Below, in pieces: positions 1 through 25,753 of a stretch of 25,753 bases of DNA. The notes below the pieces were generated by a model that saw only the letters and a list, made by a program, of their open reading frames with translations, did not search any database and had not been told where the DNA came from. The position numbers and the translations under genes are program-made. This DNA is from a virus: IMG/VR virus record IMGVR_UViG_3300010354_000568, positions 1 to 25,753 of that record. One strand, written 5' to 3'. The first letter of the stretch is position 1. Every line of letters begins with the position of its first letter.

Positions 1-486
1 AACCCGAACTCCACCATCAAGCAGGCCGACTACTATCCTTCTGGTTGCCTGACGATCTTGGAGATCATCCATGCGAAAGTACTGAGGATGCGTTCGGTCA
101 TGGAGGCTATGCAACACGATCCCTCCTACAAGCCTAACTTCGAGTCTCTCGAGGACTCTGCCAAGGATCTGATCAACTACGCCTCGTTCTACGTCGCCTA
201 CTCTCGAGGCAAAGTCGACGGCCAGGAGGCTGATCGCGACTTCCTCAACCGCAAGAACGATACATCGAAGAGTTATAATCTGTCAGACGCCAACTTCGAC
301 CTGGCTAATCTCACGATAGTCGGAGCCGGTGGTACTTCCAGGTGGTACGAAGAGAACAACATGATGCTCAGTGGAGCAACTGGCGCGGTCGGTTCTTCCA
401 ATGACATCGACCTACGAGGTCTAGACGTGTCTTACAATCACACCGCAGAGCCACCGAACTTCATTGGCATGGACTTCAACAGATGA
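1..486 (+). CDS. Hypothetical protein, 5' end outside window
   Basis: The reading frame is open from base 1 to the TGA at 484-486, so the true start lies upstream; an internal TTG at 58 is not a convincing start. The visible 161 residues are hydrophilic, with no transmembrane segment or signal peptide. The C-terminal third is rich in Asn, Gly and Ser and ends in FIGMDFNR. I recognise no catalytic motif or family. The gene overlaps the next start by ATGA (483-486), so it is translationally coupled to the thymidylate-synthase-fold gene and probably belongs to the same nucleotide or base-modification operon. That role is inferred from position only. Confidence 0.7.
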   Translation, partial: NPNSTIKQADYYPSGCLTILEIIHAKVLRMRSVMEAMQHDPSYKPNFESLEDSAKDLINYASFYVAYSRGKVDGQEADRDFLNRKNDTSKSYNLSDANFDLANLTIVGAGGTSRWYEENNMMLSGATGAVGSSNDIDLRGLDVSYNHTAEPPNFIGMDFNR

Positions 487-1136
487 AAATGATGCGCGTT
501 CAGGATATTCGCAACTACTTCAAGACCTCTCTGTACTTCGAAGAGTTCGTCACTGACAAGACCGGAGTCAAGACCATCGAGATGATCGGCGCTCAGTTCG
601 TGGCCGATGAGCCAGCGATCTTTGGCACTGTCGACGAGGACTACGTCAAGCGCGAGCTCGAGTGGTATCGCTCGAGGTCCCGCAACATCAACGACATCCC
701 TGGTGGTCCGCCCAAGATCTGGCAACAAGTAGCCGATAAGGATGGCAACATAAATTCCAATTACGGCTGGTGTATCTGGTCAGGCGACAACTACGAACAA
801 TATCAACACTGCTACGAAGAGCTTAAGCGCAACCCGAACTCTCGTCGCGGTATTATGATCTACACGCGCCCTGAAATGCAATGGGAGTATAACATCGATG
901 GAATGTCTGACTTCATGTGCACTAATACCGTACAGTATCTCATTCGGAACGGAGAACTCTACGCCCTCGTCAACATGCGCTCCAACGATGTCGTTTATGG
1001 TTATAAGAACGACTACGCGTGGCAGGCCTACGTCCAACAGTCGCTTGCCGCAGACCTTGGATGCGAAGTTGGCCCTATCATCTGGAACGTCGGCTCCCTA
1101 CATGTCTACGAGCGTCACTTCGGACTAGTTAAGTGA
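483..1136 (+). CDS. Thymidylate synthase-fold enzyme, probable dCMP (hydroxy)methyltransferase
   Basis: The 217-residue product belongs to the thymidylate synthase / deoxynucleotide hydroxymethylase family, which uses methylene-tetrahydrofolate to modify C5 of dUMP or dCMP in the cytoplasm. A catalytic Cys lies in FMCTNTVQY (about residue 146). The phosphate-binding RSND follows (166-169), and the C-terminal SLHVYERHF carries the family His/Tyr. When RSNDVVYGYKND is aligned with the E. coli motif RSCDVFLGLPFN, the selectivity residue is Asp177. Asn at this site marks dUMP enzymes, and Asp marks T4 dCMP hydroxymethylase. The protein is shorter than T4 gp42 (246 aa) and ThyA (264 aa). It overlaps its neighbours by ATGA upstream and TGATG downstream, next to dCMP deaminase. 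Methylase and hydroxymethylase activities cannot be separated from sequence alone. Confidence 0.82.
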   Translation: MKMMRVQDIRNYFKTSLYFEEFVTDKTGVKTIEMIGAQFVADEPAIFGTVDEDYVKRELEWYRSRSRNINDIPGGPPKIWQQVADKDGNINSNYGWCIWSGDNYEQYQHCYEELKRNPNSRRGIMIYTRPEMQWEYNIDGMSDFMCTNTVQYLIRNGELYALVNMRSNDVVYGYKNDYAWQAYVQQSLAADLGCEVGPIIWNVGSLHVYERHFGLVK

Positions 1137-1597
1137 TGTCGGCGCCAACACCAACATACGTCTGGGACGATCGCTTCCTCAAGCTGGCTCGCGAGGTCGC
1201 GTCATGGTCCAAAGACTCCACCAAGATCGGCGCCATCGTAGTGGACAAGGACAAGCGTATCTTGACTCAGGGATATAACGGATTTCCTCGCGGCATCGTA
1301 GACGCCGAGCGTAGACTGAAGAACCGCGAACTCAAACTCAAGTACGTCGTTCATGCCGAGATGAACTGCATCTACAATGCCTGCCACCACGGCGTCAGTC
1401 TCGATGGTGGAACGCTCTACGTCTCCGGTCTACCGTGTTGTTCTGACTGCGCCAAAGGCGTCATCCAGTCTGGCATCAGTACTGTGATTATGGAGTTCGA
1501 ACAGAAACTCATGGATGGACCATGGGGAGAGAGTTGGAAGCTGAGTGAAGAGATGTTTAATGAAGCCGGGGTCGGACATGCAATCTATCCAATCTAA
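1136..1597 (+). CDS. cd: Deoxycytidylate (dCMP) deaminase
   Basis: The 153-residue zinc-dependent enzyme converts dCMP to dUMP, feeding thymidylate synthesis and balancing dCMP and dUMP pools. The zinc and catalytic signature is clear: HAE at 73-75 (His ligand and proton-shuttling Glu) and a PCCSDC segment at 100-105 whose C-S-D-C gives the two Cys ligands. GYNGFPRG (47-54) is the conserved substrate-side segment of this family. The ATG at 1136 overlaps the previous TGA, and a GTG at 1133 is an alternative start one codon upstream. Length and motif spacing fit T4 gene cd-type deaminases. Coupling to a dCMP-selective TS-like enzyme suggests that the phage controls cytosine nucleotide supply for base modification. 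Confidence 0.93.
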   Translation: MSAPTPTYVWDDRFLKLAREVASWSKDSTKIGAIVVDKDKRILTQGYNGFPRGIVDAERRLKNRELKLKYVVHAEMNCIYNACHHGVSLDGGTLYVSGLPCCSDCAKGVIQSGISTVIMEFEQKLMDGPWGESWKLSEEMFNEAGVGHAIYPI

Positions 1598-2006
1598 GAC
1601 CGTCATAGACTACCTTCATAACTACAAGCCAAGTAAAGACGTCATCGTAGTAGGTCAGTCTCCAGCCAAGACCAACAATCCCTCGGCCAGTGGCACTTAC
1701 GCAGTCATTCAGGCGTGGATGACTTCTGCTTGCGTCTATTCGTGGTCGTTCACCAACGTCATCGAAGAAGAGGGTGGAGACAGGCTGAGCCAGGTAGACT
1801 TCGAGTCCGTCTATAAGCGAGTTCGCCCGTGGAAGGGCAAGAAGGTCATCGCACTCGGTAATCTGGCGTCAGACGTGCTGACTGAACTCCGCATACCACA
1901 CCTGAAATTATTGCATCCCTCTGGTCTCAACAGACATCTAAATAAGTTCGATAACCGCATCGAGCAGATCCGCTTGATTCATGAATACGTGAAGGGCAGC
2001 AAGTGA
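1578..2006 (+). CDS. Uracil-DNA glycosylase superfamily-like protein
   Basis: The 142-residue product starts inside the 3' end of the deaminase gene (20-nt overlap); an upstream in-frame ATG at 1545 lies deeper in that gene and is less likely. Two motifs match the UDG superfamily. An N-terminal strand-turn VVGQSPA (25-30) corresponds to motif A (G[QE].P). A C-terminal HPSGLNR (113-119) corresponds to the leucine-loop motif B. An intervening IALGNLASDVL resembles the core LG..A helix. The protein is shorter than typical UDG (about 200 aa), and a catalytic Asp after motif A is not obvious. It could act on modified or uracil bases, or be a non-catalytic base-flipping homologue. Its location in the modification operon supports a DNA-base role, which is inference. 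Confidence 0.55.
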   Translation: MQSIQSKTVIDYLHNYKPSKDVIVVGQSPAKTNNPSASGTYAVIQAWMTSACVYSWSFTNVIEEEGGDRLSQVDFESVYKRVRPWKGKKVIALGNLASDVLTELRIPHLKLLHPSGLNRHLNKFDNRIEQIRLIHEYVKGSK

Positions 2007-3175
2007 GCATCGAACCCACTCAGTACTACGACGAGTTCATACGATACTTCAATCTGGCGGCAGACCAGCAGATCAAGTGCAACACGGCCACGGTAGAGCC
2101 GTACGGCATGACGGATCACAAAGACTCCGGGATGAACGACGACCTGATGGAGAACGTGACTCTCTACGACGTCGTCGAGCGTAAGCTGGCCGGCTTCTCT
2201 CAGATTGTCAACGACTGCTTCTATGGATGGACAGACGAGCACCCATACTGGCCAAAGATGAAGGCAGGCAAGGTGACTCGTCAGCGCGAGATGGTTGCTC
2301 ACGCTTGGACCGGCAAGCACAAAGACTTCGATCTCCCCGAGTGGCTCTACATCTTCATCCTGCACCGAGTGTGCGGATCTGCCATCAACTATGCCACGCA
2401 GCCTTCCGGTTATCACAACACCATCCTGTTCGACCTGTACAAGGCCACCACCATCGAGGACATGACCAAGATGGTGAACTCCTATCCTACTCCGTTCTAC
2501 ACCTCTGTCGGCTACCAGTTCCCTGCATTTCCTAAGCCGCCAGAGGGTTCTCCCTACAAGAGGAACGGCGACTACTTCCTGACCGAGTTCGCTCCTCGCT
2601 TGGCCCGCGACATGGCCGAGTGGCTCACGAAGAGCAACGCGAAGAAGGACCTCCGCGAGATGGGAGAGTGGATGTTCGAGTGGAATAAGAAGAATGGCTT
2701 GAGGGTCTACCAGTTCCAGTACGCCGCCGTGTTAGCAGACATCGCCGACTGGTATCCTAAGTTCGTCAATCTCGACAGCATGTTCTACTACGGTACTAAT
2801 GCCCGCGAGTGCATATCTTACCTCGCTGTTCCTACCAAGAAGATGAGTCAGGACCAGTTCCTCGACGCAGTGATGGAGAAGATCTATGCGGATACGAAGT
2901 CTCTTCCGTACAATGCGGAGGATGTTTGCTGCGACTTCATCAGGTGGGTCGAGAACTACGTCAGACCAGGTGCACACTACGACCATCTGGACTTTGACGG
3001 AGTCTGGTCAAGTTGCAGAATTAAAGATCACCCGTTTGGTCGACAAAAAGCCATGCTTGACCTTGGTCTCGTCAAGACCTTCAACGGAATGACTGCTCAT
3101 CCTTCCGATGACGCCGTGCTGAAGAAGGCAGGTGTCACCGTGGAGCAGTACAAGCAGATGGTCTCGCAATTATAA
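2003..3175 (+). CDS. Alpha-glutamyl/putrescinyl-thymine pyrophosphorylase-like helical protein
   Basis: A 390-residue, helix-rich, Trp/Tyr-rich soluble protein overlapping the UDG-like gene by ATGA-type spacing. The segment around residues 240-290 (FQYAAVLADIADWYPKFV, then FYYGTNARECISYL) resembles the helical domain shared by 5-hydroxymethyl-dU DNA kinases and aGPT-pyrophosphorylases. In those proteins a D..W..(N)..GPGA..GL pattern recurs. These proteins are distant relatives of DNA glycosylases and activate hydroxymethyl bases in phages with hypermodified thymine. A later segment (CCDFIRWVENYVRPG) resembles the C-terminal E..LC.Y-type helix of the same group. The call is from remembered family patterns, not a search. 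The TATAAATA late promoter overlaps its stop codon. Confidence 0.42.
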   Translation: MSIEPTQYYDEFIRYFNLAADQQIKCNTATVEPYGMTDHKDSGMNDDLMENVTLYDVVERKLAGFSQIVNDCFYGWTDEHPYWPKMKAGKVTRQREMVAHAWTGKHKDFDLPEWLYIFILHRVCGSAINYATQPSGYHNTILFDLYKATTIEDMTKMVNSYPTPFYTSVGYQFPAFPKPPEGSPYKRNGDYFLTEFAPRLARDMAEWLTKSNAKKDLREMGEWMFEWNKKNGLRVYQFQYAAVLADIADWYPKFVNLDSMFYYGTNARECISYLAVPTKKMSQDQFLDAVMEKIYADTKSLPYNAEDVCCDFIRWVENYVRPGAHYDHLDFDGVWSSCRIKDHPFGRQKAMLDLGLVKTFNGMTAHPSDDAVLKKAGVTVEQYKQMVSQL

Positions 3176-3179
3176 ATAG
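3171..3179 (+). promoter_or_regulatory. T4-type late promoter (TATAAATAG)
   Basis: TATAAATA at 3171-3178 is an exact match to the T4 late promoter element, read by the phage gp55 sigma-like factor with the sliding clamp as activator. It lies 24 nt upstream of the ATG at 3202 and overlaps the stop codon of the upstream gene. It predicts that the small gene at 3202 is expressed late even though it lies within an otherwise early or middle operon. Confidence 0.7.
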
Positions 3180-3201
3180 CTATACTCAATAGGAGGAACT
3201 C

Positions 3202-3543
3202 ATGAGTATACAGAAAGTAGTCAAGTACCTATCCGAGACCACCAAGAATTCTAGTTTTCCTGAGGGCTTACAGGCCGCGGCAGATCACCTCTCTAAGAGC
3301 GGGTGGGAAGTCAAGAGGACTAAGACTGACGGTCGTCCTGCCGTTCATGCCGAACATGAATCCGGTAGACAGATCCATGTCAGTGAAATAGAAGATGGAC
3401 ATCATCGTGCTTCGGTAGGTGAAGGTCCTGGAACGTTTAAGGGAAAAGATACTAAAACCGGTGCTGCTCTCTTACATGACAGCGAACACAAAGATCCAGT
3501 GAAGGCAGTACAGGGCGCTCTAGCTTGGCACAAAGCTAACTAA
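3202..3543 (+). CDS. Small hypothetical protein under a late promoter
   Basis: The 113-residue product starts at ATG 3202, preceded by a strong AGGAGG ribosome-binding site and a late promoter. The protein is hydrophilic, His- and Lys-rich, without membrane segments. The middle (residues 30-75) alternates charged and aromatic residues (SGWEVKRTKTDGRP, then HAEHESGRQIHV), suggesting a small beta-rich domain. The C-terminus is helical (DPVKAVQGALAWHKAN). I recognise no family. Late timing would fit a virion-associated or packaged protein rather than a biosynthetic enzyme. Its insertion between two aGPT-like genes breaks the ATGA-overlap pattern of the operon. Confidence 0.75.
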   Translation: MSIQKVVKYLSETTKNSSFPEGLQAAADHLSKSGWEVKRTKTDGRPAVHAEHESGRQIHVSEIEDGHHRASVGEGPGTFKGKDTKTGAALLHDSEHKDPVKAVQGALAWHKAN

Positions 3544-3558
3544 CTTAGAAAGTTTGTT

Positions 3559-4566
3559 ATGAATGGATTGACTGAATTATTTTTTGATCGTTCTAATGAC
3601 ATAAAGTATGAGAATCTGGCCGACGTAGACATGCTACCTAATGGCAAGCCTGCTCGCAGCTGGATGAAAGACTGGAGTCAAGAAGAGAGGACTGAGAAGT
3701 TTTTCGAGTTCTGTCGAGCATACGACAAGCGAGAAGACTCTCTACTCGCCGAGAACTATCAACAGTTCTCTCATCGACTTCACTGGGACGAGTGTCCATT
3801 CGTAGACACTCTCAAGACTAATAACGACCCAGAGATGGTGCTTCACGCCTGTCTCCTCTTCTCTTTCACGAACGAACACTGGCAGACCTTTCTTGCTTGG
3901 AAAGAGGGGTATAACACTGGCTTACGCGAGTACCTCTATGAGGGCAATCGTCCATGTCGTTCAGACCTCTTTCAGATCTACTACCCGAAGGGTACCATAG
4001 TAGAAGAATGGTTGCTCGCTGGTCCTCAGAAGGCAGCTAAGGCTCTTCATCACGTTCTTGGTTCTAAGAATCGTCCGTTCACTATGATGGAGTTCGCCAA
4101 GATCCTCAACGAGCACTTCGTCACCGAGCAAGGATTCCGCAATGCCATGTATCCCTGCAAGAACGCGGCTCGGCACGTAGCCATGTCTCATCCTGAGTGG
4201 GTAGATCCCGAGAGCTTCTTACACGGCGGCACCGGCTTCTTCGATGGACTCCAACAGGTATTCGACTGCCCTCCTCTCATGAGCAAGGTGAAGTACGAGA
4301 TCGAGCCGGATGGAAGTTACGTTGCTCTTAATAAACACGGTGTACAGTTTATGAAGCACATGATATACTTAGCAAATCATAAGTCGAATCCAATAGTTAG
4401 ACAGAAGTTCCTCAACCTCGAGGATAAGCTCTGCTTCTTCTACAAGCACATCGCCATCACTCAAGGCATCAAGCAGACGACGAAGCAGATACCCTACGAG
4501 TGGGTGTATCCGAGAGAGTGGTCTCTCAAGACAAACAAGTATGATAGGTTAGAGAATGTCGCATGA
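3559..4566 (+). CDS. Second aGPT-pyrophosphorylase-like / DNA glycosylase-like helical protein
   Basis: The 335-residue product has the same general character as the gene at 2003: long helical stretches, many Trp, Phe and Tyr, no membrane segments. The region around residues 210-235 (HPEWVDPESFLHGGTGFFDGLQQVF) matches the W..P..F..GGTG...GL pattern of the HMUDK/aGPT helical domain. The C-terminal LEDKLCFFYKH resembles the E..LC.Y.K.. helix of that group. The start ATG 3559 has only a weak ribosome-binding site (AGAAAG). The 3' end overlaps the PLP-enzyme gene by 11 nt, implying coupled translation. A role in activating or exchanging substituents on a hydroxymethyl base is an inference from context. 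A structural, non-catalytic role is possible. Confidence 0.42.
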   Translation: MNGLTELFFDRSNDIKYENLADVDMLPNGKPARSWMKDWSQEERTEKFFEFCRAYDKREDSLLAENYQQFSHRLHWDECPFVDTLKTNNDPEMVLHACLLFSFTNEHWQTFLAWKEGYNTGLREYLYEGNRPCRSDLFQIYYPKGTIVEEWLLAGPQKAAKALHHVLGSKNRPFTMMEFAKILNEHFVTEQGFRNAMYPCKNAARHVAMSHPEWVDPESFLHGGTGFFDGLQQVFDCPPLMSKVKYEIEPDGSYVALNKHGVQFMKHMIYLANHKSNPIVRQKFLNLEDKLCFFYKHIAITQGIKQTTKQIPYEWVYPREWSLKTNKYDRLENVA

Positions 4567-5443
4567 TACGCACGTCATCGATGGAGTCAACAAGGACGCC
4601 CTGCTCTGGCCGGGTTGTACGTATGAGGAGGCCCGCGAGTACTACCTGAATCTCGCGGCGGGCTGGACTCCGTACAACCCGGATCCAGTAGTCGTAGAGC
4701 ACGAGGGAGTGCGTGTAGTCAGAGACGACTTGATCGTCGGCACCAAGACTAGGGCCGGCGACTTACTCGCGTCTAGGATCAATCATCAGACGATAGTGTA
4801 CTCGCAGCCTCGCACGGGTCTTGCAGGCGTCTCTATCCTAGACGTGGCCAAGCACCACAATAAGAGAGTCGTGCTGTTCATGCCGGCCTCGCAGACCGTA
4901 TCACTACATCAGGCGTGTTGCATCGAGCGAGGAGCGGAGGTGCACTTCAAGCGCATCGCTGCCATGCCTATCCTCAACAAGTACGCATCGGAGTGGGCAG
5001 ACGACAATGACGCATTCTTCGTACCCCTTGGACTCAAGCACGAGCTCGCTACTGCTGGTATCGTTCATGCTGCTAGTAAGATCGATCCTCCTGACGAGGT
5101 CTACGTCGCCATATCTACTGGCGTACTGTCTAGAGCCCTTCAGATCGCTTGGCCCGACGCTAAGTTCACGTGCGTGGCTGTCGCTCGAAATCTCAAGGCT
5201 GGAGAGCTTGGAAGAGCTGATGTCATCTCAGAGCCCCTGCCCTTTACTACTCCTGAGAAGGCAGCTAATATGCCTCCATTCCCTGCGATATCTACCTACG
5301 ACGCGAAGGTCTGGAAGTACATTCCGAAGAACACCGGACGCAATGTCCTGATGTGGAACGTCGGTGCTGAACCCGCGTTGACAAATTCGGCTATATATGA
5401 TACGATCGATTCCTACCGTGACTGGGACAAGAATTTGAAATGA
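4556..5443 (+). CDS. Fold-type II PLP-dependent enzyme (ACC deaminase / tryptophan synthase beta-like)
   Basis: The 295-residue product begins like D-cysteine desulfhydrase/ACC deaminase proteins: VVRDDLIVGTKTRAGDLL (54-71) aligns with the R-E-D..GGNKTRKL segment in which the Lys (K64 here) forms the PLP Schiff base. SQPRTGLAGVSILDVAKHHNKRVVLFMP corresponds to the substrate-binding S.[GN]..G segment and the following helix and strand. ERGAEVHF is the typical next strand. Fold-type II PLP enzymes occur in phage DNA hypermodification clusters, where they process amino-acid-derived base substituents. Here the gene lies between the aGPT-like and SGNH-like genes with overlapping ends. The substrate cannot be read from sequence; a free amino acid or a base-linked amino acid are both plausible. 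Confidence 0.65.
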   Translation: MSHDTHVIDGVNKDALLWPGCTYEEAREYYLNLAAGWTPYNPDPVVVEHEGVRVVRDDLIVGTKTRAGDLLASRINHQTIVYSQPRTGLAGVSILDVAKHHNKRVVLFMPASQTVSLHQACCIERGAEVHFKRIAAMPILNKYASEWADDNDAFFVPLGLKHELATAGIVHAASKIDPPDEVYVAISTGVLSRALQIAWPDAKFTCVAVARNLKAGELGRADVISEPLPFTTPEKAANMPPFPAISTYDAKVWKYIPKNTGRNVLMWNVGAEPALTNSAIYDTIDSYRDWDKNLK

Positions 5444-6510
5444 GCGCACTCGTAGCAACCCCCTTCATCACCATCGCCAGTAACTTGAGCAGCCATCGCG
5501 CGGCACAAGGCGTCATCTATGCCGATCAGCTGAAGCAGTCTGGCAAAGACGTCACCGTGAATATGACTCTAGAATTCTATCAGCACGACTTCAACAAGTT
5601 CGATGAGCTGTACGTCTATCACGGCAACGACTGGTCTGGCCACCTCAATCTGTTCGGTGGATTGAAGGAGTTTCCCTACATCGACAACTTCGTGAACTTC
5701 TCCAAGTTCAAGGGCAAGGTCTACTCGCTGATGATCCCGCATCCCGACTACTATGCGGATCTACAACACAAGATGAAGTTGATGAAGGAGAAGAACAAAG
5801 AGATCAATCCACTGTGGGATGAGGTGGACTGGCCCAATCTCCAGCGCATGATACAGACGGCCGAGGTGGTCAATCCTAACGAGCTCGTGTTATACGACAA
5901 GGCTGCCATGGGCGACAGCCACGCCATCTGCATGTATCGTCCAGGCTGGATGCTCAACTCGGTTCCCTTCAAGACTCTGCACGGTGCTCTGAAGATAGGC
6001 CTCGACAGCTTCTTCCCTACTGACAAGGTGAAGTTCAAGCAGCTCGAGTACTACTTCGGCAATATCGACATTCGCCATCACCTGATGCGCCAGCCAGATC
6101 CAGAAGTAGCCACACGCGACCTCGTGAAGAACTACTTTGATGCAGCCAAGAGAATCGCTGAACACACCGACGCAGGAGTCAAGATCTACGAGCCACTGCC
6201 TATAGAGAATGAGTCTCGCTCCATTCCAAAGACCGGATGGTACGAGGGCACACCATTCTATGGCACGTGGGATGAGCGCGACAACATTCGCAACGTCTTC
6301 ATCGACGAGGCCATCAAGCAGCAGGGCAATGGAGTCACGCTATTCAGGTGGTGTGAGAAGCTGAAGAACAACAAGGGCGAGCTCGACTTCAAATACATGG
6401 AGAAGCCGCAGTCGGTCCACCTGTCTCGAGAGTTCTATCCTCACTGGCAGGGAAGAGAATACAACGAGAAGAAGCATCAGGCCAACACAGTTATGGGACT
6501 ATTCGCATGA
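5440..6510 (+). CDS. SGNH-like protein of a phage DNA-modification cluster
   Basis: The 356-residue product has an internal GDSH (about 158-161) following a hydrophobic strand (ELVLYDKAAM), and YFGNIDIRHH (about 205-214) about 45 residues later. A C-terminal HLSREFYPHW segment follows. Order and spacing resemble the GDS(H), G.ND and D..H blocks of SGNH/GDSL hydrolases, but the catalytic assignment is uncertain. The N-terminal 150 residues have no recognisable motif. The gene is coupled by ATGA on both sides, between a PLP enzyme and a C5-methyltransferase-fold enzyme. In this setting it could attach, trim or transfer a group on a modified base, for example as an amino acid:DNA transferase-like enzyme. 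That function is inference. Confidence 0.5.
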   Translation: MSALVATPFITIASNLSSHRAAQGVIYADQLKQSGKDVTVNMTLEFYQHDFNKFDELYVYHGNDWSGHLNLFGGLKEFPYIDNFVNFSKFKGKVYSLMIPHPDYYADLQHKMKLMKEKNKEINPLWDEVDWPNLQRMIQTAEVVNPNELVLYDKAAMGDSHAICMYRPGWMLNSVPFKTLHGALKIGLDSFFPTDKVKFKQLEYYFGNIDIRHHLMRQPDPEVATRDLVKNYFDAAKRIAEHTDAGVKIYEPLPIENESRSIPKTGWYEGTPFYGTWDERDNIRNVFIDEAIKQQGNGVTLFRWCEKLKNNKGELDFKYMEKPQSVHLSREFYPHWQGREYNEKKHQANTVMGLFA

Positions 6511-7730
6511 GTGGAATATCGCACGCTACCATCATACCGCTCATCGGTGGTGAGGCTCTCGCCTCCACTGAGGTGTTCGGGACGAGACCTGAGTACATCC
6601 TGTCTTATGAGGCATTCGCCGCCAACGAGAAGCACCTGCTCAACTACTGGAACCACGAAGTCCCGTACTACGTGCTAGACAAGGGAGGCAGCCACCCGCA
6701 TCGAGTCGACGTAGTCTCCTCGGTATGTCCATGTGCCGGCCTGTCTCTGTTCTCGATGGGATACGGAGAGCACAACCCCAACAACCAGTGGATGATCAAG
6801 ACCGCCGAGTACGTACTAGGTGAGATGAAGCCTAAGGTGTTCTGGGGTGAGAACGCTCCGACGTTCGTAGGCAAGATCGGCGAGCCTATTCGCAAGCAGC
6901 TCATCGAGATCGGTCGCAGGAACGGGTACACCATGACCATGTATCGCACCAAGAGCCTGCTGCACGGAGTTCCTCAGGTCCGCGAGCGTACGTTCTACTT
7001 CTTCTGGCAGGACACCAAGGTACCCGAGCTCGGCTACTATCGCAGGCCCTACACTCGCATCGAGGACGTCATCCTCGGTGTGAAGTCTAACTCGCAGATG
7101 GAGCCCATCAACAAGAACACCCCCACCAAGGATCCCTACTACCGGTATCTGCTCGAAGTCATCAATGGAGGCATGACGCATCGTCAGCACTTCGACGCTC
7201 TCGACACCGACAAGATCGCTACTCGCTACCTCGACGCCAAGAGCCTGATCGAGTGGCACGGTCACTCTTACAAGCAGGTCGGCGAGTGGATGGCCAAGGA
7301 GGGTTACGAGAAGGAAGTAGAGAAGTGTGATCGCATGTTCAAGAAGTTGGACGATGGCGGCAACATCATGCGCCGTGGCACCATCGTGCCTAAGGACCAC
7401 ATCGGCGCCTTCGTCGGACACTATCCTAAGATGCTGACCCACCCGCACGAGGACAGGTATATAACATACAGGGAGGCGATGACCATCATGGGTCTGCCCT
7501 CCGACTACGAGCTACTGTCTCCCACTCAGAGCTACAATCACATCTGTCAGAACGTGCCGTACCAGACGGCGGTAGACATGGCCACAGAAGTGAAGGCGGT
7601 TCTGGAGGGTAAGAGAAACTACATCGACGCCAAGTTGGTCCTTCAGCACAATCACGGCCAGACGGTGGAGATCCTCGATAGAGATGATACGCCGAGTCTC
7701 GAGAGTTTCTTTGATGGAGTAGCCGCGTGA
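6507..7730 (+). CDS. Cytosine-C5 DNA methyltransferase-fold protein
   Basis: The 407-residue protein carries the C5-MTase motifs in order. IPLIGGEALAS (10-20) is a degenerate motif I for S-adenosylmethionine. CPCAGLS (74-80) is motif IV with the catalytic Cys76. GENAP (114-118) is motif VI with the essential Glu, and HGVPQVRERTF (153-163) is motif VIII (Q.R.R). The C-terminal TYREAMTIMGLP and HICQNVPYQTA correspond to motifs IX and X. Motif I lacks the usual F.G.GG.., and PCQ is PCA. The residues between motifs VIII and IX would be the target-recognition region. It sits in the middle of the modification operon (ATGA overlap upstream, GTGA downstream). It could methylate cytosine or have been recruited to another C5 chemistry. 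Confidence 0.8.
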   Translation: MSGISHATIIPLIGGEALASTEVFGTRPEYILSYEAFAANEKHLLNYWNHEVPYYVLDKGGSHPHRVDVVSSVCPCAGLSLFSMGYGEHNPNNQWMIKTAEYVLGEMKPKVFWGENAPTFVGKIGEPIRKQLIEIGRRNGYTMTMYRTKSLLHGVPQVRERTFYFFWQDTKVPELGYYRRPYTRIEDVILGVKSNSQMEPINKNTPTKDPYYRYLLEVINGGMTHRQHFDALDTDKIATRYLDAKSLIEWHGHSYKQVGEWMAKEGYEKEVEKCDRMFKKLDDGGNIMRRGTIVPKDHIGAFVGHYPKMLTHPHEDRYITYREAMTIMGLPSDYELLSPTQSYNHICQNVPYQTAVDMATEVKAVLEGKRNYIDAKLVLQHNHGQTVEILDRDDTPSLESFFDGVAA

Positions 7731-8056
7731 CCAACCTTCAGAATATGCTAGGAGTGATGTACGAGATGAATGAGAAGACGCCGTTCAAGTACAACGAAGA
7801 CAAGATCGTCGACGATCTATACGATTACCTCAAGTCCACTTATGGCGAGCACTACACTACGGACTCAGAAGATTCTATCCAATGCTTCGATGCCTGGATC
7901 GCCATGGGTGATGCCACTCCTACGTTTCGCAACACCGCCATCAAGTACCTCTGGCGATACGGGAAGAAGAACGGCAACAACAAGAAGGACCTGATGAAGG
8001 CCCTTCACTACATCGTCTTATGCCTCCATAACGATCACTACAAGGACAAGTCATGA
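7727..8056 (+). CDS. DUF3310 (SaV-like) family protein
   Basis: The 109-residue product starts at GTG 7727, overlapping the previous stop as GTGA; ATG 7745 is a weaker alternative. The C-terminal half (residues 50-105: IQCFDAWIAMGDATPTFRNTAIKYLWRYGKK, then DLMKALHYIVL) matches the DUF3310 pattern F..GN.IKYL.R...K....DL.KA.HY. This family is common in phages near nucleotide-metabolism and DNA-modification genes and is often annotated as nucleotide-kinase-like, but its activity is unproven. Its 3' end overlaps the epimerase start by ATGA, so it is expressed within the operon. Confidence 0.7.
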   Translation: MTNLQNMLGVMYEMNEKTPFKYNEDKIVDDLYDYLKSTYGEHYTTDSEDSIQCFDAWIAMGDATPTFRNTAIKYLWRYGKKNGNNKKDLMKALHYIVLCLHNDHYKDKS

Positions 8057-8982
8057 GGATACTCATAACGGGTATAGCCGGCATGATCGGCTATCACCTG
8101 GCGATTAGGATGATGAACTATGGTCACGTGGTCGAGGGCGTAGACGACTACAACGACCTGTACTACGACTCCAAGTTGAAGTACGACAGAGCCAAGCTCC
8201 TCAAGCTAGCCGGCGTCAAGATCCATCACACGGACTTCTCTTACATCAACTACGACACGTATGATCTAGTGGTTCACCTGGCAGCACACGCGGCCGTCAG
8301 AGTCTCCATGAATAAGCAGATCGAGTACATCATCAACAACGTGACTAGAACTCAGGTGATGATCGAGGCTCTCGAGAAGTTACCCAGAAAGATTCCAATT
8401 GTATACGCCTCCACGTCGTGTGTGCAGCACGGGCAGCCACTGCCATGGAAGGAGTCTGACAACCCGGGTCACCAGAACAACTACTACGGCATGACTAAGA
8501 GGATGAACGAGTGTCAGTTCATCTCTTCGAAGATCCCAGTAGCGATAGGTCTCAGGTTCTTCACGGCGTACGGTCCCTGGGGAAGACCAGACATGGCGCT
8601 ACACATATTCACTAAAGCGATGGTCGAGGACCAGCCTCTGCAAGTCTTCAATAATGGCAACATGATTCGCGACTTCACGTACGTAGAGGACGTCTGTCAG
8701 GGAGTTCACTGCGCCATCAATCACGCGGCCACGGTCTCTGAATCGAAGGAGATCTACAACTTAGGATACGGCGAGCAAGTCCAGCTCATGGACTTCATTC
8801 GCTTGATCGCCAAGGAGCTAGGAAAAGAGCCCGTCTGTCAGATGATGCCTAGGCACCCGGCCGACGTCTTAGAGACCTGGTCTGACACGACTAAGCTGCA
8901 GGCTCTCGGCTACAAGCCGTCTACTCCCGTGGAAGAGGGCATAAGTAGATTCGTGGACTGGTACAAGGGTTACTATAGATGA
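8053..8982 (+). CDS. NAD-dependent sugar-nucleotide epimerase (UDP-glucuronate 4-epimerase-like)
   Basis: The 309-residue extended SDR enzyme has the NAD-binding GIAGMIG (7-13), DDYNDLYYD (31-39, typical of UDP-glucuronate epimerases) and VHLAAHAAVR (74-83). The catalytic YYGMTK (Tyr145, Lys149) follows with STS upstream. RDFTYVEDV and the C-terminal GYKP-type ending are also typical. It would interconvert UDP-glucuronate and UDP-galacturonate, or a related pair, in the cytoplasm. The next gene is a UDP-glucose-dehydrogenase-like enzyme, so the two can act sequentially. The product is a plausible donor for the glycosyltransferase at 9850. Whether the sugar goes to DNA, virion or host surface cannot be read from sequence. 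Confidence 0.85.
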   Translation: MRILITGIAGMIGYHLAIRMMNYGHVVEGVDDYNDLYYDSKLKYDRAKLLKLAGVKIHHTDFSYINYDTYDLVVHLAAHAAVRVSMNKQIEYIINNVTRTQVMIEALEKLPRKIPIVYASTSCVQHGQPLPWKESDNPGHQNNYYGMTKRMNECQFISSKIPVAIGLRFFTAYGPWGRPDMALHIFTKAMVEDQPLQVFNNGNMIRDFTYVEDVCQGVHCAINHAATVSESKEIYNLGYGEQVQLMDFIRLIAKELGKEPVCQMMPRHPADVLETWSDTTKLQALGYKPSTPVEEGISRFVDWYKGYYR

Positions 8983-9839
8983 TGAGAGTAGCGATAGTAG
9001 GTCACGGCTTCGTAGGCAAGGCCGTAGACGAGGGACTGAAGGGCGTCGAGAAGATGATCATCGACCCCAACTACGGCACCGGTATAGAAGACCTGCAACA
9101 ATTCATGCCCGACTTGGTGTTCGTCTCCGTGCCGACGCCCATGAATAAAGACGGGTCGATCGACTCTTCTATACTCGAAGACGTCGTATTCAAGATCTCC
9201 GTGACTAGCACCATGCATCCCATCATAGTGATCAAGAGCACTTGTACTCCTACAGTGATAGACAGGCTCGCGTTCGTCTGCAAGTTCGTGTATAATCCAG
9301 AGTTCTTGACCGAGCGAAACGCTTATCAGGACTTCATCAATCCCTCTGCTATTATACTCGGCGTCAGCGGAGACAACGAGGAGGATCTACACATCCTCGA
9401 GGACTTCTATCGGAATAACACCAAGTGCAATCAGTACGCTCCCATCGTGAAGACCACGGCTCACACCGCCGCGTTCATCAAGTACGCCACCAACACTTTC
9501 TTGGCTAACAAGGTCATCTTCTTCAATCAGCTGAAGGAACTGTATGACACGGCAGGCGAGAAAGATTGGGATACTCTGACCAAGACTCTCTCGTATGACA
9601 AGAGGATGGGCGGGTCTCACATGCAGGTGCCCGGGCCCGATGGTCGCCTAGGATTCGGTGGAGCGTGCTTCCCCAAAGACGTCGCTGCCTTCTTGAAATA
9701 CGGCGAGTCTCTAGGAAAAGACTTGACGGTATTGCGAGAATCAGCGCACTACAACGCCGAGTTGCGGGGTAAATACAACAGGCTGGACGACAGAGAGCTC
9801 GCTCAGAACGTGAACTTTAACTATGACAAGAAGAATTGA
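8979..9839 (+). CDS. Short UDP-glucose/UDP-ManNAc 6-dehydrogenase-like enzyme
   Basis: The 286-residue protein has the UGDH N-terminal Rossmann motif (VAIVGHGFVG, 4-13), VSVPTPM (49-55), the substrate-loop IKSTCTP (85-91) and VYNPEFLTERNA (104-115). The catalytic-site GFGGACFPKDV carries Cys230. The central KYATNTFLANKVIFFNQL is the long dimerisation helix. It ends soon after the active site and lacks the C-terminal UDP-binding domain of cellular enzymes (about 390-450 aa). It therefore must bind the nucleotide sugar differently or be partly altered. The start overlaps the epimerase stop (ATGA at 8979-8982); ATG 8982 is an alternative. The expected reaction is oxidation of UDP-glucose to UDP-glucuronate with NAD. 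Confidence 0.82.
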   Translation: MMRVAIVGHGFVGKAVDEGLKGVEKMIIDPNYGTGIEDLQQFMPDLVFVSVPTPMNKDGSIDSSILEDVVFKISVTSTMHPIIVIKSTCTPTVIDRLAFVCKFVYNPEFLTERNAYQDFINPSAIILGVSGDNEEDLHILEDFYRNNTKCNQYAPIVKTTAHTAAFIKYATNTFLANKVIFFNQLKELYDTAGEKDWDTLTKTLSYDKRMGGSHMQVPGPDGRLGFGGACFPKDVAAFLKYGESLGKDLTVLRESAHYNAELRGKYNRLDDRELAQNVNFNYDKKN

Positions 9840-9849
9840 AAGGAATACC

Positions 9850-10770
9850 ATGGCCGAAGATAACAGCGTCACTCCCTTGACTCCAAGCGCCGCGGAGCAG
9901 GCTAAGAATCAACCCAACCCCAACGCCTTCAATCTCTCGATCTCCGTGGAAGAGCTTCGTAAGCGTAAGCTATTCGTGGCTACTCCTATGTACGGCGGCA
10001 TGTGCGCCGGCATGTTCACTAGGTCCATCGCCGACCTCTCGGCTCTCTGTCACGCCTACGGCATCCCCCTCCAGCTGTACTTCCTCTTCAACGAGTCTCT
10101 AATCACTCGCGCCCGCAACTACTGCTGCGACGAGTTCATGCGCTCAGGCGCCACTCACTTGATGTTCATCGACTCCGACATCGGCTTCGACCCGAGGGAC
10201 GTCATCGCTCTCTTGGCCATGCAGGACGACCAGAGCGACTACGACGTCATCGGCGGTCCGTATCCTAAGAAGTGCATCAGCTGGGAGAAGGTCAAGGCTG
10301 CCGTCGACAAGGGCTTCGCCGACGAGAACCCGCAGAATCTCGAGCGCTTCGTGGGCGACTACGTCTTCAATCCGAAGGGCGGTCAGGGATCCATTCCCAT
10401 CAACCAGCCAGTCGAGGTCCTCGAGATCGGCACCGGCTTCATGATGATCCGTCGTCGCACTCTCGAGAAGTTCGTGGAGGCTTTCCCTCAGTACAACTAC
10501 AAGCCTGATCACGTCCGCACCGAGGCCTTCGACGGCACTCGCGAGATCATGCAGTTCTTCCAGGCCGAGATCGACCCGAAGAGCAAGCGCTACCTCTCCG
10601 AGGACTACTGGTTCTGTCAGAAGATCCAGGAACTCAACATGAAGACTTGGTTCTGCCCGTGGATGAAGATGCATCACGTCGGCACTTACATCTTCGGCGG
10701 ATCTCTGGCCGATCTCGCTGCTGTAGGCGCGTCTGCTACCGCAGACGTCGGCGCCATCCGTAAGAAATGA
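9850..10770 (+). CDS. GT-A-type glycosyltransferase
   Basis: The 306-residue product has ATG 9850 preceded by AAAGGAA; an upstream in-frame start at 9823 lies in the previous gene. After a polar N-terminal tail the protein reads as a GT-A fold. LFVATPMYGG (41-50) is the first strand. LITRARNYCCDEFM (84-97) is the nucleotide-side helix. HLMFIDSDIGF (103-113) carries the DXD-like DSD. IGGPYPKK and the later IGTGFMMIRRRTLE are typical acceptor-side segments, and SEDYWFCQKI carries the catalytic-type ED. It probably uses a donor made by the two upstream sugar-nucleotide enzymes. DNA-base glycosylation is the attractive possibility given the operon; a virion or lipopolysaccharide target is an alternative. 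Confidence 0.72.
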   Translation: MAEDNSVTPLTPSAAEQAKNQPNPNAFNLSISVEELRKRKLFVATPMYGGMCAGMFTRSIADLSALCHAYGIPLQLYFLFNESLITRARNYCCDEFMRSGATHLMFIDSDIGFDPRDVIALLAMQDDQSDYDVIGGPYPKKCISWEKVKAAVDKGFADENPQNLERFVGDYVFNPKGGQGSIPINQPVEVLEIGTGFMMIRRRTLEKFVEAFPQYNYKPDHVRTEAFDGTREIMQFFQAEIDPKSKRYLSEDYWFCQKIQELNMKTWFCPWMKMHHVGTYIFGGSLADLAAVGASATADVGAIRKK

Positions 10771-10772
10771 GG

Positions 10773-10801
10773 TGTACACTTATGACTCAGCAGAATAAGA
10801 T
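10773..10801 (+). promoter_or_regulatory. Promoter of the sliding-clamp operon (TGTACA-17-TAAGAT)
   Basis: TGTACA (10773-10778) and TAAGAT (10796-10801) are separated by 17 nt, immediately after the glycosyltransferase stop and 45 nt before the clamp ATG. The same TGTACA-17-TAAGAT pair recurs at 13611, and close relatives occur at 11505, 18653 and 22243. This argues for a phage promoter class distinct from the TTGACA class. Confidence 0.6.
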
Positions 10802-10846
10802 GATACACACCAATCTGAAAACAACTAGCTAACGGAGCTCTATACT

Positions 10847-11500
10847 ATGAAACTCTCTAATGAAACCGTGAACCTCCTCAAGAACTACAGCACGATCAAT
10901 CCATCGGTGCTGTTCAAGCAAGGCAACACACTCTCGACCATCTCTCCCACGAGGACCGTGTTCGCCAAGGCCGAGATCAAGGAGGAAGTGCCTCAGCAGT
11001 TCGCCATCGCCGAACTCAACAAGTTCCTCGGCGTACTCTCGATGTTCAGGGATCCGGAACTCAAGTTCCACGACAACTACCTCGAGGTGTGTAGCGAGAC
11101 GAAGAAGGTCAGGTACACTTACGCCGAGCTGAGTGCCATCATCACGCCTCCTGAGAAGGAACTCAAGTTCCCTGATCCTGAGGTCGAGTTCGATCTGAAG
11201 TCAGACGACTTGTCTGCCGTCATCAAGGCTCTCAGCGTGTTATCTCTCCCAGAGCTCGCCATCACTGGAGACGGCAGCGAAGTTGCCATCCAGGCCATCA
11301 GCAGCAAGAACTCCACTGCCGACAGCTACTCGCAGGTCGTGGCGTCGACTGACAAGAAGTTCCGCATCATCCTCAAGACCGAGAACCTGAAGCTCCTCGC
11401 TCGCGACTACACTGTGGCTGTGACGAAGAACATCGTCAAGTTCAGCTCTCCCGATGTTACGTACTTCGTAGCGGCAGAAGCGCACTCCACCGTCAATTGA
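10847..11500 (+). CDS. 45: DNA polymerase sliding clamp (T4 gp45-like)
   Basis: The 217-residue product is close to T4 gp45 (228 aa). The N-terminus (MKLSNETVNLLKNYSTINPSVLFKQGN) has the family pattern of a first helix followed by the N.S..F..G strand. The FAIAELNKFLGVLSMF segment (48-63) corresponds to the helix and interdomain region, and ELKFHDNYLEV to the next strands. gp45 forms a trimeric ring that tethers the polymerase and, in T4, activates late transcription from TATAAATA promoters, which fits the late element at 3171. The gene has a GGAG ribosome-binding site and lies just upstream of the clamp-loader genes in T4 order. Confidence 0.92.
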   Translation: MKLSNETVNLLKNYSTINPSVLFKQGNTLSTISPTRTVFAKAEIKEEVPQQFAIAELNKFLGVLSMFRDPELKFHDNYLEVCSETKKVRYTYAELSAIITPPEKELKFPDPEVEFDLKSDDLSAVIKALSVLSLPELAITGDGSEVAIQAISSKNSTADSYSQVVASTDKKFRIILKTENLKLLARDYTVAVTKNIVKFSSPDVTYFVAAEAHSTVN

Positions 11501-11504
11501 CCTG

Positions 11505-11533
11505 TGTACTCGGTCGAGAGGATCGAGTATAGT
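11505..11533 (+). promoter_or_regulatory. Putative promoter for clamp loader (TGTACT-17-TATAGT)
   Basis: TGTACT (11505-11510) and TATAGT (11528-11533) have a 17-nt spacer, in the 63-nt gap between the clamp and clamp-loader genes. It resembles the TGTACA promoter class seen elsewhere in the window. It would allow separate control of the clamp-loader/regA genes. Confidence 0.45.
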
Positions 11534-11563
11534 ATAGCAATGTAATCAGTGGAGAGATACATC

Positions 11564-12505
11564 ATGAATACCAGTGACAACCCTATGTGGGTAGAGAAGT
11601 ACCGTCCGCGTAAGATCGAGGACTGCGTACTCCCTTCCGACCTCAAGAATACCTTCCAACAGTTCGTAGACAACAAGCACGTACCCAATCTCCTCCTGTC
11701 TGGCTCTGCCGGCGTGGGTAAGACCACCGTCGCCAAGGCCATGCTGGAGGAGCTCGGGTGCGACTACATCGTGATCAACGGGAGTATGAATGGCAACATC
11801 GACACTCTTCGGAACGACATCCTCCAGTTCGCTTCTTCCGTATCTTTCTCAGGCGGAAGGAAGTACGTCATTCTGGACGAGGCAGACTACCTCAACCCTA
11901 ACAGCACACAGCCCGCCCTCCGTAACTTCATGGAGGAGTACTCGCGTAACTGTGGGTTCATCCTCACCTGCAACTTCAAGAACCGCATCATTGAACCTCT
12001 GCATTCGAGGTGTTCCGTCGTGGAGTTCAAGATCGCTAAGAGTGACCTTGCCAAGCTGGCTGGACAGTTCTTCAAGCGAGTCGAGTCCATTCTCGCTGGT
12101 GAGGGAATCACTTATGACAAGGCTGTGGTGGCAGAGGTCGTCAAGAAGCACATTCCTGACTGGCGTCGAGTTCTAAACGAGCTGCAGCGCTACTCGGCCA
12201 CCGGCAAGATCGACTCCGGTATACTGAGCAATCTCGGAGACGAGAACTTCAAGAAGCTGATCGGCTACCTCAAGGCCAAGAGCTTCAACGACATGCGTAA
12301 GTGGGTCGTGGAGAACGCCGACTCTGACACCGCCGTGTTTCGAAAGGTGTACGATCACGCTCACGACATCCTCAAGCCCAACTCCATTCCTCAAGTCGTC
12401 CTGCTCATCGCAGACTACCAGTACAAGGCCGCGTTCGTCTCCGATCCTGAGATCAACCTGGCCGCGTTCTTGACCACCCTCATGGTAGAGGCGGAGTTTG
12501 CATGA
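11564..12505 (+). CDS. 44: Clamp loader large subunit, AAA+ ATPase (T4 gp44-like)
   Basis: The 313-residue AAA+ protein opens and loads the gp45 clamp on primer-template DNA. It begins with the family signature WVEKYRPRKIEDCVLP (9-24). Walker A is GSAGVGKTT (47-55), Walker B ILDEADYL (103-110), sensor 1 is in FILTCNF (132-138), and the arginine-finger SRC sits at 148-150. Start ATG 11564 follows GGAGA; an upstream in-frame start at 11549 overlaps that ribosome-binding site and is rejected. The length is close to T4 gp44 (319 aa). The stop overlaps the gp62 start by ATGA. Confidence 0.96.
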   Translation: MNTSDNPMWVEKYRPRKIEDCVLPSDLKNTFQQFVDNKHVPNLLLSGSAGVGKTTVAKAMLEELGCDYIVINGSMNGNIDTLRNDILQFASSVSFSGGRKYVILDEADYLNPNSTQPALRNFMEEYSRNCGFILTCNFKNRIIEPLHSRCSVVEFKIAKSDLAKLAGQFFKRVESILAGEGITYDKAVVAEVVKKHIPDWRRVLNELQRYSATGKIDSGILSNLGDENFKKLIGYLKAKSFNDMRKWVVENADSDTAVFRKVYDHAHDILKPNSIPQVVLLIADYQYKAAFVSDPEINLAAFLTTLMVEAEFA

Positions 12506-12891
12506 ACCCGTTTGATTTCGTAAAGGACATCCAGCAGGGCAAGAGCGACGTAATCAGGAACTCGGAGAATCCGGAGAAGGCCGAGGCCATGTACAACCCG
12601 TACATAGTCAATCGAGCCTTATCCTTCTACGCAGACGGCATCCTCCACGCCAACGAGATGAACCTGCGGCCGGGCCTGGATCACCTCATGCAGTTTGACT
12701 ATCTGATAAATAGTATCAGGTCCATGAAGCGAAAGCACGCGTGGATCAAGAAGCCTGAAGAGGATGCCGATTTAGAGATGCTGTCCCAGCACTTCAACGT
12801 CAGCACTAAGATTGCCCGAGACTACCTCAGGATCCTCAATAAGCACCAACTCGACACAATAAGAAAAAGAACGAACAAGGGTGGACCATGA
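12502..12891 (+). CDS. 62: Clamp loader small subunit (T4 gp62-like)
   Basis: The 129-residue protein starts MNPFDFVKDIQQGKSDVI, and YNPYIVNRALSFY (32-44) is the signature of T4 gp62 and relatives. The rest is helical, ending in the basic RILNKHQLDTIRKRTNKGG. It is shorter than T4 gp62 (187 aa) but similar to small-subunit homologues in distant T4-like phages. One gp62 with four gp44 subunits forms the loader. The gene overlaps gp44 and regA by ATGA, giving tight translational coupling, as in T4. Confidence 0.9.
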   Translation: MNPFDFVKDIQQGKSDVIRNSENPEKAEAMYNPYIVNRALSFYADGILHANEMNLRPGLDHLMQFDYLINSIRSMKRKHAWIKKPEEDADLEMLSQHFNVSTKIARDYLRILNKHQLDTIRKRTNKGGP

Positions 12892-13286
12892 GCGTAGTAG
12901 ATACACTCGTAGAGGTAAGACTAAAGAACGCTGAGGACTTCCTCAAGATCAAGGAGACGCTGTCTCGAGTAGGCGTCGCTTCTAAGAAAGAAAAGACTCT
13001 GTACCAATCTTGCCACATCCTCCACAAGCAAGGCAAGTACTACATCACTCACTTCAAGGAGCTGTTCCTGCTGGACGGCAAGACCTCCGACTTCGACGAG
13101 AACGACCGCGGCAGGAGGAACACCATCGTGGACCTGCTCGAGGAGTGGGGCCTGCTAGAGATCGTATCCAAGGACAAGGTGGAGTCTCCCAAGGCGCCTC
13201 TGTCTCAGATCAAGATCATAGCACACAAAGAGAAGGACGAGTGGAACTTGGTGCCGAAGTACACCATCGGCAAGAAGAGAACGTAG
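12888..13286 (+). CDS. regA: RegA translational repressor
   Basis: The 132-residue protein matches T4 RegA (122 aa) along its length. Clear landmarks are EVRLKNAEDFLKIKETLSRVG (9-29), LYQSCHILHKQGKYYITHFKELF (42-64), IVDLLEEWGLLEIV (86-99) and the C-terminal WNLVPKYTIGKK. RegA binds RNA near the start codons of many early genes, including clamp and clamp-loader genes, and represses their translation. It is the last gene of the replication operon, overlapping gp62 by ATGA and followed after about 45 nt by an intrinsic terminator. Confidence 0.96.
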   Translation: MSVVDTLVEVRLKNAEDFLKIKETLSRVGVASKKEKTLYQSCHILHKQGKYYITHFKELFLLDGKTSDFDENDRGRRNTIVDLLEEWGLLEIVSKDKVESPKAPLSQIKIIAHKEKDEWNLVPKYTIGKKRT

Positions 13287-13332
13287 CTATTCACTCATAA
13301 CATAGCTCGAACAAACATCCACCTATATAACC

Positions 13333-13360
13333 AGAGGGCGCCGAAAGGGCCCTCTTTTTA
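13333..13360 (+). terminator. Intrinsic terminator after regA
   Basis: AGAGGGC (13333-13339) pairs with GCCCTCT (13349-13355) around a GAAA-containing loop, followed directly by a T run. It closes the clamp/clamp-loader/regA operon. Confidence 0.85.
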
Positions 13361-13385
13361 TGTGCTCGCTTAATAGGAGAAACCG

Positions 13386-13550
13386 ATGCTCAAGAACTTC
13401 CATAAGGCCTTCATGTTCATGATGGACGACGCCCACGATCCGGTAGTCCGCATGGTAGAGGTAGAATATACCAAGGAATTCAATCACTTGCAGAGAATGC
13501 TGGGCCGCAGGCCCTCTAGGAAAGACGTCGCCCACATCCTCCCCAGCTAA
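13386..13550 (+). CDS. 54-residue hypothetical protein between two terminators
   Basis: ATG 13386 follows AGGAGA at good spacing, and the frame runs to TAA 13548-13550. The product starts MLKNFHKAFMFMMDDAHDPV, has a central acidic and amphipathic stretch, and ends in the basic LGRRPSRKDVAHILPS. There is no membrane segment despite the Met/Phe-rich start. I recognise no family. It lies between the regA terminator and a second terminator without a clear promoter of its own, so expression may depend on read-through. The strong ribosome-binding site makes a real gene likely. Confidence 0.7.
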   Translation: MLKNFHKAFMFMMDDAHDPVVRMVEVEYTKEFNHLQRMLGRRPSRKDVAHILPS

Positions 13551-13572
13551 GTTATTGATATTGTTAGACAAT

Positions 13573-13598
13573 AAAAAGTGGGCTCCGGCTCACTTTTT
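13573..13598 (+). terminator. Intrinsic terminator, near-symmetrical
   Basis: AAAAAGTGGGC (13573-13583) pairs with GCTCACTTTTT (13588-13598) across a TCCG loop with one G-U pair. The A-tract before and T-tract after the GC core would allow termination in either direction. Confidence 0.88.
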
Positions 13599-13610
13599 GC
13601 GTTTTGGGCA

Positions 13611-13639
13611 TGTACATTTAAGAGCACCCTGGGTAAGAT
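13611..13639 (+). promoter_or_regulatory. Promoter TGTACA-17-TAAGAT
   Basis: TGTACA (13611-13616) and TAAGAT (13634-13639) with a 17-nt spacer, identical in both boxes to the promoter of the clamp operon. It lies just downstream of a terminator and 31 nt before the chosen ATG at 13671. Confidence 0.6.
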
Positions 13640-13670
13640 ACTAATAATGGAAACACAGGGAAACACCGGA

Positions 13671-13871
13671 ATGAACTACGTTACCCGCGACATCATGTAC
13701 CGCTATGACCTCACCGCTGAGGCAGCTCTCCAGGTGCAGGATTACATGTACAACACGGAGCTCGACTTCTCTGAGTGTTCTGAGTTCGAGTACGACCGGT
13801 GCATGAACCAGTGCTACAATGAGTGGCGGTCTAACTCTCTTCGTGACTTCAACCCCTACATTAGCGGTTGA
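13671..13871 (+). CDS. 66-residue hypothetical acidic protein
   Basis: I chose ATG 13671 because it follows AGGGA and lies downstream of the predicted transcription start. ATG 13647 is in frame but almost at the +1 position. The product (MNYVTRDIMYRYDLTAEAALQVQDYMYN...) is acidic and Tyr-rich with a helical N-terminal half and three Cys in its middle and C-terminal part. No family was recognised. The stop overlaps the TTGACA box of the next promoter, showing how tightly this block is packed. Confidence 0.65.
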   Translation: MNYVTRDIMYRYDLTAEAALQVQDYMYNTELDFSECSEFEYDRCMNQCYNEWRSNSLRDFNPYISG

Positions 13872-13896
13872 CATTTTTCACGGTTCGAAGTAAGAT
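13868..13896 (+). promoter_or_regulatory. Promoter TTGACATTTT-type (TTGACA-17-TAAGAT)
   Basis: TTGACA (13868-13873) is followed by a T run and by TAAGAT (13891-13896) with an optimal 17-nt spacer. It is the first of five TTGACA-plus-T-run promoters within 1.7 kb. Confidence 0.8.
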
Positions 13897-13923
13897 CTCT
13901 ATATGATGAACAAGGAACAGAAC

Positions 13924-14244
13924 ATGACCGATCGCTTCCTCCCCGCCAACTTCAGCTACTACGGTGGCTACCTCACGTACAATGGCAAGTTCGTTGCCCG
14001 CTTCAAGTATGGCAAGAAGGACAAGCCTGGCTTCGTGAAGTTCCTCAAGAACAACTTCAACGTCACCGAGTACATGGATCGTCTGGCAGCCGGCGAGGCT
14101 CCTGCTAAGATCCTCGAGTCGAAGGGGTACATCTCCAAGACGATCACCGACATCATCACCCGCTACGGCTTCGAGCCCACACAGGCCGGTTTCGAACAGT
14201 ACGTCAAGATGACCCGCCACCAACCTGAAAAGAAGGTCGCCTAA
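13924..14244 (+). CDS. 106-residue hypothetical protein
   Basis: ATG 13924 follows AAGGAA. An in-frame ATG at 13903 would be essentially leaderless relative to the promoter and is less likely. The product (MTDRFLPANFSYYGGYLTYNGKFVARFKYGKK...) has an aromatic beta-rich N-terminal half. The C-terminal half is basic and helical (YMDRLAAGEAPAKILESKGYISKTITDIITRYGF), with a spacing reminiscent of a helix-turn-helix, although this is not a confident assignment. With its own strong promoter it is a candidate early host-takeover protein. No family was recognised. Confidence 0.78.
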   Translation: MTDRFLPANFSYYGGYLTYNGKFVARFKYGKKDKPGFVKFLKNNFNVTEYMDRLAAGEAPAKILESKGYISKTITDIITRYGFEPTQAGFEQYVKMTRHQPEKKVA

Positions 14245-14245
14245 C

Positions 14246-14377
14246 ATGATCCGCTACGCAGTGTTCCTCGTCTTTCTCGTGGCTCTCGGCTTCGTAGCCA
14301 CCCGCGACGACGATGCCATGGCCAAGTGCCAAGAGAAGTTCTCCCACGACGTGTGCTTTCAGGTGCTGAACCGATGA
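14246..14377 (+). CDS. 43-residue signal-peptide/membrane small protein
   Basis: ATG 14246 starts one base after the previous stop, and the frame ends at TGA 14375-14377, overlapping the next ATG as ATGA. The product is MIRYAVFLVFLVALGFVATR followed by a polar segment, DDDAMAKCQEKFSHDVCF. It has one hydrophobic N-terminal helix and two Cys that could form a periplasmic disulfide. It looks like a small inner-membrane or exported protein. Such proteins in early phage regions often affect the host envelope or superinfection, but the specific role is unknown. Confidence 0.65.
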   Translation: MIRYAVFLVFLVALGFVATRDDDAMAKCQEKFSHDVCFQVLNR

Positions 14378-14547
14378 ACGGCTACATCTATGAAGAGTTC
14401 GAGGTCGAGGCTCTCATCGAGCGTAAGATGGACCGACTGGACGAGCTCTACCTCTCCGGCCGTCTGACCGACTCTCAGTACGAGACTCGAGTCCGAGAAC
14501 TAGAGAAGCTCTACGAGATCGCTGTTGACAATTTTGCGGTCCCGTAG
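14374..14547 (+). CDS. 57-residue SHOCT-like helical protein
   Basis: ATG 14374 overlaps the upstream stop (ATGA). The product is MNGYIYEEFEVEALIERK followed by a helical hairpin, DRLDELYLSGRLTDSQYETR, then VRELEKLYE. The pattern L..L...G.LT..QYE...RELE resembles the SHOCT module (short helical hairpin, often C-terminal and oligomerising) found in many small bacterial and phage proteins. The stop is immediately followed by the -10 box of the next promoter. The resemblance is suggestive only. Confidence 0.65.
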   Translation: MNGYIYEEFEVEALIERKMDRLDELYLSGRLTDSQYETRVRELEKLYEIAVDNFAVP

Positions 14548-14553
14548 TAATCT
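14525..14553 (+). promoter_or_regulatory. Promoter TTGACA-17-TAATCT
   Basis: TTGACA (14525-14530), T run, 17-nt spacer, TAATCT (14548-14553), overlapping the end of the upstream gene. The 80 nt to the next promoter contain only a tiny possible reading frame (ATG 14560 or GTG 14569, about 30 codons), so the transcript may be a short RNA or a leader. Confidence 0.6.
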
Positions 14554-14631
14554 ACGAATATGAGGGTTGTGAGTGACCTGCAGCTGACGCACCTAGTGCA
14601 CAAACCTGGGAACTCTCTTCGAATTCTATGG

Positions 14632-14659
14632 TTGACATTTTTGTTGACCTCTGTATAAT
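14632..14659 (+). promoter_or_regulatory. Strong promoter TTGACA-16-TATAAT
   Basis: Both boxes match the sigma-70-type consensus exactly, TTGACA (14632-14637) and TATAAT (14654-14659), with a 16-nt spacer beginning with a T run. It drives the basic protein at 14693. Confidence 0.88.
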
Positions 14660-14692
14660 GAAGCTAACGTGAAACCAATGAAGGACTACACC

Positions 14693-15112
14693 ATGACCAA
14701 GACTTTCCCCCGCGGCTCTAAGAAGGCCACCGCCATCAAGATCATCGAGGACAACCTCGACAAGGACTTCTTCGAGGTCGCTCACTTGATCTCCGTCGCC
14801 CTCGATCTCAACAAGTATGCCGGCCGCGCGTACTACAAGTACATGATCAAGCACGGCCTCATCTCGAAGTTCCAGCCTTCCGACACTCCCTGGAAGTCTG
14901 CCAAGGCGTCTAAGGCCACCAAGGAACCCAAGACGGTGAAGATGTCCACGGTGGTCAAGAAGGCCAACAAGGCCTTCACCGAGAAGAAGGCTAAGGCTTC
15001 GACTCCGGTCTCTGCAGACGCTCCGGCCACCGAGGTCGTGATCGAGAAGCCGGCTACCGCGATGATCCGCGAGTTCGTCCGGAAGCAGAAGATGGCCGCT
15101 CGTAAGGCCTGA
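14693..15112 (+). CDS. Lys/Ala-rich basic protein, possible nucleic-acid binder
   Basis: The 139-residue product starts at ATG 14693 after AAGGA. GTG 14669 and ATG 14678 are in frame but close to the predicted +1. An N-terminal helical domain (MTKTFPRGSKKATAIKIIED, then a continuation through YYKYMIKHGLI) looks like a small winged-helix or HTH-like fold. A long low-complexity Lys/Ala/Thr/Pro tail (70-120) follows, resembling H1/HU-type tails, and the protein ends in basic FVRKQKMAARKA. With a perfect promoter it is probably highly expressed early. DNA compaction or host-transcription interference is an inference. Confidence 0.78.
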   Translation: MTKTFPRGSKKATAIKIIEDNLDKDFFEVAHLISVALDLNKYAGRAYYKYMIKHGLISKFQPSDTPWKSAKASKATKEPKTVKMSTVVKKANKAFTEKKAKASTPVSADAPATEVVIEKPATAMIREFVRKQKMAARKA

Positions 15113-15133
15113 CGAAAAAAAGATGCCGCGGCA

Positions 15134-15162
15134 TTGACATTTTAAGCGTGTCGCGGCATATA
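15134..15162 (+). promoter_or_regulatory. Promoter TTGACA-17-CATATA
   Basis: TTGACA (15134-15139) followed by TTTTA and a CATATATA region (15157-15164) with a spacer of 17-19 nt. It precedes a GGAG site and a 29-codon frame. Confidence 0.7.
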
Positions 15163-15187
15163 TAGATCTAGAACAACGGAGTTCGTA

Positions 15188-15277
15188 GTGTCTACACAAT
15201 CGATTCATAATTATCTCGCATCGTTCGAAGCCACCCCGCGCAAGCAGTGGGATGGTAGTGGAGGCGCTGCATCTTGA
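15188..15277 (+). CDS. Possible 29-residue peptide
   Basis: GTG 15188 is 6 nt after GGAG and downstream of a TTGACA promoter; the frame ends at TGA 15275-15277. The predicted peptide starts STQSIHNYLASFEATPRKQW and ends with Gly/Ala/Ser. It is followed by a terminator, so promoter, ribosome-binding site, frame and terminator form a complete small unit. The region could equally encode a small RNA without translation. Confidence 0.4.
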   Translation: MSTQSIHNYLASFEATPRKQWDGSGGAAS

Positions 15278-15306
15278 CGTGATCTGTAGACACACGTAGA
15301 GATCCA

Positions 15307-15344
15307 GGGCCTCGCAGACGAAAGTCTCCGAGGCCTTTCTTTTT
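15307..15344 (+). terminator. Intrinsic terminator
   Basis: GGCCTCG (15308-15314) pairs with CGAGGCC (15329-15335), with an inner AGAC/GTCT stem capped by GAAA, then a T-rich tail (15335-15344). Confidence 0.85.
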
Positions 15345-15355
15345 GGAGTAGAGCT

Positions 15356-15562
15356 ATGGCAGTTCACTTCGTTGGTTTTCGCGGCGACGAGTACACTCGA
15401 GCCTGCCGCACTTTCGGTTCGCCGGACTTCATCCATCGTGGATGGGACTTGCGGGCTCAGCGAGAGATCGCAACGGGAGACATCGTCGTCTTTGCTACTG
15501 GATCGTTCGATCAGGTTCCTCGGCGACAGTCTTTTAACGATCTCGACGAAAAAGGCAGTTGA
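15356..15562 (+). CDS. 68-residue hypothetical protein
   Basis: ATG 15356 has a GGAGTA ribosome-binding site. The product (MAVHFVGFRGDEYTRACRTF, then FIHRGWDLRAQREIATGDIVVFATG) looks like a compact beta-alpha domain: a hydrophobic first strand, an acidic/Arg stretch and a late hydrophobic strand ending in FATG. No family was recognised. The stop overlaps the TTGACA box that starts the RNA island. Read-through of the upstream terminator or an unseen promoter would be needed for expression. Confidence 0.72.
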   Translation: MAVHFVGFRGDEYTRACRTFGSPDFIHRGWDLRAQREIATGDIVVFATGSFDQVPRRQSFNDLDEKGS

Positions 15563-15588
15563 CATTTTCTGGTCGACTGTTGTATAAG
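15559..15588 (+). promoter_or_regulatory. Promoter at the head of the structured-RNA/tRNA island
   Basis: TTGACA (15559-15564), T run, then TATAAG (15583-15588; spacer 18, or 17 to GTATAA). It overlaps the stop of the upstream gene and is the only strong promoter before the 550-nt structured RNA and the first tRNAs, so it is the likely start of their precursor transcript. Confidence 0.75.
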
Positions 15589-15600
15589 AGAAGAATAGGT

Positions 15601-15670
15601 GCTCGGCCGATACCGAGCGAACTCGACCGGTACGTGGACTCGAATGAGCGTACAAGTGGTTTCCGGCGAG
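15601..15670 (+). ncRNA. 5' structured leader of the RNA island
   Basis: GCTCGG/CCGAGC (15601-15606 / 15613-15618) forms a 6-bp hairpin. A second folded element has CTCG/CGAG (15622-15625 / 15667-15670), CCGG/CCGG (15627-15630 / 15663-15666) and GTACG/CGTAC (15630-15634 / 15649-15653). It begins at the predicted transcript 5' end. Function is unknown. Confidence 0.5.
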
Positions 15671-15673
15671 GTC

Positions 15674-15842
15674 ATTCTTATCTCTTCAGATATGCACCGG
15701 GGCGTCGGGATCCCGCCCTTGTGTTGGTCACAGTCTATGATTGTGATCAGTTGGTCACAGCTCCGCCTACGGGCATGCGGGTTTACTCGCTAGAGGGTCG
15801 TCGGTTCGAATCCGTCGGGTGCATATCTGAAGTGATAAGAGT
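15674..15842 (+). ncRNA. Long-stem tRNA-like RNA domain A
   Basis: Arms 15677-15698 and 15818-15839 form a helix of 22 positions with one U-U mismatch, extendable by 2-3 pairs. Inside, GGGCG/CGCCC gives a D-arm-like hairpin. TTGTG/CACAG encloses TTGGT, and a T-arm-like GGTTCGAATCC lies at the position expected next to an acceptor stem. A direct repeat TTGGTCACAG occurs twice (about 15724 and 15750), so CACA/TGTG and TGTGA/TCACA hairpins compete. There is no normal anticodon arm and no CCA end. The long stem resembles precursor stems cleaved by RNase III. See also domain B, which is its paralogue. Confidence 0.7.
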
Positions 15843-15844
15843 AG

Positions 15845-16007
15845 ACTCTCTTCGTCTGTGGTTGATAGGTCAATGGCCATGACCAATACTGAACGTAGTT
15901 TACAACAGTGAAAACGGTGACCTTAGTATCTTCCTCTGACGAAGTGAAAAGTGATCAGAGCGTTGGTGCAACTCCAACCGGCAGTTTCAACTACAGACGA
16001 AGAGAGT
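15845..16007 (+). ncRNA. Long-stem structured RNA domain M (between the tRNA-like domains)
   Basis: Arms 15846-15865 and 15987-16006 pair over 20 positions with a single G-U, plus A15845-T16007. The interior is a multi-branch loop. Hairpins are GGTCA/TGACC with a 7-nt loop, ATACT/AGTAT, CTCTGA/TCAGAG, and GTTGG TGCAACT CCAAC (5 bp, 7-nt loop). The last, nearest the closing helix, resembles in position and shape the T arm of a tRNA and shares its TGCAA loop with the RNA at 17241. No reading frame with a ribosome-binding site fits here. Confidence 0.68.
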
Positions 16008-16009
16008 AA

Positions 16010-16136
16010 CTTATCACTTCAGATATGCACCAGGGCGCCAGTAGCTACCGCCCCTGTGTAGGTCACAGTCGCGCTCCGTATGGGGCGTTCAAGGTGGACG
16101 GCTTCGAAACCGTCGGTGCATATCTGAAGTGATAAG
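16010..16136 (+). ncRNA. Long-stem tRNA-like RNA domain B
   Basis: Arms 16010-16031 and 16115-16136 form a perfect 22-bp inverted repeat. The inner 7 bp (ATGCACC/GGTGCAT) occupy the acceptor position. They are followed by a D-arm-like GGGCG/CGCCC, CTGTG/CACAG enclosing TAGGT, a variable-arm-like CGCTCC/GGGGCG, and a T-arm-like GACGG/CCGTC with TTCGAA in the loop. The CTGTG hairpin has a 5-nt loop, so there is no usable anticodon. The D loop lacks GG. It is a paralogue of domain A with nearly identical arms and the same YTGTG-TWGGT-CACAG core. It ends 5 nt before tRNA-Lys. Confidence 0.72.
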
Positions 16137-16141
16137 ACAAC

Positions 16142-16216
16142 GGACCGGTAGCTCAGCGATAGAGCAGGGGACTCTTAATCCCAAGGCCGTGAGTTTGATC
16201 CTCACCCGGTTCACCA
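16142..16216 (+). tRNA. tRNA-Lys(CTT)
   Basis: Acceptor GGACCGG/CCGGTTC, anticodon loop CTCTTAA (anticodon CTT, codon AAG), A73 and an encoded CCA. First canonical tRNA of the island, 5 nt after domain B. Confidence 0.93.
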
Positions 16217-16217
16217 A

Positions 16218-16300
16218 TTAGAGCGTAGTGTGGGTGGTAGGGCCAACTGTAACAGGGAAACCCCGAGTAGCAACGCGCGCAAAAATACATTACGCTCTAA
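16218..16300 (+). ncRNA. Structured RNA C, 14-bp closing stem
   Basis: TTAGAGCGTAGTGT (16218-16231) pairs with ACATTACGCTCTAA (16287-16300) over 14 positions with one G-U. The 55-nt interior includes GGGAAACCC hairpin material and no tRNA T loop or CCA. It lies between tRNA-Lys (CCA ends 2 nt before) and tRNA-Asp, so RNase Z/P-type processing of its neighbours would release it. Confidence 0.62.
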
Positions 16301-16308
16301 CTCTATAT

Positions 16309-16382
16309 GGCCCATTGGTGTAATGGTAACACGCGTCTCTGTCTAAGACGTGTCAGCGGATCGTAACCGCTATGGGTCGCCA
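16309..16382 (+). tRNA. tRNA-Asp(GTC)
   Basis: Acceptor GGCCCAT/ATGGGTC, G73, encoded CCA, anticodon stem CGTCT/AGACG with loop CTGTCTA (anticodon GTC). Position 37 is T instead of the usual purine. The T loop is ATCGTAA rather than TTCGA. Both are unusual, but all four helices form. Confidence 0.85.
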
Positions 16383-16386
16383 ATAA

Positions 16387-16463
16387 CGGAGTGTAGCGCA
16401 GTCTGGTAGCGCATCTGCTTTGGGAGCAGAGGGTCCTGGGTTCGAATCCTAGTACTCCGACCA
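16387..16463 (+). tRNA. tRNA-Pro(TGG)
   Basis: Acceptor CGGAGTG/TACTCCG, anticodon stem TCTGC/GCAGA with loop TTTGGGA (TGG, codon CCA), T loop TTCGAAT, A73 and encoded CCA. Confidence 0.95.
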
Positions 16464-16470
16464 ATTCTAT

Positions 16471-16572
16471 GTCCTCCTAGTGTAATGGTAGCACAGGAAG
16501 TCCGAGACGCCGAGAGGTGGAGTAGGCAGCAAAATGCCAAGATGAGCGTTCGATTCGCTCGGGGGACAACCA
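16471..16572 (+). ncRNA. tRNA-like RNA without an anticodon arm
   Basis: It has acceptor GTCCTCC/GGGGGAC, D arm GTG-TAATGGTAG-CAC and a perfect T arm GAGCG-TTCGATT-CGCTC, and ends in CCA (one extra A before it). Between D and T arms are 49 nt instead of about 22. No 5-bp anticodon stem can be drawn there. The only clear hairpin is GGCA-GCAAAA-TGCC near the T arm. It is either a decayed class II tRNA or a tRNA mimic, sitting 1 nt before tRNA-Trp. Confidence 0.7.
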
Positions 16573-16573
16573 T

Positions 16574-16647
16574 ATCAGTGTGGTGTAACGGTAGCACAAC
16601 GGTCTCCAAAACCGTTTGTCAGGGTTCGAATCCTTGCACTGGTGCCA
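16574..16647 (+). tRNA. tRNA-Trp(CCA)
   Basis: Acceptor ATCAGTG/CACTGGT, D arm GTG...CAC, anticodon stem ACGGT/ACCGT with loop CTCCAAA (anticodon CCA, codon UGG), T loop TTCGAAT, G73 and encoded CCA. Confidence 0.93.
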
Positions 16648-16837
16648 ACAAGCAGTAGCGTCTGCTGAACCTCATATACGTTGCGACTAACGTGACAACG
16701 GATATGAGAAAACAAAACGCACCGACCGTTGTTCCGTGGCGGTATAGCAAGTCGGCTCACCGTATGGGGGCTGGGTTTTGATGCTAACGGAAGCAGTTTA
16801 ATTTAGAAGAACTGTAACAGACTGCGAAGGAGTAGTC
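16648..16837 (+). ncRNA. Inter-gene stretch with hairpins, possible small RNA
   Basis: No gene fits before the ATG at 16838. Visible structure includes AGCAG/CTGCT (16651-16655 / 16662-16666). A longer hairpin has CTCATAT/ATATGAG (16671-16677 / 16702-16708) with inner GTTG/CAAC. CCGAC/GTCGG (16722-16726 / 16751-16755) contains a nested CCG/CGG. There is no T loop or CCA end. The last 35 nt are leader for the next gene (GAAGGAG ribosome-binding site). Confidence 0.4.
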
Positions 16838-17038
16838 ATGCAGGTGTCTGACATAATGAGAGGTCTAGATGAGAGGTCTCTCTACATAGTACACGATGCT
16901 AATACGTTCGAGCCATTCTACACTGACGGAAAGTTCAAGCCTCGCCAAGTGCCTGAGGAAGTGTTTGAGTGGCAGGAGATACTCATCGCATACAAGAATA
17001 AGAATATGTTCTTATTCAATAGACTATTGGGCTTGTAG
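16838..17038 (+). CDS. 66-residue hypothetical protein ending inside tRNA-Ala
   Basis: ATG 16838 follows GAAGGAG. The product (MQVSDIMRGLDERSLYIVHD, then FYTDGKFKPRQVPEEVFEWQEILIAYKNKN) is a compact alpha/beta-looking protein without membrane segments. No family was recognised. Its last codons and TAG stop (17036-17038) lie in the acceptor stem and position 8-10 of tRNA-Ala. RNase P maturation of that tRNA would therefore cut the stop codon off this mRNA. Confidence 0.68.
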   Translation: MQVSDIMRGLDERSLYIVHDANTFEPFYTDGKFKPRQVPEEVFEWQEILIAYKNKNMFLFNRLLGL

Positions 17039-17103
17039 TATAATGGGTATTACCTCCGGTTTGCACCCGGATGAATGGAGTTCGATTCTCCACAGGTCCA
17101 CCA
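17029..17103 (+). tRNA. tRNA-Ala(TGC)
   Basis: Acceptor GGGCTTG/CAGGTCC, anticodon stem TCCGG/CCGGA with loop TTTGCAC (TGC), T arm TGGAG-TTCGATT-CTCCA, A73 and encoded CCA. The first 10 nt overlap the upstream protein gene. Confidence 0.93.
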
Positions 17104-17112
17104 AAGTTCTAG

Positions 17113-17177
17113 ACTGTCTAGGGGTCTTCCCTAGTGGCAATAACAGTAGCGCCTAGGAACCATGCTGAATGCGCTAC
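17113..17177 (+). ncRNA. Hairpin cluster downstream of tRNA-Ala
   Basis: CTAGGG/CCCTAG (17118-17123 / 17129-17134, 5-nt loop) lies inside ACTG/CAGT (17113-17116 / 17144-17147). GTAGCGC/GCGCTAC (17146-17152 / 17171-17177) follows. There is no reading frame with a ribosome-binding site. Probably another small structured RNA or a processing spacer. The following 60 nt to 17240 are A/T-rich with nothing recognisable. Confidence 0.45.
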
Positions 17178-17240
17178 GGTCCCAGTATCCAAGAAAAAAA
17201 TATGGGTGAGGATACACAGTTTAGAAGCTATCTATTTAAC

Positions 17241-17373
17241 GTAGAGTAAGAACGAGGGGATAAGTCAGTTAAGACAGTATCTTCCCCGATGCACCTAGGC
17301 GAAGGGGATAAAAGCCGAAGTGCATGTGATACGGTGGGTGCAATGCCCACGTATCCTCTTGTTCTTACTCTAC
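17241..17373 (+). ncRNA. Structured RNA G, 22-bp stem with tRNA-like cloverleaf interior
   Basis: Arms 17241-17262 and 17352-17373 pair over 22 positions with two G-U pairs and no mismatch. The interior reads as three arms: GTC-AGTTAA-GAC (D-arm position); GTATC/GATAC carrying a long ATGCAC/GTGCAT and GGC/GCC extension (anticodon-arm position); and GTGGG-TGCAATG-CCCAC (5 bp, 7-nt loop, T-arm position). The T-like loop shares TGCAA with RNA M at 15845. There is no CCA and no standard T loop. It ends 7 nt before tRNA-Tyr. Confidence 0.72.
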
Positions 17374-17380
17374 ACAATTC

Positions 17381-17466
17381 GGGTGAGCGGCAACGATGGC
17401 GAGTTGCGGCGGACTGTAAATCCCCTGTCTAGTACTTAGTAGGTTCGAATCCTATCTCACCCACCA
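17381..17466 (+). tRNA. tRNA-Tyr(GTA)
   Basis: Acceptor GGGTGAG/CTCACCC, anticodon loop CTGTAAA (GTA), a class II variable arm (CTA/TAG), T loop TTCGAAT, A73 and CCA. The anticodon stem GCGGA/TCCCC has one C-C mismatch. Confidence 0.9.
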
Positions 17467-17473
17467 AATTCAC

Positions 17474-17547
17474 TGGCCTGTAGCTCAATGGTAGAGTAGG
17501 CGCTTGATAGGCGTTTGACGAGGGTTCGATTCCCTACTGGCCAACCA
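17474..17547 (+). tRNA. tRNA-Ile(GAT)
   Basis: Acceptor TGGCCTG/CTGGCCA (one mismatch), D arm GCTC/GAGT, anticodon stem GGCGC/GCGTT with loop TTGATAG (GAT), T loop TTCGATT, A73 and CCA. Confidence 0.9.
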
Positions 17548-17549
17548 GT

Positions 17550-17633
17550 TTCCAGCAACACATGCTGCAAGAAAGCACCAGTACGAGGCGATGTTGACCC
17601 GCCGACCAAATTGAGAGTCTGGAGTTGCTGGAA
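17550..17633 (+). ncRNA. Structured RNA H, 10-bp closing stem
   Basis: TTCCAGCAAC (17550-17559) pairs perfectly with GTTGCTGGAA (17624-17633). The interior has TGCT/AGCA, CCAG/CTGG and GGCG-ATGTTGACC-CGCC helices. There is no T loop or CCA. It begins 2 nt after the CCA of tRNA-Ile. Confidence 0.58.
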
Positions 17634-17797
17634 TTCAATCTTTGTCTTGCTTGACGTCGACTAGATGGCAAGCGAAGCCGAACTCAAGTAGCAGTACCCG
17701 TCATTAGTGTAATGGCAGCACAACCCCGGGTGGGGGGAGGAATCCGTTCGATTCGGGAGGGTAGGGTGTTTACCTCTGCTTCGGCAAATCGATTCAT
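17634..17797 (+). pseudogene. Degenerate tRNA-like sequence and flanks
   Basis: The core at about 17700-17760 has a tRNA D arm (GTG-TAATGGCAG-CAC) and a T loop (TCCG-TTCGATT-CGGG), with CCCC/GGGG between them. The acceptor pairs only as TACCC/GGGTA, the apparent anticodon loop lacks T33, and no CCA is encoded. This is probably a decayed tRNA. The 60 nt before it hold a CTTGC/GCAAG hairpin (17645-17680). The 35 nt after it hold nothing recognisable. Confidence 0.5.
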
Positions 17798-17871
17798 TGG
17801 GAGATCGTCTAAAGGTAGGACTGCGGATTTTGATTCCGCGTATTGGGGTTCGAATCCCTGTCTCCCAGCCA
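17798..17871 (+). tRNA. tRNA-Gln(TTG)
   Basis: Acceptor TGGGAGA/TCTCCCA, D arm GTC/GAC, anticodon stem GCGGA/TCCGC with loop TTTTGAT (TTG), T loop TTCGAAT, G73 and CCA. Confidence 0.94.
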
Positions 17872-17874
17872 ATT

Positions 17875-17949
17875 GAACCCTTAACTCAGTGGTAGAGTAG
17901 CGGGCTTTTAATCCGTCTGTCCTGGGTTCGATCCCCAGAGGGTTCTCCA
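17875..17949 (+). tRNA. tRNA-Lys(TTT)
   Basis: Acceptor GAACCCT/AGGGTTC, anticodon loop CTTTTAA (TTT), T arm CTGGG-TTCGATC-CCCAG, T73 and CCA. Second lysine isoacceptor, complementing the CTT tRNA at 16142. Confidence 0.93.
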
Positions 17950-17954
17950 TTTAT

Positions 17955-18030
17955 TGCGGGGTAGAGAAGTGGTCATCTCGTTAGGTTCATATCCTGAAGA
18001 TCGTAGGTTCGAATCCTGCCTCCGCAACCA
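17955..18030 (+). tRNA. tRNA-fMet-like (CAT)
   Basis: Acceptor TGCGGGG/CTCCGCA, D arm GAGA/TCTC, anticodon stem TTAGG/CCTGA with loop TTCATAT (CAT), T loop TTCGAAT, A73 and CCA. The GCGGGGTAGAG start, CTCGTTAGG and GATCGTAGGTTCGAATCCTGCC stretches follow alphaproteobacterial initiator tRNAs closely. Position 1 is T (pairing with A72) where initiators have an unpaired C1. A different tRNA-Met lies at 20862, so this one is likely the initiator type. Confidence 0.85.
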
Positions 18031-18035
18031 CTCAT

Positions 18036-18112
18036 GTCCATGTAGGCCAATTGGTAGAGTCACTGCCTTGAGGTGGCAGACGTTGGAGGTTCGAGTCCTC
18101 TCATGGACACCA
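18036..18112 (+). tRNA. tRNA-Leu(GAG), class I variable loop
   Basis: Acceptor GTCCATG/CATGGAC, anticodon stem CTGCC/GGCAG with loop TTGAGGT (GAG), T loop TTCGAGT, A73 and CCA. The anticodon arm is the standard Leu(GAG) arm, but the variable region is only about 5 nt instead of the long arm normal for Leu. Confidence 0.88.
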
Positions 18113-18116
18113 ATAA

Positions 18117-18193
18117 CCCGAGTTAGTGTAGCGAGCAACATACCCGCCTTTCAAGCGAGGAGAGCATGGGTTTGAATCCCATACTCGGGACCA
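18117..18193 (+). tRNA. tRNA-Glu(TTC)
   Basis: Acceptor CCCGAGT/ACTCGGG, D stem GTGT/ACAT, anticodon stem CCCGC/GCGAG with loop CTTTCAA (TTC), T arm ATGGG-TTTGAAT-CCCAT, A73 and CCA. A register reading anticodon TCA was considered and fits the D stem and the anticodon stem worse. Confidence 0.85.
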
Positions 18194-18197
18194 TCAT

Positions 18198-18274
18198 GGC
18201 GCATTGGACTTCTTGGTGAAGGTCGCCACCCTCTCAAGGTGGAGAAACGGGTTCGAAACCCGTATGCGCTGCCA
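18198..18274 (+). tRNA. tRNA-Glu(CTC)
   Basis: Acceptor GGCGCAT/ATGCGCT, D stem GAC/GTC, anticodon stem CCACC/GGTGG with loop CTCTCAA (CTC), T arm ACGGG-TTCGAAA-CCCGT, G73 and CCA. Second glutamate isoacceptor. Confidence 0.88.
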
Positions 18275-18280
18275 ATTCAT

Positions 18281-18354
18281 GCTGCATTAGTTCAATGGTA
18301 GAACATCGGTTTGTGGAACCGATTACAGTGGTTCGATTCCACTATGCAGTACCA
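18281..18354 (+). tRNA. tRNA-His(GTG) of alphaproteobacterial type
   Basis: Acceptor GCTGCAT/ATGCAGT with a G1-U72 wobble, A73 and CCA, anticodon stem TCGGT/ACCGA with loop TTGTGGA (GTG), T loop TTCGATT. The base before G1 is T, so the usual G-1 is not encoded, and residue 73 is A rather than C. This set matches the known tRNA-His identity of alphaproteobacteria. Confidence 0.93.
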
Positions 18355-18355
18355 T

Positions 18356-18429
18356 TGCCCGCTCGTCTAACGGTAGGACTCCAGACTCTGACTCTGGCTA
18401 TTGTGGTTCGAATCCATGGCGGGCAGCCA
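18356..18429 (+). tRNA. tRNA-Gln(CTG)
   Basis: Acceptor TGCCCGC/GCGGGCA, D arm GTC/GAC, anticodon stem CCAGA/TCTGG with loop CTCTGAC (CTG), T loop TTCGAAT, G73 and CCA. It begins 1 nt after the tRNA-His CCA. Confidence 0.93.
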
Positions 18430-18432
18430 ATC

Positions 18433-18508
18433 GGAGCCGTAGCAAAACGGTTAATGCACGGGACTGCAAATCCTTGAGGTGGTGGTTCGAATCCACTCGG
18501 CTCCTCCA
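18433..18508 (+). tRNA. tRNA-Cys(GCA)
   Basis: Acceptor GGAGCCG/CGGCTCC, D stem GCA/TGC, anticodon stem CGGGA/TCCTT with loop CTGCAAA (GCA), T arm GGTGG-TTCGAAT-CCACT, T73 and CCA. Confidence 0.94.
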
Positions 18509-18554
18509 ACTATACATACTAGACATACAGCGATATATACACTTCTCACAGAAC

Positions 18555-18631
18555 GGTCGCCTAGCTCAACTGAACAGAGCATCGCGCTACGAACGCGAAG
18601 GTTGGGGGTTTGAGTCCCTCGGCGATCTCCA
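18555..18631 (+). tRNA. tRNA-Arg(ACG)
   Basis: Acceptor GGTCGCC/GGCGATC, D arm GCTC/GAGC, anticodon stem TCGCG/CGCGA with loop CTACGAA (ACG, read as inosine), T arm GGGGG-TTTGAGT-CCCTC, T73 and CCA. Confidence 0.94.
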
Positions 18632-18652
18632 TCCATTCTACGAAAATAACCG

Positions 18653-18681
18653 TGTACAATGAATCCAAATCAGGGTACACT
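18653..18681 (+). promoter_or_regulatory. Putative promoter TGTACA-17-TACACT
   Basis: TGTACA (18653-18658) and TACACT (18676-18681) with a 17-nt spacer, 18 nt before the RlpA-like start. The -35 box matches the clamp-operon promoter class; the -10 box is weaker. Confidence 0.45.
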
Positions 18682-18699
18682 GCAACGATAGGAGAATAA

Positions 18700-19050
18700 A
18701 TGGCTAAGAAGATAGTAGTCGCGGCACTCCTGATGGCGTTAGTCGTCTGGTCGACCCCGGCAAATTCGTCTGTAGCTTCCTGGTATGGTCCAGGGTTTCA
18801 CGGCCGTAAGACGGCCAGTGGTGAGAGATTTAATCAGTGGGCTATGACTGCGGCTCACAAGACACTGCCATTCGGCACACTCGTGAGAGTGACACATGGA
18901 AAGAAGTCAGTAGTAGTCAGAATAAACGATCGCGGCCCATTCACACCGGGCCGTACCATAGACCTCTCTCGAGGCGCTGCTACAAAGATAGGATGCCTAG
19001 GCGTCTGCAGCGTCAAGATAGAAGTACTAGGAAAGAAGTGGAGGCCGTAA
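18700..19050 (+). CDS. RlpA-like double-psi beta-barrel protein, exported
   Basis: The 116-residue product has a signal peptide (KK, then a hydrophobic run 5-19, ending near ANSS). A complete RlpA/DPBB domain follows: [22 protein letters not shown] (24-45), [33 protein letters not shown] (49-81) and [10 protein letters not shown] (85-94). Family members bind or cleave denuded peptidoglycan glycan strands, and the single-domain phage form would act in the periplasm. The ribosome-binding site is AGGAG. With the L,D-transpeptidase gene 530 nt downstream it forms a peptidoglycan-acting pair outside the usual lysis cassette. Confidence 0.9.
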
Positions 19051-19076
19051 CCACTCTAAGAAATCGGTGCGAATAT

Positions 19077-19153
19077 TGCTCGGTAGCACAGCCGGTAGTT
19101 GCGCCTGACTGTTAATCAGGATGTCGTAGGTTCGATCCCTACCCGAGCAGCCA
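19077..19153 (+). tRNA. tRNA-Asn(GTT)
   Basis: Acceptor TGCTCGG/CCGAGCA, anticodon stem CCTGA/TCAGG with loop CTGTTAA (GTT), T arm GTAGG-TTCGATC-CCTAC, G73 and CCA. Confidence 0.95.
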
Positions 19154-19156
19154 ATT

Positions 19157-19310
19157 CAGCGGAGATGGGCTCCGCTGCGTCCCCAGTCGATCGTTGTCGC
19201 CAAGATACGACTGGATATGCCCGGAGAGCGGGTGGTGTCTCTCGATGGCGACCGTCTAGCCCATTAAAATCTACTCCGCGAAAAGGGAGTTGTCGGATGG
19301 CAGTAACCGA
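19157..19310 (+). ncRNA. Structured RNA with possible pseudoknots between tRNA-Asn and tRNA-Ser
   Basis: CAGCGGAG/CTCCGCTG (19157-19164 / 19170-19177) forms an 8-bp hairpin whose loop ATGGG is complementary to CCCAT at 19260-19264. ATGGGCT/AGCCCAT is an alternative 7-bp pairing. CCAGTCG/CGACTGG (19183-19189 / 19208-19214) interlocks with GTCGCC/GGCGAC (19196-19201 / 19247-19252). ACTCC/GGAGT and GTCGG/CCGAC hairpins follow. The only open frame crosses tRNA-Asn and tRNA-Ser and is not credible. Confidence 0.5.
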
Positions 19311-19321
19311 CTATCAGTTTT

Positions 19322-19413
19322 GGAGTGCGTATCTAGCCGGGGATGCTAGCCTGGTCTTGAAAACCAGTGGAACCCGAGAGGGTCAGGGGATCGATACCGC
19401 CACCACTCCGCCA
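19322..19413 (+). tRNA. tRNA-Ser(TGA)
   Basis: Acceptor GGAGTG/CACTCC, anticodon stem CTGGT/ACCAG with loop CTTGAAA (TGA), long class II variable arm with CCC/GGG, G73 and CCA. The T arm (GGGG/CCGC around ATCGATA) is imperfect and lacks the TTC start. Confidence 0.87.
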
Positions 19414-19430
19414 ACTTCATGGAGAACGTC

Positions 19431-19571
19431 ATGACTGAAGCTAAGAAGTGCGGCTGCGGCCGGTCTACCACTGGGTTCTGTACTGGTTGGCACTCGCTGA
19501 CTAATGAGCAGTACCTGGCCAAGTTAAACGAACAGAAGCTGAACGAGAACAAGCAACTCTTGAACGAGTAG
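19431..19571 (+). CDS. 46-residue CDGSH-like Cys3-His protein
   Basis: ATG 19431 follows GGAGAA, and the frame ends at TAG 19569-19571. The N-terminal half contains CGCGRSTTGFCTGWH, that is C-x-C-x7-C-x3-H. It differs by one residue from the C-x-C-x8-C-x3-H iron-sulfur ligand set of CDGSH proteins. The rest (SLTNEQYLAKLNEQKLNENK) is a charged helix. It may bind a 2Fe-2S cluster or zinc. It starts 17 nt after tRNA-Ser and precedes the L,D-transpeptidase gene by 7 nt. Confidence 0.7.
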   Translation: MTEAKKCGCGRSTTGFCTGWHSLTNEQYLAKLNEQKLNENKQLLNE

Positions 19572-19578
19572 GTATAAC

Positions 19579-19995
19579 TTGAAGAAGTTCGTCATGATCC
19601 TCGCCGCTATGCTGACTCTGAGCACCGCGGCAGTCGCTCAAGAGGTCGACATCACGATCGATCTCTCCGAGCAAGAGATGTACGTACAGACTCCGATAGG
19701 TAATGCTCTCTGGCCGGTGTCTACCGGTCGCGAGGGCTATCGAACTCCGGCCGGCATCTTCCAGCCGTATCGCTTGGCCGAGATGCACTACTCCAAGAAG
19801 TACGACGACGCGCCTATGCCGTTCTCGATATTCTTCGAGGGTGGTTACGCGATACACGGCACGTACGACTTGAAGCGACTCGGCCGGCCTGCATCTCACG
19901 GATGTGTGAGACTGCATCCCGACGCTGCTGCAGCTCTTTTCGAGGTCGTCGAGTACTACGGACTAGAGAGCACGGTCGTACGGATCGTGCCATGA
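19579..19995 (+). CDS. L,D-transpeptidase (YkuD domain), exported
   Basis: The 138-residue protein has a signal peptide (MKKFVMILAAMLTLSTAAVA, cleavage near AVA-Q) only if the TTG at 19579 is the start. ATG 19594 would remove the Lys pair, so TTG is preferred. The YkuD catalytic block is complete: AIHGTYDLKRLGRPASHGCVRLHP, with His93, Ser106, Cys109 and Arg111. The enzyme forms 3-3 crosslinks or attaches proteins to peptidoglycan in the periplasm. In a phage it could modify the wall during infection or the virion's entry path. The stop overlaps the next start by ATGA. Confidence 0.92.
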   Translation: MKKFVMILAAMLTLSTAAVAQEVDITIDLSEQEMYVQTPIGNALWPVSTGREGYRTPAGIFQPYRLAEMHYSKKYDDAPMPFSIFFEGGYAIHGTYDLKRLGRPASHGCVRLHPDAAAALFEVVEYYGLESTVVRIVP

Positions 19996-20216
19996 CGAGC
20001 GCTTTCACCTGGCCAGAAGAAGGCTTCAAAGAAGAAGATTTCACATTGGACTTCATCTACGACCTACACGGTCTCGTTGGAATCGACGGTCCCAACGAAT
20101 TTGCAGATATGCTAGTGTTACATGATCTAGATCTGTATAAAGTATTCTGTGATAGATGGAAAGAGTATAACGAATCTGAGTACTGGAAGACTAAAGAACA
20201 AAAGCAACCTTGGTGA
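19992..20216 (+). CDS. 74-residue acidic hypothetical protein ending inside tRNA-Phe
   Basis: ATG 19992 overlaps the transpeptidase stop; an upstream in-frame extension lies in that gene and is rejected. The product (MTSAFTWPEEGFKEEDFTLD, then FIYDLHGLVGIDGPNEFADMLVLHDLDLYKVF) is acidic and largely helical. A second helix carries WKEYNESEYWKTKEQKQPW. No family was recognised. The final codons and TGA stop (20214-20216) lie within the first 13 nt of tRNA-Phe. Confidence 0.75.
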   Translation: MTSAFTWPEEGFKEEDFTLDFIYDLHGLVGIDGPNEFADMLVLHDLDLYKVFCDRWKEYNESEYWKTKEQKQPW

Positions 20217-20279
20217 AGCTGGTGCTCACGTCCGCCTGAAGAGCGGAAGAACTCTGTTCGATCCAGAGAGGTTGCACCA
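20204..20279 (+). tRNA. tRNA-Phe(GAA)
   Basis: Acceptor GCAACCT/AGGTTGC, D arm GTGA/TCAC, anticodon stem TCCGC/GCGGA with loop CTGAAGA (GAA), T arm CTCTG-TTCGATC-CAGAG, A73 and CCA. Its first 13 nt overlap the upstream protein gene, which makes it easy to miss. Confidence 0.92.
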
Positions 20280-20284
20280 TTTAT

Positions 20285-20336
20285 GAACTGGCGTCCTTGA
20301 GACCGTAGAACGTTGCGATACGTAGCCAGTTCACCA
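20285..20336 (+). ncRNA. 52-nt mini tRNA-like RNA with acceptor stem and CCA
   Basis: GAACTGGC (20285-20292) pairs perfectly with GCCAGTTC (20325-20332), followed by A and CCA exactly as in a tRNA 3' end. The 32-nt interior has a GTC-CTTGA-GAC hairpin and CGTA/TACG, but no T loop and no full anticodon arm. It starts 5 nt after the tRNA-Phe CCA. It resembles an acceptor minihelix that could be processed by RNase P or bound by CCA-recognising enzymes. Confidence 0.6.
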
Positions 20337-20350
20337 TTTAGAGAGTAGCT

Positions 20351-20524
20351 ATGAACTACGATCCTAAATTTGCACAACAGATTGCTGAGATCTATAATAG
20401 TTTTGCTGAGAGCCAAAAACGTCTTGAAGTTGAGTTTGAAGCAGCTATATTCAGCGATCTCGAGAGTCTATATGAGACCGATGAAGTTCTAAATAATGTG
20501 AATAGAAATGATGATGACGCCTGA
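20351..20524 (+). CDS. 57-residue hypothetical acidic helical protein
   Basis: ATG 20351 has a GAGAG-type ribosome-binding site 6 nt upstream, and the frame ends at TGA 20522-20524. The product (MNYDPKFAQQIAEIYNSFAE, SQKRLEVEFEAAIFSDLESL) is almost all acidic amphipathic helix, compatible with a short coiled coil, ending in DDDA. No family was recognised. Base composition is more AT-rich than the modification and replication operons, as for the following few genes. Confidence 0.65.
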   Translation: MNYDPKFAQQIAEIYNSFAESQKRLEVEFEAAIFSDLESLYETDEVLNNVNRNDDDA

Positions 20525-20627
20525 ACAACACATCGCACTACTCATCGTGTATCTTCTCACCGGAGCAAGAGACAAAGAAGAGACGGTCGAGAAGATCAGA
20601 TCAGTCGCTAAAGCGCTAATGTGCTGA
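20514..20627 (+). CDS. Possible 37-residue protein
   Basis: ATG 20514 (ATG codons also at 20508 and 20511) overlaps the previous gene in another frame. It runs to TGA 20625-20627, giving MTPEQHIALLIVYLLTGARD followed by a charged helix. The overlap and the close following gene suggest coupled translation. A short hydrophobic segment could be membrane-associated. It is too small to be sure. Confidence 0.45.
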   Translation: MTPEQHIALLIVYLLTGARDKEETVEKIRSVAKALMC

Positions 20628-20638
20628 GGAATAGAAGC

Positions 20639-20860
20639 ATGAGTGACCACTACATCGACATACGTTTAACGGTTGATCAACATACTAATCTATTACACAC
20701 ACTGAATAGAGCGGCAAAACACATGAGACGTCTACAGATGGTATACGTTAAATGTCATGAAAAGTGTTTATGCGACGGGGTGTGTGAAAATCCGGATCTG
20801 TTGTTAGCATCAGAAATAGTCGATGAATTGAAGAAACTTTCAAAAGAAATTCCTAAATGA
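20639..20860 (+). CDS. 73-residue hypothetical protein with Cys/His cluster
   Basis: ATG 20639 follows GAGGA at a suitable distance. The product (MSDHYIDIRLTVDQHTNLLH, TLNRAAKHMRRLQMVYVKC) has HEKCLCDGVCENP in its middle. With the preceding Cys this gives four Cys and a His, suggesting a small metal-binding knuckle. A Leu/Lys-rich helix ends the protein. No family was recognised. tRNA-Met starts 1 nt after the stop. Confidence 0.7.
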   Translation: MSDHYIDIRLTVDQHTNLLHTLNRAAKHMRRLQMVYVKCHEKCLCDGVCENPDLLLASEIVDELKKLSKEIPK

Positions 20861-20861
20861 C

Positions 20862-20937
20862 GCGTCTTGGGGGGTGTTGGCAATCCCACTGGTCTCATAA
20901 GCCGGGCAACCCAGTTCGAAACTTGGAAGACGCACCA
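20862..20937 (+). tRNA. tRNA-Met(CAT), elongator type
   Basis: Acceptor GCGTCTT/AAGACGC, anticodon stem CTGGT/GCCGG with loop CTCATAA (CAT), T arm CCCAG-TTCGAAA-CTTGG, A73 and CCA. A lysidine-modified tRNA-Ile2 reading AUA cannot be excluded from sequence. Confidence 0.85.
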
Positions 20938-20940
20938 ATC

Positions 20941-21014
20941 GCGGGTATGATGTAATGGTAGCCTATCTCGTTGCCAACGAGAATGCGCGAGTTCGATTCT
21001 CGCTACCCGCTCCA
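20941..21014 (+). tRNA. tRNA-Gly(GCC)
   Basis: Acceptor GCGGGTA/TACCCGC, anticodon stem TCTCG/CGAGA with loop TTGCCAA (GCC), T arm GCGAG-TTCGATT-CTCGC, T73 and CCA. Confidence 0.95.
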
Positions 21015-21022
21015 ATTTGAGA

Positions 21023-21529
21023 ATGAAGAACATGTTCTATAAAGAACGCGTCGAGTGGACCAACTCTTTTCTCCTCAAGAACATTCATCTCATAGAGAAG
21101 AATTATAGGCTTCATCCAAATAAAAATCGCTGGGATTGTGATTGTCATGTCATACACGATGATGACATAGATATTGAACGAGTCGATTTTGAATTCTTAA
21201 GACTAGAATATGAGAAGATCGTTTCTAGATTCTGTACGATCAGAGGATTGAAACTCAAGCACATAAGTGACATCTGGTACAATTATTATAAGGTAGGTCA
21301 ATACCAAGAACCACATATCCATGAAGGCGTAGGATACACCGCGGTTCACTATATGATCTACGATCCGGCGTATCACTCCCGCACTGAATTCACTGACCCC
21401 AAGATAGTGAGTCCTGAGATAGAAGAAGGTGATATTCTCTTCTTTCCATCTCATTATGAACACTACGTACCACACAATCAATCTGCTTTTCCAAGATTGA
21501 CAGCAGCATTCACCGTAGTAATCGATTGA
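21023..21529 (+). CDS. 2-oxoglutarate/Fe(II)-dependent oxygenase
   Basis: The 168-residue protein is of the type common in T4-like phages. The metal-binding pair lies in YQEPHIHEGVGYTAVHYMIYD (His98 and His100; the second position is usually Asp). EEGDILFFPSHYEHYVPHNQ provides the distal His, and the 2OG-binding Arg is in PRLTAAFTVV (Arg158). ATG 21023 is preferred over TTG 21017. There is no clear ribosome-binding site and the gene starts only 9 nt after tRNA-Gly, so translation follows tRNA excision or read-through. Possible targets are nucleic-acid bases, proteins or small molecules. A role in oxidising modified bases is conceivable but unsupported by position. Confidence 0.82.
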   Translation: MKNMFYKERVEWTNSFLLKNIHLIEKNYRLHPNKNRWDCDCHVIHDDDIDIERVDFEFLRLEYEKIVSRFCTIRGLKLKHISDIWYNYYKVGQYQEPHIHEGVGYTAVHYMIYDPAYHSRTEFTDPKIVSPEIEEGDILFFPSHYEHYVPHNQSAFPRLTAAFTVVID

Positions 21530-21541
21530 CTAAGTTTGCAA

Positions 21542-22225
21542 ATGAGAGACAACGTGGACACATACATACTGAAGCACGGCACTTCTCAATCACGCCTCCC
21601 ATCGATCTACTCCGAGGGCCTAGTGCCGAGGCGAGACAGAGGGAACTGGTTCAGAGACTCTCACTCCCCCTCGCTCGAGGGCTTCGTATACCTCGCACAG
21701 ACCTACTTCATGGCGGAACTGCATGCTGCTAGGACCGCCATCTTGACTGGCAGCGGCTGCGCCATCGTGGAGGTAGAAGTATCGGAATATCATCTGTATC
21801 CAGACGAGAGCTACTTCACCGATAAGACAGTGCTCTCTAAGCTAGACGTGGCCGCGGCTCAGGATAGAGTCATCTCCAACAGACTAGCCTGGCTAGACTG
21901 CTTGGCCACTCGCTACATGGTATCTCACGAGGGGCCTATCTCTCCGAACAAGATCGTAAACTTACTGACCTTTCCAGTAGAGAAGTCTCTCTATTACGCC
22001 TACGTCAAGAACATGCCGAAGATGGACATCGATCACTTCGACTTAGGCTTCGAGGTTCACACGCGGGCGGCAGACTGGATGAAGTCTCTCGAGCTCGATA
22101 CAGACGAAGTAGAAGTACTCAGGAATCTCGAGATCATTCCGCTCTCCGACTTGTCCAAAGAGAAAGACAGAGAATTTGAGGTGAGGCTGTTCGATCACGA
22201 GATGACACTCGTCTTCAAGGCCTAG
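21542..22225 (+). CDS. Possible ADP-ribosyltransferase-fold protein
   Basis: The 227-residue protein begins TYILKHGTSQSRLPSIYSEGLVPRRD (8-33). This resembles the Y-HGTS....I...GL.P NAD-binding strand-loop of ADP-ribosyltransferase / RNA 2'-phosphotransferase folds. It is followed by SLEGFVYLAQTYFMAELHAA (46-65), typical of the second (vYL....A..yA) block. CAIVEVEVSEYHLYPDESYF fits the next beta-strands. A catalytic Glu is not obvious. The C-terminal half is acidic and helical. ATG 21542 is chosen over TTG 21536; the ribosome-binding site is weak. If enzymatic, it could modify host proteins or RNA, as T4 Alt/Mod proteins do. The call is tentative. Confidence 0.45.
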   Translation: MRDNVDTYILKHGTSQSRLPSIYSEGLVPRRDRGNWFRDSHSPSLEGFVYLAQTYFMAELHAARTAILTGSGCAIVEVEVSEYHLYPDESYFTDKTVLSKLDVAAAQDRVISNRLAWLDCLATRYMVSHEGPISPNKIVNLLTFPVEKSLYYAYVKNMPKMDIDHFDLGFEVHTRAADWMKSLELDTDEVEVLRNLEIIPLSDLSKEKDREFEVRLFDHEMTLVFKA

Positions 22226-22242
22226 TTCTCTTAGTTTTGTAG

Positions 22243-22270
22243 TGTACAATGCTTGCACTCTGGTTATAAT
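22243..22270 (+). promoter_or_regulatory. Promoter TGTACA-16-TATAAT
   Basis: TGTACA (22243-22248) and consensus TATAAT (22265-22270) with a 16-nt spacer, 28 nt before the GTG start of the winged-helix gene. Confidence 0.65.
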
Positions 22271-22297
22271 GCCGGCATCTTTAACATGGAGATAACA

Positions 22298-22612
22298 GTG
22301 GCTAAGAATTCATTTCGTCAAAAAGTCATCAAGTTCGTGACATCCTCCTACACACCTGGTGTGGAGATAAACTCCTCGATCGTAGCGAAAGATATGTGCG
22401 CCGACAGTGGCCGTGTATCCACCATCTTGAGCGAGATGGCCGACGTCGGCATGCTGCGAGTGGCTCGCAAGCGGCAGGCTGGTAAGCGATATCGCTACAC
22501 CTATGCCCTCAAACAAGAATCGAGGCAGGCTCTCCTTCGCACTTACTCCAGCTCCGAACTCATCCAAGAGCTGATGCGGCGCGAGTCCGCCTACATCGCC
22601 AGTTGTCAATAG
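22298..22612 (+). CDS. Winged-helix DNA-binding protein
   Basis: I chose GTG 22298 because GGAG lies at 22288-22291 with ideal spacing. ATG 22286 overlaps that site but is in frame. The 104-residue product has a winged-helix layout: helix (FRQKVIKFVTSSYTPG), turn (INSSIVAKDMCADSGRVSTILSEMADVGML) and basic wing (RVARKRQAGKRYRYTYAL), with a C-terminal helix. It is a likely transcription regulator. Its own TGTACA-type promoter suggests controlled early or middle expression. The TAG stop (22610-22612) overlaps the first two bases of tRNA-Val. Confidence 0.75.
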   Translation: MAKNSFRQKVIKFVTSSYTPGVEINSSIVAKDMCADSGRVSTILSEMADVGMLRVARKRQAGKRYRYTYALKQESRQALLRTYSSSELIQELMRRESAYIASCQ

Positions 22613-22685
22613 CCGGTTAACTCAGAGGTAGAGTACCTGCTTTACACGCAGAGTGTCGGGGGTTCGATTCCCTCACCGGCTACCA
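22611..22685 (+). tRNA. tRNA-Val(TAC)
   Basis: Acceptor AGCCGGT/ACCGGCT, anticodon loop TTTACAC (TAC) in a CCTGC/GCAGA stem, T arm GGGGG-TTCGATT-CCCTC, A73 and CCA. Two nt overlap the upstream stop codon. Confidence 0.94.
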
Positions 22686-22695
22686 TTCTTCGTCT

Positions 22696-22703
22696 ACTAA
22701 ATA
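22696..22703 (+). promoter_or_regulatory. Possible late promoter variant (ACTAAATA)
   Basis: Six of eight bases match TATAAATA (TAAATA at 22698-22703), 36 nt upstream of the membrane-protein start and just after a tRNA. It is a weaker match than the element at 3171. Confidence 0.35.
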
Positions 22704-22739
22704 CTATTGGCTCAATCACGGGCCAGATATGGAGGTAAC

Positions 22740-22922
22740 ATGAATCTCGTATTAGTATTAGTACTCGCCGTCGTGGCGCTGTATTTCCTCTGGAATGCAT
22801 TCAAGGATGGTGCTTTCGATTGGAAGCAAGGAGCAGCCGCGCTCGTAGCAGCAGCCGCTGCCGCTTGGTCATGGATGCACGACGTCCTTGGATCACTTGG
22901 TGGAAGCCTTCCTACTCCCTAA
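22740..22922 (+). CDS. 60-residue small membrane protein
   Basis: ATG 22740 follows GGAGG. The product has two hydrophobic segments: NLVLVLVLAVVALYFLWNAF (2-21) and an Ala-rich AAALVAAAAAAWSWMH (33-48). They are separated by a short charged loop (KDGAFDWKQG), and the tail is Gly/Ser/Pro-rich. The topology is holin-like or that of a small inner-membrane modulator. No family was recognised. A late promoter variant upstream would fit lysis timing, but this is weak evidence. Confidence 0.72.
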   Translation: MNLVLVLVLAVVALYFLWNAFKDGAFDWKQGAAALVAAAAAAWSWMHDVLGSLGGSLPTP

Positions 22923-22929
22923 GTTTTTC

Positions 22930-22963
22930 TCCGCGCTGACCCGTCGCGGATACCCACGGGTCA
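22930..22963 (+). repeat. Two mutually exclusive hairpins
   Basis: TCCGCG/CGCGGA (22930-22935 / 22945-22950) and TGACCCGT/ACGGGTCA (22937-22944 / 22956-22963) share sequence, so only one can form. The 8-bp hairpin is not followed by a T run, so it is not a standard terminator. It could be a switch, an anti-terminator or a processing site before tRNA-Arg. Confidence 0.5.
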
Positions 22964-22976
22964 CCTATTCTTATGA

Positions 22977-23053
22977 GGTCTCGTAGCTCAGCAGGATAGA
23001 GCATCGGTTTCCTAAACCGAGGGTCGCATGTTCGAGTCATGCCGAGATCGCCA
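22977..23053 (+). tRNA. tRNA-Arg(CCT)
   Basis: Acceptor GGTCTCG/CGAGATC, D arm GCTC/GAGC, anticodon stem TCGGT/ACCGA with loop TTCCTAA (CCT, codon AGG), T arm GCATG-TTCGAGT-CATGC, G73 and CCA. Confidence 0.94.
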
Positions 23054-23058
23054 TTTAT

Positions 23059-23118
23059 GCCGGTACCCTTCGCGTGAAGATTGGGCTAAGTTAAAGTGAT
23101 AACCTGAAGCCGGCACCA
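23059..23118 (+). ncRNA. 60-nt mini tRNA-like RNA with acceptor stem and CCA
   Basis: GCCGGT (23059-23064) pairs with GCCGGC (23109-23114; one G-U), followed by A and CCA. Inside, CTTC-GCGT-GAAG is a clear hairpin. The remaining 25 nt have no T loop. It lies 5 nt after the tRNA-Arg CCA and resembles the RNA at 20285 in design but not in sequence. A further hairpin CTAGTCC/GGATTAG lies at 23129-23157. Confidence 0.52.
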
Positions 23119-23162
23119 ACAATATGGCTAGTCCCTCTGCAACATTGTACGGATTAGTCTTC

Positions 23163-23237
23163 AGTCGCTTAGCTCAGTGGTAGAGCACCACGTTGACATC
23201 GTGTAGGTCACTGGTTCGAATCCAGTAGTGACTACCA
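23163..23237 (+). tRNA. tRNA-Val(GAC)
   Basis: Acceptor AGTCGCT/AGTGACT, D arm GCTC/GAGC, anticodon loop TTGACAT (GAC) in a CACG/CGTG stem, T arm ACTGG-TTCGAAT-CCAGT, A73 and CCA. Confidence 0.94.
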
Positions 23238-23241
23238 TTTC

Positions 23242-23318
23242 GCCCCTGTAGCCCAATTGGTAGAGGCAGCAGATTTAGGTTCTGAAGGTTGGGGGTTCGA
23301 GTCCCTCTAGGGGCACCA
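23242..23318 (+). tRNA. tRNA-Leu(TAG), class I variable loop
   Basis: Acceptor GCCCCTG/TAGGGGC (7-66 is G-U), anticodon stem GCAGA/TCTGA with loop TTTAGGT (TAG), T loop TTCGAGT, A73 and CCA. The variable region is about 5 nt; the normal long Leu arm is absent. Confidence 0.87.
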
Positions 23319-23334
23319 TATCATGGAGATGAAA

Positions 23335-23535
23335 ATGAAAGTGAAGATGACTGCAGGCGACGTCTTTAAGATCGCCGAATGGCTCGAGAGTAAAGGTCTG
23401 TATGATAAACGAGATGCTGAAGTCTGCATCGAAACAGATTCTAACAGCGGAATAGGACTCTCACTCGAAGTGAGAGCCACTACTGGAGACCGTGAAGGCG
23501 TCTGGATCGACATGACTGACTACGACAGCTGGTGA
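23335..23535 (+). CDS. 66-residue hypothetical protein
   Basis: In-frame ATGs occur at 23323, 23329 and 23335. The last is preferred because GGAGAT at 23325-23330 serves it; 23323 would add four residues. The product (MKVKMTAGDVFKIAEWLESK, GLYDKRDAEVCIETDSNSGI) looks like an alpha-beta fold. It has a helix, then strands ending in VRATTGDREGVWIDMTDYDSW. No family was recognised. The next gene starts 3 nt after its stop. Confidence 0.72.
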   Translation: MKVKMTAGDVFKIAEWLESKGLYDKRDAEVCIETDSNSGIGLSLEVRATTGDREGVWIDMTDYDSW

Positions 23536-23538
23536 TAC

Positions 23539-23724
23539 ATGAAATACAACACGTGGCTTGAATTCGGAATTATACTCGGTATCTGGACGTTGTTCAACCA
23601 AGTCATCGATGCCTTTACTCTGCAGCTCGGATACCTCGAGTTCCCGAGTATGTGGGCAGGAGTCGTTACCATACTCTTGATCGGTTCTGCTATCGAGATC
23701 GTGCGGTGGTGGCGCAATCGGTAG
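23539..23724 (+). CDS. 61-residue membrane protein ending inside tRNA-Leu
   Basis: ATG 23539 is 3 nt after the previous stop. Two hydrophobic segments are visible: LEFGIILGIWTLFNQVIDAF (7-26) and WAGVVTILLIGSAIEIV (39-55), ending with basic RWWRNR. The last seven codons and the TAG stop (23722-23724) are formed by the acceptor stem and D arm of tRNA-Leu(CAA). Those codons would not be translated from processed RNA. The two membrane spans with a basic tail suggest an inner-membrane protein of unknown function. Confidence 0.65.
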   Translation: MKYNTWLEFGIILGIWTLFNQVIDAFTLQLGYLEFPSMWAGVVTILLIGSAIEIVRWWRNR

Positions 23725-23779
23725 ACGCAGGAGTCTCAAAAACTCTTTGTTGTGGGTTCGATTCCCACCCACCGCACCA
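23703..23779 (+). tRNA. tRNA-Leu(CAA), class I variable loop
   Basis: Acceptor GCGGTGG/CCACCGC, Leu-like D arm (GGTAGACGC), anticodon stem GGAGT/ACTCT with loop CTCAAAA (CAA), T arm GTGGG-TTCGATT-CCCAC, A73 and CCA. The variable region is about 5 nt. The first 22 nt overlap the upstream gene. Confidence 0.9.
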
Positions 23780-23792
23780 TACATAGGATAAC

Positions 23793-23867
23793 GCTGCCGT
23801 AGCTCAGTGGTAGAGCACACCCTTGGTAAGGGTGAGGCCGAGAGTTCGATCCTCTCTGGCAGCACCA
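23793..23867 (+). tRNA. tRNA-Thr(GGT)
   Basis: Acceptor GCTGCCG/TGGCAGC, D arm GCTC/GAGC, anticodon stem CACCC/GGGTG with loop TTGGTAA (GGT), T arm GAGAG-TTCGATC-CTCTC, A73 and CCA. Confidence 0.95.
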
Positions 23868-23868
23868 C

Positions 23869-23942
23869 GCCACTCTAGTTCAGTGATAGAACATCGCCCT
23901 CGTAACGCGGAGACGACAGTTTGATTCTGTCGAGTGGCACCA
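23869..23942 (+). tRNA. tRNA-Thr(CGT)
   Basis: Acceptor GCCACTC/GAGTGGC, D arm GTTC/GAAC, anticodon loop CTCGTAA (CGT) with one mismatch next to the loop, T arm GACAG-TTTGATT-CTGTC, A73 and CCA. Confidence 0.9.
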
Positions 23943-23947
23943 TTAAA

Positions 23948-24022
23948 GCCCTCTTATCCTCAGTGGTAGAGGTCCTGCCTTGTAAGCAGGGTGCGGGAGT
24001 TCGATTCTCTCAGGGGGCACCA
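23948..24022 (+). tRNA. tRNA-Thr(TGT)
   Basis: Acceptor GCCCTCT/AGGGGGC, D arm CCTC/GAGG, anticodon stem CCTGC/GCAGG with loop CTTGTAA (TGT), T loop TTCGATT, A73 and CCA. Third threonine isoacceptor in tandem. Confidence 0.94.
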
Positions 24023-24035
24023 CTAGGAGGCTGGA

Positions 24036-24422
24036 ATGGATTGCGTAGCAGTAGGAGACAGCATAGCAGTAGGAGTAGGACAGGCCGCTCACTGCAGCAT
24101 CAACGCCAAAGTCGGCGCCTCCAGTTCTTATATCTCTGATCACGTCATATCCAAGAGTGCGCGCGTCGCTGTAATATCCGCCGGCTCTAACGACCCCCAC
24201 AATCCGAGACTAAAGAAGAACTTGCTCGAGATTCGATCCAAGATCAAGAGCGAGCGAGTGGTCTGGATACTGCCGTACGACAGGACTGCCGCGAGGGTAG
24301 TCAAGTCCGTGGCCGCGTCTCATGGAGATGCTTATATAGATCTAGCAGCGTATCAGACGAGAGACGGACTTCATCCGAAGAGTTACTCTCGCGTCGCTAG
24401 AGACATAGGAGTGTCGCGATGA
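24036..24422 (+). CDS. Minimal SGNH/GDSL hydrolase-like protein
   Basis: The 128-residue protein has ATG 24036 after AGGAGG. All three SGNH blocks are visible: CVAVGDSIAVGVG (3-15; block I with Ser9), VISAGSNDP (47-55; block III GxND) and TRDGLHPKSYSRVA (107-120; block V with Asp and His). Block II Gly is probably in AKVGASSSYI. The protein is shorter than usual family members (about 180-200 aa) but retains the catalytic set. There is no signal peptide, so it should act in the cytoplasm or in the virion. A phage role as a carbohydrate esterase or tail-associated deacetylase is inference. The next start overlaps its stop. Confidence 0.82.
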   Translation: MDCVAVGDSIAVGVGQAAHCSINAKVGASSSYISDHVISKSARVAVISAGSNDPHNPRLKKNLLEIRSKIKSERVVWILPYDRTAARVVKSVAASHGDAYIDLAAYQTRDGLHPKSYSRVARDIGVSR

Positions 24423-24610
24423 GGACGTACTCATTATACTACAACGGACCTCGGGAGAGAGAACAGAAGTTTCCATACGAGCCCACGGTCGAGGAGATGT
24501 ACACTGACTTCATTCAGACCATCTACTCCTCTGACTACTCTCTCAAGAAGTCTACACTCAAGTACAAGGACGACGGGTTCGTCGAGATAGAAGTGATAGG
24601 AGAGAAGTGA
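24419..24610 (+). CDS. 63-residue hypothetical protein
   Basis: ATG 24419 overlaps the SGNH stop as ATGA, and its stop overlaps the next gene (TGATG). The product (MRTYSLYYNGPREREQKFPY, EPTVEEMYTDFIQTIYSSDY) is Tyr-rich and charged, with a final beta-like segment (TLKYKDDGFVEIEVIGEK). No family was recognised. The tight coupling indicates co-expression with the SGNH and RNase H-like proteins. Confidence 0.75.
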   Translation: MRTYSLYYNGPREREQKFPYEPTVEEMYTDFIQTIYSSDYSLKKSTLKYKDDGFVEIEVIGEK

Positions 24611-25113
24611 TGATCAGGAAAGCGCTAGACGTCGAGGCTGTAAAGGAGTTCATCCGAGCACAGTCACCAGAGACCAAGGTATACCTCGGCGGAGACTCGG
24701 AGCGCTTTCAGATCGACGGCGTCTGGTACGCCGACTACATCAACGTCGTAGTCGTCCACAAGAACGGCAAGAACGGCTGCAGGGTATTCGGTGGCATCGT
24801 GCGAGAGCGCGACTACGACCAGCAGAAGGACAAGCCTCGCATGCGCCTCATGAACGAGGTCATGAAGACCGCGCAGCTCTACATGGACCTGCACGAGGTC
24901 CTCGAGGATCGAGAGATCGAGATCCACTTGGACATCAATCCTAACGAGATGCACGGCTCCTCATGCGTCATCAACGAGGCGGTCGGATACATTCGCGGCA
25001 TGTGCAACGTTGTGCCGATGGTCAAGCCGAATGCCTGGGCTGCTTCATACTGCGCAGACAGGTACAAGGACGCCATCCAGCACATCGAGCCGAAGATGGA
25101 CAGAGTAGCTTAG
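24610..25113 (+). CDS. RNase H-like (DUF458/YkuK-type) protein
   Basis: The 167-residue product starts at ATG 24610; GTG 24607 is an alternative one codon upstream. The fold reads as RNase H-like: VYLGGDSERF (24-33, first acidic residue Asp29), a long beta-hairpin (YADYINVVVVHKNGKNGCRVFGGIVRERDY), and a central helix (MRLMNEVMKTAQLYMDL). EIHLDINPNEMHGSSCVINEAVGYIRGM then provides the second Asp and the substrate helix. NAWAASYCADRY is the conserved C-terminal motif of the DUF458 family. These proteins occur in bacteria and phages, and their nuclease activity is unproven. The TAG stop overlaps tRNA-Ser by 1 nt. Confidence 0.72.
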   Translation: MIRKALDVEAVKEFIRAQSPETKVYLGGDSERFQIDGVWYADYINVVVVHKNGKNGCRVFGGIVRERDYDQQKDKPRMRLMNEVMKTAQLYMDLHEVLEDREIEIHLDINPNEMHGSSCVINEAVGYIRGMCNVVPMVKPNAWAASYCADRYKDAIQHIEPKMDRVA

Positions 25114-25204
25114 GAACGTTGGCTGAGAGGCTGAAAGCGGCGGTTTGCTAAACCGTTGAACTTCGCAAGGGGTTCCACTGGTTCGAATCCAGTACGTTCC
25201 GCCA
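25113..25204 (+). tRNA. tRNA-Ser(GCT)
   Basis: Acceptor GGAACGT/ACGTTCC, anticodon stem GCGGT/ACCGT with loop TTGCTAA (GCT), long class II variable arm, T arm ACTGG-TTCGAAT-CCAGT, G73 and CCA. Last tRNA of the window. Confidence 0.95.
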
Positions 25205-25211
25205 TCCTCTC

Positions 25212-25234
25212 CCAGGAAAGGTAAATAGTCCTGG
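25212..25234 (+). promoter_or_regulatory. Hairpin enclosing a TAAATA late-promoter-like element
   Basis: CCAGGA (25212-25217) pairs with TCCTGG (25229-25234), and the loop region holds GTAAATAG (25221-25228), a six-of-eight match to the late element at 3171. It is about 25 nt upstream of the ATG at 25253. Confidence 0.35.
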
Positions 25235-25252
25235 AACAACAGAGAGGAAGAC

Positions 25253-25744
25253 ATGAAGAGTCATACCAAGTTTGCCGCGTGGTGGGTATCCGTTCTTTTG
25301 ACGGCCACCGGCGTGTTCTGGGCCGCTTACTTCGGTATGGTTCAGAGGATCTGGGAAGTAGACGAGACGATGATCACGAGCATCATCGCAGTCGTCTTCG
25401 TGGCCTGTAACATAATCTTGGGGGTAGTCGCCCGTCAGGTCGACCGCCCCTTTGTCGTTTCTAGACCCGAGTTGCGGGAGAAGGTCAAGAGCCGCCTGCA
25501 GACCGTCTGGTTCGCCTCCGAGCAGATCATGGCCCTGGGCATGTTGGGCACGGTCATCGGGCTGGTCCTCATGCTGACCTCTAACTCCGTGGGCGCCATG
25601 AGCCAGGGCTCCATGCAGTCGGTGCTCGGAGACATGTGGACTCACATGGGTCTGGCCCTCTACACGAACGCCGTGGGCCTCATCTGCAGCATCGTGCTGA
25701 AGGTGCAGGTCTACCTGGTTGGATACGGCGTAGATGAGACATAA
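25253..25744 (+). CDS. MotA/TolQ/ExbB proton-channel-like membrane protein
   Basis: The 163-residue product has ATG 25253 after GAGAGGAAG. Four hydrophobic segments are visible at about 8-30, 40-61, 92-111 and 131-153. The third (SEQIMALGMLGTVIGLVLML) and fourth (MGLALYTNAVGLICSIVLKVQVYL) carry the GT..GL and A..T..VGL patterns of TolQ/ExbB/MotA channel subunits. The large cytoplasmic loop of cellular proteins is reduced to about 30 residues, so this is a minimal version. A partner like TolR/ExbD/MotB is not seen within the window and might follow downstream. A role in energising the envelope, or blocking the host Tol or Exb machinery, is speculative. Confidence 0.7.
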   Translation: MKSHTKFAAWWVSVLLTATGVFWAAYFGMVQRIWEVDETMITSIIAVVFVACNIILGVVARQVDRPFVVSRPELREKVKSRLQTVWFASEQIMALGMLGTVIGLVLMLTSNSVGAMSQGSMQSVLGDMWTHMGLALYTNAVGLICSIVLKVQVYLVGYGVDET

Positions 25745-25753
25745 GCTATTCGA

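Follow-up and report, generated by a model that had tools for sequence, protein, structure and literature searches.

Immediately upstream of the tRNA array of a T4-like phage, we found a row of independent, exchangeable RNA modules whose long closing stems are kept among relatives while their contents get swapped. The window, meaning the whole stretch of DNA analyzed, is a 25.7-kb (25,753 nt) viral fragment, positions 1 to 25,753 of IMGVR_UViG_3300010354_000568. It is T4-like phage DNA, with T4-type replication genes, among them one for a clamp-loader protein (11549-12505) showing 66% identity to that of Stenotrophomonas phage DLP6, and an array of 30 tRNAs starting at 16142. Ahead of the first tRNA lie, in order, a promoter, a leader and domains A, M and B (Table 1).

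Table 1. Features of the module locus, in window coordinates.
Feature	Coordinates	Strand	Description
sigma70-type promoter	15559..15588	+	-35 TTGACA 15559-15564, 18-nt spacer, -10 TATAAG 15583-15588; read from sequence
leader	15592..15676	+	from alignment of 7 relatives and fold
module A	15677..15839	+	closing helix of about 22 pairs with one U.U, arms 15676-15698/15818-15840
module M	15845..16007	+	21-bp closing helix (one G.U), arms 15845-15865/15987-16007; second stem brand
module B	16010..16136	+	perfect 22-bp closing helix, arms 16010-16031/16115-16136; homologues in L006, L008, L012
tRNA-Lys CTT	16142..16216	+	first canonical tRNA of the array, 5 nt past module B
module E	17241..17373	+	fourth domain, 22-bp helix, within the array between tRNA-Ala and tRNA-Tyr

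A sequence-only reading of this DNA had proposed a strong promoter at 15559 and a structured leader at 15601, and both proposals held. The promoter elements are present, and in relatives (L006, L008, L014 and L015/L016) the -35 element is kept and the -10 element nearly so, as TATAAG or TAAAAG, with a 17-nt spacer of changed sequence. Our promoter scan missed the site because it demanded a T at the last -10 position. The 5' end of the leader (GAAGAAU) could pair with AUUCUU preceding domain A, and its hairpins span 15601-15618 and, for P3, 15622-15670, the latter carrying a conserved GUACAAGUGGUUUCC. P3 shows compensating changes in L008 (CUCGACCGG/CCGGCGAG to CUCGGCUGG/CCAGCGAG), though the leader folded on its own is unremarkable (z -1.2). 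A put-like antiterminator function for the leader is no more than a conceivable reading.

The three consecutive inverted repeats that the same reading placed at 15677-15839, 15846-16006 and 16010-16136 are all there, the arms of M pairing over 21 positions rather than 20. Modules A and B are tRNA-like, as it had claimed. Inside A, a D-arm-like hairpin (GGGCG..CGCCC, 15700-15718) is followed by further hairpins and by a T-arm (15800-15816) that adjoins the 3' arm of the closing helix. Module B, whose closing arms have the same sequence as those of A, encloses a D-arm-like hairpin (GGGCG..CGCCC, 16033-16053), a hairpin CUGUG-UAGGU-CACAG, a long variable-arm-like hairpin and a T-arm with an 8-nt loop (16097-16114), again adjoining the 3' arm. 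No anticodon arm with a 7-nt loop was recognized in A, B or C (the last a module of a relative, described below), and the GG of the D-loop is absent from B and C. In M, a hairpin with a UGCAA T-loop (15962-15978) stands 8 nt off the closing helix; in E, the T-arm (GUGGG-UGCAAUG-CCCAC, 17334-17350) adjoins the 3' arm directly. Compared with dinucleotide shuffles, the folds are unusually stable (z -7.6 for A, -5.7 for M, -8.5 for B and -9.8 for the whole of 15590-16141), and no shuffle folded as well as any of the four.

Relatives were sought with the exact 22-base arm, which occurs in three other viral contigs, and through neighboring proteins, which added more contigs. Wherever a contig extends as far as this locus, it shares the promoter region and the leader, but what precedes the first tRNA varies. 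A B-type module stands alone in L006 and L012. In L008, an M-type helix (4412-4585) encloses a wholly unlike interior with two T-arm-like hairpins and is followed by B, and L014 has a single 110-nt module, C, alone. The M-type helix of L015, L016 (6253-6393) and L017 surrounds a core that ARAGORN calls tRNA-Gln(CUG). We name this module M''; its L016 copy includes an anticodon arm bearing CUG. The locus thus holds one, two or three modules per genome, and from the differing interiors at one position we conclude that the helices are conserved and the contents exchanged. Reading M as a multi-branch domain was correspondingly incomplete, because its stem encloses tRNA-like cores in L008 and L016.

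These relatives also bear on the original description of the region as a single RNA of ~550 nt with three domains. An RNA of ~460 nt could form if the 5' arm of A paired with the 3' arm of B and the 3' arm of A with the 5' arm of B, enclosing M; the A and B arms are interchangeable, and the nested fold lies 4.4 kcal/mol below the tandem one (-250.1 versus -245.7 kcal/mol), a slight advantage that arises because A and B have common arm sequences. Against this, A would be able to fold fully before B is transcribed, and B, C or M'' occurs alone in relatives. Since the relatives contain just one module or two, and a given stem encloses different interiors, we read the region not as one ornate architecture but as a row of separate modules, and we regard a single large RNA as most improbable.

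Comparison of the stems revealed two parts in the A/B/C helix: the outer 11-12 pairs have one common sequence, CUUAUCWCUUC/GAAGUGAUAAG, and in the inner half C differs by four pairs, each changed on both sides. Four pairs of the M helix are likewise changed on both sides among three sequences. The inner end of the common part of the M helix reads UGGU/ACCA in L008 and L016, as if the handle had taken up a discriminator base and CCA as paired positions, and ACUA in the window. When the two A/B/C handles were searched for together, with the gap between them limited, the only match was L013, at its C module. The exact arm 22-mer had no match in contigs from 84,980 species of bacteria and archaea, and none of 50,697 phage records contained nucleotide relatives of the three modules or of module E. 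Two IMG/VR contigs that match the M arm (L160 and L163) have neither the second arm nor a tRNA, look like chance matches, and were set aside.

No known RNA family accounts for the region. Rfam covariance models, RF00005, GOLLD, ROOL and tmRNA included, gave no match over 15559-16136 at gathering threshold or E<=1, so that the failure of the sequence-only reading to match the architecture to GOLLD or ROOL extends to every family searched. ARAGORN called no tRNA or tmRNA in the same interval and no tmRNA anywhere in the window.

The arrays of the window and its relatives contain other structured elements. Window 16463-16573, L014 9285-9385, L016 6906-7003 and L008 ~5370-5465 are tRNA-like genes with D-arm, T-arm and CCA but no ARAGORN call, in which the anticodon arm is replaced by a conserved GAAGUCCGAGACGC-GAGA-GYGGRGUAGGC whose GAGA-loop stem appears to covary. 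A separate element between tRNAs (window 16218-16300, L016 ~6473-6556, L008 from ~5046; core GGGUGGYAGGGCCAACUGUAAYAGGGAAACCCCGA) is present or absent among relatives, and absent in L017. Upstream of a probable tRNA-Tyr lies a conserved structured stretch (L014 10218-10340, L006 4565-4680; ..GCAUUCGAGCCGACCGCGUGAGGCUCAGCAAGUUU) with seemingly compensated changes and no Rfam match at gathering, and downstream of it a conserved intergenic RNA candidate (L014 10425-10560, L006 4770-4880; CUAGA..GGAGRCCUAA..AACAUGAGGG..GGAUUGCU). ARAGORN called a tRNA with anticodon CTA at L008 10514-10587 (labelled Pyl), a possible amber-suppressor tRNA. Outside the tRNA region, 1.4-1.9 kb upstream of the array, a 24-25-bp helix surrounds ~45 nt (L006 2361-2454, L008 2469-2562, L009 3512-3605).

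Long closing helices recur in tRNA arrays well beyond this locus. A survey script that collected helices scoring 16 or more around 40-220 nt returned 19 from 76.5 kb of tRNA arrays, compared with 10 from 1,220.5 kb of non-array sequence in related contigs, ~30-fold more per base in the arrays, with fewer than 19 independent events since the array count includes homologous copies and one A-B cross-pairing. More distant T4-type contigs (clamp-loader ~70% identical) also have such domains, either 5' of the first tRNA (L055, L063 and L084, in the last upstream of tRNA-Asn) or within arrays (twice in L089, and in L125). An alternative pairing exists in L063 (6978-7083) and L084 (20000-20150), where the 5' arm of the helix and the sequence just upstream of it can form a UUCG-capped hairpin (GAAACAAC-UUCG-GUUGUUUC), which could act as a switch. 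Among isolates, Aeh1 has three long-stem domains, KVP40 three in a row upstream of its tRNAs and Atu_ph07 one; none was found in the arrays of DLP6, S-PM2 or Aeromonas phage 65. Over 21 domains, the closing stem has a median of 22 bp (range 17-33).

Several of these domains already carry a tRNA label. The connection with tRNA is plain in Aeh1, where the acceptor helix reaches 21 pairs in the annotated tRNA-Met(CAU) and 20 in tRNA-Asn; in a 105-nt 'tRNA-Glu' (114904-115008) the helix has 17 pairs, and a long hairpin stands where a normal anticodon arm would be. The KVP40 members are kept in 51 Vibrio phage records and the Aeh1 members in 9 phage records; L156 and L158, relatives of Aeh1-3, match RF00005. 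Exchangeable modules of this kind thus recur in other large phages, familiar laboratory ones included, and appear to make up a widespread class of RNAs that escaped notice or were labelled tRNAs or tRNA pseudogenes; tRNA-finder annotation hides the class under those labels or as blank intergenic DNA. In the KVP40 record, the annotated tRNA-Pseudo-4 and -5 (124 and 113 nt; 180967-181213, L137 10468-10714) look like tRNAs with ~40-50 nt inserted in the anticodon arm. In KVP40-2 and KVP40-3 of Vibrio phages (L148-L155), the anticodon arm is replaced by a conserved CACGUAGCA..hairpin..CAGCAAYCAA..GCAUAUCAU..AGAUCGUG, whose flanking ACG/CGU could form a short stem.

Covariation was among the checks proposed at the outset, and compensated pairs retain the closing helix in the A/B/C, M and KVP40-3 types. 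The KVP40-3 family comprises 9 sequences, 7 of them distinct, and its phages are as little as ~74% identical in the region. With the structure read from one member, 99.6% of cells are paired and 18 of 39 pairs have changed on both sides, counts that come from few independent lineages; 0 of 500 shuffles reached this, and slid controls were near zero. The closing helix covaries, and so do the inner hairpin and the T-arm. Across 28 helices, some of them related, the wobble pairs are biased toward the array strand (33 G.U versus 6 A.C), as selection on the RNA of that strand would predict. The domains might instead be decaying tRNA genes, or selfish cassettes bounded by terminal inverted repeats, and have no RNA function; some records of KVP40 relatives do label the domains tRNA-OTHER or pseudogene, and the exchange between relatives is cassette-like. 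The compensating changes, the wobble bias to the sense strand, the conservation across the Vibrio phage records and the retained promoter make such an origin very unlikely.

The T-arm has a preferred place. It adjoins the 3' strand of the closing helix in 10 of the 21 domains (A, B, E, C and six elsewhere), where shuffled interiors predict 0.19. Several long-stem array domains have no T-arm (L063, L055, L125, Atu_ph07, L086 and KVP40-4), so the class may be mixed. These proportions are relevant to an alternative that we consider unlikely, in which the helix matters and the interior drifts, the stem serving as a 5' shield and processing entry for the tRNA precursor in the manner of rRNA RNase III stems. 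It would explain why domains sit 5' of the first tRNA in independent lineages (the clade of the window, L055, L063, L084), why Aeh1-3 is the first element of its array, and why several interiors have no tRNA feature at all. It fits poorly with the copies inside arrays (window 17241, L089, Aeh1-1, Aeh1-2), with the frequent junction of T-arm and helix, and with the interior helices of KVP40-3, which changed on both sides at 4 of 5 T-arm pairs and 5 of 6 pairs of the inner hairpin.

Ordinary tRNAs in six arrays encode CCA in 149 of 153 cases (window 30/30, L014 29/29, KVP40 28/28, L016 27/28, Aeh1 21/23, L089 14/15). Of the four that do not, L016 Gln, Aeh1 Met and Aeh1 Asn sit in extended stems, and the L089 tRNA-Ser has no such stem. 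No CCA was found in the 3' arms of A, M, B or E of the window. The absence is not an absolute rule, because KVP40-3 and the M-type of L008 and L016 hold ACCA within the helix.

The reading we favor, with a probability of about 0.5, is that the modules are tRNA-derived RNAs with extended acceptors, excised at their handles by an RNase III-type nuclease to give stable, tRNA-shaped RNAs for a non-decoding role. The region would be the promoter-proximal part of a long tRNA-array transcript encoding three separate modules, each probably a tRNA-like core that keeps the T-arm and often the D-arm, lacks the anticodon arm or has something else in its place, and has its acceptor prolonged to 21-22 bp. 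We envisage the helix in two parts, an inner one that would be the product's acceptor helix and vary with the core, and an outer handle (~11 bp in A/B/C), common to different cores, that would act as a generic excision device. A near-perfect helix two turns long makes a natural substrate for RNase III, and the RNase III processing that the sequence-only reading had suggested is plausible at a median stem of 22 bp. Most likely, a nuclease specific for dsRNA, host RNase III for example, is recruited by the handle and cuts about one helical turn in, a position with which the outer/inner split of the A/B/C helix would coincide. Such a cut would free the module from its precursor, a dsRNA handle standing in for the CCA-dependent 3' maturation of ordinary tRNAs. 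A CCA close to the 3' end of a tRNA precursor affects its cleavage by RNase P (PMC11143913), so a hidden or missing CCA would keep the modules off the normal route.

Because the modules have no anticodon, their role should lie outside decoding. The likeliest one, proposed with low confidence, is that the products occupy a host factor that binds tRNAs, or a defence nuclease directed at them. Of the roles raised by the sequence-only reading, a scaffold or a regulator of tRNA processing would also be conceivable. A rival proposal makes the products decoys that bind or absorb nucleases or sensors attacking tRNAs, which would explain the fast exchange of cores among relatives; defences that target tRNAs, and phage tRNA counter-measures, are documented (PMC10264068, PMC11555353, PMC13096335). 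We consider it doubtful, as no defence system is linked to the modules here and the anticodon arm, the usual target of anticodon nucleases, is missing from most cores. Speculatively, large T4-type and jumbo phages may have a general system of exchangeable anticodon-less tRNA mimics in dsRNA handles, serving as defence decoys or host-factor competitors, with T4 species 1 RNA as a handle-less member. If the extended-acceptor products do act on tRNA-directed defences, they would be a non-decoding counter-defence made of RNA.

Among known systems, GOLLD and ROOL are structured RNAs found near phage tRNA arrays (PMC12286853). The modules differ from both: at 127-163 nt each for A, M and B, they are not one large RNA, and they match no covariance model. 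In tmRNA and YrlA, a tRNA-like T-arm and acceptor are kept and the anticodon part is replaced, but the modules have no Rfam match to them at gathering; KVP40 relatives score weakly with the YrlA model (22.9-28.2 bits against a threshold of 69), and such scores also fall on ordinary T4 tRNAs. Pre-rRNA is released through RNase III stems, long helices formed from both flanks of the RNA to be freed. The modules resemble these in a helix of about two turns or more, and differ in that it encloses a small tRNA-like RNA and in that cleavage here is a prediction.

Among known RNAs, the modules come closest not to GOLLD or ROOL but to T4 species 1 RNA and to those tRNAs of KVP40 and Aeh1 that are unannotated or marked 'pseudo'. 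KVP40 181321-181466 and 181708-181856 and the Aeh1 tRNA-Met, tRNA-Asn and 'tRNA-Glu' have a 17-22 bp helix built from a lengthened acceptor, with the T-arm adjoining. Like the modules, they have a D-arm, lie in or upstream of the array and for the most part do not end in CCA; in several, the anticodon arm has been replaced or enlarged. Unlike those of the window, KVP40-2, KVP40-3 and Aeh1-3 have the handle ACAYAUUG/CAAURUGU, and the cores differ, with no detectable sequence similarity. None of the papers that we found describes these extended-acceptor RNAs as a class.

To our knowledge, T4 species 1 and 2 RNAs have been without a function for about fifty years. A link to species 2 RNA was rejected, as it has no visible T-arm and is not unusually structured (z -0.8). 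T4 species 1 RNA (rnaC, band C) lies at the 3' end of its cluster as a single copy, with a short interrupted closing stem and no common outer handle, and blastn of 15540-16145 against phage records including T4 showed no similarity to it. Like the modules, it is a phage RNA of a T4-type tRNA cluster with a variable-arm-like hairpin and no CCA and, like A, B, C and E, it has a T-arm (CCGGG-UUCGAAU-CCCGG) directly beside the closing stem and no anticodon arm. RNase III has been reported to take part in processing its precursor, and the stable anticodon-less, tRNA-shaped product that we propose would be comparable to it. The comparison ties T4 species 1 RNA to a recurring design whose KVP40 and Aeh1 members are experimentally tractable.
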